Shown here in pieces: positions 1-64,000 of a stretch of DNA of 64,000 bases (its first letter is position 1; every line of letters starts with the position of its first letter). The notes under the pieces were generated by a model. It had not been told where the DNA came from and made no database searches. It worked only from the letters and a program-made list of their open reading frames with translations. This DNA is from an uncultured Desulfosporosinus sp. (GTDB lineage: Bacteria > Bacillota > Desulfitobacteriia > Desulfitobacteriales > Desulfitobacteriaceae): the NCBI GenBank assembly GCA_927405585.1, contig CAKMJS010000011.1, positions 1 to 64,000 of the forward strand, given 5' to 3'. Made by a program: the position numbers and the translations under genes.

Positions 1-15
1 CAAACTAATCTATCG

Positions 16-681
16 TTATGTCCTGCCGTGTTCCTTGCTATAGTGAATCATATTGTCCGGTTCTCTCTGGGTTTCTAGGGTTTCTATCGATTGAACCGCC
101 CCTATCACTTCATCCGAATCTTCATAGAGGTCATTAGGGTCTGAAACATCCCGATTTGTACCTAAATCTTGAAGGGAATCTGCTGTACCGTAGCGAGCCA
201 CAGCTTGCCAAGCGTCCTCACCATCAAACTCAACGCGATCTGTACCATCATTAAAGGTTCTGGAAAAGGGGCGATTCAAAATCTCGTTCTCGACAGGTTC
301 ACGGTGTAGGGAATGCTGTTCTTCATTCTCTTCCTCACGACTACATTCTGTACATACTGTTGTATACGGCAGGGCCTCAAGTCGTTCATATGGAATTTCC
401 CGACTGCAATGTTCGCACTTTCCATACTCGCCTTTTGCATATCGCTCCAAAGCAGCGTCAATTGTTTCAACCTTGTGGAGAAGCCGATCATGCTGTGCAA
501 CATCTCGTGAACGTTCATACACCTCTGTACCAACATCCGCGGGATGGTTATCTATTAGCGACAATTCCCCCAAAGACTCTCTCATGTCACCATTGAAGAG
601 TTCTGTTGCGGTTTCCAAAGAATCCTGTTTCTCTTTTTGAAGTGTTTCAATCAGTTTAATATACTGCGTCTTATCCTTCAA
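16..681 (-). CDS. YteA/TraR-DksA family zinc-finger protein
   Basis: The 221-residue protein has a helical N-terminal half and a DksA/TraR-type four-cysteine zinc finger (C89, C92, C110, C113), followed by an acidic, low-complexity C-terminal part. This layout is that of the YteA-type proteins found in spore formers. DksA relatives bind RNA polymerase through the secondary channel, but a regulatory role here is only inferred from family. The start is a TTG at 681 preceded by an AGGGGGCGAG ribosome site. It lies just downstream of the small membrane protein gene on the same strand, so the two may be co-transcribed. Confidence 0.8.
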   Translation of the reverse strand: MKDKTQYIKLIETLQKEKQDSLETATELFNGDMRESLGELSLIDNHPADVGTEVYERSRDVAQHDRLLHKVETIDAALERYAKGEYGKCEHCSREIPYERLEALPYTTVCTECSREEENEEQHSLHREPVENEILNRPFSRTFNDGTDRVEFDGEDAWQAVARYGTADSLQDLGTNRDVSDPNDLYEDSDEVIGAVQSIETLETQREPDNMIHYSKEHGRT

Positions 682-701
682 ATTCTCGCCCCCTATCGTT
701 T

Positions 702-1052
702 CTATGGCTGATTCACATATTTACTTAATTCTGCAATAAACCCTCCAATAACTGGCAAGTTAAGGACAACGATGCGTTTTAATAAGAAATAAGCAAATCC
801 GGCTAGGAGTCCGGCTCCTAAAGCTGTGCCCAGTCCACGTAAAAGACCGACTAAGAAATTAAACCAAAGAAGGCGTCCCGGGCGATTTAAATAAGCAATA
901 TATTCAGCCAGCCTCATCTTTTCTAAGGTCTCTGCCAATAATAAAACTTGTTTTCTTAAACCGGCTAACTCTTCTTCGCTTACAGGCTCAATTACATCGT
1001 TCTTTGCAGTGAGTAACGCGCCCGATTTTGTTTCATTGTCCGAAACCCCCAC
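702..1052 (-). CDS. DUF5665 small membrane protein
   Basis: This 116-residue protein has a charged N-terminal region with a predicted short coiled segment (about residues 28-52) and then two hydrophobic stretches between about residues 62 and 108, rich in Gly, Leu and Ala. The layout matches the DUF5665 family of small Firmicute membrane proteins, whose function is unknown. The start is a GTG at 1052 behind a GAGGTGAT ribosome site. It sits 20 bp upstream of the YteA-type gene on the minus strand. No catalytic residues are apparent. Confidence 0.65.
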   Translation of the reverse strand: MGVSDNETKSGALLTAKNDVIEPVSEEELAGLRKQVLLLAETLEKMRLAEYIAYLNRPGRLLWFNFLVGLLRGLGTALGAGLLAGFAYFLLKRIVVLNLPVIGGFIAELSKYVNQP

Positions 1053-1436
1053 ACTATCACCTCACTAAAACATATAGTTAGTCTTCCCACGTCTAACAAT
1101 TTTACTACTGAACTTAAACTTTATCTAAGATGACATCCGATAAAAAAATGTATAGGCTTTCGACAAATCAGTTAACATTACTCTGAACACGATGACTTGT
1201 TAGCTGAGGAGTATAACTTTGATCCTGTAAAAATTATACCTACATTAATAAACCCTGATTTTACAGGCATTTTGGTGGTTTTTGTAGGTATAATTTTTCA
1301 CGGGAATCAAGGAATAAATTGTAGGGAACGACCTCTGTGTCGTTCCGAAAAGCCAACATAGACGTGTCTATTTTCGAATGAGCCATGCAAATTTGTGCTT
1401 AAGTAGACAAACAAGAATGGTATGGAAGGTGAGACT
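1053..1436. other. Intergenic region with inverted-repeat element
   Basis: This non-coding stretch separates divergent genes. It contains the first copy of the repeat family described separately (1229-1346). I see no further gene and no convincing promoter for the pseudouridine synthase beyond the repeat. Confidence 0.6.
1229..1346. repeat. Short palindromic repeat element, copy 1
   Basis: A perfect 16-bp inverted repeat has its left arm at 1229-1244 and its right arm TGTAGGTATAATTTTT at 1283-1298. Immediately after it come a conserved tail (CACGGGAATCAAGG) and a second hairpin, GGAACGAC/GTCGTTCC (1325-1346). A 31-bp block starting at the right arm (1283-1313) recurs exactly at 3131-3161. 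An 18-bp block (1316-1333) recurs at 2845-2862. This is what a dispersed non-autonomous palindromic element would look like. Confidence 0.75.
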
Positions 1437-2207
1437 ATGGAACTAGACATAGAGGGCGGAGAACGTTTACAAAAAGTACTCGCCCAGGCTGGAGTCGCTT
1501 CACGACGACATGCCGAAAAAATGATTCTTGACGGACGTGTGACCGTTAATGGAGAAACGGTGCTTGCTTTAGGGACAAAAGTCAGGGTTCAGGATCACAT
1601 AGAGGTAGATAAGCGTCCTATTAAACGAACTGAAGATCTGTACTATTATTTACTCAATAAATCAGTCGGTGTGATTACCAGCGCCAGTGACCCCAGAGGG
1701 CGACCTACAGTGGTAGACTTACTAAAAGATGTTCCAGTGCGAGTTTATCCGGTCGGGAGATTGGATTATGATACAGCTGGATTATTAGTACTTACCAACG
1801 ATGGAGAGTTAGCCCATCGCTTAATGCATCCCTCTTTTGGAATTGAGAAGACATACCGAGTTTGGGTACAAGGCCCAGTGGGCATCAATGCTCTCGAGAC
1901 CTTGCGACAAGGGGTACTCTTAGAAGACGGAAAAACCGCCCCCGCCATTGTCCAACGCGTGAGCGGTATTTCCAAACGAACTAAGGAGGGTGCAAAGGTC
2001 GATCCATTAGAAATCCTGGAAGTGACAATTCATGAGGGTCGAAATCGCCAAGTAAGACGGATGTTTGAGGCCATTGGATATCTAGTGGTCAAACTTGAAC
2101 GGATTGGGTTCGGGTTGTTAAAGCAAAAGTCTACCCTTCGTCCAGGCGCTTATCGGCCTCTTACAGAAGAAGAAGTAAAGGAATTGCGTTCTAATGTAGG
2201 ACTCTGA
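1437..2207 (+). CDS. rluB: rRNA pseudouridine synthase, RluB/RsuA family
   Basis: This enzyme isomerises uridine to pseudouridine in rRNA; RluB-type members act on 23S rRNA. An N-terminal S4 RNA-binding domain (about residues 10-60) precedes the catalytic domain. The family signature GRLDYDTAGLLVLTNDG contains the catalytic aspartate near residue 110, and a later HEGRNRQVRRM motif is typical of the family. I prefer the ATG at 1437 over the upstream ATG at 1422 because GGAAGGTGAG overlaps the latter and is well placed for 1437. The length of 256 residues is normal. The gene appears monocistronic. Confidence 0.9.
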   Translation: MELDIEGGERLQKVLAQAGVASRRHAEKMILDGRVTVNGETVLALGTKVRVQDHIEVDKRPIKRTEDLYYYLLNKSVGVITSASDPRGRPTVVDLLKDVPVRVYPVGRLDYDTAGLLVLTNDGELAHRLMHPSFGIEKTYRVWVQGPVGINALETLRQGVLLEDGKTAPAIVQRVSGISKRTKEGAKVDPLEILEVTIHEGRNRQVRRMFEAIGYLVVKLERIGFGLLKQKSTLRPGAYRPLTEEEVKELRSNVGL

Positions 2208-2266
2208 AAAGAACTTGAGGGTAAGTCAGTTTAACCAAACGGATGTTGCGGGTGCTCAAGTTCTTT
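2208..2266 (+). terminator. Possible terminator of the pseudouridine synthase gene
   Basis: A perfect 12-bp inverted repeat (AAAGAACTTGAG at 2208-2219, CTCAAGTTCTTT at 2255-2266) begins right after the stop codon. The loop is long, no clean T tract follows, and the right arm lies inside the 3' end of the convergent gene, so confidence is limited. Confidence 0.4.
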
Positions 2267-2743
2267 ATTCCACAGTTCGATATCTCGCCCACCATAGCCA
2301 CGTAAAGTATTGGCAACGCCACTAATCTTTTCGTGGGTAGTCTGGATCAGTACTAACCAATACCCGGTGCGAACTTTGTGTTCATAGTGTTTAGCGCGAA
2401 TTTCCGAAAGACCGTAGCTAAACAGAGCTTCGTTAAGCCCACGACTCCCCGCTGAGTGCATGAGTTGACTGGCTAGTGGACCAGCGACGACGACCTCACC
2501 TAGGTCTGGAACGATAAAGGGTGGAGTCTGGACTAGCCAGGCATTAAACTTGTCCAAGTTAAGTTCACTGGGGTAATAAGCTAATTCATGCGCAATTTCC
2601 TCACGGAAATTACCTTGATGAAGGAATTCACTCCGAACTATGACGGATATTTTACTATTTGCTAAGGATTCCTCTTGAATTTCTTCAATTGCTTCTTTAG
2701 TCTGTTGAGGACCTTTGAAAATAGCAATAGCAGTTTTTAGCAT
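2231..2743 (-). CDS. Hypothetical protein, possible YflT/GSP17M-like fold
   Basis: I do not firmly recognise this 170-residue protein. It opens with a beta-strand/helix pattern (AIAIFKGPQQTKEAIEEI) of the kind seen in general stress protein 17M/YflT-type domains. A hydrophobic glycine-rich segment follows in the middle (about residues 88-105), then a second strand-helix unit ending in TLRGYGGRDIELWNKE. The ATG at 2743 has a GGGAGGG ribosome site, while the upstream ATG at 2767 has none. It is convergent with the pseudouridine synthase gene. A stress role would be a guess. Confidence 0.65.
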   Translation of the reverse strand: MLKTAIAIFKGPQQTKEAIEEIQEESLANSKISVIVRSEFLHQGNFREEIAHELAYYPSELNLDKFNAWLVQTPPFIVPDLGEVVVAGPLASQLMHSAGSRGLNEALFSYGLSEIRAKHYEHKVRTGYWLVLIQTTHEKISGVANTLRGYGGRDIELWNKELEHPQHPFG

Positions 2744-2844
2744 TTTATACCCTCCCAAAAATCTCATTTGTACTCTGAGTTTTTCTTAGTATGTCCAAAG
2801 TTTCTGCTCTATTATTAGTGTTGAATTATCAGTCCCTCAAATTA

Positions 2845-3161
2845 AAATTGTAGGGAACGACCGACCTGACGTTCCGAACGGGACTTATATATCCTAAAAT
2901 CCCGCAAATTTTTATACCTACAAGAAGAACTATGTAAATACGTTACACATGAAAGAACGATAAGAGAAACCACAGATTAACACAGATTTCACAGATTAAG
3001 AAGAATTAAGTATAGAAAAATGGAGAATATCAATTGCGTTACAAGCGATTTATATTTTAAATCTGTGTAATCTGTGGTTGATTAACTGAGTACCTGAATA
3101 GTCACAAAAATAATGATTCGTAATTCACAATGTAGGTATAATTTTTCACGGGAATCAAGGA
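2845..3161. repeat. Palindromic repeat element, copy 2, with insert
   Basis: This copy shares two exact blocks with copy 1: 2845-2862 (equal to 1316-1333) and 3131-3161 (equal to 1283-1313). A left arm related to the element terminus, TTATACCTACA, is at 2912-2922 and its inverted partner is at 3131-3141. The hairpin GGAACG/CGTTCC lies at 2855-2876. Between the arms lies extra sequence that includes a separate palindrome, so the modules are rearranged compared with copy 1. Confidence 0.7.
2968..3079. repeat. Long inverted repeat with CACAGATT arms
   Basis: The left arm at 2968-2989 (AACCACAGATTAACACAG followed by ATTT) is matched by the inverted right arm at 3059-3079 with a single-base indel. 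The arms contain the tandem octamer CACAGATT. Similar CACAGATT-rich palindromes are, as I recall, dispersed in several anaerobe genomes. The roughly 70-bp loop has no reading frame of note. Confidence 0.65.
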
Positions 3162-3215
3162 TATATCTGCAAAATCAATTTATTAATTAATAAAAGGAAG
3201 TGGGGAGAGTCAATA

Positions 3216-3680
3216 ATGAAGATTCGGATAGGAAATGAGTTTCTAACTGAGCACGTACGCGTAAGGATTCGTGTCGACTATCGCGGAGAATCAAAAACTG
3301 GACGATTTTTCTTTGGGGGCAAGAGTAAAGAATTAATGGCAGAAACAATGCGGGAGCAACAGGTTGCTTTGCTTCGCAATGTTCCACTTCAAGGAATTAT
3401 TATAGAAGACGTCGATTTGAGCCTGGATATCTATGCGGTCAATGAGGGGGAGGGGAGGCGAACTCATGAAGTCGCTTATGCGCCAATTATTTTGACACTT
3501 CGAATCGAGAATCTCGACGATTTGCTTCCCCTCTTGATTAAACCAGAGTTTCGAAAAATTGAGTTCCTAAGTCCTGAAACGGTTTCACTTCACCGATTGG
3601 ATATGGAGCGCTTGCTTTTTCGCTTAAGTCAAGCCTTTCAGCAAGAGATAAAATCAATGGAACATAAATACTCACGTTAA
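3216..3680 (+). CDS. Hypothetical protein
   Basis: I do not recognise this 154-residue protein. It is soluble, rich in charged residues and predicted beta strands (VRIRVDYRGESKTGRFFFGG, then IIIEDVDLSLDIYAV). Its C-terminal part is helical (LDMERLLFRLSQAFQQEIKSMEHK) and may form a short coiled coil. There is no signal peptide, membrane segment or cysteine cluster. The ATG is preceded by GGAAGTGGGGAG. It stands alone between the repeat element and the glcDF promoter, with no obvious operon partner. Confidence 0.65.
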   Translation: MKIRIGNEFLTEHVRVRIRVDYRGESKTGRFFFGGKSKELMAETMREQQVALLRNVPLQGIIIEDVDLSLDIYAVNEGEGRRTHEVAYAPIILTLRIENLDDLLPLLIKPEFRKIEFLSPETVSLHRLDMERLLFRLSQAFQQEIKSMEHKYSR

Positions 3681-3728
3681 ATTTATGATGGTTAACATTA
3701 AGCAATTAAAAAAAAATCAAGATTCATA

Positions 3729-3757
3729 TTGAAATTTCTATTAATTTGGATTAATAT
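3729..3757 (+). promoter_or_regulatory. Sigma-70-type promoter of glcDF operon
   Basis: TTGAAA (3729-3734) and TAATAT (3752-3757) are separated by 17 bp. The FadR-type operator begins 7 bp downstream of the -10 box, so it would cover the start of transcription. Confidence 0.7.
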
Positions 3758-3764
3758 AGACTTA

Positions 3765-3775
3765 TGGTCTGACCA
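3765..3775. promoter_or_regulatory. FadR/GntR-type operator
   Basis: TGGTCTGACCA is a dyad of the TGGT-N3-ACCA form used by the FadR/LldR branch of GntR regulators. It overlaps the predicted start site of the glcD promoter. A FadR-branch regulator is encoded immediately downstream of the operon (6781-7500), which makes it the natural candidate to bind here. Confidence 0.7.
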
Positions 3776-3831
3776 TCAGACAAAAAGACAGAAAACATAG
3801 AATATTGGAACCAATTTAAGGGGGTAAATGG

Positions 3832-5220
3832 ATGTTAGCTCGTGAAGTATTACAAGAATTAATTCAAGCGCTCGGTAAAGAGAACGTCCTCTCAGAGCAG
3901 GAAGATTTAATGACTTATGCTTATGACGCAACTGCTGCTATGAAACACCGTAAGCCGGATGTCGTAGTTTCACCCCTTTCTACCGAACAGGTAGCAGAGG
4001 TTGTGAAAATCGCAAATCGGCATAATCTGCCAATCTATACACGTGGCGCGGGAACAAACCTAAGTGGGGGAACCATTCCCACTGAAGGTGGTATTGTTCT
4101 CTCAATGCTCAACTTAAATAATATCCTTGAAGTTGACCAAGATAATTTAACAGCTACTGTCCAACCTGGGGTGATCATTCAGGCGCTTAATGATGAAGTG
4201 ATTAAGCACGGATTATTATACCCTCCGGATCCCGGAACGATCGCTACTGCAACCATGGGTGGTTCAGTTTCGGAGTGTTCAGGCGGTTTGCGTGGTCTGA
4301 AATACGGCGTTACCAAACATTATATTATGGGTCTGCAAATCGTCTTAGCGAACGGAGAAATCATTCGCTGGGGAGGCAAAACAGTCAAGAATGTCACCGG
4401 TTATGATCTTGTGGCGCTCTATACTGGAGCTGAGGGAACTCTGGGGATTATTACTGAAATTATCGTGAAATTAATACCCGCTCCCGAAGCACGCAAGAGC
4501 ATTTTAGCTGTCTTTGATAACGTTGATAAGGCAGGGAATGCCATCGCAGCCATCATCCGAAATAAAGTTATTCCTGCTACCCTGGAGATTATGGATAATG
4601 TGACCATTCAAACCGTAGAGAATTTTGTGCATGCAGGTCTTCCGATGGACGCTGAAGCGGTTCTCTTATGTGAAGTGGATGGCTACAAAGAAGTGGTCGA
4701 GCGAGAAGCTGTCTTGGTTGAGCGGATTTTGAAAGAAGAAGGGGCCGTTGAGGTTAAAATTGCTAAAGACGATCAAGAGCGTGACCTATTGTGGTTGGCT
4801 CGCCGTAGCGCGCTTCCAGCTCTCGCCCAAAAACGTCCTACGACTGTACTTGAAGATGCGACAGTTCCCCGGAGTAAAATTCCAGATATGCTTAAAGCAA
4901 TCCGAAGAATTGCCACAAAACACAATCTGCAAATTGCAACGTTTGGGCATGCAGGAGACGGAAATTTACACCCCACGATTTTGACAGATGATCGAGATTC
5001 CGAAGAAATGAAACGGGTTCACCTTGCAGTGGAAGAAATTTTCGAAACGGCTATAGCACTTGGAGGGACTCTTTCGGGTGAACATGGGATTGGAATTGCC
5101 AAAATGAAATTTCTTGACTGGGAATTTGGAGAAGCTGGGGTCGCTGCCTTGCGTAGTATTAAAGAAGCCCTCGATCCCAACTATCTGATGAACCCAGGCA
5201 AAATTGTAAGGAGGGACTAA
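3832..5220 (+). CDS. glcD: FAD-linked hydroxyacid dehydrogenase, GlcD type
   Basis: This is the flavin subunit of a glycolate oxidase/D-lactate dehydrogenase-type enzyme, oxidising a 2-hydroxyacid to a 2-oxoacid. The FAD_binding_4 domain carries the IYTRGAGTNLSGG motif (about residues 67-79), and the C-terminal FAD-oxidase domain carries HAGDGNLHP (about 380) and SGEHGIGIAKMKF (about 420). The length of 462 residues is normal. The start has a good AAGGGGG ribosome site. The gene is followed after 2 bp by its Fe-S partner, and transcription begins at a promoter with a GntR operator. A close paralogue lies at 55111. The substrate, glycolate, lactate or another hydroxyacid, cannot be decided from sequence. 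Confidence 0.88.
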   Translation: MLAREVLQELIQALGKENVLSEQEDLMTYAYDATAAMKHRKPDVVVSPLSTEQVAEVVKIANRHNLPIYTRGAGTNLSGGTIPTEGGIVLSMLNLNNILEVDQDNLTATVQPGVIIQALNDEVIKHGLLYPPDPGTIATATMGGSVSECSGGLRGLKYGVTKHYIMGLQIVLANGEIIRWGGKTVKNVTGYDLVALYTGAEGTLGIITEIIVKLIPAPEARKSILAVFDNVDKAGNAIAAIIRNKVIPATLEIMDNVTIQTVENFVHAGLPMDAEAVLLCEVDGYKEVVEREAVLVERILKEEGAVEVKIAKDDQERDLLWLARRSALPALAQKRPTTVLEDATVPRSKIPDMLKAIRRIATKHNLQIATFGHAGDGNLHPTILTDDRDSEEMKRVHLAVEEIFETAIALGGTLSGEHGIGIAKMKFLDWEFGEAGVAALRSIKEALDPNYLMNPGKIVRRD

Positions 5221-5222
5221 TC

Positions 5223-6524
5223 GTGTCCATATATGATTCTCTGGATTCGATTAACGAAGAACTCCGTAAATGTATGAAATGTGGAAACTGTCAGGCAGTT
5301 TGCCCGATTTATAAAGAAACACGCCAAGAAGTTGGTGCTGCCAGAGGGAAGATTAGTTTATTAGAGTTTTTCCTCTCGGGAGAAATTGAGATGACCAAAG
5401 GACTGGCGGATCGGTTCTCCCTTTGTACGACCTGTATGGCCTGTAATAATAATTGCCCCTGTGGGGTTCGGTTTGACAAAATTATTCTGGGGGCTCGGGC
5501 AGAAGCTGTTCGAAAAAAAGGCCTACATCCCGTCAAGAAAATTGCTTTTACTGCCTTAAAGATGCAGCGATTGTTCGATCTTGGGATGAAGACGGGAAGT
5601 ATCTTTCAGGGAGTTGCCTTGAAGAATATCCCGAATAGATACAGCAAATTAGCACGGATGCGCGTAGATATCGGGATAGGCAAGAATAAAGTCTTCCCAA
5701 TGTTACCCAACAAAACCTTGCGCTCCGAGTTACCAGAAGTGAATACGGTTAAAAACCCTAAAATGAGAGTCGCGTTCTTTACTGGTTGCATGATCAACTA
5801 TTTTTATACGGATATGGGTAGAGCCATGGTCGAGGTGCTTGCGGAAAACGACATTGAAGTTGTCATTCCCAAGGACCAAGGATGCTGTGGGATCCCAGCT
5901 TCGGTCAATGGAGATGTTGATTCAGCACGTATTTTAGCTAAACGCAATTTGCGGGCGTTTGATAAAATGGGCGCAGATGCTTTGGTCGTTGCTTGTTCTT
6001 CGTGTGGTAGCGCTTGGAAGCATGTCTTTGGTGACTTGTTAGAGAATGACCCAGAATTTAAAGGCTTGGCAGATATTTGGGCTGAAAAGTCCTACGATAT
6101 CTCTGAGTTCTTGATCCATAAAATTCCCTTTAAGAAAGAAGGGTTGGGAAAAGTGTCGCGTAAAGTGACATATCACGATCCGTGCCACTTGAACCGTGGA
6201 GCGGGGGTTAATAAAGAACCGCGAGAAATTCTTAGAAGTATTCCTGGTCTGGAACTGATTGAAATGAAAGAACCTGGCCGTTGTTGTGGTATGGCGGGCT
6301 CATTTAGCCTTGTACACCCAGATCTGTCCTTACAGATTTCAGATCGTAAAACAGCGGATATTGCCCAAACTAACACGGATACGGTGGCAACAGGCTGTCC
6401 AGCTTGTCGCATGCAATTGCAAAGTGGCGTTGAAAATGCCAACCTTGATGAGGAAGTATTGCACACCATTCAAATCCTGGCCGAGTCTTATCGAGCAGGA
6501 AAAAAAGAAGGAAAAAGCATATAA
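5223..6524 (+). CDS. glcF: Fe-S/CCG-domain oxidoreductase subunit, GlcF type
   Basis: This electron-transfer partner of the upstream flavoprotein has 433 residues. Two N-terminal [4Fe-4S] motifs (CMKCGNCQAVCP near residue 17 and CTTCMACNNNCPCG near residue 70) are followed by two cysteine-rich CCG domains, with CCGIPAS near residue 220 and CCGMAGSF near residue 353, as in GlcF and HdrD/LutA-type proteins. The start is GTG at 5223 behind GGAGGG. The tight 2-bp spacing shows translational coupling with glcD. A strong terminator follows, so glcDF form a two-gene operon. The electron acceptor (quinone or ETF) is not evident. Confidence 0.87.
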   Translation: MSIYDSLDSINEELRKCMKCGNCQAVCPIYKETRQEVGAARGKISLLEFFLSGEIEMTKGLADRFSLCTTCMACNNNCPCGVRFDKIILGARAEAVRKKGLHPVKKIAFTALKMQRLFDLGMKTGSIFQGVALKNIPNRYSKLARMRVDIGIGKNKVFPMLPNKTLRSELPEVNTVKNPKMRVAFFTGCMINYFYTDMGRAMVEVLAENDIEVVIPKDQGCCGIPASVNGDVDSARILAKRNLRAFDKMGADALVVACSSCGSAWKHVFGDLLENDPEFKGLADIWAEKSYDISEFLIHKIPFKKEGLGKVSRKVTYHDPCHLNRGAGVNKEPREILRSIPGLELIEMKEPGRCCGMAGSFSLVHPDLSLQISDRKTADIAQTNTDTVATGCPACRMQLQSGVENANLDEEVLHTIQILAESYRAGKKEGKSI

Positions 6525-6554
6525 CTCTGGGGCTAACTAGCTAAGCAGGATACT

Positions 6555-6599
6555 CAACATGGAAACACTTTTTACAAGAGTTTCCATGTTGATTTTTTC
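6555..6599 (+). terminator. Rho-independent terminator after glcDF
   Basis: A perfect 12-bp stem (CAACATGGAAAC at 6555-6566, GTTTCCATGTTG at 6580-6591) is followed by ATTTTTTCT. Confidence 0.9.
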
Positions 6600-6780
6600 T
6601 ATGGTCATGGTACACTTAAGAAGTAAATCATCCACTTTCAAAATATTCGACAAATTCCTATAGTTTGGTTATAATTTGTAATTAGATGTTTTCTGCCCGT
6701 AACATGGATAGATAATAATTACTAGCACTAACGTGTTAATGAATTTGATTTGTGGCAGTCGAACAAAGGAGTGGTATAGA

Positions 6781-7500
6781 GTGATATTAAAACCCATTAA
6801 AACTAAAAAGATCTACGAACAGATTGTTGATCAAATAGGGATATTGGTTGCTGAAGGACAGCTAAAACCTGGCGACCGACTACCTTCTGAACGTGAATTA
6901 GCTGAACGATTTCAAGTTAGTCGCGCCTCCATTCGAGAAGCCATTAGCGCTCTTGAAATGATGGGCCTTATCGAAGTGCGCTCGGGTGAAGGAACGTACA
7001 TCAGACAGGTTAACATAGAATCAGTAGTGGCTCCCCTCGCATGGATGTTATTTATCGAAAAAGATACTGATCTAGAACTCTATGAAGTTCGTAAAGTTCT
7101 CGAGGTTCAGGCGGCAGGGATAGCGGCGGAGAGAGCACAAGAAGATGAAATACGAGACATGCACGAAGCCTTGGAAGTCATGCGCATAGATCTCGAAAAA
7201 GATCGCTTAGGGGAAGAAGCGGACCATCACTTTCACTTTGCTATCGCGAGGGCGACGCATAACAAGATCTTGATTCGACTAATGAACACGATCTCAGATA
7301 CTATGCAGAAGACCTTAAAATCCAGTCGTAGCAAATTATACGAAGACAGGGATACACCTGAGAGATTATATCGTGAGCATTATGATCTTTTCGAGGCAAT
7401 CAAAAGTCACAATGTGTTGAAAGCACAAGAGCTCATGCTGAATCACTTAATCGGCGTTGAGAACCATTTAGCTAAGTACATGTTAATGAACAGTAAATAG
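6781..7500 (+). CDS. FadR-branch GntR transcriptional regulator
   Basis: An N-terminal winged helix (KIYEQIVDQIG to GEGTYIRQ, about residues 8-75) carries the GntR signature PSERELAERFQVSRASIREAISALEMMGLIEVRSGEGTY. It is followed by an all-helical FCD ligand domain with metal-binding Asp/His positions (DHHFHFAIARATHN). I choose GTG at 6781 because AAAGGAG lies 9 bp upstream and family members start with this sequence; the ATG at 6733 lacks a ribosome site. It is most likely the repressor of the neighbouring glcDF operon through the dyad at 3765-3775. The ligand would be the oxidised hydroxyacid, by analogy with LldR and GlcC. Confidence 0.87.
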   Translation: MILKPIKTKKIYEQIVDQIGILVAEGQLKPGDRLPSERELAERFQVSRASIREAISALEMMGLIEVRSGEGTYIRQVNIESVVAPLAWMLFIEKDTDLELYEVRKVLEVQAAGIAAERAQEDEIRDMHEALEVMRIDLEKDRLGEEADHHFHFAIARATHNKILIRLMNTISDTMQKTLKSSRSKLYEDRDTPERLYREHYDLFEAIKSHNVLKAQELMLNHLIGVENHLAKYMLMNSK

Positions 7501-7545
7501 AAGAGGCGGAGGCACAGTGCGTGTGTTTCAGCCTCTTCTATTTAA
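7495..7545 (+). terminator. Terminator overlapping regulator stop codon
   Basis: A perfect 13-bp inverted repeat (7495-7507 and 7531-7543) begins at the TAG stop codon. The T run at the end of the right arm is short. Confidence 0.65.
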
Positions 7546-7602
7546 GCAGTGTGTTTTAGGATAGAATAGATAATAAGAAGTAAAGGATAGTGAGGATTAG
7601 CC

Positions 7603-8670
7603 ATGACATGCCAAATGGTCTACCATAACGGGAATTGCCTAAATACGAAAAAAGCGTTTGCCCGTCCTTGCAAATTGTGTATAGAAATATGTCCACATCA
7701 AGCTATCTCAGAATTTAGACAGTTGGAGGGCAAACAATGTACAGAGTGTGGGGCATGTATGGCCGTGTGTCCCAGTGATGGCTTTGTCGATCGGAAGCTG
7801 GATAAGCTACATGATGTGCTATTTGAGGAGCAAGATATTGTTCTTAATTGCCCACAAGCAAGCCCAAGAGGCTTTGAGATTCCCTGCTTAGGGATGCTGA
7901 ACAGAGATGGCTGGATGACCCTTATGCTGTTGGCCGAAGAGAAATCTGTTACGATCATGACCGGAGTATGTGCCGAGTGCGAAGATCGTCAGGCATGTGC
8001 CAACAGTGTTAAGGCGTTTAAACAAGTCCATGCGGATTGGCCGGACCATGCTCCGATCCGCATCCAAGTTCGACCCGATGGAGAAACAGTAGAGCCTGAG
8101 TTCAAAGAAGGGCCTAAGGCAGCGGTGCCTAGTGTTAATCTGACCGGTTGGAAGCAAAAAGGACGGGACAAAATCGAAGAATGGCTCCCTAGCTTAGCAG
8201 CTGAGGATACGTATACTGTACCAAAATATCGTCAATGGCTTATTGAGGCATTAGAGAAAAAGATCGATAAGAAAATTCCATTTCGTGCTTTAACCATAGC
8301 TGACTCATGTACCAGCTGCGGGGTTTGTGCTGCGATTTGTCCGCAGGGTGCCTTACAGAAACAGGAAATAATGAACTCGGACCAGAACCTTGAGGACCCA
8401 ACCAAAGAGGATAAGATCGCCTCGTTACGCCTAATTTTGGAACCTGAGAAATGTGTTCAATGTGGACGTTGTGTGGAAATCTGTCGACCTCAGGCTTTGT
8501 CATTGGATCTAAAATTAATGTCCCATCGATTACTGACGGGAAAAGTATTGATTCACGAGGGGAGTCCGAACTATTGCATCAGGTGTGGCAAACGAATTTT
8601 CGATAATGCAGAATTATGCTTGGCTTGTTCGACCAGCGATCCGGGTAGTCACGGTTCTTTCTTCCTATAG
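7603..8670 (+). CDS. Multi-cluster ferredoxin-like protein with C-terminal cysteine ribbon
   Basis: This 355-residue protein has two ferredoxin pairs separated by a roughly 180-residue linker. The first pair is CKLCIEICP (about residue 23) and CTECGACMAVCP (about 46). The second is CTSCGVCAAICP (about 235) and CVQCGRCVEICRP (about 284). It ends in a zinc-ribbon-like CIRCGKRIFDNAELCLAC (about 325-342). A linker motif CAECEDRQAC adds more cysteines. No transmembrane segment or signal is seen, so it is probably a cytoplasmic electron carrier or scaffold. Its partner is unknown. It is monocistronic and convergent with the next gene. Function is not assigned. Confidence 0.75.
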   Translation: MTCQMVYHNGNCLNTKKAFARPCKLCIEICPHQAISEFRQLEGKQCTECGACMAVCPSDGFVDRKLDKLHDVLFEEQDIVLNCPQASPRGFEIPCLGMLNRDGWMTLMLLAEEKSVTIMTGVCAECEDRQACANSVKAFKQVHADWPDHAPIRIQVRPDGETVEPEFKEGPKAAVPSVNLTGWKQKGRDKIEEWLPSLAAEDTYTVPKYRQWLIEALEKKIDKKIPFRALTIADSCTSCGVCAAICPQGALQKQEIMNSDQNLEDPTKEDKIASLRLILEPEKCVQCGRCVEICRPQALSLDLKLMSHRLLTGKVLIHEGSPNYCIRCGKRIFDNAELCLACSTSDPGSHGSFFL

Positions 8671-8690
8671 GAGTCAGTTTCTTAAACACC

Positions 8691-8957
8691 TCACTGGTGA
8701 TTTCCACACTTGCAGGTTGGGCTGTGTTCATGCTTAGGTTTCTTAGGTTCGCGCAAAAGTTGATCAACTAAATGAGTCACGTGTGAAATGGGCTGTTGTT
8801 GGATGGCTTTGGCCAAGGCTAGGACGTCACGGAGTTCTTCGGGTTTTATGCCCAAGGTTAGGGCTTCCGTGATAGAAATGCGGAGCGCAGCTAGGGCATT
8901 ACAAGCTACTGCTGCAGAAATCTGTGTCAAAACAATTGTGCGTGGATCAAGACTCAT
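8691..8957 (-). CDS. Small helical protein with metal-binding tail
   Basis: This 88-residue protein has a helical body (residues 1-66) loosely reminiscent of carboxymuconolactone decarboxylase/AhpD-like helices, with GIKPEELRDVLALAKAI, but without their CxxC active site. The last dozen residues are rich in His and Cys (HEHSPTCKCGNHQ), suggesting metal binding. The ATG at 8957 has an AGGAGG site. It is convergent with the ferredoxin-like gene, 20 bp apart. The family call is tentative. Confidence 0.6.
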   Translation of the reverse strand: MSLDPRTIVLTQISAAVACNALAALRISITEALTLGIKPEELRDVLALAKAIQQQPISHVTHLVDQLLREPKKPKHEHSPTCKCGNHQ

Positions 8958-9338
8958 GAGACATGCCTCCTAATGTTAATAAACTTCGTCTGATGACTAG
9001 GATTTAATGTATATTAACATAGAAGCGTTCTAAGGGCAAAATGAAGGTAGAGTTACAAAAACATCCTGTTAAGGAAGTATTGGAATATACCTGATCGTCA
9101 AATTGAAACATCAGTCGTTTTGGTGGAGATATAAAAATTCATATGTCTGATTGGAGTGCTTGAAGTGAGAAATAATAAGGTATCTGCAACGGATGAATAT
9201 TTAAAAAGGCTTTATTTATCAAATCCGATAAGGGAACCTATTATTCGAACTGCAATTAGTGAATTGGGACTTAACCACAAACATTATCTACACGACTGGA
9301 CAAGACTTGAATAAAGCTAAATACGGAGGGTTACACGA
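8958..9338. other. Intergenic region with gene remnant
   Basis: Apart from the 49-codon reading frame at 9165-9314 I see nothing definite here. The next gene has a GGAGGGTTACACGA ribosome site at the right edge. Confidence 0.5.
9165..9314 (+). pseudogene. Possible N-terminal stump of a SAM methyltransferase
   Basis: A GTG start at 9165 with an upstream GGAGTG opens a 49-codon frame, MRNNKVSATDEYLKRLYLSN onward, containing PIREPIIRTAISELGL and ending at TAA 9314. The pattern of a short helix followed by Pro-x-Arg-Glu-x-Ile-x-Arg-x-Ala-Ile resembles the segment just before motif I of class I methyltransferases. The glycine-rich SAM motif that should follow is absent. It is either a decayed gene fragment or a genuine small protein. 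Confidence 0.35.
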
Positions 9339-10598
9339 ATGAACGAGTATCAGGTTATTGTGGTGGGTGGTGGAGCAGCTGGAATGATGGCCGCCGGACA
9401 AGCCGCGAAAGGCTGTGCAAAGGTTCTACTTCTGGAGAAGAAAGAGCGTTTGGGTCGAAAGATAGCTATCACGGGGAAAGGGCGATGTAACTTAACCAAT
9501 GAAGAGAACGTTTCAGATTTCGTTAGCCACTACCCTGGTAATGGTCGCTTCTTATATGGAATCTTGAGAGATTTTGATAACGTGGCGTTACGGGACTTTT
9601 TTGCCAGTTATGGAGTTGAGACGAAGGTTGAACGGGGAGGTCGAGTCTTTCCTGTTTCTGATGATGCAGAAATGGTGGTAAAGGCCCTTACGACCTTTCT
9701 GGCAGACAACGGAGTAGAGGTGCGAGCGGGGATCGCAGTTGAGGATATATTAATTGAGAACGGGCAGGTCAAAGGAGTTCGGGTGGCTGGACAAACAAAA
9801 TATTTAGCACCAACGGTTATCATTTGTACTGGAGGGGCCTCTTACCCTGCTACTGGCTCAAACGGGGATGGGTATAGGTTCGCTCGGAAACTGGGGCACA
9901 GTGTAATAACCCCACGGCCGGCTCTAGTTCCCTTAAAAACCTCGGAAGAGTGGGTGAAGGAGCTACAGGGTCTTGCTTTGAAAAATGTAGAGGCCACGTT
10001 GTGGATAGGTGGAAAGAAGAAGAGTGCGGAGTTCGGAGAAATGTTGTTTACGCATTTTGGAGTATCAGGACCGATCATTCTAACCTTAAGCCGCCAAGCG
10101 GGAGATGCCCTTCGTAAAGGAGACCAAGTCGAGTTGAGAATTAATTTAAAACCTGCTCTGGCGTTAGATCAATTGGACGCCCGTGTCCAACGGGATTTCC
10201 AAAAGTATAGTAATAAGCAGTTCAAAAATGCACTGGAGGACCTCTTACCACAAAGCCTGATTCCCGTCATGATTCGCTTGAGTGGGATCAACCCGGACGG
10301 GGTAGTCCATCAAATCAGCCGTGAAGAACGAAAACGCTTGGTTGGATTATTGCAAGAGTTACCCATGACGATCACAGAAACCCTTTCGATTGAGACGGCG
10401 ATTGTCACAGCAGGGGGAATCAATGTCTTGGAGATTAACCCGAAAACAATGGCATCAAAACGTATAGAGGGGCTTTATTGGGCTGGAGAAGTTGTGGATG
10501 TTGATGGCATTACAGGAGGGTATAATCTCCAGGCTGCGTTTGCAATGGGTTATAGGGCAGGACGTTCTGCAAGCGATTCTGCACTCTCGTTGGTCTGA
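9339..10598 (+). CDS. Flavoprotein, HI0933/BaiN/YhiN family
   Basis: This 419-residue NAD(P)/FAD-dependent oxidoreductase begins with a Rossmann dinucleotide motif (VIVVGGGAAGMMAAGQAA, residues 6-23). The family signature GRKIAITGKGRCNLTN follows near residue 40. The C-terminal FAD-contacting block GLYWAGEVVDVDGITGGYNLQ ends near residue 404. These are hallmarks of the HI0933 family, whose biochemical role is generally unknown; BaiN in bile-acid 7-dehydroxylating clostridia is one named member. The ATG has a GGAGGG ribosome site. The next gene follows after about 40 bp and may be co-transcribed. Confidence 0.85.
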   Translation: MNEYQVIVVGGGAAGMMAAGQAAKGCAKVLLLEKKERLGRKIAITGKGRCNLTNEENVSDFVSHYPGNGRFLYGILRDFDNVALRDFFASYGVETKVERGGRVFPVSDDAEMVVKALTTFLADNGVEVRAGIAVEDILIENGQVKGVRVAGQTKYLAPTVIICTGGASYPATGSNGDGYRFARKLGHSVITPRPALVPLKTSEEWVKELQGLALKNVEATLWIGGKKKSAEFGEMLFTHFGVSGPIILTLSRQAGDALRKGDQVELRINLKPALALDQLDARVQRDFQKYSNKQFKNALEDLLPQSLIPVMIRLSGINPDGVVHQISREERKRLVGLLQELPMTITETLSIETAIVTAGGINVLEINPKTMASKRIEGLYWAGEVVDVDGITGGYNLQAAFAMGYRAGRSASDSALSLV

Positions 10599-10639
10599 TT
10601 AAGGGCTTTTTTGCATAAACTCTTTTCGAGGTGGTGTAC

Positions 10640-11104
10640 GTGCGTCGAAGAGCAAGTGTATTAGAGTGGATGTGGAATACTGTTCAACGGGGAGAACGCA
10701 AGCTCATCCGGGTTATGGTTTTGGCATCGGTCATACTTTTATTAATGCAATTAAGTGCGATAAGGGATCCGCTTGAATTTTATATGGCTGTCTCAGCACA
10801 GGTCGAAGAGCCTCCTTTAGAACTGCCAGCACTTACCGAAGTGCAAAAGACCTGGCAGTTGAGGTTGAAAGCGACACCGGCTGCTCCGATTCGTGTACTT
10901 CAAAATGGCAAAGTCATCGGTACCTTAGCCAATGGAGAAAAGCAACTAACGGTAGAGTCCGGTCAAGTCCTGTTGGATGGAAGGGGCTTGGCTCAGATCA
11001 TTCAGGTTCAAGTGATTAACAAGGATATCCAATTGGTGGAACCACGCCAGAATCAGATTGTCGTGATCCAGGGGGATATTAAGAGTCTGAGGGTCAGCCC
11101 GTAG
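10640..11104 (+). CDS. Membrane-anchored hypothetical protein
   Basis: This 154-residue protein has a positively charged N-terminus (RRRASV), one transmembrane helix (about residues 26-45, VMVLASVILLLMQLSAI) and an extracytoplasmic beta-rich domain. That domain contains the pattern APIRVLQNGKVIGTLANGEKQLTVESGQVLLDG. I do not recognise the family. The GTG at 10640 is preferred because GAGGTGG lies 5 bp upstream; the GTG at 10631 overlaps that site. Its position just before the aromatic operon promoter suggests no functional link. Confidence 0.6.
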   Translation: MRRRASVLEWMWNTVQRGERKLIRVMVLASVILLLMQLSAIRDPLEFYMAVSAQVEEPPLELPALTEVQKTWQLRLKATPAAPIRVLQNGKVIGTLANGEKQLTVESGQVLLDGRGLAQIIQVQVINKDIQLVEPRQNQIVVIQGDIKSLRVSP

Positions 11105-11121
11105 TAGGTCAGCTCGTAGTG

Positions 11122-11150
11122 TTGCAAATCAGACGTTGACGTACTATAAT
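11122..11150 (+). promoter_or_regulatory. Promoter of the hutP-like/aro operon
   Basis: TTGCAA (11122-11127) and a consensus TATAAT (11145-11150) are separated by 17 bp. The predicted start near 11157 leaves a leader of about 185 nt before the HutP-like gene. Confidence 0.6.
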
Positions 11151-11251
11151 TCAGTCGTCTATAGTTTTTCATGTCTTTAAAGGAGGGTAGTACGGTAGGA
11201 CGGAAGTAAGCGAAGATTTATATACGGTGGTTATGATTTCGAGTAGCACAA

Positions 11252-11319
11252 AGGCACCAGTCAGGTGTCTTTTCAATCAATTTATCCTATCGTGAGACTC
11301 CCACGTCGACCAGTGGGAG
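11252..11319 (+). promoter_or_regulatory. Structured leader of the hutP-like gene
   Basis: Two hairpins lie in the leader. AGGCACC pairs with GGTGTCT (11252-11270) and is followed by TTTC, resembling a weak terminator. CTCCCAC pairs with GTGGGAG (11298-11319) and ends 7 nt before the AAGGAGGA ribosome site (11327-11334). No T-box core sequence was found. The leader may be an attenuator or a binding site for the encoded regulator, but the evidence is structural only. Confidence 0.4.
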
Positions 11320-11342
11320 GTTATATAAGGAGGAAGAACGCG

Positions 11343-11771
11343 ATGATGGCACAAAGTAAGAAAATTGCGCTCGCTGCCTTAAAAATGGCTATGACAGAGA
11401 GCCGAGAAGAAGAGGCCCATTTAAAAGAATCTTATCTACGCCAAGGGATAAAGACTGCTGCCGTGGATTACGGTGGAGAGTACGTTAGTTCGATAAGGAA
11501 AATTGTAGAGCGTGCTATCGTCGCCGCTAAACGCGAAGGGGCAATCCAAGAAACACACGGGGATGAAGGCGCTGTAGCCGGTGCAACTCGCGAGGCCTTA
11601 AGTCAAATTATGAATAAAGCTATGGGTTTGAATATTGGTGGTAAGATTGGGATTGCCCGTCAAGATGATCATTTAACCGTGGCAATTTTCTTTGGCATCG
11701 GGCTTTTACATTTAGATGAGGTTGCAGTGGGACTAGGACATCGCGTCGCTCCTAAAGAAATAGGGGGTTAG
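11343..11771 (+). CDS. HutP-family RNA-binding regulator
   Basis: This 142-residue protein matches the HutP family along its length: GGEYVSSIRKIVERAI, EGAVAGATREALSQIM, NIGGKIGIAR and LLHLDEVAVGLGHR. HutP of Bacillus subtilis is a histidine- and Mg-dependent antiterminator that binds UAG-type triplets in RNA. Against my memory of that protein, metal/histidine ligands His73 and His77 align with Gly76 and Gly80 here, while His138 aligns with His133. A nearby His72 could substitute. The ATG at 11343 follows AAGGAGGA. It leads an aromatic amino acid operon (aroH starts 3 bp later), not a histidine operon, so its effector may be an aromatic compound. Confidence 0.85.
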   Translation: MMAQSKKIALAALKMAMTESREEEAHLKESYLRQGIKTAAVDYGGEYVSSIRKIVERAIVAAKREGAIQETHGDEGAVAGATREALSQIMNKAMGLNIGGKIGIARQDDHLTVAIFFGIGLLHLDEVAVGLGHRVAPKEIGG

Positions 11772-11774
11772 CAT

Positions 11775-12149
11775 ATGGTTCGAGGAATTCGAGGTGCGAC
11801 TACAGTCGACAATAATGATGCCGTTGAGATAAGAGAAGCGACCCAAGAACTTTTACAAATGATTCTAGCTGAGAATGCGTTAAGCACAGAAGACTTGGTT
11901 AGTGCCATATTTACAGTTACGCCAGATTTAAATGCCGATTTTCCTGCCTCAAGTGCTCGCGCGATTGGCTGGGAGTTGGTACCGCTGCTTTGTGCTACAG
12001 AAATCCCAGTGCCGAGTGGTCTCACTCACTGCATTCGTGTGCTGTTACACGCCAACACTACACATAGCCAATCGGAAATAAAGCACGTTTTTTTGCGTAA
12101 TGCCCAAGCTTTACGCAAGGATTTAGTGAGGCTGGATCTTAAGAATTAG
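11775..12149 (+). CDS. aroH: Chorismate mutase, AroH class
   Basis: This enzyme converts chorismate to prephenate, the branch step to phenylalanine and tyrosine. The 124 residues align well with the B. subtilis AroH fold. They start with VRGIRGATTV, in which Arg6 corresponds to catalytic Arg7. Cys73, Glu76 and Arg88 correspond to Cys75, Glu78 and Arg90 of that enzyme. SGLTHCIRVLLH and IKHVFLRNAQALRKDL are also typical. The gene begins 3 bp after the HutP-like gene, so the two are coupled. It precedes a DAHP synthase, with the rest of the branch downstream. Confidence 0.93.
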   Translation: MVRGIRGATTVDNNDAVEIREATQELLQMILAENALSTEDLVSAIFTVTPDLNADFPASSARAIGWELVPLLCATEIPVPSGLTHCIRVLLHANTTHSQSEIKHVFLRNAQALRKDLVRLDLKN

Positions 12150-12199
12150 TGATCAACTGAGTAGAGAACGTAGGATGAACTGAGGAAGAAGGGAACACG

Positions 12200-13018
12200 G
12201 TGAAGCTAATCGCTCGACGAAGGGATGAACAACAAGAAACCACTGCGGTTCGAGTGGGAGATGTTATCATTGGTGGTCCTGAATTGGTGGTGGTTGCCGG
12301 TCCATGTGCCATTGAAAGCTATGAACAATTATTAAGTACAGCTCTAGAAATTAAACGTCTCGGTGCCACCATGCTTCGAGGTGGGGCGTATAAGCCTAGG
12401 ACCTCTCCCTACTCTTTTCGTGGAAAAGGGGAGCTTGGCTTGGAAATGTTGTCCAGGATTAAGGAGTTGACCGGACTTCCTGTAGTTACAGAGGTCATGG
12501 ATGCACGGGATATCGAACGGATTGCGGATGTTGCCGACATGTTTCAAATAGGGTCACGGAATATGCAGAATTACACTCTCTTATCTGAACTTGGGAAAAC
12601 CAAGCGACCTGTATTGCTAAAACGAGGTTTGGCTGCAACTCTTGAGGAATGGATTTATGCCGCTGAGTATATAATGTCAGAAGGAAATGACCAAGTCGTC
12701 TTATGTGAACGAGGCATTCGGACCTTTGAGACGTATACCCGAAACACCGTGGATATTACTGCAATCCCAGCCTTAAAAGAACTAACCCATCTTCCTGTTT
12801 TCTTAGATCCAAGCCATGGTACTGGCAGATGGTCATTAGTCAGCCCAGTAGCTCTAGCAGGAGTTGCAGCAGGTGCAGACGGCTTAATGATTGAAGTTCA
12901 CCCGCAGCCGGAGCTCGCGTTAAGTGATGGGAAACAATCCTTGAACTTTGAGCATTTTGCCGACCTGATGGACAAGCTTAGCCCTGTAGCTAAGGCAGTC
13001 GGCCGTAAACTGATTTAA
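12200..13018 (+). CDS. aroF: DAHP synthase, short form without regulatory domain
   Basis: 3-deoxy-7-phosphoheptulonate synthase joins phosphoenolpyruvate and erythrose 4-phosphate in the first shikimate step. The 272-residue type I-beta barrel shows AGPCAIES, GGAYKPRTSPYSFRG, QIGSRNMQN, VLLKRG and DPSHGTG. Only about 30 residues precede the barrel, so the ferredoxin-like feedback domain of the second copy (13471) is missing. The start is GTG at 12200. Having a probably unregulated and a regulated form in the same operon suggests that flux control differs between the two copies. A long leader region follows. Confidence 0.9.
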   Translation: MKLIARRRDEQQETTAVRVGDVIIGGPELVVVAGPCAIESYEQLLSTALEIKRLGATMLRGGAYKPRTSPYSFRGKGELGLEMLSRIKELTGLPVVTEVMDARDIERIADVADMFQIGSRNMQNYTLLSELGKTKRPVLLKRGLAATLEEWIYAAEYIMSEGNDQVVLCERGIRTFETYTRNTVDITAIPALKELTHLPVFLDPSHGTGRWSLVSPVALAGVAAGADGLMIEVHPQPELALSDGKQSLNFEHFADLMDKLSPVAKAVGRKLI

Positions 13019-13246
13019 TCATAAGATAGACCCGAAATTCAATTATGGGGGTTGTGAGGATAACCCATTCTGTGTTAAGATAGTTTATCTTTAGAGTTCA
13101 ATAGTCACGATTCATATCGGTGGTAGAAAGCTAGCTTTGTCAGGCAAAGCTATATGTAGGATGGTGGTCGTGGGGTTCCTATGGGTGCTTCGCGAAGGAC
13201 TCGACTGAGAAAAGTAGGATGGAAGGATGGGGGCGATGAAGAGTCA

Positions 13247-13278
13247 AGGCACCCTCTGTTCGGGGTGCCTTTTTGGGA
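13247..13278 (+). terminator. Terminator or attenuator in aro leader
   Basis: AAGGCACCC and GGGGTGCCTT form a GC-rich stem with a short loop, followed by a run of T residues. It lies between the two DAHP synthase genes, about 190 bp before the second. It may end upstream transcripts or act as an attenuator. Confidence 0.75.
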
Positions 13279-13301
13279 TTAATTTTAGGGCAAAGCTCGA
13301 A

Positions 13302-13386
13302 TAGGGATCGTTGTAGTGATCGTAATAGGAATAGAGAAGGAATTAGGAAGTAATAGGTATAGGTATAGGTATAGGTATAGGTATTG
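13302..13386 (+). repeat. UAG-triplet hexanucleotide tract
   Basis: TAG triplets start at 13302, 13314, 13326, 13332, 13344, 13354, 13360, 13366, 13372 and 13378. The last five form perfect TAGGTA repeats, and the earlier ones sit mostly on the same 6-nt phase. As RNA this is a series of UAG triplets with 3-nt spacers, the kind of site bound by TRAP-like or HutP-like proteins. It ends about 70 nt before the ribosome site of the regulated DAHP synthase. Confidence 0.6.
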
Positions 13387-13470
13387 TAAGTTGTGATGAG
13401 GTAGATTCGGCGTATTCGTTGAGTCCAACAGGGGAAGATAAATGTAGTATGGTAGAAGGGGATGGAAAAA

Positions 13471-14502
13471 ATGATTATAGTATTAAAAATGGGTGCAACA
13501 GCAGAACAGATTGAAGAGGTTTCCACACGATTAACGGATGAGGGCTTCAAGATTCATCTTTCCCAAGGCGTGGAGAAAACGATCATGGGGGCTATTGGGG
13601 ATCGCACGAGAATGAAAGCGCTCGATTTAGAAGCCATGCCTTGGGTAGAAAAAGTCGTGCCGATTTTGGCACCGTATAAATTAGTCAGCAGGGAGTTTCA
13701 TGCTGCGGACAGTATTATTCGTGTGGGCGGACAAGAAATTGGCGGTAATAAGATTCATGTGATGGCAGGGCCTTGTGCTGTCGAGAGTAAAGCGCAAATC
13801 ATGGAAACGGCGCACGCTGTGCGCGAGGCGGGAGCAACTTTTTTGCGCGGGGGTGCCTTCAAACCTCGTACTTCTCCTTACTCTTTCCAAGGCTTAGAGG
13901 AAGAGGGCTTGCGCTATTTGGCAGAAGCGCGTGACGAAACGGGACTTTTAGTAGTCACAGAGGTAATTGATGCGCAGGATGTCTCTCTAGTGGCCCATTA
14001 TTCGGATGTTCTCCAAATAGGCGCTCGGAATATGCAGAACTTTATTCTGCTCAAGCAAGTTGCCAAATGCGGAAAACCAGTCATGCTCAAAAGGGGTCCA
14101 TCCGCAACGTTAGAAGAATGGATGATGGCAGCGGAGTATATCCTGGATGGAGGAAACTACCAGGTGATGTTCTGCGAGCGAGGCATCCGTACCTTTGAGA
14201 GTTATACGCGAAATACGCTCGATCTAAGTATGGTTCCTGCGCTACACGCCCTTTCCCACTTACCAGTCATTGTTGACCCAAGTCACGGAACTGGAAAATG
14301 GCAATTAGTTCATCCCATGGCGAAGGCGGCTCTGGCTGCTGGAGCAGATGGCTTGATCGTGGAGGTTCATCCCCATCCAGAAAAGGCGGTTTCAGACGGT
14401 AAACAGTCTTTAACTCCGGAACGATTCAAAGTGATGATGGCTGATTTGGCAAGGCTCACAACGGCACTCGATCGTCAATTGGGGGAAGTGAGTTCGTGTT
14501 AG
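13471..14502 (+). CDS. aroF: DAHP synthase with N-terminal ferredoxin-like regulatory domain
   Basis: This second 3-deoxy-7-phosphoheptulonate synthase has 343 residues. The first 70 (IIVLKMGATAEQIEEVSTRL and following) form the ferredoxin-like domain that, in Thermotoga-type enzymes, mediates feedback inhibition by tyrosine or phenylalanine. The barrel carries MAGPCAVES, GGAFKPRTSPYSFQG, QIGARNMQN, VMLKRG and DPSHGTG. ATG at 13471 is preferred because AGAAGGGG lies 9 bp upstream and family members start MIIV; ATG 13462 directly abuts that site. It overlaps tyrA by 7 bp. Confidence 0.92.
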   Translation: MIIVLKMGATAEQIEEVSTRLTDEGFKIHLSQGVEKTIMGAIGDRTRMKALDLEAMPWVEKVVPILAPYKLVSREFHAADSIIRVGGQEIGGNKIHVMAGPCAVESKAQIMETAHAVREAGATFLRGGAFKPRTSPYSFQGLEEEGLRYLAEARDETGLLVVTEVIDAQDVSLVAHYSDVLQIGARNMQNFILLKQVAKCGKPVMLKRGPSATLEEWMMAAEYILDGGNYQVMFCERGIRTFESYTRNTLDLSMVPALHALSHLPVIVDPSHGTGKWQLVHPMAKAALAAGADGLIVEVHPHPEKAVSDGKQSLTPERFKVMMADLARLTTALDRQLGEVSSC

Positions 14503-15398
14503 GAGGTCCAGAAGAGATTTTGACCCCTGGATGGACTGGTCATCGTCATCCGAAGGCTTGCATTATAGGTTTAGGACTGATAGGCGGGTCTTGGGCAGGA
14601 GCATTACACCGTTCTGGATGGCAGGTTTGTGCCGTTGACCCGGAGAAGGCCAGTATCGATGAAGCGGTATCCAGGGCATGGATTCAGGCAGGATGGACTG
14701 AAATGCCACAGTTTCTGGAGGTCGATTTGGTTATCCTAGCTCTACCCCTTCAGGCGTTGGCGGAGGGGTATGATCAATTAGTGGGTAGGGTTCCGAAGGG
14801 AACAATCGTGACCGATGTCGGAAGCATTAAGACTGAAATATGTAATAAATCTCTAGCGAATGCCCAAAACGGCTCTAGTGGCTTCTATTTTATAGGCGGT
14901 CACCCTATGACGGGTTCGGAACAGTCCGGGTTTGGTGCTGCAAATCCCACTCTTTTTCGCAATTATCCCTATGTCTTAACTCCTGCAGGCGATTGTCCAC
15001 CCAACGTGGTTCAAAAGCTTGTCGAAGTTATTCAAGGCTTTGGGGCTAAAGTTATATTTCGTGAGCCACGGGACCATGATGTAGAAGTGGCCATGGTCAG
15101 TCATATCCCTCATTTGCTAGCAGTGGCCTTAGCGTTGGCTACGCATGATATATCTCAAGAGGGCGGAGCAGCCTTAGCGTTAGCCGGACGGAGTTTTCGA
15201 GAATTAACGCGTATAGCAGATAGTTCTCCCGTAATGTGGAAAGAGATTATGGTGCGGAATTCCGAGGCAATTCTCGGAGGGCTTAGCCTTTGGGAACATA
15301 GAATCAAGGAATTACGGGATAGCCTTCAGCAGGGAGACGGAGAGGCTATTGCCGATGCCTTTCGAAAGGCTCATATGGTTCGGGGATACATTAATTGA
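14496..15398 (+). CDS. tyrA: Prephenate dehydrogenase
   Basis: This enzyme oxidatively decarboxylates prephenate to 4-hydroxyphenylpyruvate on the tyrosine branch, using NAD(P). An N-terminal Rossmann motif IIGLGLIGGSWAGALH (about residues 23-38) and the signatures VTDVGSIKTEI and FIGGHPMTGSEQSG (about residue 136) identify it. The 300 residues end after the helical dimerisation domain, so the C-terminal ACT domain found in the longer Bacillus enzyme is absent. The GTG start overlaps the upstream DAHP synthase by 7 bp. AroA follows after about 50 bp. Confidence 0.92.
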   Translation: MLGGPEEILTPGWTGHRHPKACIIGLGLIGGSWAGALHRSGWQVCAVDPEKASIDEAVSRAWIQAGWTEMPQFLEVDLVILALPLQALAEGYDQLVGRVPKGTIVTDVGSIKTEICNKSLANAQNGSSGFYFIGGHPMTGSEQSGFGAANPTLFRNYPYVLTPAGDCPPNVVQKLVEVIQGFGAKVIFREPRDHDVEVAMVSHIPHLLAVALALATHDISQEGGAALALAGRSFRELTRIADSSPVMWKEIMVRNSEAILGGLSLWEHRIKELRDSLQQGDGEAIADAFRKAHMVRGYIN

Positions 15399-15450
15399 AT
15401 CGTGAGAAATCGTTATCTAGGGTAGCTAGTGACAAAGGGAGGTTATACCT

Positions 15451-16737
15451 ATGCCGGGCGTGTTCATTAAGCCGGTCTCAGGCGTGGAGGGGGAAATCGA
15501 AGTCCCTGGCGATAAGTCTATTTCTCATCGGGCAGCGCTCCTGGGTGGGATGGCACACGGAGAAACTCACGTTACGAACTTTCTATTAGGCCAGGATTGT
15601 TTAAGCACCCTACGTTGCTTACAGCAACTGGGAGTCTCCTGGGAAAGACAGGGCACGGAGGTTTGGCTTCGTGGTACGGGGATGGAAGCCTGGACGGAGC
15701 CGACGGATGTACTGGATGCGGGTAATTCAGGGACAACCTCGCGGCTGATGCTGGGAGCATTGGCGGGGAGTCCCTTTGCGGTCACCATGAATGGGGATGC
15801 CTCCCTTCGAGCTCGACCCATGCGCCGTGTCACCGATCCTCTGAAGCAAATGGGCGCTCAGATTATGGGACGCCTTGACGGTAATCTATTTCCTCTGACA
15901 ATGGTGGGGGGGCAGTTGCAAGGACAAGCCTTTCGCTCAGCGGTGGCCTCAGCCCAAGTCAAATCGGCCATTATCTTGGCGGGCTTGCGAGCGAGTGGAG
16001 AAACGAGCGTAGAGGAACCAGCGCTTTCTAGGGATCATACTGAGCGAATGCTTAGGGGGTTCGGAGTGGAAGTGCTCAGTGAGAAAAGGTTGGTCAGAGT
16101 GCAAGGGGGAGGTCGCCTGACGGGTCAAGAGGTTTCTGTGCCTGGGGATATTTCGTCAGCTGCTTTCTTCCTGGTCTTAGGTAGTTTGGCTGGACGTGGA
16201 GAGCTGATTTTGCCGAATGTTGGGGTTAATCCAACTCGTACGGGGATATTGGACGCTCTTAGAGCGATGGGTGCGGATATCGAGTTGATCGACATAACGG
16301 AGATCTGTGGTGAGCCTAGAGCAACGCTGCGTGTCCGTCCAAGCAAACTCCAGGGCATTGAAATTGGTGGAGAAATGATCCCGAGACTGATTGACGAAAT
16401 ACCCATTCTGGCGCTAGCCTCCAGCCTTGCCGAAGGTGAAACCGTGATTCGAGAGGCTGCAGAGCTGAGGGTCAAGGAAACTGACCGCATCCGAACGGTG
16501 GCGGAGGGACTCAGCGCTTTGGGCGCTAAGGTTGAAGAACTTCCCGACGGGTTGCGTATCCTTGGACAACCCTCCTTACGCGGGGGGCAGGCGAGTAGTC
16601 AAGGAGATCATCGCTTGGCTATGACCTGGGCCATTGCAGGAATGCTATCGAAGGAAGGGGTCAGCGTGGAAGACATAGCAGCAGCGGATGTATCGTATCC
16701 TGACTTTTTGGACGTGATCAAGAAGGTAGCTCGATGA
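15451..16737 (+). CDS. aroA: EPSP synthase
   Basis: 3-phosphoshikimate 1-carboxyvinyltransferase transfers the enolpyruvyl group of phosphoenolpyruvate to shikimate 3-phosphate. The 428-residue protein begins with PGDKSISHRAALLGGMA (about residues 20-36). It contains DAGNSGTTSRLMLG (about 90) and ends with the ETDRIRTVAEGL and GDHRLAMTWAIAG blocks typical of the family. GGAGG stands just before the ATG. The stop codon overlaps the azlC start (ATGA), so the amino acid transporter genes are translationally coupled to the aromatic operon. Confidence 0.94.
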   Translation: MPGVFIKPVSGVEGEIEVPGDKSISHRAALLGGMAHGETHVTNFLLGQDCLSTLRCLQQLGVSWERQGTEVWLRGTGMEAWTEPTDVLDAGNSGTTSRLMLGALAGSPFAVTMNGDASLRARPMRRVTDPLKQMGAQIMGRLDGNLFPLTMVGGQLQGQAFRSAVASAQVKSAIILAGLRASGETSVEEPALSRDHTERMLRGFGVEVLSEKRLVRVQGGGRLTGQEVSVPGDISSAAFFLVLGSLAGRGELILPNVGVNPTRTGILDALRAMGADIELIDITEICGEPRATLRVRPSKLQGIEIGGEMIPRLIDEIPILALASSLAEGETVIREAAELRVKETDRIRTVAEGLSALGAKVEELPDGLRILGQPSLRGGQASSQGDHRLAMTWAIAGMLSKEGVSVEDIAAADVSYPDFLDVIKKVAR

Positions 16738-17483
16738 GCGACGAAATTGCCCAAGACGTCAGGAAAGGATTTGCCTATGGCCTGCGTCAATCCTTGACGA
16801 TTGTGATTGGTTATGCGCCCGTTGCCGTGACCTTCGGCATTCTAGCGACTCAATTTGGTTTAACCTATTGGGAAGCAGGCCTGATGTCGTTCTTTGTTTA
16901 CGCGGGTGCATCCCAGTTTATTGCCATAGAAATGATTCATCAAGGGGCTTCTTTTTGGATGATTGGCTTAACCACCCTAATCGTTAATATTCGTCATTTG
17001 TTGATGAGTTTATCCGTGGTTCCCTATTTCCCGGAAAGGACGCTTAAATGGTCTTTAGGATTAGCCCATGGACTCACGGATGAGACGTTTGTGCTCAATA
17101 CGAGGGTGATGAAGGATGTGATCGGTGAAGAGAACCGACGACGGGTCATGCTGGGGATTAATTTAGGCGCTTACAGCTCGTGGTTCGTTTTCACGATCCT
17201 AGGTGGTGTGATCGGGAAGTGGTTACCGATCCAATTCTCAGGTTTTCAATTTGCCCTTTTGGCCTTATTTATTATTTTGACCACGATGTCCTTATCTAAG
17301 AATAACTATTTAACCTATCTCCTAGCGGCAGTACTAGCTGTCGTTCTCAAACTGCTTATCCCGGGGAAAATCTATCTAATTTTGAGTGTGGCCTTAGCAG
17401 CTGGCATCGGAGCCTTGTGGCGTAAGAGAGCACGTTCTCGGCTGATTAATCCGTCAAATGAGCAGACGATAAAGGTGTCGTAG
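16734..17483 (+). CDS. azlC: AzlC-family branched-chain amino acid exporter subunit
   Basis: This 249-residue polytopic membrane protein has several hydrophobic helices. It carries the AzlC signatures GYAPVAVTFGILATQFGLT (about residues 22-40), FVYAGASQFIAIEM (about 54-67) and NIRHLLMSLSV (about 85). AzlC together with AzlD exports branched-chain amino acids and analogues. The ATG overlaps the aroA stop codon. Placement at the end of an aromatic operon is unexpected and could mean that the pair exports an aromatic amino acid or an intermediate here. Confidence 0.9.
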   Translation: MSDEIAQDVRKGFAYGLRQSLTIVIGYAPVAVTFGILATQFGLTYWEAGLMSFFVYAGASQFIAIEMIHQGASFWMIGLTTLIVNIRHLLMSLSVVPYFPERTLKWSLGLAHGLTDETFVLNTRVMKDVIGEENRRRVMLGINLGAYSSWFVFTILGGVIGKWLPIQFSGFQFALLALFIILTTMSLSKNNYLTYLLAAVLAVVLKLLIPGKIYLILSVALAAGIGALWRKRARSRLINPSNEQTIKVS

Positions 17484-17498
17484 AGAAGGAAGGTAACC

Positions 17499-17819
17499 AT
17501 GTCAAACCAACTATTAATGACGATTTTATTAATGACTGTAGTCACTTATGGTTCGCGGGTGGTACCCTTCCTTCTCTTTAAAGGGAAAAATGTTCAGGGC
17601 TTTGCTCGCGATTTTATAGAACTTGTTCCCATTGCTTTATTGGCGGCGCTCGTCATACCGGAACTTGTGACCCCCAGTGGTTCGATTGTTATTATGCATA
17701 ACCCGTTTCTATGGGCAGGGGTTTTAACGTTTATATTTTCTAAATTGGTGCCAAATCTTTTTCTGGGGATTATGTTTGGCATGACTGTGTTCTGGGGATT
17801 GGATAAATTACTCCTGTAA
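17499..17819 (+). CDS. azlD: AzlD-family small exporter subunit
   Basis: This 106-residue protein has three to four transmembrane helices and matches AzlD: TYGSRVVPFLLFKGK near the start, then FIELVPIALLAALVIPEL. It is the partner of AzlC, encoded 15 bp upstream. GAAGGAAGG precedes the ATG. A terminator 42 bp downstream ends the operon. Confidence 0.88.
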   Translation: MSNQLLMTILLMTVVTYGSRVVPFLLFKGKNVQGFARDFIELVPIALLAALVIPELVTPSGSIVIMHNPFLWAGVLTFIFSKLVPNLFLGIMFGMTVFWGLDKLLL

Positions 17820-17861
17820 TTGCTCCTATAGGCTATGACTGAACTCGGCCCAGGAGGTAAC

Positions 17862-17889
17862 GATGTCTACAATTGTAGGCATCTTTTTT
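17862..17889 (+). terminator. Terminator of the aro-azlCD operon
   Basis: GATGTCTAC and GTAGGCATC form a 9-bp stem with one G-T pair around an AATT loop, followed by seven T residues. Confidence 0.9.
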
Positions 17890-18090
17890 TATAGCTTAAG
17901 GAGATTATTTTTGGTGTACTTGAGGGTACCCTAGTTCGTGGACGTCCGATATTATGTAACAGATAATAACTATGACAATAGATATATTACACAATTATAA
18001 TAATTCTAAAAATTTCGTCAACTGTATAGCAAGAATCTTCCTTTAGTAGTATAGTGAATCAATGGGCCTAGTATATTAAGGAGGAATTAG

Positions 18091-19428
<1,338 letters not shown>

Positions 19429-19512
19429 GATCTCTTTAGAGAAACTCCATGGAGATCTCCAACAAAATGAATAAATGTCTGATATGAACCGTGCTTGATT
19501 AAGTGAAGACCT

Positions 19513-19545
19513 ACCCCCACTTACAAGAAGTGGGGGTCTTAATAA
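19513..19545 (+). terminator. Terminator after gdhA
   Basis: ACCCCCACTT and AAGTGGGGGT form a perfect 10-bp stem with a 5-nt loop. The following CTTAATAATT is only weakly T-rich. Confidence 0.7.
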
Positions 19546-19612
19546 TTGGATAATTAGCCTCACGTGCGTCAAAGCTGCGGATACAAGCTGATATCTAGGA
19601 GGATGGATTTCT

Positions 19613-22561
19613 GTGGAGAATTTAAATTCTTATAAAACTCAGTTTTCAGGATTTCATGACATGATGAAATTTCGCGTCCGTGAGATTTTGCTGGTATCCA
19701 GTACGTATGATGCCTTTGTGCTTGAAGAAGATGGTCGTTTATCAGAGAAAATCTTTCACGAATACCTAGATATGAATCTGCAATTCGTCCCCCGTATCCG
19801 GAGGGTCTCTTCGGCTGCCGAAGCGTTTGCCGCTATGCAAGAACGGACCTACGATCTGATTATCACGATGGCTAGAATTAGAGATATGAACCCTCAAGAA
19901 TTCGGACGACGAATCAAGGAAACTTACCCAGGGAAACCAGTCGTCTTGCTCACCTACGATACCCTAAATAATGATTTAATCAAGCAAATTAGAGAGTCAA
20001 AATCGATTGACAAAATATTTTACTGGTCAGGGAACAATAAAATACTGCTGGCAATTATCAAGTATGTAGAGGACTTAGGAAATGTAGAAGATGACTGCAA
20101 GGAAGGAGTTCAGGTCATTCTTGTCGTCGAAGACTCGACTTGGGCGTATTCCCAGTTCCTTCCCCTTATCTATACAGAAATTATGAAACAAACCAGTTAC
20201 CTCATATCGAAGGGGATCAACAATCTCCACCGTCTGCTCAGGATGAGGGCCAGACCCAAAATCCTACTAGCAGAGACTTATGAAGAGGCTGTGGCGATAT
20301 TCGAACGTTATGGGAACAATTTGCTGGGCGTGATCTCTGATATGGGCTACAGTAAAGGCGGGGTGCTAAATACGAGGGCAGGCCTGCATCTGGCCCACAT
20401 GATCAAGAAAGAAAACCCTACCCTTCCTTTTTTGATTCAATCGAGTGAACCAGAGGTTGAAAGGTATGTTAAAGAGTGCGGGATCAGTTTTCTTGATAAA
20501 AGCTCCCCCAACATGCACCTTGAATTGTGTACCTACATATTGGAAAATTACGGGTTTGGCGATTTCATCTTCAGAACCCCAGATGGGGGCATAATTGCTA
20601 GAGCAGCAACCTTTAATGAATTTGAACAAGTTTTATCCGACCTGCCGGAAGAAAGCCTGCTTTACCACGCTAACCACAATCATTTTTCAAGATGGTTCAA
20701 AGCTAGGACTGAGTTCGAATGGGCGGAACAAATTCGTCGCGTCGCTGCCTCTGATTTTCAAAGCCCACAAAGGTTAAGGGAATATATCCTTGAAATTATT
20801 CGTTGTTATTTCAAACGCCTCGTGGAAGGTGCCATCGCAGATTTTGGACACTCGAAAGTAGACATGGACAATTCCTTGCTTAAACTAGGGAGCGGATCCC
20901 TTGGCGGGAAGGGTCGGGGAATTGCTTTCTTTAATTTCATGCTTTCCCAGACGAAGCTATTTAAGAAATATGAGCAGGTTAAGATTAAGACTCCGCAATC
21001 CTTTGTGATCTGCAGTGAAGTCTTTGAAGAATTTCTAGAAATGAACACATTACAGGAAATGGCGGTCAATACGGACAACGAAGAAACGATTGCTACAAAG
21101 TTTCTGGCCTCTGAACTGCCAACCAAGATCATCGATGAATTGCACATCCTCATTGAAAAAATTAACTATCCCTTGGCCGTCCGGTCTTCAAGTATTCTTG
21201 AAGACTCTCAAATGCTGCCCTTTGCGGGAATATACAGCACCTTTCTCTTACCGAATAACCACAAAGATCCAGAAGTTCGGTTGCAACAACTCCTTACTGC
21301 CATAAAACTGGTCTACGCCTCAGTTTTCTATCAGTCACCGAAGCGCTACGTTAAAAATTCGGAGTTGAGAATTGAAGAGGAAAAGATGGCTGTCTTGATC
21401 CAGCAACTGGTCGGGGAATTGCATGGGGACATTTTTTATCCGACTATTTCTGGGGTTGCTCAGTCCTATAATTTTTATCCCATTTCCTATATGAAGCCTG
21501 AACAAGGGATCGGTAGCTTGGCTTTAGGCTTTGGAAGGGCAGTTGTCGATGGAGAACAAGTTTATAGGTTTTCGCCAGCTTATCCGAAGATGAACACTGA
21601 GTTTGCGTCTCCGAGCGATTTCTTGAAAAAGTCCCAAAAGCAGTTTTATGCTTTGAATTTCGCGAACCAATCGATCGATATTTCGTCGGGTCCAGGGTGT
21701 TCTTATGGGAAGTATGGTCTGGATCGCGCTGAGAAGGACGGTACGTTGAGTTTTGTGGGCAGCACGTATTCGAAGGACAATGACAACATCAGCGATACCC
21801 TGTCGATTCCTGGGCCTAGGCTTGTGTCATTTGCACCCGTTTTAAAGTATAACCTTTTTCCGCTAGCGGAGATCATCAAGGATCTTTTCATTCTCGGTAA
21901 GGATGCGTTCAGTTCAGAAATAGAAATAGAGTTTGCTGTAAACATTCCAGTTGACAGAAAAAAAGAGATCGAATTTTATTTTCTGCAGGTTCGCCCTTTA
22001 GTGTCAGGAAGAGAATTACAGGACGTCAAGGTCGACACCTATAGCAATCATGAGACGGTATGTAAAAGCAATCACACCATTGGGAATGGAATATTTGAGG
22101 GAATTTACGATGTTATTTATGTTGATCCCGATCGTTTTGATTTGAGTAAATCGAGAAGAATTGCTCAAGAAATCGGCGAGTTGAATCAACTAATGCTGAA
22201 TGAAGAGCGAAACTATATGCTGCTTGGATTTGGTCGTCTAGGGTCCTCAGATCCTTGGCTTGGAATCCCTTTGACTTGGTCACAGATGTCCCAGGCCAAA
22301 GTGGTGATCGAAGCTGACCGAGAGAACCTCCAGGTCGAACCGTCCCTAGGCAGTCATTTTCATCACAACTTAGTATCCTTGAGAATGGGGTATTTTCATA
22401 TTGGCAAAGAGACTGCTTCCGAATTCGTGGACTGGGCATGGCTCCAAAAGGCGACGGTAATCAAGCAAACCGAATACGTTCGGCTGGTTCGCTTTGAAAA
22501 TACGCTCAAGGTGATTATAGATGGACACACCTGCCATGGAGTTATTCTGAAACCGCAATAA
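19613..22561 (+). CDS. Receiver-receiver-PPDK_N fusion protein
   Basis: This 982-residue protein has an unusual architecture. Residues about 18-150 look like a degenerate receiver in which the phospho-acceptor position reads IITMARI instead of IITD. A second receiver (about 165-320) keeps VVEDS, VISDMGYSKGG with a plausible acceptor Asp, QSSEPE and LDKSSP. Residues about 420-800 match the ATP-grasp-like N-terminal domain of PEP synthase/pyruvate phosphate dikinase: GSLGGKGRGIAFFN and PLAVRSSSILEDSQMLPFAGIYST. The phosphohistidine swivel and PEP-binding barrel are absent, so it is not a complete PEP synthase. It may be a phosphotransfer or [17 protein letters not shown]. GTG 19613 follows GGAGGATGG. 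Confidence 0.75.
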   Translation: MENLNSYKTQFSGFHDMMKFRVREILLVSSTYDAFVLEEDGRLSEKIFHEYLDMNLQFVPRIRRVSSAAEAFAAMQERTYDLIITMARIRDMNPQEFGRRIKETYPGKPVVLLTYDTLNNDLIKQIRESKSIDKIFYWSGNNKILLAIIKYVEDLGNVEDDCKEGVQVILVVEDSTWAYSQFLPLIYTEIMKQTSYLISKGINNLHRLLRMRARPKILLAETYEEAVAIFERYGNNLLGVISDMGYSKGGVLNTRAGLHLAHMIKKENPTLPFLIQSSEPEVERYVKECGISFLDKSSPNMHLELCTYILENYGFGDFIFRTPDGGIIARAATFNEFEQVLSDLPEESLLYHANHNHFSRWFKARTEFEWAEQIRRVAASDFQSPQRLREYILEIIRCYFKRLVEGAIADFGHSKVDMDNSLLKLGSGSLGGKGRGIAFFNFMLSQTKLFKKYEQVKIKTPQSFVICSEVFEEFLEMNTLQEMAVNTDNEETIATKFLASELPTKIIDELHILIEKINYPLAVRSSSILEDSQMLPFAGIYSTFLLPNNHKDPEVRLQQLLTAIKLVYASVFYQSPKRYVKNSELRIEEEKMAVLIQQLVGELHGDIFYPTISGVAQSYNFYPISYMKPEQGIGSLALGFGRAVVDGEQVYRFSPAYPKMNTEFASPSDFLKKSQKQFYALNFANQSIDISSGPGCSYGKYGLDRAEKDGTLSFVGSTYSKDNDNISDTLSIPGPRLVSFAPVLKYNLFPLAEIIKDLFILGKDAFSSEIEIEFAVNIPVDRKKEIEFYFLQVRPLVSGRELQDVKVDTYSNHETVCKSNHTIGNGIFEGIYDVIYVDPDRFDLSKSRRIAQEIGELNQLMLNEERNYMLLGFGRLGSSDPWLGIPLTWSQMSQAKVVIEADRENLQVEPSLGSHFHHNLVSLRMGYFHIGKETASEFVDWAWLQKATVIKQTEYVRLVRFENTLKVIIDGHTCHGVILKPQ

Positions 22562-22583
22562 GAACAAGATAATTAATTACTAG

Positions 22584-22595
22584 TTGAACGAGTTC
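22584..22595. promoter_or_regulatory. TGAAC-GA-GTTCA dyad, copy 1
   Basis: This near-palindrome lies within a 19-bp block (22581-22599) whose exact reverse complement occurs at 31656-31674, before the first mttB-family gene. It is 27 bp upstream of the regulator's predicted -35 box. A shared operator is a reasonable reading. Confidence 0.5.
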
Positions 22596-22621
22596 ACTTA
22601 ACCAGACAAAGGTAGCTGACT

Positions 22622-22650
22622 TTGACTGAGTTAAATTAATTGAATATTCA
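22622..22650 (+). promoter_or_regulatory. Sigma-70-type promoter of the sigma-54 activator gene
   Basis: TTGACT (22622-22627) and TATTCA (22645-22650) are 17 bp apart, giving a reasonable constitutive promoter about 70 bp before the start codon. Confidence 0.55.
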
Positions 22651-22691
22651 TGCGAATAAAGGAAGGGTATTTGCTCTGTGTGGAGAATATT

Positions 22692-22703
22692 CTCATATCT
22701 GAG
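22692..22703. promoter_or_regulatory. CTCA-N4-TGAG dyad before the activator gene
   Basis: CTCATATCTGAG matches the dyads found upstream of the opuC and mttB operons (27705, 27724, 31608). It lies between the predicted promoter and the start codon, where binding would be autorepressive. Confidence 0.5.
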
Positions 22704-22718
22704 TAATGAGAAGGATGA

Positions 22719-24512
22719 TTGGGTATGGAGTTAAGTCTATTAAGCACACAGGGGTTTGTCCAAAGTGTTGCTGAAGCACTAGCCGCGGTTATGAAGATCG
22801 AAGTCGAAATTGTGGATAGTGAGCTTCTAAGGGTGGCAGGGACAGGAAGACTGAGGTCTGAGGTAGGGGTTAAGCAGAAGAGAGGCTTTGTCAATAGTTT
22901 TGTCTTGAAGACAGGAGAAATATTTCTAGTCAGTGATCCAGGGAATCATCTCTTATGCAGTGCTTGTGACCTTAAAGGTAGTTGCTTTTATATGAGTGGG
23001 GTTTTTTGTCCTATTACTGTGGATGGAAAAAGTATAGGCTTGATTAGTTTAGTAAGTTTTACAAAAGAACAAAGTGATATTTTGCTTGATAACTATGAAA
23101 ATATTAAATCGTTTATCTTGAAAATGGCAGAATTGCTGGCAACAAAGGTAAAAGAGGAAGAAAATCTCCAAAGACTTAAGATCACAAGCAACAATTTAAA
23201 AGCTATTGTAGACTCGATTCAAGAAGGAATCATCGCAATCGATAAGCTAGGGACCATTACTGACTTCAATGTTGCGGCCAGCGATATTTTAAGATTAGGT
23301 AGGAATGAAGTGATGGGTCGCCGAGTCCAGGATGCTTTTCCAAGTTTATTAGGTTCAAAAATTCTTAAAGTGCACGAACAAATTCTTGAACGAGTTGTAA
23401 CGTATCAATCAGGTAAGAAACGTCTTCAGTTAATAAGTAGTGCGTTCCCAATCACCGTAAATAATGAATTTCACGGGGCTGTCGAGTCATTTCGCTTGGT
23501 TTCAGACGTTCAAAGGGTTGCTTCGAGAATTGGGTTTACGAATTATAAGACAAGCTTTGACGAAATATTAGGAAATAGCGTCTTAATCAGTCAAGTCAAA
23601 GAAAAGGCGTATAAAGTAGCTGTTGGAGAATCAACCGTTCTCATCGATGGTGAAAGTGGTACAGGAAAGGAACTTTTCGCAAGGGCGATTCACTCAGAAA
23701 GTTCTCGTTCTAAAAAACCATTTGTCGCCATTAATTGTTGCGCTATTCCAGACAATTTATTAGAGAGCGAGCTGTTTGGTTATGATGAAGGGGCTTTCAC
23801 AGGAGCAAAACATGGTGGAAAAGCAGGGAAATTCGAATTAGCCAATGGAGGCAGCGTCTTTCTCGACGAGATAGGGGAAATGCCTTTATACTTACAAGCA
23901 AAACTATTGAGGGTACTGCAAGAAAGACAAATTGATCGAGTCGGTGGCGTTCGAAGTATCGACTTGGACATTCGAATCATAGCAGCGACCAATAAGAACC
24001 TTGGTAAAATGGTGAAAGAAGGCGAATTCCGAGAGGATCTTTATTATCGATTACATGTCATTCCCATAACTATACCGCCCCTTCGAGATCGAAAAGAAGA
24101 TATTCCTTGCATCTTAGAGCATTTCTTAAGTAAGTTTAATCGGCTTATGAACAAAAGTTTTGAGGGTTTTACACCAGAGGCCTTGGATCTTTTGATGCAC
24201 TATCCATGGCAAGGAAACGTGAGGGAACTGCAGAATATTGTGGAGTATACCTGTAATTTAGAGACCCATAATAGAATCACAATTGAGAGTCTTCCTCTTA
24301 GAGTTAGGCAATATAAGTGTAATTTGACTGACAATATTTATTCTTTTGGAGCTAGGTTAAGTGACAAAGTAAGGGAAGTAGAACTCACTGCACTAACGGA
24401 GGCCTTGCAGTGTTGTGGTACTACCGTTGAGGGGAAAGAAAAAATTGCTGAGATACTCGGAATAAGTCGAGCTACACTCTATAGAAAATTAAAAGAACAT
24501 AACTTACTATAA
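22719..24512 (+). CDS. Sigma-54-dependent enhancer-binding activator
   Basis: The 597 residues form a three-part activator. The N-terminal sensor region (1-140) has a cysteine cluster, [18 protein letters not shown] (about 80-97), that could bind a metal or Fe-S cluster. A PAS domain spans about 155-260. The AAA+ domain (about 285-520) has Walker A GESGTGKE near 311, the sigma-54 contact motif GAFTGA near 357 and [14 protein letters not shown] Fis-type helix-turn-helix ([16 protein letters not shown]) closes the protein. GAAGGATGATTGGGT precedes the ATG. It should drive the -24/-12 promoters at 24527, 27926 and 31748. The ligand is unknown. Confidence 0.9.
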
Positions 24513-24526
24513 AATAAACGTCATTT

Positions 24527-24542
24527 TGGTATGAGAGTTGCA
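24527..24542 (+). promoter_or_regulatory. Sigma-54 (-24/-12) promoter
   Basis: TGGTATG-AGAG-TTGCA fits the TGGYAYR-N4-TTGCW consensus, with GG and GC at the required spacing. It starts 15 bp after the activator gene and precedes the nitrilase-like gene by 46 bp. Confidence 0.75.
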
Positions 24543-24587
24543 TTGGAAAGGATATGCTGATTGAGAACTAAAACTAGGCGATAGGGA

Positions 24588-26336
24588 GTGAAGAAAATCA
24601 TCCAACCCTACATTGTCGCGTCTCTTCAATTCAACCCACAATTGCATGAAGTAGAAGACAATATTCAACGTCTCTACAGTATGGTAGAGCAGTCTGCAAA
24701 AGGAGGAGCTAAGCTGATAGTTTCCCCCGAGATGGGAATTACAGGCTATCATTTTAGAGATAGAGAGGAGGTTGCGCGATATTCTGACAGCGTGCCAGGT
24801 GCGGTTACCGACATTTTTAAGCAGTTGGCAGAGCAATATGAGTGTTATATAGTTATTGGTTTACCGGAATACGACCGATATAGCAGCCTGTACTACAATA
24901 CGGCCGTTTTATTAGGACCACAAGGCTATCTCAAGAAATACAGAAAAATTCATCTCTGGGAGTCAGAAACGCACTGGGCTGCTTGGGGCAATTTAGGGAT
25001 GCCGGTTTTTAACACTCCAATTGGACATCTAGCAATGGTTATATGCATGGATGCCTATTTCTTTGAGACTTTTCGCTTGGCAGCCGTTAAAGGGGCAGAC
25101 GTAGTTGCCTTTCTTACGAATTCTACGGGTGGCTCGCTGGCTAATTTACAGGCTAGGGCCTTGGAAAACTGCCAGTATATTGTAAGTGCCAATCGATCGG
25201 ATCAGGAACTGGACTATTCAATGATAGGTAATAGCGCAGTTTGGCATCCTCTTGGGAACTTACTGGCCGTCGCTGGCACGCAAGGGGAAGAAATTGTTAA
25301 AACGACAATTGATCCGAAGCAGTTTAGAAAACGTCGCAAATCGTTACTTAAACGACGCCGTCCGGAGCTGTATCATGACTTGGCCTTACACATTTCCCCA
25401 TGGAATTTCCGCAAGAATGAAATGCCGTTAAAGGTGAGGGTAGCTTGTTGTCAATACAAACCCTATTCATCGGATAAGATGGCCAATATGAAGAGGGTTA
25501 AACAGTTGCTGCAGGAGGGATGGAACGGGGCGGAAGCAAGGGAACAGATCCTTGATTTGCTTGTCCTTCCTGAGCTTAGTTTTTGTGGGCAGCCTAGCCA
25601 AATTGATTTTGCGCAGGCTTGGGAATTGGCTGAACAAATCAATACCTTAGGAACACTAGGCCCGAGTATGGACTATGTCACTGGATTAGCCAAAGATTTG
25701 AATTCAAACGTCGTTTTTGGTTTGATCGAGAGAGTGGAAAACAGTCTGTATAATACAGTAATCATGATCGGTCGAGATGGGACAATCCTTGGTAGATACA
25801 GGAAAACCCATTTGAGTGAGTCGGACAGGATCTGGGCCACTGCGGGCAACTCATTTACCGTTATTCCTGTTGCAGGGATAGGTAACGTAGGATTTGCGAT
25901 TGGTAGTGAAGCAGAGTCTCCAGAAGTTTTTGCGTTGCTTGCTATTAAGAGAGCTGACTTAGTTGTCTTGCCTTCTTCCTGTAGTCGAAGCGAAGGGGAG
26001 TGGGTTCAGGTAAGTCCATCTATACACCCTGATTCGGGCAAAGCATTGGTCTACTGGGATATCCGAGCGAGAGAAAACTGTTTCTATCTTATAGTAGCAG
26101 ACTATACCGGAGGCGAATTGGATTATTTAGGCGGAAGTGGTGTGTATGGAATTGATCCAGTTTACGGGCTTGATAAATCCAACTTTCTGGGGACAAGTGT
26201 CGAAGGAGTTGTGGTCACTAATTTTAAGACATTACCAGAAAACTGGTATACTCAAGAGCGATTTTTGGCTTGTCGGCGCCCGTCTGGAACCTATGATCCT
26301 TTGTTTCTGCGCTTCAGTAAACCGAGGAGATTATAG
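24588..26336 (+). CDS. Tandem carbon-nitrogen hydrolase (nitrilase) protein
   Basis: Two nitrilase-superfamily domains are fused in 582 residues. Domain 1 (about 1-265) keeps the Glu-Lys-Cys triad in SPEMGITGY (about 46), YRKIHLWESE (about 117) and VICMDAYF (about 151). Domain 2 (about 280-575) keeps LPELSFCG (about 327) and YRKTHLSESD (about 403). Its nucleophile block reads FAIGSEAESPE (about 435-445), so the cysteine appears lost. Domain 1 should hydrolyse an amide or nitrile, while domain 2 is probably structural or regulatory. The GTG at 24588 follows the sigma-54 promoter at 24527. The MmgE/PrpD gene follows after 30 bp. A substrate related to the imported betaine is plausible but unproven. 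Confidence 0.82.
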   Translation: MKKIIQPYIVASLQFNPQLHEVEDNIQRLYSMVEQSAKGGAKLIVSPEMGITGYHFRDREEVARYSDSVPGAVTDIFKQLAEQYECYIVIGLPEYDRYSSLYYNTAVLLGPQGYLKKYRKIHLWESETHWAAWGNLGMPVFNTPIGHLAMVICMDAYFFETFRLAAVKGADVVAFLTNSTGGSLANLQARALENCQYIVSANRSDQELDYSMIGNSAVWHPLGNLLAVAGTQGEEIVKTTIDPKQFRKRRKSLLKRRRPELYHDLALHISPWNFRKNEMPLKVRVACCQYKPYSSDKMANMKRVKQLLQEGWNGAEAREQILDLLVLPELSFCGQPSQIDFAQAWELAEQINTLGTLGPSMDYVTGLAKDLNSNVVFGLIERVENSLYNTVIMIGRDGTILGRYRKTHLSESDRIWATAGNSFTVIPVAGIGNVGFAIGSEAESPEVFALLAIKRADLVVLPSSCSRSEGEWVQVSPSIHPDSGKALVYWDIRARENCFYLIVADYTGGELDYLGGSGVYGIDPVYGLDKSNFLGTSVEGVVVTNFKTLPENWYTQERFLACRRPSGTYDPLFLRFSKPRRL

Positions 26337-26365
26337 CTACCACTTTTCTACGAGGAGGAATCACA

Positions 26366-27697
26366 ATGTCAGAGGAGAAACGTGTTAATGGTAACGAAGA
26401 AAAGGTAGTGCGGTTCGTGCGAGAACTGCAATGGCAAGACGTCCCGTCTGACGTACAGGAACACGTGAAACACTGTGCCTTAGATGTCTTAGGTGCAATT
26501 ATAGCTGGAAGTAATACTAAAGTAGGACGGATTATCAGTACCCACGTAGCATCGTTTTGGCCTGGTAACGGGGCTAGCATTCTATTAAATGGTAAGAAGG
26601 CATCTGTCCCTGGTGCGACCTTGGCCAACTCATTTATGGCGAACGCCCTCGATATTGACGACGGTTACCGACAGATAAAGGGTCACCCGGGCGCAGTGGT
26701 GTTCCCGGCCGTATTAGCGATGGCAGAACAACGGCTCGTAAGTGGGAAAGAGTTTCTAACTGCTCTACTGATCGGCTATGAGATTGCTATACGGGGTGGG
26801 ATCGCCTGGCACGATTATCATGCTGAGTATCATGGTTCTGGCTCTTGGGGTGCTTTAGGGGCAGCGGCTGGAACCTCTAGGATCATGGGTTTATCACCGG
26901 AACAGACGATGCAAGCTCTAGGGACAGCAGAATATCATGCCCCGATCTGTGAAATGATGCGTTGTATTGATGTTCCAGCGATGACAAAGGATGGGATCGG
27001 GTGGGGTAGTATGACTGGGGTTACTTCTGCACTCTTGGCGGAACAAGGTTTTACTGGGATAGGCAGTGTTTTTTCGATGGAGCGTTTTACTGAACTAGTC
27101 GAGAGTCTGGGGCAAGATTATAAAATAAAGGGTCTCTATTTCAAGCCTTACGCCTGTTGTCGATGGGCTCAACCGGCAGTGTGGGGGGCCTTGCAGCTTC
27201 GAAGTAAGTACCACTTTAGGCCAGAAGGCATCGTCCGTGTCAAAATACGTACCTTTAAGGCTGCGACTCGTTTAGCCCGTAAATTACCGAAAAATACCGA
27301 AGAGGCTCAGTACAGCATCACTTACCCTGTATCAGCGGCTTTAGTGATGGGTGAATTAGGTCCAGGTCAAGTATTAGATGAAAACTTAGGCAATCCGGAA
27401 ATTAACAGAATCGTAGGCTTGGTTGAGGTGGAATATGATGAACGCTTTGAAAAAGATTTTCCAACCAAATGCATGTGCGAACTGGAAGTGGAGTTAGCAG
27501 ATGGACAAAGCCTTAAATCCGGGGTGGTGGCTGCTTTAGGTGATCCAGATAAACCCTTGGGAAGCGAGGGACTCGAGAATAAATTCCGCTGGCTCGCTGG
27601 GTACATCTTAGATAAAGAGCGGGTGGAAGCAATTGTAGAAAAAGTTCTCGGACTGGAAACTGAAAAAGACCTTACAGCTCTGTTAAAACTGCTCTAA
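26366..27697 (+). CDS. MmgE/PrpD family protein
   Basis: This 443-residue protein belongs to the MmgE/PrpD family, which includes 2-methylcitrate dehydratase, cis-aconitate decarboxylase and related lyases. The recognisable blocks are ALDVLGAIIAGS (about residue 37), NALDIDDGYRQIKGHPGAVVFPAVLA (about 93-118), GYEIAIR and the later YFKPYACCRWAQPA (about 260). AGGAGG precedes the ATG. It lies 30 bp after the tandem nitrilase gene and shares its sigma-54 promoter. The substrate is not evident; no other methylcitrate cycle genes are nearby, so a propionate role is unlikely. Confidence 0.88.
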   Translation: MSEEKRVNGNEEKVVRFVRELQWQDVPSDVQEHVKHCALDVLGAIIAGSNTKVGRIISTHVASFWPGNGASILLNGKKASVPGATLANSFMANALDIDDGYRQIKGHPGAVVFPAVLAMAEQRLVSGKEFLTALLIGYEIAIRGGIAWHDYHAEYHGSGSWGALGAAAGTSRIMGLSPEQTMQALGTAEYHAPICEMMRCIDVPAMTKDGIGWGSMTGVTSALLAEQGFTGIGSVFSMERFTELVESLGQDYKIKGLYFKPYACCRWAQPAVWGALQLRSKYHFRPEGIVRVKIRTFKAATRLARKLPKNTEEAQYSITYPVSAALVMGELGPGQVLDENLGNPEINRIVGLVEVEYDERFEKDFPTKCMCELEVELADGQSLKSGVVAALGDPDKPLGSEGLENKFRWLAGYILDKERVEAIVEKVLGLETEKDLTALLKLL

Positions 27698-28037
27698 AAA
27701 TGTGCTCAAAGTTGAGAATTTGTCTCACTTTTGAGATAGACAGGCAACACCTATATCTATGAACAAACTAAGGCAATAGTATAGAAGTGTCGTTTTGAAC
27801 GTCGCAATAATGAGAAAATATTGAGCGGGCTTAAGGCTGAAAAAAACGCCCAGCTATGCTTTTGTATATCAGAAAATTCAGTATAGTTCGAGGAATCTGA
27901 TTACGAAGAGTTATTGGAGTGGATCTGGAATAGTTCTTGCAAGTACACATAAGTAGTAACCTATAAATATTCGAAATCCGATGAGAAGTGAGGTGTAAGG
28001 TGGGGGAGGTTGAAGACAAATAGAAGGAGGACGTGGA
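27698..28037 (+). promoter_or_regulatory. Control region of the opuC operon
   Basis: Two CTCA-N4-TGAG dyads (27705-27716 and 27724-27735, centres 19 bp apart) lie about 190 bp upstream of a -24/-12 element, TGGAATA-GTTC-TTGCA, at 27926-27941. This spacing is typical of an enhancer with a sigma-54 promoter. A GAAGGAGGA ribosome site ends the region. No gene was seen in it. Confidence 0.6.
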
Positions 28038-28973
28038 ATGAAAAAAGGTTTACTAACTGGTATTTTGGCAGTTTCTTTAGTAGGGACGTTGCTTGTCGGT
28101 TGCGGTAGTACCGCTCCGGCTAAAACAGAAGTTGCTGCTCCCACAGAACAGGTCAAAAAACCAACGATCAAGGTCGGCTCAAAGGAATTTACGGAGCAAC
28201 GCATTTTAGGTGAAATGATGGCCTTTCTCTTAGAGAAAAATGGATTCACAGTGGATAGAAAAATCGGCCTCAATGGAACAGGGGTTGTTTCCAAAGCTCT
28301 CCAAACTGGAGATATTGACCTTTATGCAGAGTATACTGGAACAGGCTTAGTCACGATTTTAAAACAACCTGTCATCACCAACCCAGACGATTGCTACAAT
28401 GCCGTGAATAAGGCTTATCAAGAACAGTATAAATTAGAGTGGCTTAAGCGCTTTGGCATTAACAATACGTATACTTTGACGATGAAAGCAGATAAGGCGA
28501 AAGAATTAGGGATTGCCACACTCTCTGACCTAGTAACCAAAGGCGGCAACTTAAAATTCGGTTCAGACCAAGAGTTTCTAACTCGACCGGATGGCTATCC
28601 AGCTCTCTCCAAAGCCTATGGCTTTGTATTCAAAAAGGAAAATATTAAATCTATGGACTCCGGCTTAGTTTACCAAGCGGTAGATACCGCACAGGTCGAT
28701 ATTATTATGGGCTTTGCTACTGATGGTCGTATTAAAAAATTAAATTTAATGAACTTAAAGGATGACAAGAATTTCTTCCCGGTCTATGATGCAGCCCCAG
28801 TGGTCAGACAGGAAGTTCTGCAAAAGAATCCAGAGATTGCTGACATTCTCAATAAACTAGAGGGAAAAATTTCTGATGTAAAAATGCAGGAACTCAATTT
28901 GCAAGTTGATGTCGACGGGAAGGAACCCGCAGCCGTTGCCAAAGATTTCTTAGTCTCGTTAGGTTTATACTAA
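28038..28973 (+). CDS. opuCC: Glycine betaine-type ABC substrate-binding lipoprotein
   Basis: This 311-residue lipoprotein has a signal peptide ending at the lipobox LLVGC (Cys22), a low-complexity linker and an OpuAC/OsmF-type binding domain. That domain shows VGSKEFTEQRILGEMMAFLLE near the start, GDIDLYAEYTGTG near residue 90 and VDIIMGFATDGRI near 222. It captures quaternary ammonium compounds such as glycine betaine, carnitine or choline outside the membrane. It is the first gene of a four-gene transporter operon behind a sigma-54 promoter, which points to catabolic rather than osmotic use. The exact ligand is undetermined. Confidence 0.9.
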   Translation: MKKGLLTGILAVSLVGTLLVGCGSTAPAKTEVAAPTEQVKKPTIKVGSKEFTEQRILGEMMAFLLEKNGFTVDRKIGLNGTGVVSKALQTGDIDLYAEYTGTGLVTILKQPVITNPDDCYNAVNKAYQEQYKLEWLKRFGINNTYTLTMKADKAKELGIATLSDLVTKGGNLKFGSDQEFLTRPDGYPALSKAYGFVFKKENIKSMDSGLVYQAVDTAQVDIIMGFATDGRIKKLNLMNLKDDKNFFPVYDAAPVVRQEVLQKNPEIADILNKLEGKISDVKMQELNLQVDVDGKEPAAVAKDFLVSLGLY

Positions 28974-29012
28974 ATCGAAAGTATTGATGTAATGCTCAAA
29001 CCGGATACCATT

Positions 29013-29055
29013 CAGCCAGGGTGTCGAGAATTTTGGCATCCTGGCTGGGGTTTTT
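29013..29055 (+). terminator. Intra-operon terminator after binding-protein gene
   Basis: CAGCCAGG (29013-29020) pairs with CCTGGCTG (29040-29047), followed by GGGTTTTT. It lies between the binding-protein and ATPase genes and would lower expression of the latter or stabilise the upstream message. Confidence 0.65.
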
Positions 29056-29074
29056 AGTGAACAGGAGGAAGCCT

Positions 29075-30214
29075 ATGATTAGTTTACGTGGCGTCAGTAA
29101 AATATTTGATAATGGGTTCACGGCGGTCGATAAGGTTTCACTGGAGATTAAAGCCGGTGAATTGGTAGTCTTAATTGGGTCGTCAGGCTGTGGTAAAACT
29201 ACGACTATGAAAATGATTAATCGTTTGATCGAGCCCTCCTCAGGTCAGATTTTAATCAAAGGGGAAGACATCTTGAAAGCTGACCCGATCGAATTGCGAC
29301 GGAATATTGGCTATGTGATTCAGGAAATCGGATTGTTTCCTCATATGACGATTGCTGAGAATATCGCCGTCGTGCCCCAACTGAAAAAATGGAGCTCTGA
29401 TCAGATCAAGAAACGGATTCAAGAGCTACTGGAACTGATGGGATTAGACCCAGACACCACCGCCAGAAAATATCCCAATGAGCTTAGCGGTGGACAGAGG
29501 CAAAGGATCGGAGTTGCTAGGGCCTTGGCGGTTGACCCACCGATTATGTTGATGGATGAGCCCTTTGGAGCCTTGGACCCAATTTCACGCGAACAATTGC
29601 AGGATGAATTTCTCAAACTGCAGGCAACTGTGAAAAAAACGATTGTCTTTGTCACCCATGACATGGATGAAGCAATCAAGCTGGCTGATCGGATCGTCGT
29701 GTTGCATGAGGGTAGAGTGATACAATGTGCCAGTCCACGTGAGATTCTCCGCAATCCGGCCAATGAATTTGTGAGGGATTTCGTAGGCGCTGATCACACT
29801 TTGAAACAACTCAGTTTGATCAAAGTGCGTGAAGCAATGCAAAGCGACATGATCACGTTGTACGCCGACGAATCGATTCCCGCAGCTATGGCGAAATTTG
29901 CCCAAGGCTATAGAAGCATGTTCGCCATTAACCGACAGGGAATAGTCAAGGGGTATGTCAACAAGTCTGACATCAATCCTCTGCAAGACGGGAGTATTAA
30001 TCAGTATATAAGAACCCCATTTAGTACCATTAGTCCAGATAAATCACTTAAGGAGGCTTTAACCTTAATGATCCAACGCGATGCCGGGTATATCGCTGTT
30101 GTTGATGACCATGGCACCCTGCTCGGCGTGATTTCCACCAATTCGTTACACCGACTTGTTGGAGAACCTTACCTGGAAGCTGAGAGGGAGGTAAGGGAAA
30201 TTGGAATTCTTTAA
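29075..30214 (+). CDS. opuCA: Betaine ABC transporter ATPase with CBS domains
   Basis: The 379-residue ATPase energises quaternary amine import. Walker A GSSGCGKTT (about residue 36), the signature LSGGQRQRIGVARAL (about 135) and Walker B MLMDEPFGALD (about 158) are intact. Two CBS repeats follow (about 265-370), as in OpuCA, where they sense ionic strength or nucleotides. I choose the ATG at 29075 with an AGGAGG site; the longer frame from 29021 runs through the terminator hairpin. It overlaps the first permease gene by 14 bp. Confidence 0.92.
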   Translation: MISLRGVSKIFDNGFTAVDKVSLEIKAGELVVLIGSSGCGKTTTMKMINRLIEPSSGQILIKGEDILKADPIELRRNIGYVIQEIGLFPHMTIAENIAVVPQLKKWSSDQIKKRIQELLELMGLDPDTTARKYPNELSGGQRQRIGVARALAVDPPIMLMDEPFGALDPISREQLQDEFLKLQATVKKTIVFVTHDMDEAIKLADRIVVLHEGRVIQCASPREILRNPANEFVRDFVGADHTLKQLSLIKVREAMQSDMITLYADESIPAAMAKFAQGYRSMFAINRQGIVKGYVNKSDINPLQDGSINQYIRTPFSTISPDKSLKEALTLMIQRDAGYIAVVDDHGTLLGVISTNSLHRLVGEPYLEAEREVREIGIL

Positions 30215-30878
30215 TTATTTTTTTACCCGTTATGAGCAAATAGGGCGCTTGTTGCTTGAGCACGTTGAAGTCACGCTAATAGCAGTTGTTCTGGCCGTAG
30301 TGATTGGGTTACCTGTAGGCATCTTAATAACCAAAAATGAAACAGTGGCCAAGATTGTCTTATATATCGTTGGTATTATTCAGACTGTACCGAGTATCGC
30401 CCTGTTTGGCTTGCTAATTCCGATTATGGGTATTGGCAATAAACCGGCCATCGTTGCCTTAGTATTGTACGGACAGCTGCCGATCATCCGTAATGTCTAT
30501 ACAGGGATCAAAAATGTTGACCCAGCTATGCTGGAAGCGGCTCGAGGTATGGGGATGACAGGGCTTCAGATTTTGTGGCGGGTACAGATCCCTGCTACGT
30601 TTAGCATCATTCTAGGAGGAATCCGAGTTGCCACTGTCGCTTTGATTGGAATTGCCACGATCGCGTCCTTTATTGGGGCTGGTGGTTTGGGAGACATGAT
30701 TTTTCGAGGGATCTCTACGATTAATTTTAATATGGTTTTGTCCGGAGCTATTCCTGTTGCCCTGCTCGCCTTGGGAACGGATTATGGGTTAGCACTGCTT
30801 GAGCGGTCGGCAGATCCGATGCAGAAGTCCAAAAAAGGGTCCGCTCACAAAAGGGCGCAAGACCAAGGGGGGTACTAA
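30201..30878 (+). CDS. opuCB: Betaine ABC transporter permease
   Basis: This 225-residue integral membrane protein of the BPD_transp_1 family has about six hydrophobic helices. It carries the EAA-type loop EAARGMGMTGLQILWRVQIPATFSIILGG (about residue 113), which contacts the ATPase. It starts with TTG at 30201 inside the end of the ATPase gene, behind GGGAGG. It is immediately followed by a second permease gene (the stop codon is adjacent to the next ATG), giving the heterodimeric channel typical of OpuC systems. Confidence 0.88.
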   Translation: MEFFNYFFTRYEQIGRLLLEHVEVTLIAVVLAVVIGLPVGILITKNETVAKIVLYIVGIIQTVPSIALFGLLIPIMGIGNKPAIVALVLYGQLPIIRNVYTGIKNVDPAMLEAARGMGMTGLQILWRVQIPATFSIILGGIRVATVALIGIATIASFIGAGGLGDMIFRGISTINFNMVLSGAIPVALLALGTDYGLALLERSADPMQKSKKGSAHKRAQDQGGY

Positions 30879-31514
30879 ATGGGTTGGCTAAATTACATCA
30901 TCCAAAATCAAGAAGAATTCTGGCATCTGGTGCGCCAACATCTGATGATCACCGGGACAGTATCGATGCTGGCGATCTGTATCGGAGTACCTTTGGGAAT
31001 ATATATTACCCGTAATAAATATTTGGAAGGACCTGTGATTAATATCGCCAACATTGGGCAGACCATTCCTACGTTTGCAGTGTTTGGCCTAGTCTTGCCC
31101 TTTATGGGCATCGGACTAAAACCTGCCATCTTTGCGCTCTTTATTTACGGAATTTTGCCAATCATACGCAATACTTATACGGGTATTATGACGGTTGATC
31201 CTGCCCTCAAAGAGGCCGCAGTTGGCATGGGGATGACGTCCAGCCAGATTCTCTTTCGGGTGGAAATTCGATTAGCATTACCCATTATTATGGCTGGAAT
31301 CAGGACCTCGGTCGTCATTTGCGTAGGAACGACTGCTTTAGCCTCCTTTATTGCCGCCGGCGGTCTGGGGGATTTAATCACTCGAGGTTTGGCCATGATG
31401 GACAATGATACGCTATTAGCGGGAGCCATACCGACTGCAATCTTAGCTGTCTTTGCTGACACCATCTTAGGGAGGGTGGAAAAGGCCCTAGTTCCTAGGG
31501 GGATCCAGCGATAA
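30879..31514 (+). CDS. opuCD: Betaine ABC transporter permease, second subunit
   Basis: This 211-residue homologue of the preceding permease has the same helix pattern and the loop EAAVGMGMTSSQILFRVEIRLALPIIMAGIR (about residue 112). The ATG directly follows the upstream stop codon. Together they form the transmembrane part of the OpuC-type importer. It is the last gene of the transporter operon; the sigma-54 control region for the methyltransferases follows. Confidence 0.88.
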   Translation: MGWLNYIIQNQEEFWHLVRQHLMITGTVSMLAICIGVPLGIYITRNKYLEGPVINIANIGQTIPTFAVFGLVLPFMGIGLKPAIFALFIYGILPIIRNTYTGIMTVDPALKEAAVGMGMTSSQILFRVEIRLALPIIMAGIRTSVVICVGTTALASFIAAGGLGDLITRGLAMMDNDTLLAGAIPTAILAVFADTILGRVEKALVPRGIQR

Positions 31515-31832
31515 CTCCAATTTTCATGTCTTACAATTGAGATTCGTCTTGTTTCTGAGAAGTGAGCCTGTGCTCGAATCGTTTACACCTTTGCTACAGC
31601 TTATTATCTCAAAAGCGAGACACTCCGTGAGCTTGAGCTACTAAGGGAGTCACTAAAGTGAACTCGTTCAACTAAAGTTGTTAGAGTGGAGAACCTTTTG
31701 AGATTAAACAGCTTACCTAAAATAAGAAAAGCGAATTTTCTAAGTATTGGCACGATACTTGCATTTACAATACTTCGGCTGCTTTAGTGTAATGGATGTA
31801 AAGAATAATAGTTTGAGAAAGGGGATTTAGCA
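31515..31832 (+). promoter_or_regulatory. Control region of the methyltransferase operon
   Basis: In order: a CTCA-N4-CGAG dyad (31608-31619, inside a 16-bp block that matches the opuC enhancer at 15 positions), a TGAAC-TC-GTTCA dyad (31659-31670) inside a 19-bp block identical in inverse orientation to 22581-22599, and a consensus sigma-54 promoter (31748-31763). No gene was seen. Confidence 0.7.
31748..31763 (+). promoter_or_regulatory. Sigma-54 (-24/-12) promoter of mttB operon
   Basis: TGGCACG-ATAC-TTGCA is a full match to the sigma-54 consensus. Transcription would start near 31775, about 58 bp before the methyltransferase start codon. Confidence 0.9.
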
Positions 31833-33278
31833 ATGAACCAAGGAGGAGTAGAGGGCGGATCCTATAAGCCCTTCACCACGTCGCAGATAGAAATGTTACA
31901 CAAAGCTTCGATGAAGGTGTTTGAAGAAGTAGGTATGGAAGTTCATAGCCAACGTGCTCTGGAGATTTTCTTCGCAGCGGGGGCTGAGGTGGATTTTTCG
32001 ACGAAGCGGGTTCGTGCCTCTGAGGAGTGGATCATGAATCTCGTTAAGAAAGCACCGTCCCAAGTCACTCTATGCGGTCGAGAAGAAAAGAACGACTTAG
32101 TTCTAGGAGGAAAACGCGTTTACTTGGGGACAGGGGGAACGGCCCTCAACGTACTTGATATCGATACAGGCATTCGTCGTCGAACGACCTTGTCCGATGT
32201 ACGCCAGACAGCGAAATTAGTCGATGCCCTTGATAATGTTCACTTCTTCGTTTTGCCAGTTTATCCCTCAGAATTGTCAAAAGAGACCGTCGATATTAAC
32301 CGCTTTTATGCTGGAATCAGTAATACCAGCAAACATGTTATGGGCGGAGTTTATAGTATAGAAGGCGTCCGCAAGGTGATCCGTATGGCGGAGGAAATTG
32401 CTGGCGGTAAAGAAGCGTTGCGCAAACGACCCTTTATTTCAATGATTACAAACATCATGAGTCCACTTAAAATGGATGGAACTTATACCGATCTCATGCT
32501 AGAAGTGATCGAAGCAGGAATTCCGTTGGCTACGCCGCCAGCGCCCATTGCTGGAGCCACTTCTCCGGTTACCTTGGCGGGCACCCTTGTCCAACTTAAT
32601 GTCGAAGCCTTAAGCGGCTTGGTGTTGGCTCAGATCGTGAATCCTGGCACGCCAGTTTTATATAGTGTCGTTCCGACCACAGCGGACATGCGGACAATGG
32701 GTTTCTTGTTTGGAGCAGTCGAAAACGGCATTATGAATGCCGTATGCGCCCAATTGGCTCAGTATTATGATTTACCTATTTACGCGACAGCCGGTGTCAC
32801 AGAGTCTAAGCTTCCGGATGTTCAATCAGGTTACGAAAAAATGAGTACTTCTATGCTGGCAGCCTTAGCAGGAGCTAACTACATTCACGATGCAGTGGGG
32901 CTCATCGAGTCTGGGTTAAGTGTGGCCTATGAACAGTACGTCATTGATGATGAAATTAATGGTATGGTACTTCGGGCGGTAAGAGGTATCGAAATAAATG
33001 AAGAGACCTTATCACTAGAGGTTATTAAGCGTGTTGGTCCGGGTGGAAATTACATAGCGGATGAGCAGACTTATCAATATATGCGTTCAGAGTTTTTCAT
33101 GCCTAAGGTGGCAGATCGTTCGCCAGTAACTATATGGGAAACAAATGGCGCCATGGATGGTAGGGAGAAGGCGCGAAGGATCGCTAAAGATATTTTAGCA
33201 AACCACTCTCCAACTCCAATTAACCAGGCTATCGTAGAATTGCTTAAGGCTAGAAATCCTGAACTAGTCACTGATTAG
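31833..33278 (+). CDS. MttB-family corrinoid methyltransferase, copy 1
   Basis: The 481 residues match the trimethylamine methyltransferase (MttB) family: the early block SMKVFEEVGMEVHSQRALEIF, then GTGGTALNVLDIDTG (about residue 108), PIAGATSPVTLAGTLVQLN (about 240) and SKLPDVQSGYEKMSTSMLAALAGANYIHDAVG (about 327-358). There is no in-frame TAG, so this is a non-pyrrolysine member like glycine betaine methyltransferase MtgB. It should move a methyl group from a quaternary amine to the cobalt of a corrinoid protein. A homologue and the corrinoid protein follow. Glycine betaine is one candidate; carnitine, proline betaine or others are equally possible. Confidence 0.9.
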   Translation: MNQGGVEGGSYKPFTTSQIEMLHKASMKVFEEVGMEVHSQRALEIFFAAGAEVDFSTKRVRASEEWIMNLVKKAPSQVTLCGREEKNDLVLGGKRVYLGTGGTALNVLDIDTGIRRRTTLSDVRQTAKLVDALDNVHFFVLPVYPSELSKETVDINRFYAGISNTSKHVMGGVYSIEGVRKVIRMAEEIAGGKEALRKRPFISMITNIMSPLKMDGTYTDLMLEVIEAGIPLATPPAPIAGATSPVTLAGTLVQLNVEALSGLVLAQIVNPGTPVLYSVVPTTADMRTMGFLFGAVENGIMNAVCAQLAQYYDLPIYATAGVTESKLPDVQSGYEKMSTSMLAALAGANYIHDAVGLIESGLSVAYEQYVIDDEINGMVLRAVRGIEINEETLSLEVIKRVGPGGNYIADEQTYQYMRSEFFMPKVADRSPVTIWETNGAMDGREKARRIAKDILANHSPTPINQAIVELLKARNPELVTD

Positions 33279-33353
33279 TGAGTTGATTTTATCCAACCGG
33301 CATTATATTAAAAGCGTTGCTATCAACTACAATTTAAGAAAGAGGTTTTTAGA

Positions 33354-34805
33354 ATGTATCCTGCTTTAAAAGGAAGCCAGTTACGTTTATTTGATGATGC
33401 CCAAATACACACCCTCCATGAGGGAGTCGTAAGACTTTTAGAAGAGGTGGGTATGAAGGTCAAGAGCAAACAGGCCTTCGAGATTTTTGAAAAGGGCGGG
33501 GCTATTGTCGACCCAGTCTCTGAAATTGTTAAGATTCCTCGTGAAATGTTGGAAAAGGCCATCAAAATCGCTCCCTCGAAAGTTGTGATTCACGGTCGTG
33601 AAGAAAAGCATGATGCAGTGCTGGAAAAGAATCGGGTTCACTTTGGAACCGGTGGGACAGTAATGTATGCCTTGGATTTTGAGACAGGCGTGAGAAGGGT
33701 TACAACAACTCATGATGTGCGTGACTTAGCTCGGTTGGTGGATAGCTTAGATAATATTGCATTTTATGTCATCCATACCTATCCTGCCGATGTGGCGGAA
33801 GAAGATGTTGATGCTAATCGTTTTTACTGGGCCATTACTAATACCACGAAGCCAATCATGGGTGGTATGTATACCATGAAGGGGCTTCGAGAAGCCATCC
33901 AAATTTCTGAAATGGTGGCTGGTGGAGCCGATCAATTACGCGAGCGCCCCTTTGTTTCGTTCATTACCTTAATGGTAACCCCTCTAGTCATGGATGGACA
34001 TTACACTGATTTCTTGATTGAAGTCGCCAAAAAAGGCCTTCCAATAGCGGTTCCATCAGAACCGCTAGCAGGGGCAACTTCGCCGGTAACCTTGGCCGCT
34101 ACAATTACTATTAATTTAGCAGAGACCTTAGCGGGTCTAACGTTAGCCCAGCTTGTTAATCCCGGAACGCCAACTTTGATCGGAACCACTTCTAGTATCA
34201 TGGACATGAAGACAGGCACCTATGTAGCAGGAGCCATTGAGTCTTCCTTGATTAATGCAGGAGTTGCCCAAATGGCCCAATATTACGATCTACCTCTTTA
34301 CGCCACTGGGGGGCAGTCTGATTCTAAGTTAAACGATTGTCAGGCTGGCTATGAGAGTGCTTCTCAGGCCATGACCTTAGGTCTTTCTGGGGCAAATTGG
34401 ATCCACGATGCTGCGGGACTTCTCGAGTGCTGCACCACAGTGTCCTATGAGAAAACAGTCATTGATAATGAAATTATCGGGAACGTGCTTAGAGTCCTCA
34501 AAGGGGTGGAAGTTAACGAGGAAACGTTAGCGATCGAGTTAATTAAAAAGGTAGGGCCAGCGGGCAATTTCTTGGCAAATCCTCATACTGCAGAACATTT
34601 CAGGGATGAATTTTTCATGCCTAAAGTAGCAGACCGCTTAAATCGAATTACCTGGAAAGCAAAAGGGAGCATGGACACACACCAACGAGCCCATTTGCTT
34701 GCGGAGGAACTATTGCAGAACCACCGGGCTAAACCGATTAACCCAGAGATTAGAGATGAAATTCGGAGAATGTTTCCGGGAATTAAAGGCGAGGATTTAG
34801 TTTAG
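33354..34805 (+). CDS. MttB-family corrinoid methyltransferase, copy 2
   Basis: This 483-residue paralogue of the preceding gene keeps the same blocks: GTGGTVMYALDFETG (about residue 100), PLAGATSPVTLAATI (about 235) and SKLNDCQAGYESASQAMTLGLSGANWIHDAAG (about 323-354). It also lacks an in-frame TAG. The two copies differ enough to suggest different substrates or successive demethylation steps. It shares the sigma-54 promoter at 31748. The corrinoid protein gene follows after about 110 bp. Confidence 0.9.
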   Translation: MYPALKGSQLRLFDDAQIHTLHEGVVRLLEEVGMKVKSKQAFEIFEKGGAIVDPVSEIVKIPREMLEKAIKIAPSKVVIHGREEKHDAVLEKNRVHFGTGGTVMYALDFETGVRRVTTTHDVRDLARLVDSLDNIAFYVIHTYPADVAEEDVDANRFYWAITNTTKPIMGGMYTMKGLREAIQISEMVAGGADQLRERPFVSFITLMVTPLVMDGHYTDFLIEVAKKGLPIAVPSEPLAGATSPVTLAATITINLAETLAGLTLAQLVNPGTPTLIGTTSSIMDMKTGTYVAGAIESSLINAGVAQMAQYYDLPLYATGGQSDSKLNDCQAGYESASQAMTLGLSGANWIHDAAGLLECCTTVSYEKTVIDNEIIGNVLRVLKGVEVNEETLAIELIKKVGPAGNFLANPHTAEHFRDEFFMPKVADRLNRITWKAKGSMDTHQRAHLLAEELLQNHRAKPINPEIRDEIRRMFPGIKGEDLV

Positions 34806-34917
34806 TCTAGGTTTTGTGTGCGGAGTGGGATTATTTGCTTTAGATATCAATAGTAATTTTTTGGAAAAAGTGTACGTAAACAATAGATGAAAAAATAAAA
34901 TCAATGGAGGAATAAAC

Positions 34918-35553
34918 ATGTCGAATGTTTTAGAAGAACTGAACCAAAAAGTGATTGAAGGTAAATTGGAGATTGTACAGGAACTAACGCGACAAGCTAT
35001 TGCTGAAGGTCATGATCCTGAGGAAATTATTAATCAGGGACTGATTATGGGAATGAACGTAGTAGGCGTGAGATTTAAAGCAGGGGATATGTATGTACCC
35101 GAAGTGCTGATGTGTGCTCGAGCAATGAGCGGTGGAATGGAAATAGTAAAACCGTTGCTCATGGGAAAAGAGATAGTCTCAGCAGGTAAAGTGCTTATCG
35201 GAACAGTCAAAGGGGATTTACACGATATTGGTAAAAATTTGGTCGCTATGTTGCTTGAAAGTGTGGGCTTTAATGTCATAAATTTGGGTACGGATATCAC
35301 GACAGAACAGTTCATTCAAGCTATTAAAGAGCATAAACCGGATGTTTTGGGCCTATCAGCTTTGTTGACAACGACAATGCTGGGAATGAAAGACATCATT
35401 GATCAATTGGTAGAAGAGGGAATGAGAGACGAAATCAAGGTCATCATAGGTGGAGCACCTATTTCCCAGGAGTTTTCTGATGAAATTGGGGCTGACGGGT
35501 TTGCTCCTGATGGGGCTTCTGCAACGGAACTTTGTCAAAAACTGTTGGCTTAA
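34918..35553 (+). CDS. Corrinoid (B12-binding) methyl-carrier protein
   Basis: The 211 residues comprise an N-terminal helical cap (about 1-88) and a Rossmann-like cobalamin domain. The latter has the base-off motif GDLHDIGKNLVAMLLESVGF (Asp-x-His-x-x-Gly, about residue 99), then VINLGTD and VIIGGAPIS. Such MtgC/MttC-type proteins accept methyl groups from MttB-family enzymes and pass them to a methyl-tetrahydrofolate methyltransferase. That enzyme and the RamA-type reactivase are not in this window. TGGAGG precedes the ATG. A large terminator hairpin ends the operon. Confidence 0.93.
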   Translation: MSNVLEELNQKVIEGKLEIVQELTRQAIAEGHDPEEIINQGLIMGMNVVGVRFKAGDMYVPEVLMCARAMSGGMEIVKPLLMGKEIVSAGKVLIGTVKGDLHDIGKNLVAMLLESVGFNVINLGTDITTEQFIQAIKEHKPDVLGLSALLTTTMLGMKDIIDQLVEEGMRDEIKVIIGGAPISQEFSDEIGADGFAPDGASATELCQKLLA

Positions 35554-35670
35554 TTCTAAGGATAGTGATTGTGTCCAATTAGTACTTAAAACGTTTTTCG
35601 TTAAGAAGACAGATTATAATTACCGAATGATATATTTCACATTAGAGCCTTGTGGGGGATTAAGCTAATA

Positions 35671-35717
35671 ACTTCCTTAAAAAGGGGTGCTATGCACCTC
35701 TTTTTAAGGAAGTTCTT
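35671..35717 (+). terminator. Terminator after the corrinoid protein gene
   Basis: A 20-bp inverted repeat (35671-35690 and 35694-35713) with a single mismatch and a 3-nt loop contains an AAAAAG/CTTTTT core and is followed by TCTTTAATT. Confidence 0.8.
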
Positions 35718-35753
35718 TAATTTATATTTGTCTGAATAATACGAATATTATTA

Positions 35754-35782
35754 TTGACTTGGAGCAGTTAGTGTGATATTTT
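35754..35782 (+). promoter_or_regulatory. Promoter of the GntR/UTRA regulator
   Basis: TTGACT (35754-35759), a 17-bp spacer and TATTTT (35777-35782), preceded by an extended -10 TG dinucleotide. It lies upstream of the two operator-like repeats. Confidence 0.5.
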
Positions 35783-35837
35783 TTTATTATTAATATTTAT
35801 ATCAGAAAAGTCCGACTATTTTAACAAAGGAGGCTGA

Positions 35838-35918
35838 ATGGAGGAGAATTTTTTTATTCCAACTGGTTATAACATGTTACTGACTGTTCTTTTTAGAAAT
35901 AGAAAAGAAAGGAGGTGA
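35838..35918 (+). CDS. Possible 26-codon leader peptide
   Basis: An ATG at 35838 behind AAAGGAGG opens the frame MEENFFIPTGYNMLLTVLF onward, ending at TGA 35918. The stop overlaps a second AGGAGGTGA site that has no well-placed start codon. The frame spans the first operator repeat. It could be a leader ORF, or chance. Confidence 0.3.
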   Translation: MEENFFIPTGYNMLLTVLFRNRKERR

Positions 35919-35950
35919 AATCTTCTTCCAGACTGGTCATAACATGTTTA
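35861..35950. promoter_or_regulatory. Paired GntR-type operators
   Basis: AACTGGTTATAACATGTTA (from 35861) and GACTGGTCATAACATGTTT (from 35931) are direct repeats 70 bp apart, each centred on GTYATAAC, a dyad of the HutC/UTRA operator type. They precede the GntR/UTRA gene and suggest autoregulation, possibly with DNA looping. Confidence 0.65.
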
Positions 35951-35986
35951 TAAACTATGGATAATATTAAGGAGGGAAGTAGTAAC

Positions 35987-36736
35987 TTGGCAATTAGTAA
36001 TGGACCGACTCCTTATTATCAGCAACTAAAACAACATCTTCGCTCTCAAATTGTAACAGGAAACTTACGGGCCCATCAACAAGTACCTTCAGAGCGAGAA
36101 CTATGTGAGCAGTTTAAATTAAGTCGGACTACCATTCGCCAGGCTCTTAGCGAGGCGGAACGGGAAGGGTTAATCTATAAAGTTCATGGCAAAGGAACCT
36201 TTGTTGCCGCTCGCAAAATTGATCAGGGATTATTAACCATTAGTAGTTTCGAAGATACCATTATAGCTCTGGGTTTGCGACCGAAAGTAACAGTATTGTC
36301 TGTAGATAAGATTCAACCGGATTTAGAAATTAATACAATTCTTCGATTGGAAATGACCAGTGAATTGACTAAGATATCACTTCTGGGCTATGCGGACGAA
36401 GAACCAGTTGTTTTTTATGAAACATATCTTGCGGCGCATATTGGAGAACCAGTTGCGGAAGAAGCTGTCAATTGGGTGAAAAAAGGATTGTCTTTTTCGA
36501 CATATCAGTTGTATCACGATCGGTTAGGAATACATCCCCAGGTTACTAATCAGACTATCGAAGTCATTGCGGCGGATGCTATCACTGCTGAACTCTTAAA
36601 AGTTAAGAAAAGCACACCCATGTTTTTAACGACATCCATTGTATATGCTGAAAATAACCAACCGGTGGAATATAAGAAAGCCATCTACCGGGGAGACAAG
36701 TTCAAGTTCAATATTAGTAGGAAACATGTTTATTAG
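35987..36736 (+). CDS. GntR/HutC-type regulator with UTRA domain
   Basis: A winged-helix domain (about residues 5-75) carries VPSERELCEQFKLSRTTIRQALSEAEREGLIYKVHGKGTF. It precedes a UTRA ligand-binding domain ending in PVEYKKAIYRGDKFKFNI. I prefer the TTG at 35987, since AAGGAGGG lies 10 bp upstream, over the ATG at 35957, which abuts the operator and has no ribosome site. This gives 249 residues. The neighbouring Dpp-type transporter operon and perhaps the AtuA genes (which have a related dyad at 42665) are likely targets. The ligand is unknown. Confidence 0.87.
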   Translation: MAISNGPTPYYQQLKQHLRSQIVTGNLRAHQQVPSERELCEQFKLSRTTIRQALSEAEREGLIYKVHGKGTFVAARKIDQGLLTISSFEDTIIALGLRPKVTVLSVDKIQPDLEINTILRLEMTSELTKISLLGYADEEPVVFYETYLAAHIGEPVAEEAVNWVKKGLSFSTYQLYHDRLGIHPQVTNQTIEVIAADAITAELLKVKKSTPMFLTTSIVYAENNQPVEYKKAIYRGDKFKFNISRKHVY

Positions 36737-37016
36737 GGAACATTCTAATTCAGAGAGTAGCTGGACATAGTGCTTCCTTCCCTAGCGTTATTAAAAAAGA
36801 GTGAGAAGAAGGCTACCCACGGTCAAATGGTATAATGCCTCTTCAACACTCAATTAGAGACTAAGCTGAACTACTAATCAATAATTCAGCACGTCTATTA
36901 TATTGACATAACTACGCAAAATTTACAAGATTTTAGATTGACTATAAGTGTCAAATCGACTGAATTTTACAAGTAACTAAATACTTATTTACCAAGACTT
37001 TAAAAGGAGGTTCTAA

Positions 37017-38615
37017 ATGAATAAGAAGACATTAAAAGTCACTGCTATATTGTTGGTTCTAGGTATGATTATGCTTACCGGCTGCGGAACAAAGGCAGCA
37101 AGTGTCGAAAAACCGGCTGCAACTACGTTAAATGGGCAAAATGTTGATCCAAATGCTACTATTACCGTGGGTTTAAGCGCCTCAGTACTTACCCTAGATC
37201 CTGCTAATCATCGAGATCGAAATACTGAAACCGTTATACGTAATATGTTTGATGGTTTAGTGACTAGGACGGTGGACGGCAAAATAGTTCCGGAGATTGC
37301 TGAATCCTGGAAATTGAATAGTCCAACGGTTTGGGAATTTAAAATTCGGAAAGGGATAACCTTCCATGACGGCAGTCCTTTGACGGCGGACGATGTACAA
37401 TTTACCTTTGAACGAATTCTTAAAGAAGGAGCTCTTGGTAATAACCTGTCTTCCCCTCGTAAAGGCTTACTAGGACCTGTTACATCGGTTGTTAAAGTGG
37501 ACGATTTTACCGTTCAATTTAATCTTTCTTCCCCTTGGCCTATTATGGAACAGATGCTCCCACACCAGCAGATCGTTCCCAAAGCCTATGTTGAAAAGGT
37601 GGGCAGTGAGGAATTTGCCAAGAAACCAATTGGGGCAGGTCCATTTAAGTTTGTAGAAGGAAAACTAGACGAAAGAATTGTAATGGAAAGATACGATAAA
37701 TACTATGGAGGGTCACCCGATTTGAAACCCGTGGGTCTTGCCCAGGCCAAAACTGTTATATTCGAAGTAATTCCAGAGACTTCAACACGTCTAGCTTCCC
37801 TAATGTCTGGGCAAATTCAGATTAGCCAGAAGGTTCCCGCGGATATGATTGATAAAGTCAAAGCGGATAATAATTTATTGATTAAGTCTGCAGAAGGAAC
37901 AACTGTAACTATGTTTCAGATGAACTTGAAACAAAAGCCATTTGATAATGTTAAGGTCCGTCAGGCTATGAACTATGCCGTTAATATTCAGCAAATTGTG
38001 GATACAGCACTTGGCGGCAATGCTGTGCGTCTGGCCGGTCCCGTACTAGCGACCAGCTTTGCTGTTAATAAGGACCTGAAACCGTATCCCTATGACACAG
38101 CCAAGGCTAAACAACTGTTAAGTGAAGCCGGTTATCCGAATGGCTTTGCTCTGGTCATTGATACAGAAGCTGACTTGAAAACCATTGCTGAAGCAGCCGC
38201 TGCTGATTTGCAAAAAGTAGGGATTAATGCCACTGTAAGAATTTGGGATTGGGGTGTCTTAAAGCCCCTTCTACTCAAAGGTGAACGCAGTATGGCGCTG
38301 ACAACTTTTGGAAACTCAACACAGGACCCCTCCGATTTTCTGGAACCTACACTTAAAGCAGGCGGCGGTGGAAATTATAGTCATTATGCTAATCCTGAGG
38401 CCGCTACACTTATAGATCAGGCCAAAATAAGCTTGGTTGAAAGTGAAAGAAAAGACTTGTATGTTAAAGCACAGGCGATTATCTATAACGAAGCTCCCTG
38501 GGTTTTCGGGTACGCGATGAAACAAACCGAAGCTAGTAGTAAAAAAATTGTTAATTGGGAATCCAGTATGGACAGTCGAATTAACTTGCATGATGTGGGC
38601 ATTTTAGCAAAGTAA
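37017..38615 (+). CDS. Oligopeptide/opine-type ABC substrate-binding lipoprotein
   Basis: The 532-residue SBP_bac_5 family lipoprotein has a signal peptide and lipobox (MLTGC, Cys22). Family blocks include LDPANHRDRNTETVIRNMFDGLV (about residue 61) and FHDGSPLTADDVQFTFERIL (about 118). VRQAMNYAVNIQQIVD (about 316) is also typical. It binds a peptide, opine, nickel chelate or similar solute for the permeases encoded downstream. AAAGGAGG precedes the ATG. It is first in a five-gene DppABCDF-like set. An intercistronic hairpin follows. Confidence 0.88.
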   Translation: MNKKTLKVTAILLVLGMIMLTGCGTKAASVEKPAATTLNGQNVDPNATITVGLSASVLTLDPANHRDRNTETVIRNMFDGLVTRTVDGKIVPEIAESWKLNSPTVWEFKIRKGITFHDGSPLTADDVQFTFERILKEGALGNNLSSPRKGLLGPVTSVVKVDDFTVQFNLSSPWPIMEQMLPHQQIVPKAYVEKVGSEEFAKKPIGAGPFKFVEGKLDERIVMERYDKYYGGSPDLKPVGLAQAKTVIFEVIPETSTRLASLMSGQIQISQKVPADMIDKVKADNNLLIKSAEGTTVTMFQMNLKQKPFDNVKVRQAMNYAVNIQQIVDTALGGNAVRLAGPVLATSFAVNKDLKPYPYDTAKAKQLLSEAGYPNGFALVIDTEADLKTIAEAAAADLQKVGINATVRIWDWGVLKPLLLKGERSMALTTFGNSTQDPSDFLEPTLKAGGGGNYSHYANPEAATLIDQAKISLVESERKDLYVKAQAIIYNEAPWVFGYAMKQTEASSKKIVNWESSMDSRINLHDVGILAK

Positions 38616-38634
38616 TATTTCCAATAATGTTAAA

Positions 38635-38666
38635 AGAGGGTAGAAGCGTTTAAGCTTTTACCCTCT
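38635..38666 (+). other. Intercistronic stem-loop
   Basis: AGAGGGTA (38635-38642) pairs with TACCCTCT (38659-38666), with further partial pairing inside. No T tract follows, so it is more likely an mRNA-stabilising or processing hairpin protecting the binding-protein message than a terminator. Confidence 0.55.
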
Positions 38667-38707
38667 GGCCCAAGTTTTGGAGCTCAAAGGAAAGAGGGTG
38701 AAAGTAA

Positions 38708-39718
38708 ATGCGGGCTGTAAAAATTGTGGAAAGGGTTTTGGCAACAATTCCAATCATGATTGGCGTAGCTATTTTGGTTTTTCTCTTTATGCGCTTCACC
38801 CCCGGTGATCCCGTGGATCTGATGATGGGGAAAGATGGTAATGTCAGTGCTCAGGAAGTAGCCACTTTACGTGCTCAGTTTAATTTAGATGAGCCGATAT
38901 ACGTTCAACTTTTTGATTATCTCCATAAAGCTTCCCAAGGTGATCTGGGTTTATCCTTTAAGAAGAATAGGCCAGTCATTGAGTTAGTTAAGGAAGCTTT
39001 ACCGGCAACCGTTGAATTGTCTTTGGTGGCCGTTGTCATTTCTCTCTTTATAGCGATTCCGATCGGGGTTTATTCGGCAGTTAAACAGAACTCCCTAATC
39101 GACCGAGCAAGTATGGGAATATCATTTTTGGGGGTATCCATGCCGGCCTTTTGGTTAGGTATTGTGCTAATCTTGATCTTCTCAGTCAAATTGGGGATTA
39201 GTCCTGCCCAAGGCAGGATTGATTATGGAGTCGGATTGGATAAAGTTACTGGATTTTATCTCTTAGACAGCATACTCACTGGAAACTTTCAGGCCTTTAA
39301 GAGTACCTTGAGTCATTTATTATTACCGGCGATCACTTTGGGTGCGACTTTAGCTGCCATTGTTACCAGGGTGGTACGTTCCAGTATGCTTGAGGTGTTA
39401 CGTCAGGATTATATTGTCATGGCTCGAGCGAAAGGCATGTCGGAGTTTAAGGTTGTGGTCAAGCATGCTTTGCGCAATGCCCTGATTCCAACAGTTACTG
39501 TTGTGGGGTTAGAAATTGGTGTTCTGCTGGGCGGGAATATGATCGTGGAAACGGTCTTTGGGTGGCCCGGTTTAGGCAGAATCGCAGTAGAAGCTATTTT
39601 TAACCGTGATTATCCACTAGTCCAGGGAGTGGTTATGTTTTATGCCATCGTCTTTGTCATGGCGAATTTGATTGTTGATATTCTATATACCTACATTAAT
39701 CCAAAAATCTCAATATAG
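38708..39718 (+). CDS. Dpp/Opp-type ABC permease, subunit B
   Basis: This 336-residue inner-membrane permease of the DppB class begins with RVLATIPIMIGVAILVFLFMRFTPGDPVD. It has about six helices and the ATPase-contact loop with DYIVMARAKGMSEFKVVVKHALRNALIPTVT (about residue 236). It is co-transcribed with its partners; DppC starts 11 bp downstream. GGAAAGAGGGTGAAAGTAA precedes the ATG. Substrate is set by the binding protein and is not known. Confidence 0.9.
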   Translation: MRAVKIVERVLATIPIMIGVAILVFLFMRFTPGDPVDLMMGKDGNVSAQEVATLRAQFNLDEPIYVQLFDYLHKASQGDLGLSFKKNRPVIELVKEALPATVELSLVAVVISLFIAIPIGVYSAVKQNSLIDRASMGISFLGVSMPAFWLGIVLILIFSVKLGISPAQGRIDYGVGLDKVTGFYLLDSILTGNFQAFKSTLSHLLLPAITLGATLAAIVTRVVRSSMLEVLRQDYIVMARAKGMSEFKVVVKHALRNALIPTVTVVGLEIGVLLGGNMIVETVFGWPGLGRIAVEAIFNRDYPLVQGVVMFYAIVFVMANLIVDILYTYINPKISI

Positions 39719-39729
39719 GATGTGAGAGA

Positions 39730-40623
39730 GTGGAAACACATTTGCGATCGTTGCGGTTATTTGGGCAAAACTTGCAAGCTTTTTTTTCCCAATTGAAAAA
39801 ACATCCTTCAGCTTGGCTGGGTGGTATCGTCATCTTGCTATATGTAGCGATGGCTATAATTGCTCCTCTTTTAGCTCCTCACTCTCCGATTGGAACCGAT
39901 TTGCAACTTAGACTTATACCACCATTCTGGCAGGATGGAGGAACGTGGAGTCATTTTTTTGGAACGGATGTCCTGGGGATGGATCTGCTTTCGCGGATTA
40001 TTTATGGGGCGAGAATTTCCCTGTTGATAGGGTTTCTAGCTGTAGGTATCTCTGTCTTAATCGGAGTTGTTTTAGGAATGTTAGCAGGTTATTTTCGTGG
40101 ATTTTTTGACGAGATTATCTCTCGGTTTGCTGAGTTACTGATGGCCTTTCCGTTCCTGATTTTTGCAATTGGTATTATGGCTGTCTTAGGACCGGGGTTT
40201 GGTAATCTATTACTGGCTTTAACCTTTAAAGGGTGGGTAGAATTCTTTCGTTTAGTTCGAGGCGAGATGATGGTGGAAAAAACTAAGGAATATGTTGAAG
40301 CAGCTACAGCTTTAGGTGTAAGTCATTTGCGGATTATTATTAGTGAGATTCTGCCGAATGTTGTCCATTCGATTCTGGTGTTGGGGACTCTGCGTTTAGG
40401 GTATATGATAATCATGGAAGCTTCTTTAAGTTTCCTAGGGTTGGGCATACAACCTCCAACGCCTGCTTGGGGATCGATGATTAGTGCTGGCAGGGATTAT
40501 ATGATGACTGCCTGGTGGATCTCCACGATTCCAGGAATTGCATTGTTAATTTTGGTATTAAGTATTAACCTTTTCGGAGAAGGGCTGAGAGATGTGTCAG
40601 ACCCTCGCTTAAAACGGGGTTAA
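39730..40623 (+). CDS. Dpp/Opp-type ABC permease, subunit C
   Basis: This 297-residue DppC-class permease starts with GTG at 39730. It has an N-terminal helix followed by a periplasmic loop with HFFGTDVLGMDLLSRIIYGARISL (about residue 76). The contact loop EYVEAATALGVSHLRIIISEILPN spans about 187-210. The C-terminus GEGLRDVSDPRLKRG is typical of the class. It forms the heterodimeric channel with the preceding gene. The ATPase genes follow within 20 bp. Confidence 0.9.
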   Translation: METHLRSLRLFGQNLQAFFSQLKKHPSAWLGGIVILLYVAMAIIAPLLAPHSPIGTDLQLRLIPPFWQDGGTWSHFFGTDVLGMDLLSRIIYGARISLLIGFLAVGISVLIGVVLGMLAGYFRGFFDEIISRFAELLMAFPFLIFAIGIMAVLGPGFGNLLLALTFKGWVEFFRLVRGEMMVEKTKEYVEAATALGVSHLRIIISEILPNVVHSILVLGTLRLGYMIIMEASLSFLGLGIQPPTPAWGSMISAGRDYMMTAWWISTIPGIALLILVLSINLFGEGLRDVSDPRLKRG

Positions 40624-40641
40624 TGTGGAAGGGGGGAAAAG

Positions 40642-41634
40642 ATGCTACAAGTCAAAGATCTAACCATGGTTTACGAGACCGATCGGGGCAAAGTTAAGGC
40701 TGTTAACGGAGTTAATTTCTCTATTGGTCACGGGGAGGTTCTAGGTCTTGTGGGTGAGTCGGGTTGCGGGAAGAGTGCTACACTTCTAACCCTTCTTGGA
40801 TTAGTTCCGTATCCCGGTAAAATAACCAGCGGAGAAATTCTCTTCAACGGAGAGGACTTACGCAAAAAATCTCCAACCGAAATGCGAAATATTCGAGGAA
40901 AAGATATTGCTATGATTTTCCAGGATCCCATGACCGCGTTAAATCCTGTGTTTAAGGTAGGAGAACAAATCCGGGAGACGTTAAGGATCCATGGGCTAAT
41001 GCAGGAACAGAAAGGCTCCTGGTGGTCCCGCAGGAAGAAACAGAACCACAATGAAAGGGAGCGGGTCATGGAGTTAATGAAAGAAGTCGGTATTCCTTCC
41101 CCGGATGAACGCTTCTTCGAATATCCCCACCAATTTAGCGGAGGTATGCAGCAAAGAGTGGTTATCGCCATCGCCTTGGCCTGTTCTGCCCAACTCTTGC
41201 TTGCCGATGAGCCCACGACGGCGCTAGATGTGACAATTCAGGCTCAAATACTGGAACTTCTGAATAAGATTAATAGAGAACGGGAGACAGCCATTATCAT
41301 GGTTACGCATAATCTGGGCATGGCAGCTGAGTTTTGCCAGAAAATTGCGGTCATGTATGCTGGTGAGATCGTGGAACAGGGGCCGACGGACGCAGTTCTG
41401 GAAAACCCAAAACATCCTTATACCCAAGGCCTTTTACAATCAATTCCCCGCATCAGTGAAAGAAAGCAAAGAATCGAGCCTATCCCTGGATCAGTTCCTG
41501 ACCTAGCAACGTTAGATGAGACTTGTGCCTTTTATCCACGCTGTGGCAAACGCACTAAAGCTTGTCTACTGAAAAAGTATAACTTAGAGGATCTGGGCGA
41601 AGGCCATTCAGCTAAATGTGCCCTTTATAGTTAA
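40642..41634 (+). CDS. Dpp/Opp-type ABC ATPase, subunit D
   Basis: The 330-residue ATPase has Walker A GESGCGKSATLL (about residue 39), signature FSGGMQQRVVIAIAL (about 162) and Walker B LLLADEPTTALD. The C-terminal oligopeptide-transporter extension carries a cysteine-containing CAFYPRCGKRTKAC (about 297-310), a region reported to hold a metal or Fe-S site in some relatives. It works as a heterodimer with the next gene. GAAGGGGGG precedes the ATG. Confidence 0.92.
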   Translation: MLQVKDLTMVYETDRGKVKAVNGVNFSIGHGEVLGLVGESGCGKSATLLTLLGLVPYPGKITSGEILFNGEDLRKKSPTEMRNIRGKDIAMIFQDPMTALNPVFKVGEQIRETLRIHGLMQEQKGSWWSRRKKQNHNERERVMELMKEVGIPSPDERFFEYPHQFSGGMQQRVVIAIALACSAQLLLADEPTTALDVTIQAQILELLNKINRERETAIIMVTHNLGMAAEFCQKIAVMYAGEIVEQGPTDAVLENPKHPYTQGLLQSIPRISERKQRIEPIPGSVPDLATLDETCAFYPRCGKRTKACLLKKYNLEDLGEGHSAKCALYS

Positions 41635-41661
41635 CTGACATTGGGGGAGGTGAAAGAGGAT

Positions 41662-42651
41662 ATGACAATAGCCCCTTTGGTAGAGCTACGTGCCATTAAA
41701 AAACATTATGTTATAAATAAGAGCTTTCTTGAGAAGGTTGCCGGAGCAAAAAAACAGATCATTAAAGCGGTTGATGGTGTGGATTTGCAGATTTTCAATG
41801 GCGAGATCTTAGGTTTAGTGGGCGAAAGTGGTTGCGGTAAGTCAACCTTAGGCCGAACGATTCTCCAGTTGCACAGAGCAACAGCAGGAGAGATATATTT
41901 TGAAGGAAAGTGTATTAATCATTTAAAAGGCCATGATTTGCGTAAATTTCGCCAAGATGCTCAAATCATCTTTCAGAATCCCTACTCATCATTAAATCCC
42001 CGTAAATCGGTAAGGCAGATCCTGTCGTTAGCGCTCCGCTCCAGGGGCCTTAAGGATTCCCTTGAACAGGAACGAGAAATCCGCCATCTGTTGAGCAGTG
42101 TGGGCTTGGCAGAACGGCAAATTGATAATTACCCTCATCAATTTAGTGGCGGGCAGCGCCAGAGGATTGGTATTGCCAGGGCCTTAGCTATGAAACCCCG
42201 GTTTATTGTTGCGGATGAACCAGTTTCAGCACTAGATGTTTCGGTTCAGGCTCAGATTATTAATTTATTGGAAGAACTACAGCAGGAGTATAAGCTAACT
42301 TATCTCTTCGTAGCCCATGATTTAAGTGTAATTCACTATATTAGCGATAGAGTGGCGGTGATGTACTTAGGTAAGGTTGTGGAAATTGCCAAAACTGAAG
42401 AATTATTTAATAATCCGAGACACCCTTATACGCAGGCTTTAATATCGGCAATTCCCAGCGTAGATAAGGAACGAAGAAAAAACCGAATTATTCTAGAGGG
42501 AACGGTTCCAACCCCTTTGAATCCCCCATCCGGTTGCGCCTTTCATACGCGTTGCTTTTTGAAACTTGGGCAGATTTGTGAGACCAAAACACCAGAGTTG
42601 ATTTACGATTCTATGGGTAATGGTGTTGCATGTCATTATGTTAAAGCCTGA
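41662..42651 (+). CDS. Dpp/Opp-type ABC ATPase, subunit F
   Basis: The 329-residue partner ATPase has Walker A GESGCGKSTLGRTIL (about residue 54), signature FSGGQRQRIGIARALA (about 156), Walker B FIVADEPVSALDVS and the C-terminal CAFHTRCFLKLGQIC block. I choose ATG 41662 with the GGGGAGGTGAAAGAGG site; the TTG at 41641 overlaps that site. It is the last gene of the transporter set. A 9-bp inverted repeat follows before the AtuA gene. Confidence 0.91.
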   Translation: MTIAPLVELRAIKKHYVINKSFLEKVAGAKKQIIKAVDGVDLQIFNGEILGLVGESGCGKSTLGRTILQLHRATAGEIYFEGKCINHLKGHDLRKFRQDAQIIFQNPYSSLNPRKSVRQILSLALRSRGLKDSLEQEREIRHLLSSVGLAERQIDNYPHQFSGGQRQRIGIARALAMKPRFIVADEPVSALDVSVQAQIINLLEELQQEYKLTYLFVAHDLSVIHYISDRVAVMYLGKVVEIAKTEELFNNPRHPYTQALISAIPSVDKERRKNRIILEGTVPTPLNPPSGCAFHTRCFLKLGQICETKTPELIYDSMGNGVACHYVKA

Positions 42652-42664
42652 TATTTTATTTGGT

Positions 42665-42696
42665 TCAACTGGTTACTACCAGCTACTACCAGTTGA
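42665..42696. promoter_or_regulatory. Inverted repeat, candidate GntR operator
   Basis: TCAACTGGT (42665-42673) and ACCAGTTGA (42688-42696) are perfect inverted arms 14 bp apart. The left arm region AACTGGTTA is shared with the operator before the GntR/UTRA gene (35861). It precedes the AtuA gene. Confidence 0.5.
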
Positions 42697-42741
42697 TACT
42701 AATTTCTACAACTAGAATTATTTCGAAAGGAGTTAAAATTA

Positions 42742-44109
42742 ATGAAAAAGGAATTAACGTTTCTATGTCCCAACGGCCACCTTGGTTTCGCCCCGACTAA
42801 AGAGGGAAGTTTCTATCTGGGGGTCCAGGAAAAACCAGACTATATTCTATGTGATTCCGGTAGCGACGATATTGGTCCCGGCCCTTTAGGATCTGATATT
42901 TGTGCGAGCATGAAATCAACACAAATTCACGATATTGAACTGATGTTTGTAGAAGCCCGGAAACTCGGTGTTCCAATGATTATCGGGTCAGCGGGGGATA
43001 CAGGGAGTAATAGCAAAGTTGATATGTATGTAGATATTATTAAAGACTTGGCCATAAAACATGATGTTCCAAAGTTTAAGCTAGGCTATTTTTATTCTGA
43101 AGTTGATAAGCAATACTTGTTTACTAAAATGGACAAGGGAGAGAAGATTGAAGGGCTGGACGGTCGTAGTGATTTAACGAGAGAAGAGCTTGAAAAGACA
43201 GATCGCATCGTTGCTGTCGCAGGGGTCCATCCATATATTAAACTTTTAGAAATGGGCGCCGACGTTATCATAGGTGGGCGTTCAAGCGATGCCGTAATTT
43301 TTGCAGCTCCAGCGATTCAACAAGGTTTTTCCGAAGATTTAGCGTATTACTTAGGCAAAGTATTAGAATGTGCTTCGTTTTGCGCAGAACCCTATGGCGG
43401 CAAGGAATCAATCTTAGGCACGATTAGTGAAAATGATGTCAAGGTTAAAGCAATGCTACCTGAACAGAGATGTACTGTTGCTTCGGTAGCAGGACATGCA
43501 ATGTATGAAAGAAGCAATCCATTTTTTGAGTATGTAGCTGGTGGATTGCTCGATATGACGCATTGTAACTATGAACAGTATGATGAAAAGACAACAAGGA
43601 TAACAGGTCCAAAATTTGTCCCAATCGATGGGAGAGTAAAAGTTAAATTAGAGGGAGCCGGCAAAGTTGGAGAGCGATTTGTTGGAATCGCCGCAATTCG
43701 TGATCCTTATTCGATTAAGAATGTTGATAAAATGATCGAATGGGCTAAAAGTCAGGTTCGCGAGGCATTCGGTGATACTGGATACGAGCTTCATTATATA
43801 GTTTATGGCAAAAATGGAGTTATGGGCGATATGGAACCCGTGAAAGAAATCAAATCACATGAACTCTGTATAGTTGTACAAGGCGTTGCTCCAACGAAAC
43901 AAATGGCTGAGGAGGTCACGCTAACAGGTACTCGCCAGTTGTTTTATTCACGACTCCCAGAAGTTAAAGGCACAGCCGGTTCAGTTGCATTCATTTTGGA
44001 CGAAGTTATTCAAGCTTCAGCTGCGTATATGTGGACTTTAGATCATACCGTTGAGGTTGACGACCCCATGGAACTCTTTCCAGTCAATATGATTGAAATT
44101 GGAAGGTAA
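42742..44109 (+). CDS. AtuA-family protein (DUF1446-like)
   Basis: The 455-residue protein resembles the acyclic terpene utilisation AtuA family. The telling segments are DYILCDSGSDDIGPGPLG (about residue 32), PMIIGSAGDTGSNSKVDMY (about 76), ADVIIGGRSSDAVIFAAPAI (about 173) and AEPYGGKESILGTI. Its biochemical role is unknown; in Pseudomonas AtuA is encoded with citronellol/geranyl-CoA catabolism genes. None of those partners are here. The DUF4387 gene follows after 27 bp, a pairing often seen for this family. Context suggests catabolism of the solute imported by the upstream ABC transporter. Confidence 0.78.
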   Translation: MKKELTFLCPNGHLGFAPTKEGSFYLGVQEKPDYILCDSGSDDIGPGPLGSDICASMKSTQIHDIELMFVEARKLGVPMIIGSAGDTGSNSKVDMYVDIIKDLAIKHDVPKFKLGYFYSEVDKQYLFTKMDKGEKIEGLDGRSDLTREELEKTDRIVAVAGVHPYIKLLEMGADVIIGGRSSDAVIFAAPAIQQGFSEDLAYYLGKVLECASFCAEPYGGKESILGTISENDVKVKAMLPEQRCTVASVAGHAMYERSNPFFEYVAGGLLDMTHCNYEQYDEKTTRITGPKFVPIDGRVKVKLEGAGKVGERFVGIAAIRDPYSIKNVDKMIEWAKSQVREAFGDTGYELHYIVYGKNGVMGDMEPVKEIKSHELCIVVQGVAPTKQMAEEVTLTGTRQLFYSRLPEVKGTAGSVAFILDEVIQASAAYMWTLDHTVEVDDPMELFPVNMIEIGR

Positions 44110-44136
44110 AAAAGTAATTATTAAGGAGATGCAAGC

Positions 44137-44460
44137 ATGAAAACTAAAACACTGAATGATTTAGCTAAAACAATACGAAGTAAAAATGCGGGTACTGATA
44201 AGATTACCTTCGATATTATTTTTAGGGAAAAAGAAAATTATGAATTAGTTAAAAATAGCGGAGTTATCAACAAAAAGCTTATTGGTCAAATATACGGAAT
44301 AGAGGAAAAAGAAATTTGTGATTTCGTGGAGTATGATCCGGCATATGCAATAAAATTTACAATCTATCGCAAAAAACCAAGTGGTAGTGCAGGAGAGACA
44401 GATATTTTCGGTTGCCAGCAATATCCCCCCTTACTTGATATTGAAATTCCGGTAGAATAA
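44137..44460 (+). CDS. DUF4387 protein
   Basis: This 107-residue protein of the DUF4387 family begins with LNDLAKTIRSKNAGTDKITFDIIF, the conserved N-terminal block, and ends with DIFGCQQYPPLLDIEIP. Members occur beside or fused to AtuA-like proteins, which fits the gene just upstream. Function is unknown; a small subunit of an AtuA complex is the obvious idea. TAAGGAGATG precedes the ATG. The next gene begins 1 bp after the stop codon. Confidence 0.8.
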   Translation: MKTKTLNDLAKTIRSKNAGTDKITFDIIFREKENYELVKNSGVINKKLIGQIYGIEEKEICDFVEYDPAYAIKFTIYRKKPSGSAGETDIFGCQQYPPLLDIEIPVE

Positions 44461-44461
44461 T

Positions 44462-45214
44462 ATGAAACCAATCATTGGGATTAACTGTTCTTTCCATAAT
44501 GAAAATGATCCCTTGCTGAATAAGCTCTGTCTGGCGGAGATTTATGTGCAAGCAGTAATGAAAACCGGGGGTATTCCGATCCTCCTGCCCATTGTGGAAG
44601 GAGAGGATAATATCTGGGCTATGCTTGATAAAATTGATGGTTTGCTCATGAGTGGGGGCGGGGGACTGTCATCGCAATTCGCAAATAGTGAGAGGATACC
44701 GAGTTTGGCAGAACAAAGCCCCGCCCGTCATAAATTTGATCTTCAACTGGTCAAATTGGCTTTACAAAGGGATCTGCCAATTCTGGGGATATGCCGAGGT
44801 CATCAAACGATCAATGAAGCAGCTGGCGGGACGTTACACTTGTCCTTGACTGGACTAACCAAGCAGAATCATAAGCAGGATAGTTCAGATGATCAGGTGT
44901 GCCATGAGATTGTATTGGAGCCCAGCTCGCTGATTGCATCCTTGTTAGGGGTTAACACAATCGGAGTCAATAGCATCCATCGTCAGGCAGTTGCGGAACT
45001 AGCCCCGGGTTTCCGAGCAGTGGCCTATGCTGATAATCAGATCATTGAAGCATATGAAAGCGAACGACACACTTTTGTGATGGGCTGTCAATTTCATCCG
45101 GAGTCTTTAATGCTCGGTGATGTGCGGTTCGCTCGGGTTTACGAAGCATTTGTGGAAGCGGCAACGAAGTTTTCGTCTAGGAAGGTTGTCACTTCGATAT
45201 CACCAAATATGTAG
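44462..45214 (+). CDS. Gamma-glutamyl-GABA hydrolase-like amidotransferase (peptidase C26)
   Basis: The 250 residues form a class I glutamine amidotransferase-like hydrolase. The nucleophile Cys lies in GICRGHQTINEAAGG (about residue 107), and the partner His/Glu lie in CQFHPESLML near 220. The family includes PuuD, which cleaves gamma-glutamyl-GABA. The ATG follows the DUF4387 stop codon by a single base. This suggests that the imported solute contains a gamma-glutamyl amide or related bond, consistent with a peptide/opine-type transporter upstream. Confidence 0.87.
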   Translation: MKPIIGINCSFHNENDPLLNKLCLAEIYVQAVMKTGGIPILLPIVEGEDNIWAMLDKIDGLLMSGGGGLSSQFANSERIPSLAEQSPARHKFDLQLVKLALQRDLPILGICRGHQTINEAAGGTLHLSLTGLTKQNHKQDSSDDQVCHEIVLEPSSLIASLLGVNTIGVNSIHRQAVAELAPGFRAVAYADNQIIEAYESERHTFVMGCQFHPESLMLGDVRFARVYEAFVEAATKFSSRKVVTSISPNM

Positions 45215-45589
45215 CACCTTAAAAAGGTATTAAACTAAGAAGCCTGCAGTGAAAACTGACAGGCACCTTAGAATACCCTTAATCGAGAGGATTGCAGAAT
45301 GGCATTGGAGGAATTGTTCGTCATCGTTTGTTCGAGACAGCGATTAATCGGGGTCTGATGATAGAATTTTCTCATGGTTAGAGCAGGTTGACCATGTACC
45401 CTTATGAAGTGCTTAAGGAAATGCAGCCAACTCTCTCGTTGTCGTTGTAGCGATAGCAGAATGAAAGAGATCAATCAACAAAGGAGATAGCTACATTTTG
45501 TGAGCTATCTCCTTTTATAGATTGTAATTTTAAGTCTGAATAGGTATGTTGCAATTTGAGTGTATTATTTTATTTATCTGCGATCGAGA
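45215..45589. other. Intergenic region between convergent genes
   Basis: I see no gene here. A reverse-strand frame of 68 codons (45268-45474) has no ribosome site or recognisable domain. The only clear element is the hairpin at 45480-45516. Confidence 0.5.
45480..45516. terminator. Bidirectional terminator hairpin
   Basis: AAGGAGATAGCT (45481-45492) and AGCTATCTCCTT (45503-45514) form a perfect 12-bp stem, flanked by A residues on one side and TT on the other. It serves convergent transcription from both sides. Confidence 0.7.
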
Positions 45590-46402
45590 TTAGCCCTTAA
45601 GAGTGCTATCTTTTAAATCCTTAGGCATTCGGCCTCCAAGAAGTTCGGTTATTCTTCTAGCTGCTTTGGTAACGAGATCAGCGCATATATCCATTGACAG
45701 AGAGTATTGCACCATTCCTACACAACCTATTACATGAATGACCTTACTGTTAACATCAAATACAGGTGCCGCAATCCCAAATACACCAGTTGTATGTTCT
45801 TCAAGGCTTAAAGCATAACCTTTGAGGCGTATTTTTTCTAACTCATACTTGAACTGTTGAAAATTGGTAATAGACTTACTAGTAAATTGTATAAAGCCAA
45901 TTTTTTCGATAAGCTTCTCTGCCACAGCTTCATCTGAAAAAGCCAGATAGCATTTACCGAATGAGGCGCTGGTCAATGGAAACTGTTGCCCGATACTAAC
46001 TGTCACGCGAATTGGCCAATGGGCTTCTTCCTTTGCCACATACATTAAAGAAGTTTCAGAAATAGGTTCGAGCAATACACTAGTTTGTTTGGATTCTGCA
46101 CAAAGCCATTTTAAAACGGGTTGTGTAACCGCCAGATAGTTTGTAAATTCAGAAGCTCTCGCTCCAAGTATTATTAAGTATGAGCCAAGGCTGTAATGCT
46201 TGGTTTCAAGATCATAAAAGACAAAGTGATAATTTTCCAAAGTTTTAAGAGTGCGGTGACAGGTACTTTTGTTGATTGACAAGTTCTTTGAGATATCTGA
46301 CAACGTACTGGTTTTATTCTTATAGCGGCTAAGATATTCAAGAATTCGAATCGCGGATTCGACAGCTGGGACCTCTGATCGATACTCTTCGACATCCATC
46401 AT
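45590..46402 (-). CDS. IclR-family transcriptional regulator
   Basis: This 270-residue regulator has an N-terminal winged helix (about residues 12-75; VESAIRILEYLSRYKNKTSTLSDISKNLSINKSTCHRTLKTLE) and a GAF-like IclR effector domain ending near VTKAARRITELLGG. ATG at 46402 is preferred because GGAGGTAGAT stands directly before it; the longer frame to 46450 lacks a site. It is divergent from the TRAP transporter operon. Two promoters in the window (46531 and 57889) carry the same AAGGAA-N14-TGGAACA element, making both catabolic operons its likely targets. Confidence 0.88.
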   Translation of the reverse strand: MMDVEEYRSEVPAVESAIRILEYLSRYKNKTSTLSDISKNLSINKSTCHRTLKTLENYHFVFYDLETKHYSLGSYLIILGARASEFTNYLAVTQPVLKWLCAESKQTSVLLEPISETSLMYVAKEEAHWPIRVTVSIGQQFPLTSASFGKCYLAFSDEAVAEKLIEKIGFIQFTSKSITNFQQFKYELEKIRLKGYALSLEEHTTGVFGIAAPVFDVNSKVIHVIGCVGMVQYSLSMDICADLVTKAARRITELLGGRMPKDLKDSTLKG

Positions 46403-46823
46403 ATCTACCTCCAAAACAGTTTTCAATAACTCGAGTTCAATTATAAACAAATTTATGAAGTTATGTCAATGGTCGAATTAAATGGAGTATTCAGACTAAA
46501 ATATTAATATTGAAATTTCTGAATATTGTATTGACGTTTAGTTATCAAGAGTGTATCATTATTTAAAATCAAGGAATGGCATACCGAGTGTGGAACAATT
46601 CGGCGATAATTATTATGTTTGGTATTCTAATTGTCTACTTGCAAGAAGTTATTAAGGGGGTGAACGGATGGATTTTAAGTTGAGTGGTTATCCGCCCGAT
46701 TGATTGCAGTTAAAAATTGGACTCAACTAGAGGATTAATAGTTTATGAACGGGAGAGTCCATGCTAATATGCGTAACATATGTATATTTATAACATAAGG
46801 AGATAATTTTAGGAGGTATTAGT
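46403..46823 (+). promoter_or_regulatory. Divergent control region, IclR gene and TRAP operon
   Basis: TTGAAATTTC (46510-46519) lies 21 bp before a TTGACG-N17-TATCAT promoter (46531-46559). AAGGAA-N14-TGGAACA follows at 46571-46597. The same set recurs before the beta-oxidation operon. An 11-codon frame (46668-46703) behind AAGGGGGTGAA lies in the leader. AGGAGG precedes the permease ATG. Confidence 0.6.
46668..46703 (+). CDS. Possible 11-codon leader peptide
   Basis: MDFKLSGYPPD follows an AAGGGGGTGAACGG site in the leader of the TRAP operon. No regulatory structure was recognised around it. It could be chance. Confidence 0.25.
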   Translation: MDFKLSGYPPD

Positions 46824-48731
46824 ATGGGGATTGATATGAAGGATTCAATCACATCTAAATGGGAAAAAGTTGCAACTGTAGTAGCGGTTGCAATGACAAG
46901 TTTTCAAGTCTATACTGCTTTCTTTGGAATTCTTGAATCGACACGTCAACGTTCGGTACATCTATTGTTTGCGTTACTATTAACGTTTCTATTAGTACAA
47001 ATTAATGGGACTAGAACTCACGCGGATCGAAAGGTGCCATGGTACGACATAGGTTTCTTACTTATAGCCCTCTTTACTTATGGGTATGTGGCAATCAACA
47101 ACGAATCAATATCCAGTCGATTATCCTACGTTACTCCTTTATCTAGTCTTCAAATAGTCATTGGAATAGCCGGTATCCTTGTTTTAATGGAGGCAGCCCG
47201 GAGAATTTTAGGTAAAGCTTTTGCGATTATATTAGTGGTATTCGTTCTTTACGCTTTTTTCGGCCAGAATATTCCAGGTATTTTTAATCACAGAGGGTAC
47301 AACATAAGTTGGATCATTGATCATTTGTTTTTTACCAGTGAGGGAATTTTGGGCATTCCACTCGGTGTATCGGCAACCTATATCTTCGTATTTATTCTTT
47401 TTGGTTCTTTTCTGGAACGAACAGGTGCTGGTGACTTCTTTATTCAGATTTCTTTGGCCATGATGGGAAAATATCGTGGAGGACCTGCTAAAACCGCTGT
47501 TGTGGCGAGTGGTTTTATGGGAATGCTTTCCGGCAGTGCTGTAGCTAACGTCGTAACCACAGGTGTCTTTACTATTCCACTCATGAAAAAATTGAAATAC
47601 AAACCTGAGTTTGCTGGAGCTGTAGAAGCCTGTGCTTCAACTGGGGGGCAATTTACACCTCCGATTATGGGAGCAGCGGCTTTTATTATCGCCGAGTTCA
47701 CGGGGGTTCCTTATCTAAAGATTGCTGCAGCAGCGGCGATACCAGCCGTTCTCTATTATGTGAGTATCCTCTTTCAGGTTCATTTCCGAGCAGTTAAAGA
47801 GGGTATAGTTGGGGTGCCTGTGGAAGAATTGCCCAGTGCCCGCAAAGAGTTTCTGAAAGGGTTTCAGTTTATCCTTCCATTTATTGCGATTATTTACTTC
47901 CTGATGGATGGTTATAGTCCCTTGAAAGCTGGACTCTACGCTTCCTTAGTCCTTCTGGCAGTTACATATCTCAGAACACCTAAAGCTATCAAACTCATCG
48001 ATTATTGGAGGGTGTTCGAAGTCTCCGGTAAAACAATTGTGGAGGTTGCCGTGGCAACTGCTTCAGCGGGAATTATTATCGGGATAGTTTCTCTGACGGG
48101 TGTTGGTCTTCGTTTAAGCGCTTTGATCATGGCAGCTGCTGGTGGAAGCCAACTCTTGGCTCTTATCATCACAATGGTTACAGCCATATTTTTGGGCATG
48201 GGGCTTCCTACCGTTGCAGCTTATATCATTCAAGCTGCACTGATCGTTCCAGCTCTAGTGACATTAGGTGTTCCCTTGCTTGCTGCCCATCTCTTTGCTT
48301 TCTATTTTGCCATTATCTCAGCAGTAACTCCCCCAGTTGCCCTTGCTGCCTATGCAGCAGCAGGTATAGCCCATTCAGACGTATCTAAAACAGGCTGGGC
48401 TGCCTTCAAACTTGCCCTCGCTGGGTTTATTATTCCATTCATGTTTGTTTACGGACCTGCGCTACTCTTAAATGGTACTCTAGGGGAAATCATTCTTGCG
48501 GCCGTCGGTGCATTAATTGGAATCTTCGCATTGGCTGCAGCGGTGGAAGGATATCTTCTAATACATGCAAATTGGGTTGAACGAATTCTACTAATAATTT
48601 CTTCCTTAGCGTTAATTAAACAAGGTATTTACACAGATCTCCTTGGATTGGTCCTGTTAGGTACTGTTTTTGCACTACAGAAATATCGAAAGAATGAAAT
48701 CAAGGTTAAGTCGGATACCGTAGATGTTTAG
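46824..48731 (+). CDS. TRAP transporter permease, fused small and large subunits
   Basis: The 635-residue membrane protein is a 4TM/12TM fusion TRAP permease of the TAXI class, with hydrophobic segments from about residue 25 to the end. Conserved blocks include GSFLERTGAGDFFIQISLAMMGKYRGGPAK (about 198) and SGSAVANVVTTGVFTIPLMKK (about 237). CASTGGQFTPPIMGAAAFI (about 271) and ISAVTPPVALAAYAAAGIA (about 500) are also present. It imports an organic acid with cation symport, fed by the TAXI binding protein encoded at 53995. AGGAGG precedes the ATG. It is the first gene of the IclR-linked operon. Confidence 0.93.
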   Translation: MGIDMKDSITSKWEKVATVVAVAMTSFQVYTAFFGILESTRQRSVHLLFALLLTFLLVQINGTRTHADRKVPWYDIGFLLIALFTYGYVAINNESISSRLSYVTPLSSLQIVIGIAGILVLMEAARRILGKAFAIILVVFVLYAFFGQNIPGIFNHRGYNISWIIDHLFFTSEGILGIPLGVSATYIFVFILFGSFLERTGAGDFFIQISLAMMGKYRGGPAKTAVVASGFMGMLSGSAVANVVTTGVFTIPLMKKLKYKPEFAGAVEACASTGGQFTPPIMGAAAFIIAEFTGVPYLKIAAAAAIPAVLYYVSILFQVHFRAVKEGIVGVPVEELPSARKEFLKGFQFILPFIAIIYFLMDGYSPLKAGLYASLVLLAVTYLRTPKAIKLIDYWRVFEVSGKTIVEVAVATASAGIIIGIVSLTGVGLRLSALIMAAAGGSQLLALIITMVTAIFLGMGLPTVAAYIIQAALIVPALVTLGVPLLAAHLFAFYFAIISAVTPPVALAAYAAAGIAHSDVSKTGWAAFKLALAGFIIPFMFVYGPALLLNGTLGEIILAAVGALIGIFALAAAVEGYLLIHANWVERILLIISSLALIKQGIYTDLLGLVLLGTVFALQKYRKNEIKVKSDTVDV

Positions 48732-48767
48732 AGCTATGATTGTGTTGATTTACTAGGGAGGTTATTT

Positions 48768-49448
48768 ATGAAAAAGTTAATAAGCTCGCAAGAGGCCATG
48801 GCACTAATCAAGACGGGAGATACGTTGATGGTCGGAGGGTTCGGCCTCGTGGGCGCCCCTCTTACATTGATCTATGCGCTTGAAAATGCAGAACATGCCA
48901 CCGATTTAACAATCATCAGTAATAACTTAGGGGAGCCAAATAGAGGGTTAGGGAAAATTTTACGTGCAGGGCGGGTCAAAAAAGCTATAGGGTCTTTCTT
49001 TACGAGTAACCCAGACGTTATAGAGTATTTTCAAAAAGGACTTCTAGAAACTCAATTGTTACCCCAAGGTACACTCTCAGAAGCTATACGGGCCGGTGGT
49101 GCAGGAATTGGGGGATTCTATACGAAATCCAGTGCAGGGACGCTTTTATCAGAAAATAAAGAGGTTCGTGAAATTGATGGAGAGCTTTACGTACTTGAAA
49201 AGCCGCTACACGCCAACGTTGCACTGATCCGTGCTTTCAGAGCTGATTCTCTAGGGAATCTAACGTATTATAAATCCACTCGGAACTTTAACCCGATGAT
49301 GGCAACAGCAGCCGACATCGTGATCGCTGAAGTTGATGAGCTTGTAGAAACTGGAGACCTCAATCCAGAAGAGATCATCACTCCCCATGTCTATGTGGAT
49401 TATGTCGTGAGATCGGAGATTAAACTGGGAGGTGCTCGTGTTGGCTAA
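48768..49448 (+). CDS. 3-oxoacid-type CoA transferase, subunit A
   Basis: This 226-residue alpha subunit of a family I CoA transferase (ScoA/AtoD class) begins with the ALIKTGDTLMVGGFGLVGAP block. GGFYTKSSAGTLLSENKEVREIDGELYVLE lies near residue 120. It transfers CoA between a donor such as acetyl- or succinyl-CoA and the imported carboxylate, activating it. GGGAGG precedes the ATG. It overlaps subunit B. The acceptor acid is unknown. Confidence 0.9.
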   Translation: MKKLISSQEAMALIKTGDTLMVGGFGLVGAPLTLIYALENAEHATDLTIISNNLGEPNRGLGKILRAGRVKKAIGSFFTSNPDVIEYFQKGLLETQLLPQGTLSEAIRAGGAGIGGFYTKSSAGTLLSENKEVREIDGELYVLEKPLHANVALIRAFRADSLGNLTYYKSTRNFNPMMATAADIVIAEVDELVETGDLNPEEIITPHVYVDYVVRSEIKLGGARVG

Positions 49449-50109
49449 AGATAGCACCTCACATAAAATTGCTCAACGGGCCGCACAAGAAATCAAACCT
49501 GGGGATTTCGTTAATCTAGGGGTTGGAATACCAACCTTGGTTGCGGACTATTTTCAAAATGATGCTAACACGGTCTTTTTACAAACTGAAAATGGGCAAC
49601 TGGGGGTTGGCCCCTCACCTATGCCGGGGACAGAAGATCTATACCTCGTTAATGCGAGCAAACTACCCGTAACTGAGATGATTGGTGCCTCTTATTTTAG
49701 TAGTGCTGATTCATTCGGGATGATTCGAGGTGGGCATATCGGGGTCGCGATCTTAGGAGTTCTACAGGTCAATCGGTTAGGCCAGATCGCAAACTGGGCC
49801 GTTCCGGGTAAGGCCATCATGGGAGTGGGAGGAGCAATGGATTTACTTGTCGGTGCCAAGAAGATCATTGTTACCACCACGCATATGACGAAAGATGGGA
49901 AACCAAAGATCGTTGATCAATGCAGCTATCCTCTAAGCGGAACCCGAAAAGTTGATCTCATTATTACGGATTATGCCACTTTCTCGGTCGATGAAGAAGG
50001 ACTGATTCTTGAAGAACTAGCCTCTGAGGTAACACTTGAACAAGTTGAGAAGAATACAGATGCTCCCTTTCGCCAAAGTGCAACTCTAAAAATAAGAAGT
50101 CTTGACTAG
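49438..50109 (+). CDS. 3-oxoacid-type CoA transferase, subunit B
   Basis: This beta subunit of 223 residues has the catalytic glutamate in the LQTENGQLGVGPSP block near residue 50. GVGGAMDLLVGAKKIIV lies near 130 and TDYATFSVDEEGL near 180. Several starts are possible; GTG at 49438 is placed best behind GGGAGG, overlapping the subunit A stop. It forms the heteromeric enzyme with the preceding gene. Confidence 0.9.
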   Translation: MLAKDSTSHKIAQRAAQEIKPGDFVNLGVGIPTLVADYFQNDANTVFLQTENGQLGVGPSPMPGTEDLYLVNASKLPVTEMIGASYFSSADSFGMIRGGHIGVAILGVLQVNRLGQIANWAVPGKAIMGVGGAMDLLVGAKKIIVTTTHMTKDGKPKIVDQCSYPLSGTRKVDLIITDYATFSVDEEGLILEELASEVTLEQVEKNTDAPFRQSATLKIRSLD

Positions 50110-50134
50110 GTGAAAGTGAAGAAAAGAGGCATTT

Positions 50135-51196
50135 ATGAAGGCACTAATTAAACCCGATTACGGACCGGGCATGCATATTGAGGAAGTTTCACTTCCAGAG
50201 ATTGGACCTGATGACGTTTTGATTAAGGTTCAAGCAGCGAGTATCTGTGGTAGTGACCTACACATGTACGAAGGCGCCTCTGGCTATGATTGGATTAACG
50301 TTCCTTTGGTACCTGGACATGAGTTTGCAGGAATTATTGCCGAAGTGGGTGATCCAGCCAGTAGTGCACTTTTAGGGAAACGAGTCGTGGTCAATCCATA
50401 TATCTCATGTGGAGAATGTGACGCTTGTTACCGAGGACAGACGAATCTTTGCGATGGAGTCGGCAGCCCTATGGATAAAGTACCTGCCCGTTCACTGACC
50501 TATGGTTTTCGTCAAGACGGAGGAATGGCAGAATACGCTGCGGTAAAAAAGTCGAATGTGCTTTTCTTACCTGAAGAATGCCCGATGGAAATCGCGGGTA
50601 TGCTCGAGGCGATTGGAATAAGTGTTCATGCTATCGAAAGATCCAGCATAAAACCTGGAGATTCAGCAGTGGTTATTGGCCCGGGACCCATTGGTTTAGC
50701 CCTTGTTACAATTTTAGCGAACTATGGACTAAGTTGTTTAATTGTGACCGGCTTACAAGCGGATGAGAAACGTCTGAAACTCGCTCAAACGCTTGGAGCA
50801 ACGGATCTCATCTATGCCGATGCGTGTGATGATGTTGAAGAAGTTCGTCAAATCACTGAAGGGGCAGGCATTGATTTTGTATTTGAAACAAGTGGTTTTG
50901 CGGGAGCAATGAATCGAGGTATTAAAATGCTTCGCAAGGAGGGGGAACTCCTACTTATCGGAATTACAAGTCAACAGACCCACTTGATGACGAATGAGCT
51001 TGTCCGAGGAGAGCTCACGATCAAAGGGGTATATGGTGTAACCCGAAAAACTTTGAAGCGAACTTTGGATATGGCTGCCTCGGGTAAGTATGAGTTTTCA
51101 AAGTTAATTACCTATACGGTGCCTCTAGAAAAGGTTCTGCTCGGATTTGAATACGGAAAAAAAAGAGACGGTGCCAAGGTCATCATAAAACCCTAA
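50135..51196 (+). CDS. Zinc-dependent medium-chain alcohol dehydrogenase
   Basis: The 353-residue enzyme resembles threonine/butanediol/sorbitol dehydrogenases. Catalytic zinc ligands are indicated by SICGSDLHMYEG (about residue 36) and PGHEFAGIIAEVG (about 63). The structural zinc site is CGECDACYRGQTNLC (about 90-104). A Rossmann motif VIGPGPIGLALV follows near residue 178. It probably oxidises a hydroxy group of a pathway intermediate with NAD. It is placed between CoA transferase and 2-oxoacid oxidoreductase genes in the same operon. Confidence 0.88.
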   Translation: MKALIKPDYGPGMHIEEVSLPEIGPDDVLIKVQAASICGSDLHMYEGASGYDWINVPLVPGHEFAGIIAEVGDPASSALLGKRVVVNPYISCGECDACYRGQTNLCDGVGSPMDKVPARSLTYGFRQDGGMAEYAAVKKSNVLFLPEECPMEIAGMLEAIGISVHAIERSSIKPGDSAVVIGPGPIGLALVTILANYGLSCLIVTGLQADEKRLKLAQTLGATDLIYADACDDVEEVRQITEGAGIDFVFETSGFAGAMNRGIKMLRKEGELLLIGITSQQTHLMTNELVRGELTIKGVYGVTRKTLKRTLDMAASGKYEFSKLITYTVPLEKVLLGFEYGKKRDGAKVIIKP

Positions 51197-51268
51197 TAAG
51201 GACTAAAGAATTTTTCTAAGCAGACTAAATACGTTCTGCTCATAAAGCCTGGTTAAGGGAGGACGCTT

Positions 51269-51475
51269 ATGATAATAAAGGAAAACGTTCAAATCAAAAT
51301 AGATGAACGATTATGTAAACGATGTGGTATTTGCTCGGAATTCTGTCCGCAAAACGTTTTTTCAGTCCGAAATGATGGGATCCCGCAGGTGACAGCGCCT
51401 GAAAACTGTACATCCTGTCACTTGTGTGATTGGCGATGCCCTGATTTTGCTATCACTTTGGAGGTGATTTCGTGA
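51269..51475 (+). CDS. Ferredoxin subunit of 2-oxoacid oxidoreductase
   Basis: This 68-residue two-cluster ferredoxin has CKRCGICSEFCP (about residue 14) and CTSCHLCDWRCP (about 46). It resembles KorD/VorD-type delta subunits and lies immediately before the alpha subunit gene, overlapping it by 4 bp. AGGGAGGACG precedes the ATG. It carries electrons from the oxidoreductase core. Confidence 0.9.
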   Translation: MIIKENVQIKIDERLCKRCGICSEFCPQNVFSVRNDGIPQVTAPENCTSCHLCDWRCPDFAITLEVIS

Positions 51476-52617
51476 ATAGGCCGGTAGGAAAACAATTCAT
51501 GCAAGGAAATGAAGCCTGCGTTTTCGCAGCGATTGACGCAGGTGCCCGGTTTTATGCTGGTTACCCTATTACACCTTCTTCCGAAATTGCAGAGTTGTGT
51601 GCAGAATTTCTGCCTCAGGTTAAAGGCGTGTTTTTGCAAATGGAGGACGAACTGGGAAGTATGGCAGCCGTGATTGGAGCATCTGCGGCAGGAACCAAAT
51701 CGTTTACCGCAACAAGTGGCCCTGGGTTTTCGCTCATGCAAGAGAATCTCGGGATGGCCATCTACACGGAAGTTCCCTGTGTTGTGGTAAATGTTCAACG
51801 GAACGGCCCAAGTACAGCTCTTGCGACACGCCCTGGACAGGGAGATGTCATGCAAACGCGTTGGGGAACTCATGGAGATCACCCAATTATTGTGTTAAGC
51901 CCGTCATCAGTCCAAGAATACTACGATTTAACCGTACGAGCGTTTAACCTTTCAGAGAAATATTGCACCCCAGTTATCATACTCACTGATGAAGTAATTG
52001 GTCATATGAAAGAGGATCTTGTTATTCCACAGTTGGATGATCTGGAAATTATTAATCGGAAAGTTCCGACCCAATCGATTGAAGAATATCGACCCTACCA
52101 AACAGGAGACGATGATATTCCAGCGATCGCTCCCTTTGGTTCTGATTATATCGTTCATATCAGCAGTTCTTGTCACGATGAAACTGGTTTTTCTAATAGT
52201 AAACCACAAACGGCAGACAAATTAGTGCGTCGGCTCCACCGAAAAATAGATCGGAATATCGAGGATATCGTTCAAGTGGAATGGTTTGGAGCACGGAATG
52301 CTGATCTCTGCATCATAGCCTATGGAGCTGTCTCAAGGACCGCAAAACAGGTAGTCGTCGATGCTGAAGAAAAAGGGTTGTCTGTTAATCTACTGCGAAT
52401 AATAACCCATTGGCCTTTCCCAGATGCACAGGTCAAAGAAGCACTCAATCAGGCCAAAGCTGTCATTGTAGCCGAGATGAATCTAGGACAAGTTGCCCAG
52501 GAAATACAACGTTTAAATTCTTCCCACACCCCAATCTACTCCCTTACCCGTATCGATGGAGAAATGATCATACCCTCCCAAATTATGTCCAAAATCGAGG
52601 AGGTAATGCGTTCATGA
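51472..52617 (+). CDS. 2-oxoacid:ferredoxin oxidoreductase, alpha subunit
   Basis: The 381-residue alpha subunit (KorA/VorA class) carries GNEACVFAAIDAGARFYAGYPITPSSEIAE at its start. TATSGPGFSLMQENLGMAIYTEVPCVVVNVQRNGPSTALAT follows near residue 82. With the beta and gamma subunits it converts a 2-oxoacid and CoA to acyl-CoA, CO2 and reduced ferredoxin. The GTG start at 51472 overlaps the ferredoxin gene. The specificity, 2-oxoglutarate, branched-chain or other oxoacid, cannot be told from sequence. Confidence 0.92.
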   Translation: MNRPVGKQFMQGNEACVFAAIDAGARFYAGYPITPSSEIAELCAEFLPQVKGVFLQMEDELGSMAAVIGASAAGTKSFTATSGPGFSLMQENLGMAIYTEVPCVVVNVQRNGPSTALATRPGQGDVMQTRWGTHGDHPIIVLSPSSVQEYYDLTVRAFNLSEKYCTPVIILTDEVIGHMKEDLVIPQLDDLEIINRKVPTQSIEEYRPYQTGDDDIPAIAPFGSDYIVHISSSCHDETGFSNSKPQTADKLVRRLHRKIDRNIEDIVQVEWFGARNADLCIIAYGAVSRTAKQVVVDAEEKGLSVNLLRIITHWPFPDAQVKEALNQAKAVIVAEMNLGQVAQEIQRLNSSHTPIYSLTRIDGEMIIPSQIMSKIEEVMRS

Positions 52618-53447
52618 CCACTCATACCCACAAGGATTTCTTAGATCAAAGGCATTTGCCTCATATTTGGTGCCCTGGTTGTGGCGATGGAATCGTCTTA
52701 CGTGCTTATACAATGGCTTTGGCTGAATTAGGGTTAGCGCCAAAAGACGTTGTCACAGTAACCGGCATTGGTTGTTGGGGAAAGTCCGATGATTATGTTG
52801 CAACGCATGCCCTTCATGGCACACATGGTCGTGCTTTAGCCTACGCAACGGGCGTCAAATTAGGAAACCCAGATCTCACGGTTGTAACCTTAATGGGCGA
52901 TGGAGATGCCGTAACAATAGGGGGAAATCACTTTATACATGCGGCAAGACGCAACATTGATTTAACCGCGATTGTCGTTAATAACTACAATTATGGAATG
53001 ACCGGAGGTCAATATTCTGCGACGACGCCACTTAATAGCAAAACTACAACGTCTCCTCTAGGTAATGCTGAACCGGGTTTTGATATTTGCTCACTCGCAG
53101 AAACTGCTGGAGCAAATTTTGTAGCACGAACAACGCCCTACCATATAGTCAGTTTAAAAAATCTTCTTAAGCAAGCCATTACAAAAAAAGGCTTCAGTGT
53201 TGTTGAAGTAATAACACCCTGTCCGACGTACTTCGGACGATATAATATTAATCCCAGTCCGGTCGCTAATATGCATTGGCTTAAGGAGAAAGGCGTACCT
53301 GTGGCTAAATATCAACAAATGACGGAAGAGGAACAAGCACAACATTTCGTAATTGGGGCATTTGTTAATAAAGATCGCCCTGATTTTTATACAATGTACC
53401 AACAAATTAACAGTCGTAATGGGACTGAAAGGGAGGGGGAACGTTGA
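52614..53447 (+). CDS. 2-oxoacid:ferredoxin oxidoreductase, beta subunit
   Basis: The 277-residue thiamine diphosphate-binding subunit begins with HIWCPGCGDGIVLRAY. It has GIGCWGKSDDYV near residue 47, the TPP/Mg motif GDGDAVTIGGNHF near 100, and NNYNYGMTGGQYSATTP near 122. I choose ATG 52614, overlapping the alpha-subunit stop and preceded by GAGGAGG; the longer frame runs back into the alpha gene. It catalyses the decarboxylation step. Confidence 0.92.
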   Translation: MTTHTHKDFLDQRHLPHIWCPGCGDGIVLRAYTMALAELGLAPKDVVTVTGIGCWGKSDDYVATHALHGTHGRALAYATGVKLGNPDLTVVTLMGDGDAVTIGGNHFIHAARRNIDLTAIVVNNYNYGMTGGQYSATTPLNSKTTTSPLGNAEPGFDICSLAETAGANFVARTTPYHIVSLKNLLKQAITKKGFSVVEVITPCPTYFGRYNINPSPVANMHWLKEKGVPVAKYQQMTEEEQAQHFVIGAFVNKDRPDFYTMYQQINSRNGTEREGER

Positions 53448-53974
53448 AGAAGAAACAATGGCAGTTTATTCTAGCTGGAACAGGAGGCCAAGGGCTGATT
53501 TTAGCAGGGGCGGTTTTAGCAAAAGCCGCAATATCCGAAGCTAAAAAGGTTATCCAAACTTCAAGCTACGGTGCACAATCGAGAGGAGGGTTTAGCCAGG
53601 CTGAGGTTATCATTAGTGATGGAGAAATCTATTTTATGAAGTGCGACAAGCCCAATTTTATTTTGGCGTTGAGCCAAGCCGCGTATGATAAATACAAAGA
53701 TAATGTAACAAGCGAGTGTATTATTCTCTATGATCACGATACTGTAATAAGTAACAAACGGATGAATGATAAAGGCTATTCTTTCAACCAAAGGGCAATT
53801 GAGTTAGGAAATTCTAAAGTGATTAACTCAGTTGCATTGGGTGCGATCCTTAAACTTTGTCCGATTCTCGAAAACGAGAGTGTAATTAGGAAACTAAAGG
53901 AAGAATTGCCTGAAAAAGTAGTTCCACTCAATCTTGAGGCGTTTGAAGTAGGGTATCGTGAAGTTACACCATAA
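53444..53974 (+). CDS. 2-oxoacid:ferredoxin oxidoreductase, gamma subunit
   Basis: The 176-residue gamma subunit shows the family block LAGTGGQGLILAGAVLAKAA (about residues 9-28), SSYGAQSRGGFSQAEVI near 43 and NSVALGAILKL near 123. The TTG start at 53444 overlaps the beta stop codon and follows GGGAGGGGG. It completes the four-subunit enzyme encoded with the ferredoxin, alpha and beta genes. Confidence 0.9.
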   Translation: MKKKQWQFILAGTGGQGLILAGAVLAKAAISEAKKVIQTSSYGAQSRGGFSQAEVIISDGEIYFMKCDKPNFILALSQAAYDKYKDNVTSECIILYDHDTVISNKRMNDKGYSFNQRAIELGNSKVINSVALGAILKLCPILENESVIRKLKEELPEKVVPLNLEAFEVGYREVTP

Positions 53975-53994
53975 AATTAATGAGGGGGAGAACT

Positions 53995-55005
53995 ATGAAA
54001 AAGATTTCTAAACTTATAGGAATTGCGTTAATGAGTAGCCTAATCTTGAGTACTACAGGATGTGGTTCTACTAAGCCAGCAGCGACCCCGGATAGTACTG
54101 CTACGCCACCTGCTGCTCCGAAAACTATTAATTTAACGATTGCGAGTGGCCCTGCCGGTGGAACCTGGTATCCTCTTGGTGGTGCACTTGGGAAGATTAT
54201 TCAAGATAAAATTCCTGGAACAATAGTCTCTGTTCAGCAGGGTGGTGGTGAAGCCAATGTCAAAGGTGTGGATCAAAAGATGTACGATATTGGCATCACC
54301 TATTCCCATACCGCCTATGAAGCCATGGCCGGTAAGGAAAGCTTTGCTAAACCCATGACCAACGTTTCAGCGCTCATTTCGCTTTATCCTTCTGCACTTC
54401 AATGGGTGGTGCGTGCAGATTCAAATATTAAACAATTTGAAGATCTTAAGGGAAAAGCCATTTCTCCTGGGCCGAAAGGCTTATCAGGAGAAACCTTAAC
54501 TCGAATAGTTTTGCAAGCCCATGGTCTCAAATTTGAAGATATGTCCAAGGTTGAACGTGTTTCTTACAGCGATTCAGCTAGTCTGTTACAAGATCGGCAA
54601 ATTGATATGTTTGATCCCATTACGACCTGGCCCGCCCCTTCCATTCAAGAAATAGCCCAGACAGGAAGTGGAATAAGACTTATCCCCTTAAGACCTGAGA
54701 AAATGGAAGAACTTAAAAAAATTAACCCAGGATACAGCTATGTAACGATTAAAGGCGGAACATATAAGGGGCAAGTGGAAGATTCACCTTGTTTAGGTAG
54801 TAATGCAATTCTTGTTATTCGCAAGGATATGGAAGAAGAGTTAGCGTATAAAATTACGAAAGCCATTTATGAAAGTCTTCCAGAACTAAAGAATGTCCAT
54901 AAGAGCCTTGAATATATGAATAAAGACACGGTTACAAAAGATCTAGGTCTTGATTTACATCCAGCAAGCTTAAAGTTCTTTAAGGAAGCCGGAATTGCGA
55001 AGTAA
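53995..55005 (+). CDS. TAXI-type TRAP transporter substrate-binding lipoprotein
   Basis: The 336-residue protein has a lipoprotein signal (lipobox STTGC) and a Ser/Thr/Pro-rich linker. The TAXI family domain follows: NLTIASGPAGGTWYPLGGALGKII (about residues 42-65), YDIGITYSHTAYEAMAG and ISPGPKGLSGETLTRIVL. The ATG at 53995 has the GAGGGGGAGAACT site. It should deliver an organic acid to the fusion permease at 46824, although seven catabolic genes separate them. Confidence 0.91.
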   Translation: MKKISKLIGIALMSSLILSTTGCGSTKPAATPDSTATPPAAPKTINLTIASGPAGGTWYPLGGALGKIIQDKIPGTIVSVQQGGGEANVKGVDQKMYDIGITYSHTAYEAMAGKESFAKPMTNVSALISLYPSALQWVVRADSNIKQFEDLKGKAISPGPKGLSGETLTRIVLQAHGLKFEDMSKVERVSYSDSASLLQDRQIDMFDPITTWPAPSIQEIAQTGSGIRLIPLRPEKMEELKKINPGYSYVTIKGGTYKGQVEDSPCLGSNAILVIRKDMEEELAYKITKAIYESLPELKNVHKSLEYMNKDTVTKDLGLDLHPASLKFFKEAGIAK

Positions 55006-55110
55006 AGCATAGTATTATGGCCTCAATATTTTGCCAATTTGCGGTTTAATATTGGGGCTTGTTTTAAACGTGATATTTTTATAACGAGAAGAAGGAAGGC
55101 GGGTGAAGTT

Positions 55111-56514
55111 TTGCTAAGCAAAGGGGTACTTCAACAGATCGTGAATATAGTTGGTAAGCAATCGGTCATGACCGAAGTTGAGGAACGGTTGACTTATGCG
55201 TATGACGCCAGTTTCCATCGACACATTCCGGATCTTGTGGTCTTTCCAACCGATGAAGAACAAGTTGCAAGCCTTTTAACCCTTGCCAATGAGGCTGAGG
55301 TGCCAATAATTCCAAGAGGTGCGGGTACTGGTCTTACCGCTGGTTCTGTACCTGTAAAAGGAGGAATAGTCCTTTCTCTCACTCACATGAATCGTATAAT
55401 CGAAATTAATCCGGAGAATTTATCGGCCATTGTCCAACCTGGGGTAATAACTGGATTCTTGCAAAAAAAAGTTGAACATCACCATCTCTATTATCCTCCG
55501 GATCCACAGAGCTTTAAGATTTCCACTATCGGAGGAAATATTGCGGAAAATGCTGGAGGCCCAAGATGTTTTAAATACGGAGTAACCCGCGATTATGTTC
55601 TTGGTTTAAGAGTAATCTCACCTGCCGGAAAAATTTGGACTTTCGGCGGGCAAACTATAAAAAACGTAACGGGCTATGATATGACCCGTCTAATCGTTGG
55701 CTCAGAGGGGACGTTAGGAATTATCACTCAAGCGACCTTGAGACTCATTCCTCAACCAGAGGCTAAGAAAACTATTATGGCTGTGTTTTCTCATATAGAA
55801 CAGGCAGCCGAGACTGTATCTGGAATTATTTCAGCCCGTATTGTTCCTGCAGCACTTGAATTTTTAGACGATGTTTCCCTTCGCTGTATTGAGGAAACCC
55901 TTCGTATAGGGCTCCCACTGGATGCTGCAGCAATCCTGCTTATGGAAGTTGATGGTTTTATAGAAACAGTTGAACGGGAGATCCAAATGATCCAAGCGGT
56001 TTGTATACAATGTGGTGCGAACCGAATAACAGTTGCTCATAACGAGGAGGAAAGTGAACAACTTTGGGCTGCTCGCCGTGCTTTCGCCCCTGCATTACTT
56101 AAATTGAATCCAACCCGTGTAAGTGAAGACGCGACCGTACCAAGAAACAAACTCGTTGAATTTGTTAAGGGCATCAAAGAGATTGCTCAGAAGTATAGCC
56201 TTAAACTTGCCCTTGCTGGTCATGCTGGGGACGGTAATATGCATCCCAACTTTCTTGTTAACTCTCGAGATCTTGACGAGATGGAACGAGTTGAGAAAGC
56301 TGTAGAAGACTTGTTCAATCTTACGATTTCCCTTGGAGGAACCTTATCTGGAGAACATGGTATTGGCATAACGAAAGCGCCCTACCTGGGTCACGAATTG
56401 AACAAGGATACAATTGGTGCAATGCAAGCCATCAAACACGCCATGGATCCTAAAGGGATTTTGAATCCTGGAAAGATATTTGCAGGGGATTCGGTGGGTC
56501 TGCCATTCTCTTAA
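55111..56514 (+). CDS. glcD: FAD-linked hydroxyacid dehydrogenase, GlcD type, second copy
   Basis: This paralogue of the 3832 gene has the FAD_binding_4 motif IPRGAGTGLTAGSVPVKGG (about residue 70), FGGQTIKNVTGYDMTR (about 187), HAGDGNMHPN (about 382) and SGEHGIGITKAPY. The TTG at 55111 follows GGCGGGTGA and aligns exactly with the start of the first copy; the ATG/TTG frame from 55039 adds an unsupported extension. It likely oxidises a 2-hydroxyacid to the 2-oxoacid used by the ferredoxin oxidoreductase encoded just upstream. An Fe-S partner follows. Confidence 0.88.
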   Translation: MLSKGVLQQIVNIVGKQSVMTEVEERLTYAYDASFHRHIPDLVVFPTDEEQVASLLTLANEAEVPIIPRGAGTGLTAGSVPVKGGIVLSLTHMNRIIEINPENLSAIVQPGVITGFLQKKVEHHHLYYPPDPQSFKISTIGGNIAENAGGPRCFKYGVTRDYVLGLRVISPAGKIWTFGGQTIKNVTGYDMTRLIVGSEGTLGIITQATLRLIPQPEAKKTIMAVFSHIEQAAETVSGIISARIVPAALEFLDDVSLRCIEETLRIGLPLDAAAILLMEVDGFIETVEREIQMIQAVCIQCGANRITVAHNEEESEQLWAARRAFAPALLKLNPTRVSEDATVPRNKLVEFVKGIKEIAQKYSLKLALAGHAGDGNMHPNFLVNSRDLDEMERVEKAVEDLFNLTISLGGTLSGEHGIGITKAPYLGHELNKDTIGAMQAIKHAMDPKGILNPGKIFAGDSVGLPFS

Positions 56515-56552
56515 AGGGAACTCGTTCAAATACGATGAATTTGGGGGATGTC

Positions 56553-57773
56553 ATGGTTAATATTAAAGAGTTGCAAGGGATGCTTGATTTATGTAGTAGG
56601 TGCGGAAATTGCCAACAAATCTGCCCATTATATGCCGAAGTCAAACAAGAAACCGCGGTAGCAAGGGGTAAATTGCATTTGATTTCTCTCCTTACAGAGA
56701 AAGAAATACTCCCAAGCCCAAAGCTTCAAGAGATTTTAGATTTTTGTCTTCTGTGTGGTCGATGTGCTGATTTGTGTCAGAATGGTGTTTCTACAAACAC
56801 AATTATCGTTCTCGGCAGGTCTATAGTCAATCAGTCCGTCCAAAGACCTAAACGTAAACTGATTCGTTATATGTTAAGAAAAGATCGATTAAAGACTTCT
56901 TTTAAGAGCCTTTATCTGTTACATAAGATGAGAATTGACAAACCTCTTCAATATATTGGTAAAGTACAGCCTTATTGGCCTTATTATCAGAAAATAACGT
57001 TAGATTTAAAGAAAGATCCTCTTTCGGTGTCTTTACCTAAGATAACTCAAAGTACTAATAATAATAATTTAAAAATCGCCTATTTTATAGGATGCATGAA
57101 TAATTTTATCAGTCAAAGCGTTGGACAATCAACGTATAAAATTTTAACGAAGTTAGGCTTCAGTGTGGTTATTCCCGAACAGAAATGTTGCGGTATGCCC
57201 GCCTGGACCAGTGGAGATTTAGAGTTATCAGAGGAGCTCGTCCGATTTAATATCCAAACTTTCAACGAATCCAATGCTGATTTGATCGTAACCGATTGTG
57301 CTTCCTGCGGACATGCCTTAAAGCATTTACCAGAGTATTTTTTAAAACAAGAAGGCAAACAATTCCAAACAAAAGTTCTCGATATTAGTGAATTGTTATT
57401 TCAATATCTAAACCCTGATGTTTTAAGACCTTATTCGGGAGCCGTTGCATTCCATGATCCCTGTCATTTGCGTTATGGGCAAAAGATTAAAGATAAACCG
57501 AGAAGCGTTCTTAAGTTCATTCCAGATCTCAGATTAATAGAATTTTATAACCCTGGCTGCTGCGGTTTTGCAGGAACATTTATGGCAAGTCATCTAGAGA
57601 CTTCTCAAATATTAGGATCACAACGTGCTAATTCAATTATCGATTCAGGAGTAAACAAGGTTATAACCAGTTGCCCAGCCTGTCAATTACAATTAGATAA
57701 GAACTTACGTGATCACGAGACCTCTATTGAAGTTCTAAACTTAGTCGAATTTATTAATCAATTAATGAAATAA
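56553..57773 (+). CDS. glcF: Fe-S/CCG-domain subunit, GlcF type, second copy
   Basis: The 406-residue partner of the preceding flavoprotein has CSRCGNCQQICP (about residue 13) and CLLCGRCADLCQ (about 65) for two [4Fe-4S] clusters. CCGMPAWTSGD lies near 210 and GCCGFAGTFMASH near 338 in the two CCG domains. Many genes in this branch show CCG domains binding non-cubane clusters. ATG 56553 is preferred because TTTGGGGG precedes it; ATG 56535 lacks a site. It is the last gene before the promoter region of the beta-oxidation operon. Confidence 0.87.
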   Translation: MVNIKELQGMLDLCSRCGNCQQICPLYAEVKQETAVARGKLHLISLLTEKEILPSPKLQEILDFCLLCGRCADLCQNGVSTNTIIVLGRSIVNQSVQRPKRKLIRYMLRKDRLKTSFKSLYLLHKMRIDKPLQYIGKVQPYWPYYQKITLDLKKDPLSVSLPKITQSTNNNNLKIAYFIGCMNNFISQSVGQSTYKILTKLGFSVVIPEQKCCGMPAWTSGDLELSEELVRFNIQTFNESNADLIVTDCASCGHALKHLPEYFLKQEGKQFQTKVLDISELLFQYLNPDVLRPYSGAVAFHDPCHLRYGQKIKDKPRSVLKFIPDLRLIEFYNPGCCGFAGTFMASHLETSQILGSQRANSIIDSGVNKVITSCPACQLQLDKNLRDHETSIEVLNLVEFINQLMK

Positions 57774-57865
57774 TGAATTCCGTGCCTATAAGCGAGGATT
57801 TATATAAACCACTAACTGCTGGAGACAATTCAACAATACTTTTGTGAAGAACTTCACTCTTGAGT

Positions 57866-57954
57866 AAATTGAAATTTCAGAAAAACCATTGACGATAAAA
57901 GAATAAGCGTATATTATAAATTCAGATAAGGAACATAATTCCACGTATGGAACA
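57866..57954 (+). promoter_or_regulatory. Promoter and IclR-type operator of beta-oxidation operon
   Basis: TTGAAATTTC (57869-57878) precedes TTGACG (57889-57894), 17 bp and TATTAT (57912-57917). AAGGAA-N14-TGGAACA follows at 57928-57954 and contains the dyad TTCCA-CGTA-TGGAA. The same order and almost the same spacing occur at 46510-46597. Confidence 0.7.
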
Positions 57955-58040
57955 GTGATCTTGACTCATCATCAATAGTTTGCCTTTACTGTGGTTAGGT
58001 TGGTATTAACTACGATATTTAAGGAAGGTGATTTATCTTA

Positions 58041-59225
58041 ATGGGACCATTGGAGGGAATCAAAATACTTGAACTTTCACGTACTTTGGCCGGCCCCTAT
58101 TGTAGCATGATGCTAGCTGATATGGGAGCAGATGTTGTCAAAGTAGAACAGCCGGGAAGTGGTGATGAAACTAGGGGCTTTATACCTCCAACTATGGAAG
58201 GTGAGAGTTGTTACTTTTTGAGCTTAAATAAGAATAAGAGAAGTATGACACTAAATCTCAAGACTGAGGAAGGCAGAGAGATCGTAAAACGGCTCGTCCT
58301 GGAGTCAGATGTTTTAATTGAGAACTTTAGAACAGGAACCATGGAAAAATTTGGTTTAGGGTACGATGAACTAAAAAAAATTAACCCGCGACTGATATAT
58401 TGCGCCGTCAGTGGTTTTGGCAGAACGGGACCAATGAAAAACGAGCCAGCCTACGACTTGCTTTTACAAGCTATTGGGGGATTAATGAGTGTTACTGGTG
58501 AACCTGGTCGCCCACCTGTTAAAGTTGGTTTCTCGATTGTTGACCTTACTACCGGATTATACGCGGCACTGGGTGTTATGATGGCGCTTTGGGTTAGAGA
58601 AAAAAATGGTAAGGGACAATATGTGGAAACTTCTCTCCTTGACTCAATTGTATCGCTTCAGACATATCTAGCTCAAGGGGTATTAGCCACTGGCAAAGTC
58701 CCCAAACCAATGGGGTCTGCACATCCGAATATTGCTCCGTATCAGGCCTTTAAAACAAAGGACAGTTACGTTATCATTGCAATTCCGAATGATGGACTTT
58801 GGCGGAAAATGTGTGATGCACTTGGTTTTGACGATCTTAAAGAAGATCCGAAATTTGCAGTTAATGCTAATAGAGTAAAGCACCGTACAGAACTAATATC
58901 ACGTATCACCAAGTTTACTAATACGAAAACCACTTTAGATATAACGAATATGTTGAAGGAAGCCGGTGTCCCGGCAGGACCAATCAATGATATTGCTCAG
59001 GTTTTAGCTGATCCACAGGTTATTCATAATGGGATGATTCAGGAAGTTGATCATCCTACTATTGGGAATTTAAAGGTACTTGGCATACCTTATTCGCTTT
59101 CGGAAACGCCGGGATCAGTTCGACTTGCGCCGCCATTACTAGGTCAGCACACAGAAGATGTCTTACAAGGAATGGGTTATAGTACCAGTGATATCGTGCT
59201 ACTCCGAGAAAAGGGTGTAGTTTAA
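58041..59225 (+). CDS. CaiB/BaiF family III CoA transferase
   Basis: The 394-residue family III CoA transferase starts with PLEGIKILELSRTLAGPYCSMMLADMGADVVKVEQPGSGDETR. It has LNKNKRSMTLNLKTEEGR near residue 62 and GFGRTGPMKNEPAYDLLLQAIGGLMSVTGEP near 129, whose Asp corresponds to the catalytic aspartate. It activates a carboxylic acid by transfer of CoA from another acyl-CoA. It is first in a six-gene set with acyl-CoA dehydrogenase, hydroxyacyl-CoA dehydrogenase, enoyl-CoA hydratase, thiolase and thioesterase genes. AAGGAAGGTG precedes the ATG. Confidence 0.93.
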   Translation: MGPLEGIKILELSRTLAGPYCSMMLADMGADVVKVEQPGSGDETRGFIPPTMEGESCYFLSLNKNKRSMTLNLKTEEGREIVKRLVLESDVLIENFRTGTMEKFGLGYDELKKINPRLIYCAVSGFGRTGPMKNEPAYDLLLQAIGGLMSVTGEPGRPPVKVGFSIVDLTTGLYAALGVMMALWVREKNGKGQYVETSLLDSIVSLQTYLAQGVLATGKVPKPMGSAHPNIAPYQAFKTKDSYVIIAIPNDGLWRKMCDALGFDDLKEDPKFAVNANRVKHRTELISRITKFTNTKTTLDITNMLKEAGVPAGPINDIAQVLADPQVIHNGMIQEVDHPTIGNLKVLGIPYSLSETPGSVRLAPPLLGQHTEDVLQGMGYSTSDIVLLREKGVV

Positions 59226-59250
59226 TCATTGAAAACTAGGAGGAGAATTG

Positions 59251-60405
59251 ATGGACTTTAATATTGACGAAGATTTAGCAATGATAGTAAGGACTGTAAA
59301 AGATTTTGTAGATAAAGAAGTAGATCCATTGGCGCAGCAAATAGATGAAGACGATCGTATTCCTAGTCACCTTATCGAAACTGCTAAAGAAATGGGCCTA
59401 TTTGGTTTGAGTATCCCTGAGGAATATGGTGGTACGGGATTAGACATGGTTGGCAAGTGTTTGGTGTTCGAACAAATAGGCAGGACCTCTAACGGGTTTA
59501 CTACCTTTATTGGCGCCCATAACGGGATAGGAACCGTAGGAATTGTTGAACTTGGAAATGAGAAGCAAAAACAAAAATATCTGCCAGATTTGGCCTCTGG
59601 CAGTAGATTTGGCGCCTTTGCTCTGACGGAACCCGGCGCCGGTTCAGATGCTTCCAACCTGAGAACAACCGCCGTGTTGAAGGGTGATAAATATATCCTT
59701 AACGGCACCAAACACTTTATTACGAATGCTTCGGATGCCACAGTGTTTACGGTAATGGCTGCTACTGATAAGGCTAAAAGAGCCAAAGGTATTACTTCGT
59801 TCATTGTGGAAAAGGATTTTCCTGGTTTTAAGATTGGAACAGTGGAACGTAAAATGGGACTTAGGGGTAGCAATACCGCGGAAATCATTTTCGAAGATTG
59901 CGAAGTACCAGTGGAAAATCTTCTAGGCCGAGAGGGCCAAGGATATGTTAACGCACTGAAAATATTAGCCAATGGAAGAGCCGGCCTTGCCGCTAGAAAT
60001 CTCGGATCGATGCAAAAGTTACTGGAACTTAGTCTTCAATACGCGCAACAAAGGGTTCAATTCGGTAAACCTATCGCTTCCTTCCAAGCAGTTCAACACA
60101 TGCTAGCGGACATGGAAGTAGACATTCAGGCAACTAGAGCCTTGACTTATAAGGTAGCATGGATGGTAGATCAGGGAATGAAAATAATCAAGGATGCTGC
60201 AGTTGTTAAATACTTTGCGTCAGAGGCGTACTGTCGAGTAGCTGATAAGGCACTGCAGATTTATGGTGGTATGGGTTATATGAAAGAAATCCCCATAGAA
60301 AGATATTATAGGGACGCTAGAATTACCAAGATTTATGAAGGTACTTCAGAAATTCAAAAAAACATTATCTGTTCTCAATTATTAAAAGAGTACGAGTTAA
60401 TCTAA
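59251..60405 (+). CDS. Acyl-CoA dehydrogenase
   Basis: The 384-residue flavoenzyme introduces the 2,3-double bond into acyl-CoA. ALTEPGAGSDASNLRT (about residue 125) and FITNASDATVF (about 155) surround the FAD site. The catalytic glutamate lies in the C-terminal IYEGTSEIQKNII block (about 367). RVQFGKPIASFQAVQHMLADM is the family signature. ATG 59251 follows AGGAGGAGAATTG. No ETF genes are seen nearby, so electrons leave through ETF encoded elsewhere. Confidence 0.94.
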   Translation: MDFNIDEDLAMIVRTVKDFVDKEVDPLAQQIDEDDRIPSHLIETAKEMGLFGLSIPEEYGGTGLDMVGKCLVFEQIGRTSNGFTTFIGAHNGIGTVGIVELGNEKQKQKYLPDLASGSRFGAFALTEPGAGSDASNLRTTAVLKGDKYILNGTKHFITNASDATVFTVMAATDKAKRAKGITSFIVEKDFPGFKIGTVERKMGLRGSNTAEIIFEDCEVPVENLLGREGQGYVNALKILANGRAGLAARNLGSMQKLLELSLQYAQQRVQFGKPIASFQAVQHMLADMEVDIQATRALTYKVAWMVDQGMKIIKDAAVVKYFASEAYCRVADKALQIYGGMGYMKEIPIERYYRDARITKIYEGTSEIQKNIICSQLLKEYELI

Positions 60406-60418
60406 AGGAGGAGAAATT

Positions 60419-61276
60419 GTGAGTTTAAAAAGGGTCGCAATTATTGGTTCAGGAACAATGGGGCGGGGAATAGTACATGTCTGCGCTTTGAATGGTTTTG
60501 AAGTAACTATGCAGGACATCAGTGATGAGGTACTAGGTAAATCACTTAAAATTATTGAGTCAAACATGCAAAAAGGAGTCGATCGTGGCAAGGTAACTCC
60601 TCAAGCCAAAGAAGAGGCTCTAACACGAATACATTGTGTCACAGATTTAGAAAGAGCCGTAATCGACGCTGATCTGGTGATTGAAGCGGTTCCCGAAATA
60701 ATTGAGTTAAAGTGGGAAATTTTCGCCAAGTTAGATCAATACTGTCCAGCCCATACTATTCTAGCTACAAATACTTCGGCAAAAAGCATCACGGAAATTG
60801 CAGCTGCTACGAAACGACCAGAGAAAGTTATTGGCTTGCATTTCTTTAATCCGGTGCATGTGATGAAGTTAGTAGAAATCATCTGCGCCCTAGAGACTTC
60901 AGAGGAAACATATGAAATTGCTACTGCAATGTGCCAAAAAATGGGTAAAGAAACAGTTAAAATTAATGAATACCCTGGGTTCGTAACCACCAGAATTAAT
61001 GCCATGATTGGTAACGAAGCATTTAATATGCTACAGGAAGGACTTGGGACACCTGAAGATATCGATAAGGCACTAAAACTTGGTCTCAATCATCCAATGG
61101 GTCCTTTTGAAATGGTTGATCTAGTTGGATTAGACGTTCGGTTAAAGATACTTGAGTATTTACACCAAACGCTTGGTGAAAAATATAGACCTGCTCCACT
61201 TATGGTCAAATACGTCAAAGCCGGTAGATTGGGTCGTAAAGTAGGTAAAGGCGTATATGATTACACCGACAAATAG
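60419..61276 (+). CDS. 3-hydroxyacyl-CoA dehydrogenase
   Basis: The 285-residue NAD-dependent enzyme has the Rossmann motif IIGSGTMGRGIVHVCALNGF (about residues 7-26), the LATNTSAKSITEIA segment (about 118) and GLHFFNPVHVMKLVEII (about 138) with the catalytic His. GRKVGKGVYDY closes the protein. It oxidises the 3-hydroxyacyl-CoA intermediate and resembles 3-hydroxybutyryl-CoA dehydrogenases. The GTG start at 60419 follows AAAGGAGGAG. It is 13 bp after the acyl-CoA dehydrogenase gene. Confidence 0.93.
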   Translation: MSLKRVAIIGSGTMGRGIVHVCALNGFEVTMQDISDEVLGKSLKIIESNMQKGVDRGKVTPQAKEEALTRIHCVTDLERAVIDADLVIEAVPEIIELKWEIFAKLDQYCPAHTILATNTSAKSITEIAAATKRPEKVIGLHFFNPVHVMKLVEIICALETSEETYEIATAMCQKMGKETVKINEYPGFVTTRINAMIGNEAFNMLQEGLGTPEDIDKALKLGLNHPMGPFEMVDLVGLDVRLKILEYLHQTLGEKYRPAPLMVKYVKAGRLGRKVGKGVYDYTDK

Positions 61277-61287
61277 GGGGACTGAAC

Positions 61288-62064
61288 ATGGAGCTTAAGA
61301 ATATTTGCCTCGAAGTTGATGAAGGTATTGGTATAGTTACTATTAATCGGCCCCAAGTACGTAATGCTTTGGATAGGCAGACAGTAAGGGAATTAGCAGA
61401 TGTAATTAACTTCGTTGAACATAATGACAAGATTAAGGTGGTAATTTTTACAGGAGCAGGGGAAAAAGCCTTTGTGGCTGGAGCAGATGTAGCAGCTTTA
61501 TTAGAACGTACAGTTTTAGAAACCTATTTTAATGAGAATCAAGCGATTCTTAGCCAACTTGCCGCCATGAAGAAAGTAACAATTGCAGCCGTAAACGGTG
61601 TAGCCTTAGGCGGTGGCTGCGAGCTTGCTTTAGCCTGTGACCTTAGAATTGCCTCAGATAATGCCAAGCTGGGGCAACCAGAATTAACCTTGGGCATTTT
61701 GCCCGGAGCAGGGGGAACCCAACGACTGAGCCGTCTTATAGGTGTTGCTAAAGCGAAGGAATTAATCCTTACAGGGGATATAATCGATGCTGCGGAGGCC
61801 TTGCGAATTGGGCTTGTCAACAAGGTTGTTCCGCTAGGTGAGGCAGTCCAATCAGCTATAGAAATGGCTCGAAAAATACTGTTAAAAGGACCCACTGCTG
61901 TCTGCATCGCTAAGGAAGTAATCAATTTAGGTATAAATACAGACCTAAATTCAGGACTTTTTATTGAGAGGTTGGCCCAGACAGTTTTATTTAGTACGGA
62001 AGACCGTCATGAAGGATTATCAGCCTTTTTAGAAAAAAGACCTCCTAAATTTAAGGGTAAGTAG
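61288..62064 (+). CDS. Enoyl-CoA hydratase
   Basis: The 258-residue crotonase-family protein has the oxyanion-hole block AFVAGADVAALLE (about residue 61) and AAVNGVALGGGCELALACDLRIAS (about 100). QPELTLGILPGAGGTQRLSRLIG (about 130) carries the two Glu positions expected of a hydratase. It hydrates 2-enoyl-CoA to 3-hydroxyacyl-CoA. GGGGGACTGAAC precedes the ATG. It lies between the hydroxyacyl-CoA dehydrogenase and thiolase genes. Confidence 0.94.
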   Translation: MELKNICLEVDEGIGIVTINRPQVRNALDRQTVRELADVINFVEHNDKIKVVIFTGAGEKAFVAGADVAALLERTVLETYFNENQAILSQLAAMKKVTIAAVNGVALGGGCELALACDLRIASDNAKLGQPELTLGILPGAGGTQRLSRLIGVAKAKELILTGDIIDAAEALRIGLVNKVVPLGEAVQSAIEMARKILLKGPTAVCIAKEVINLGINTDLNSGLFIERLAQTVLFSTEDRHEGLSAFLEKRPPKFKGK

Positions 62065-62125
62065 GCAAGCTTACAACTCTGATTATCTAATGGGAATGAA
62101 TTACCTAAAATAAGGGGGAGATTCA

Positions 62126-63322
62126 ATGGAAGATGTAGTTATCGTATCAGCAACCCGGACAGCAGTAGGTAAGATTGGTGGAGCCCTTAAAAACGTTTTG
62201 CCAGAGGATTTAGGCGCCTTTGTAATTCGGGAGGCACTCAAACGCATCGGCCAAGAGATAGAAAAGCTGGATGAAGTAATTCTCGGTCATGCTAAGCAAA
62301 GTGCTGATAATCCCAATATTGCCCGTTTAAGTGCACTTATTGCGGGATTATCCGTGGAAGTGCCTAGTTACACGGTTCATCGACAGTGTGGATCGGGGAT
62401 GCAGGCAATACTCAATGGATCACACCAGATTGCTTTGGGTTTAAATGACACGGTTGTCGTCGGAGGGGTTGAGTCTATGAGTACAGCCCCTTACTACAAT
62501 CGTCAAGTCCGGTTTGGAGCAAATGCCGGAAATGTTTTATTACTAGACCCAAATACTGAGAGCCAGCCTCGTTCTCAACCTGCGAATGAGTACGGAGAAT
62601 TGACGATGGGTATGACTGCCGAAAATTTAGCCGTTAAGTACAACATTAGTAGGCTGGAACAAGATGAGTTTGCATTACAGAGCCAAAAGCGAGCTTTTTC
62701 AGCGATTGAGTTGGGTAAATTCAAGGAAGAAATTGCTCCTTTTCCAATTCCTAAACGCAAGGGTGAAACGACTTATTTTGACGTTGATGAACACCCCCGA
62801 AAGACTACTATAGAAGCATTAAGCGCACTTAAGCCAGCCTTTAAACAAAACGGTACAGTTACAGCCGGAAATTCCTCAGGACGAAACGATGGAGCCTCTG
62901 CTTTAATTTTGATGTCTGCCAATAAAGCAAAAGATTTGGGAATCAAACCATGGGCAAGGATCATCTCTGAAGGGGTCTCGGGTGTTTCCCCAGAAATTAT
63001 GGGCATCGGGCCCGTAAGCGCAACGAGACAAGCCTTGACCAGGGCAGGCTTGACGCTGGATAATATTGATTTGATAGAGTTGAACGAGGCTTTTGCTGCT
63101 CAATCTTTGGCAGTACTCAAGGATCTGGGCTTAGGTACTGAAAAAGTCAACGTAAATGGTGGCGCAATTGCCCTTGGACACCCTATCGGAAATACTGGAG
63201 CTCGAATTGTAGTATCGCTCTTACATGAAATGAGACGACGTCAAGCGCGTTATGGTTTGGCAACACTCTGTATTGCTGGAGGTCAAGGCTTGGCAATGAT
63301 TATAGAAAATATAATTGACTAG
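62126..63322 (+). CDS. Thiolase (acetyl-CoA acetyltransferase-like)
   Basis: The 398-residue thiolase has the acylated cysteine in VHRQCGSGMQAILNG (about residues 84-98), the HPIGNTGARIV block (about 353) and CIAGGQGLAMI (about 384) with the second active-site cysteine. NELNEAFAAQSLA-type sequence lies near 318. It cleaves 3-oxoacyl-CoA with CoA, completing beta-oxidation in this operon. AAGGGGGAGATTCA precedes the ATG. Confidence 0.94.
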   Translation: MEDVVIVSATRTAVGKIGGALKNVLPEDLGAFVIREALKRIGQEIEKLDEVILGHAKQSADNPNIARLSALIAGLSVEVPSYTVHRQCGSGMQAILNGSHQIALGLNDTVVVGGVESMSTAPYYNRQVRFGANAGNVLLLDPNTESQPRSQPANEYGELTMGMTAENLAVKYNISRLEQDEFALQSQKRAFSAIELGKFKEEIAPFPIPKRKGETTYFDVDEHPRKTTIEALSALKPAFKQNGTVTAGNSSGRNDGASALILMSANKAKDLGIKPWARIISEGVSGVSPEIMGIGPVSATRQALTRAGLTLDNIDLIELNEAFAAQSLAVLKDLGLGTEKVNVNGGAIALGHPIGNTGARIVVSLLHEMRRRQARYGLATLCIAGGQGLAMIIENIID

Positions 63323-63383
63323 AGTCCACTTCAGATATGAGTGAGTGGTAAGACTTTGGTAGCAGCGATAGGGGGGGATAGCG

Positions 63384-63776
63384 ATGGATCTAGATTTCCT
63401 TGAGTCAGGGAATGTATGGAAATACCTTGGTATGAAAATAGTGCGTGATTTGGAAGGGCGACCTGGGGTGCATGTCAAAAATACTGACAATCTGAGGCAA
63501 ATATACGGAGGCATGCATGGAGGGATCATCTCAACCGCTGTAGATGCCGCTGCTGCAGTAACAGTTAATGAGGCAGTTGGCAAAGATTACGCGGCTTCAA
63601 CCGTGGAATTAAAAGTAAACTATTTGTTACCCGTGGTAGACTCAGATATATTTGTCTATGCTAAGATTGTAAAAAAAGGAAAACAGCTTATCGTGACAAC
63701 AGTCGAAGTTTTGGACAATCGATCAAATGTTGTGGCAATTGGTATTGTGACCTATATGCTCAAGCAAATAGGTTAA
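63384..63776 (+). CDS. PaaI-type hotdog thioesterase
   Basis: This 130-residue single hotdog-domain protein contains YGGMHGGIISTAVDAAAAVTVNEAVG (about residues 36-61), the motif with the glycine-rich loop and catalytic Asp of PaaI-type thioesterases, followed by VELKVNYLLPV. It probably releases CoA from stalled or non-productive acyl-CoAs. GGGGGGATAGCG precedes the ATG. It is the last gene of the operon. Confidence 0.85.
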   Translation: MDLDFLESGNVWKYLGMKIVRDLEGRPGVHVKNTDNLRQIYGGMHGGIISTAVDAAAAVTVNEAVGKDYAASTVELKVNYLLPVVDSDIFVYAKIVKKGKQLIVTTVEVLDNRSNVVAIGIVTYMLKQIG

Positions 63777-63845
63777 CTCGTTAACTATTATATTTAGGGA
63801 TAGAGGATTTTGAAGAGGACTCTACTAATAGGATGGTTAATAGCT

Positions 63846-63884
63846 AACCCGCTGTGTTGAATTAAGTCGACATAGCGGGTTTTG
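63846..63884 (+). terminator. Terminator of the beta-oxidation operon
   Basis: AACCCGCTGTGT (63846-63857) pairs with ACATAGCGGGTT (63870-63881) with one G-T pair and is followed by further T residues. Confidence 0.8.
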
Positions 63885-63927
63885 CTAATTATAATAAACT
63901 AAACTGTTAAAGGAGTAGAGGTGTAGT

Positions 63928-64000
63928 TATGCCAAAAGAATTAACACACTGGCATATTGCTCATGCAGCTTTGCGAAGGGGAGTCACTACTCAAGTTAGA
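63928..64000 (+). CDS. Partial gene at window edge
   Basis: An ATG behind GGAGTAGAGG opens the frame MPKELTHWHIAHAALRRG onward, still open at the window end. The MPKELTHW start is, from memory, common in proteins annotated as zinc-dependent phospholipase C-like, but too little is visible to be sure. Confidence 0.5.

Follow-up and report, generated by a model that had tools for sequence, protein, structure and literature searches.

Two described systems come closest to the locus analysed here, HutP and TRAP. HutP of Bacillus subtilis is a histidine- and Mg2+-dependent antiterminator of the hut leader, and the histidines of the HALYH motif in classical HutP have a role in metal binding. HutP has so far been studied as the histidine sensor of one operon of Bacillus. 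TRAP, the product of mtrB, acts by attenuation of the trp genes. The RNA targets bound by Bacillus HutP are NAG repeats clustered in threes (PMC7430163).

The window, i.e., the whole stretch of 64,000 nucleotides of Desulfosporosinus DNA that was analysed, carries a tract of UAG triplets upstream of the DAHP synthase gene aroF2, which a sequence-only reading had compared with the sites of both proteins while naming a simple microsatellite as the alternative. We assign a probability of about 0.68 to the joint model in which the tract is a microsatellite, and a HutP-like protein, here called subtype A, binds separate octamer arrays and represses aromatic genes.

The hutP-aro region of the window

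Immediately 5' of the hutP leader lies a gene for a protein of 157 aa without Pfam match (10631-11104), an arrangement shared by many congeners. This gene is followed on the plus strand by a putative promoter of Sigma-70 type for the hutP operon, assigned from the sequence (11122..11150; TTGCAA, 17 nt, TATAAT), both boxes of which recur in the hutP leaders of most congeners. The hutP leader contains an array of NAG octamers, GTAGTACG GTAGGACG GAAGTAAG (11187..11210, plus strand), and in the interval between these octamers and hutP the sequence forms a hairpin resembling an intrinsic terminator (AGGCACC AGTCA GGTGTCT TTTC; 11252..11274, plus strand), for which a counterpart is found in most congeners and in other genera. 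The genes that follow on the same strand encode the HutP-like protein of subtype A (11343..11771, start ATGATG at 11343/11346; PF09021, E 5.5e-50), the chorismate mutase AroH (11775..12149; PF07736) and aroF1, a DAHP synthase without N-terminal domain (12200..13018; PF00793).

The aroF2 leader is preceded by a conserved promoter-like stretch, GGGGTTGTGAGGAYAGCCC...TAAGAT (13049-13081), in which an inverted repeat lies over the -35 region, so that an operator is possible there. On the plus strand, the leader itself comprises the hairpin P1 (AGCTTTG/CAAAGCT, 13133..13151), nearly invariant in 23 species by alignment and consensus fold; a single octamer, GTAGGATGG, directly 3' of P1 (13156..13164) and conserved in the leader alignment; the octamer array GTAGGATG GAAGGATG GGGGCGAT (13214..13237), which is the predicted antiterminator strand; and the intrinsic terminator AAGGCACCC TCTGTTC GGGGTGCC TTTTT (13246..13274), drawn from the consensus structure of 23 sequences. 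A further NAG octamer pair, GTAGTATG GTAGAAGG GG, covers the aroF2 ribosome site (13444..13461, plus strand) and is present in the window and in 23/23 congeners, 17-20 nt 5' of the assumed start codon. aroF2 encodes a DAHP synthase with an N-terminal ferredoxin-like domain (13462..14502, plus strand; PF00793, PF18152, NF006421), and its true start is probably the ATG at 13471 (MIIV...). The congener set to which these comparisons refer holds the locus from 23 Desulfosporosinus, with one genome per species. In one of them (G009, L028:3592-4928) a gene for a HisC-like aminotransferase separates the leader from aroF2; the leader is kept with this first gene and the ribosome-site octamers are kept with aroF2.

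Subtype A of the HutP family

By profile and predicted fold, the window protein is a member of the HutP family. The AlphaFold model of subtype A has a pLDDT of 85, and the top ten PDB hits are without exception HutP structures (E 9.8e-9, TM 0.76). Subtype A had no match when its single sequence was searched against solved structures, its profile gave only chance matches to sigma factors, and the NCBIfam HutP equivalog NF002838 did not match it either; the paralogue encoded beside hutH scored 183.7 against NF002838 at a cut-off of 155. In the alignment, the HALYH of this hutH-linked paralogue corresponds to GAVAG in subtype A. The loss of HALYH together with the missing equivalog match suggests that the ligand of subtype A is not histidine.

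Public relatives with 90-92% identity to the window protein are all from Desulfosporosinus. Congener genomes carry up to four genes of the HutP family, usually three, and in the genomes that were opened subtype A adjoins aroH and the aro operon, with the two other paralogues at nif and at hutH. The neighbours of the second paralogue, which we take to be nifI1-nifI2-nifH, and that of the third, classical one, presumably hutH, were recognised by eye. The second paralogue (L159:1780-2403 in G000:C111; L161 in G006) lies directly 5' of nifI1/nifI2/nifH, retains a HALIH motif and is preceded by a terminator-like hairpin of its own. Attenuation of nitrogen fixation genes by this paralogue is a possibility.

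The octamer motif and its distribution

The motif has the consensus NAGDAYGG, or a close variant of it, and tandem copies follow each other at a distance of exactly 8 nt, in many cases accompanied by a third NAG in register. It was counted in 80 public loci encoding subtype-A HutP, where pairs at 8-nt spacing numbered 28 on the hutP strand and 0 on the opposite strand, every other spacing from 3 to 40 yielded only 0-3 pairs, and GTAGKAYGG was found 60 times on the hutP strand and 2 times on the other; these counts are not fully independent because the 80 loci include closely related ones. The third NAG, with 5-nt spacers, is in register at 25/44 unique sites (binomial p ~1e-12). If two mismatches are allowed, the pattern alone is too noisy to define a regulon. 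In four species, the sequence MVRMVG stands at or near the start of a branched-chain-type ABC binding protein (L150:1540-1575, L152, L153, L154), and an octamer-like sequence consequently extends over the start codon; selection there seems to act jointly on the RNA site and the protein sequence.

The phylum was surveyed in 399 genomes, of which 104/228 with subtype A and 14/171 without it carry the tandem octamer (Fisher 3e-17; hand counts from two listings), a co-occurrence that is partly shared ancestry. An exact tandem is missing from several genomes that do carry subtype A (family f3). For gene context, 50 sites were sampled, 36 in subtype-A genomes and 14 in others. An aromatic amino acid gene lies downstream of 24/36 sites with subtype A versus 1/14 without, and the 24 sites precede an aroF2-type DAHP synthase, hutP, tyrA, a TrpX-like ABC transporter or iorA, the last of which, recognised by eye, we take to encode indolepyruvate oxidoreductase. 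The remaining 13/14 sites in genomes without subtype A lie elsewhere, mostly within unrelated coding sequence, and the single exception comes from a genome that is 80% complete. In Desulfosporosinus, octamers are also found 5' of TrpX-like and branched-chain-type ABC transporters, phenylacetate-CoA ligase, a sodium:solute symporter, a DctP transporter and lactate permease; some sites precede genes with no clear aromatic link, namely those for DctP, lactate permease and AMP-ligases.

Subtype A, which lacks the classical histidine-site motif, probably regulates the synthesis, uptake and breakdown of aromatic amino acids via tandem NAGDAYGG. The system probably also spans Desulfosporosinus, Moorella, Pelotomaculum and many related Clostridia. 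It likewise appears probable that it works both by attenuation and at ribosome sites, with TRAP alongside it in some genera and absent in others.

Leader structure and proposed mode of regulation

The consensus fold of the 23 aroF2 leaders retains just two hairpins and leaves the array region unpaired; taken as a whole, the hairpin-rich leader shows no unusual stability (z-score -1.07). A known riboswitch or T-box was rejected, as none of 20 loci had an Rfam match at gathering score and the stretch 11500-15500 of the window gave chance-level hits only. When the second array (AUAG-u-AGG) is set against the terminator segment CCUCUAU in the 23 Desulfosporosinus leaders, 96% of cells pair, compared with 49-68% when the segments are slid; the columns of this antiterminator are nearly invariant and therefore lend it no covariation support. 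Another antiterminator, GGGTGC/GCACCC, drawn from the window species, was discarded, as it fails in about half of the congeners.

Other genera have compact leaders with the order octamer, octamer, CAGGAGG-like segment, about 20 nt and terminator. In these, the segment that follows the octamers shows complementarity to the 5' arm of the terminator with a mean of -9.2 kcal/mol, compared with -7.2 kcal/mol for shuffled sequences (0/200). Swapping the partners between species weakens this complementarity little (68/2000), so that specific pairing is suggested, not proven. Where arrays lie over ribosome sites, they overlap the Shine-Dalgarno sequence, and in some genera such sites lack a terminator altogether (L335, L336).

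From this arrangement, a mode of regulation can be proposed. Subtype A, encoded three genes upstream of aroF2, would bind the NAGDAYGG arrays. Both hutP-aroH-aroF1 and aroF2-tyrA-aroA have a leader in which the array stands 5' of a predicted intrinsic terminator, and the array of the aroF2 leader can pair with the 5' side of the terminator and would thus form the antiterminator strand. Protein bound to the array would free the terminator, and transcription would stop. Translation would be blocked as well by protein bound at the aroF2 ribosome site, since the array there overlaps the Shine-Dalgarno sequence. Both overlaps, with the antiterminator and with the Shine-Dalgarno sequence, point to repression. 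An aromatic amino acid is the likely signal, in view of the genes controlled, and the outcome would be a TRAP-like end-product repression in a genus without TRAP.

The sign of this regulation might also be the reverse, so that the HutP-like protein binds the octamers and prevents termination, thereby activating the genes. Bacillus HutP is such an antiterminator on NAG clusters adjoining a terminator, and the order of array and terminator is the same here (PMC7430163). However, the genes are biosynthetic and the regulator is encoded inside its own operon, the arrays overlap the predicted antiterminator strand, and at the terminator-free ribosome sites mentioned above binding should repress. Activation is therefore considered unlikely.

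Somewhat less likely still is that a different RNA-binding protein, e.g., CsrA, recognises the octamers, or that they belong to a riboswitch, with subtype A as a mere neighbour. CsrA likes GGA and many octamers include AGGA; moreover, as hutP lies inside the aro operon, its proximity could come from co-regulation alone. However, GGA is not required, as GTAGTAYGG is common and is also used at the ribosome site of the window itself, and CsrA is disfavoured because the GGA core is unconserved at the ribosome-site octamers. The unpaired array region, with just two conserved hairpins, and the missing Rfam match argue against a riboswitch. Furthermore, the arrays track subtype A across the phylum, and hutP and the array-bearing gene are found on separate contigs in several genomes (G166, G128, G380). 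We return with this to repression by subtype A as the preferred reading and to the tract, which stands between two of its candidate sites.

The UAG tract upstream of aroF2

The tract is a lineage-specific, A/G-rich spacer with ten TAG triplets (13302..13386, plus strand), which has no counterpart in the spacers of congeners. The triplets start at 13302, 13314, 13326, 13332, 13344, 13354, 13360, 13366, 13372 and 13378, exactly as had been claimed. Its placement was also given correctly, with the terminator upstream (stem 13246-13269, T-run 13270-13274) and the aroF2 ribosome site downstream; the tract lies 3' of the terminator and more than 50 nt 5' of the ribosome site. It has no stable fold (z-score +0.86). 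Tandem Repeats Finder identifies within it a perfect hexanucleotide microsatellite, (ATAGGT)5.3 (13353..13384, plus strand), which with 100% matches and a score of 64 is the top of 17 arrays in the window.

Ten TAG per 85 nt is the maximum over the 64 kb on both strands, the opposite strand reaching at most 7. At least ten TAG per 85 nt occurred in 90/2000 first-order Markov sequences of local composition, or in 20/2000 if the repeat was excluded from the composition, and a perfect run of five hexamers in 0/2000. It is thus the perfect hexamer run that is unusual, and the five TAGs 5' of it correspond roughly to the expectation for an A/G-rich spacer.

Among congeners, the sequences of the aroF2 leader, terminator and ribosome site are conserved and the intervening spacer is not. 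In the 21 Desulfosporosinus species with a measurable spacer, its length from terminator to ribosome site ranges from 17 to 440 nt and its sequence is variable too; the hexamer repeat is found in 0/21, and the TAG density is 0-5.7 per 100 nt versus 7.1 in the window. The (ATAGGT)n run has a single occurrence in its own genome and is also present in G007, G017 and G049, at unrelated places. The 440-nt spacer of G013 (L030) is full of dispersed repeats such as GTAGGATTAGTATCGCC, so that insertions are tolerated at this position.

The microsatellite, offered earlier as the alternative, fits best, since the repeat is absent from congener spacers and is found at unrelated places elsewhere. The tract is most likely a hexanucleotide microsatellite that was expanded in one lineage, within a spacer unconstrained in sequence, and, judged by the same comparison, it is almost certainly no binding array. 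Simple repeats can mimic triplet-array binding sites, which calls for caution. The further suggestion, that UAG-containing sites for the HutP-like protein control aroF2, is well supported at 13156-13164, 13214-13237 and 13444-13461, but not at the tract, where binding of HutP is unlikely because the conserved octamer is missing and the tract is not conserved. There is accordingly little probability that the tract forms an additional low-affinity site of the HutP-like protein which tunes aroF2 translation in this lineage. Its UAG triplets lie near the conserved ribosome-site octamers and the sites of subtype A are NAG arrays; however, its period is 6 and not 8, the GAY-GG part is missing, congeners lack the tract, and it has the form of a simple repeat.

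Bona fide arrays of TRAP type are found in relatives. They consist of 7-11 (G/U)AG units with spacers of mostly 2 nt, and they stand 5' of a terminator and before a gene that, recognised by eye from translations, we take to be trpE. Such arrays with terminators occur in genera other than Desulfosporosinus (L170:2700-2742, L186:2640-2677, L226:4768-4815, L242:4936-4968, L266:5317-5371), directly 3' of hutP-aroH, Moorella and Thermincola being examples. The search for mtrB (PF02081) detected the gene in the B. subtilis control and in 18/83 genomes of the class, all from other genera, and in 0/30 genomes of the genus. That the tract is a TRAP site with 3-nt spacers, as had been proposed, is therefore extremely improbable and TRAP was rejected as a binder: the tract does hold ten UAG triplets, and its 3-nt spacers from 13354 on are inside the 2-3 nt of TRAP, but only five triplets have this regular spacing (period 6) and five are irregular, whereas TRAP takes about 11 (G/U)AG with 2-3 nt spacers, the tract is neither conserved nor, like the trpE-associated arrays of relatives, placed before a terminator, and mtrB is missing from the genus. 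Only a TRAP gene of dissimilar sequence in the genus would reopen this reading.

Comparison with known regulatory systems

The tract itself is ordinary. As in bacterial hexanucleotide microsatellites, it is composed of perfect tandem hexamers, it is non-coding and lineage-specific, and its unit recurs at unrelated places; no difference from them was found.

With TRAP (mtrB) attenuation of the trp genes, the scheme proposed for the octamers shares triplet repeats over antiterminator and ribosome sites. In contrast, TRAP belongs to a different protein family that is absent from the genus, its sites have a period of 5-6 versus 8 for the present octamers, and its target is trpE, whereas the present arrays are located at DAHP synthase, chorismate mutase and transport genes.

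The HutP/hut system of B. subtilis is alike in Pfam family, predicted fold and the NAG clusters beside an intrinsic terminator, and in both cases a small protein is encoded at the head of the operon that it controls or would control. However, the present targets are aromatic amino acid genes and not hut, and the arrays have a period of 8 with a conserved GAY-GG part and also occupy ribosome sites; the spacing is NAG plus 5 nt, compared with the 4 nt given for HutP by the sequence-only reading. Subtype A has neither the paired histidines of HALYH nor a match to the NCBIfam equivalog, and the genomes with subtype A additionally carry a separate, classical HutP beside hutH. The sign is opposed as well, as Bacillus HutP prevents termination and subtype A is proposed to promote it.

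Rfam and the literature searched, with partial coverage, hold no description of a HutP-type regulator of aromatic genes, and as far as checked the system of octamers and subtype A is undescribed. If the proposal holds, a large share of the HutP family would be RNA-level regulators of aromatic amino acid genes in anaerobic Clostridia, using a simple and searchable RNA code, and control of the entry step of the pathway in genera without TRAP would be explained. Compared with HutP of Bacillus, this would be a new case of one protein fold changing both its ligand and its RNA spacing.
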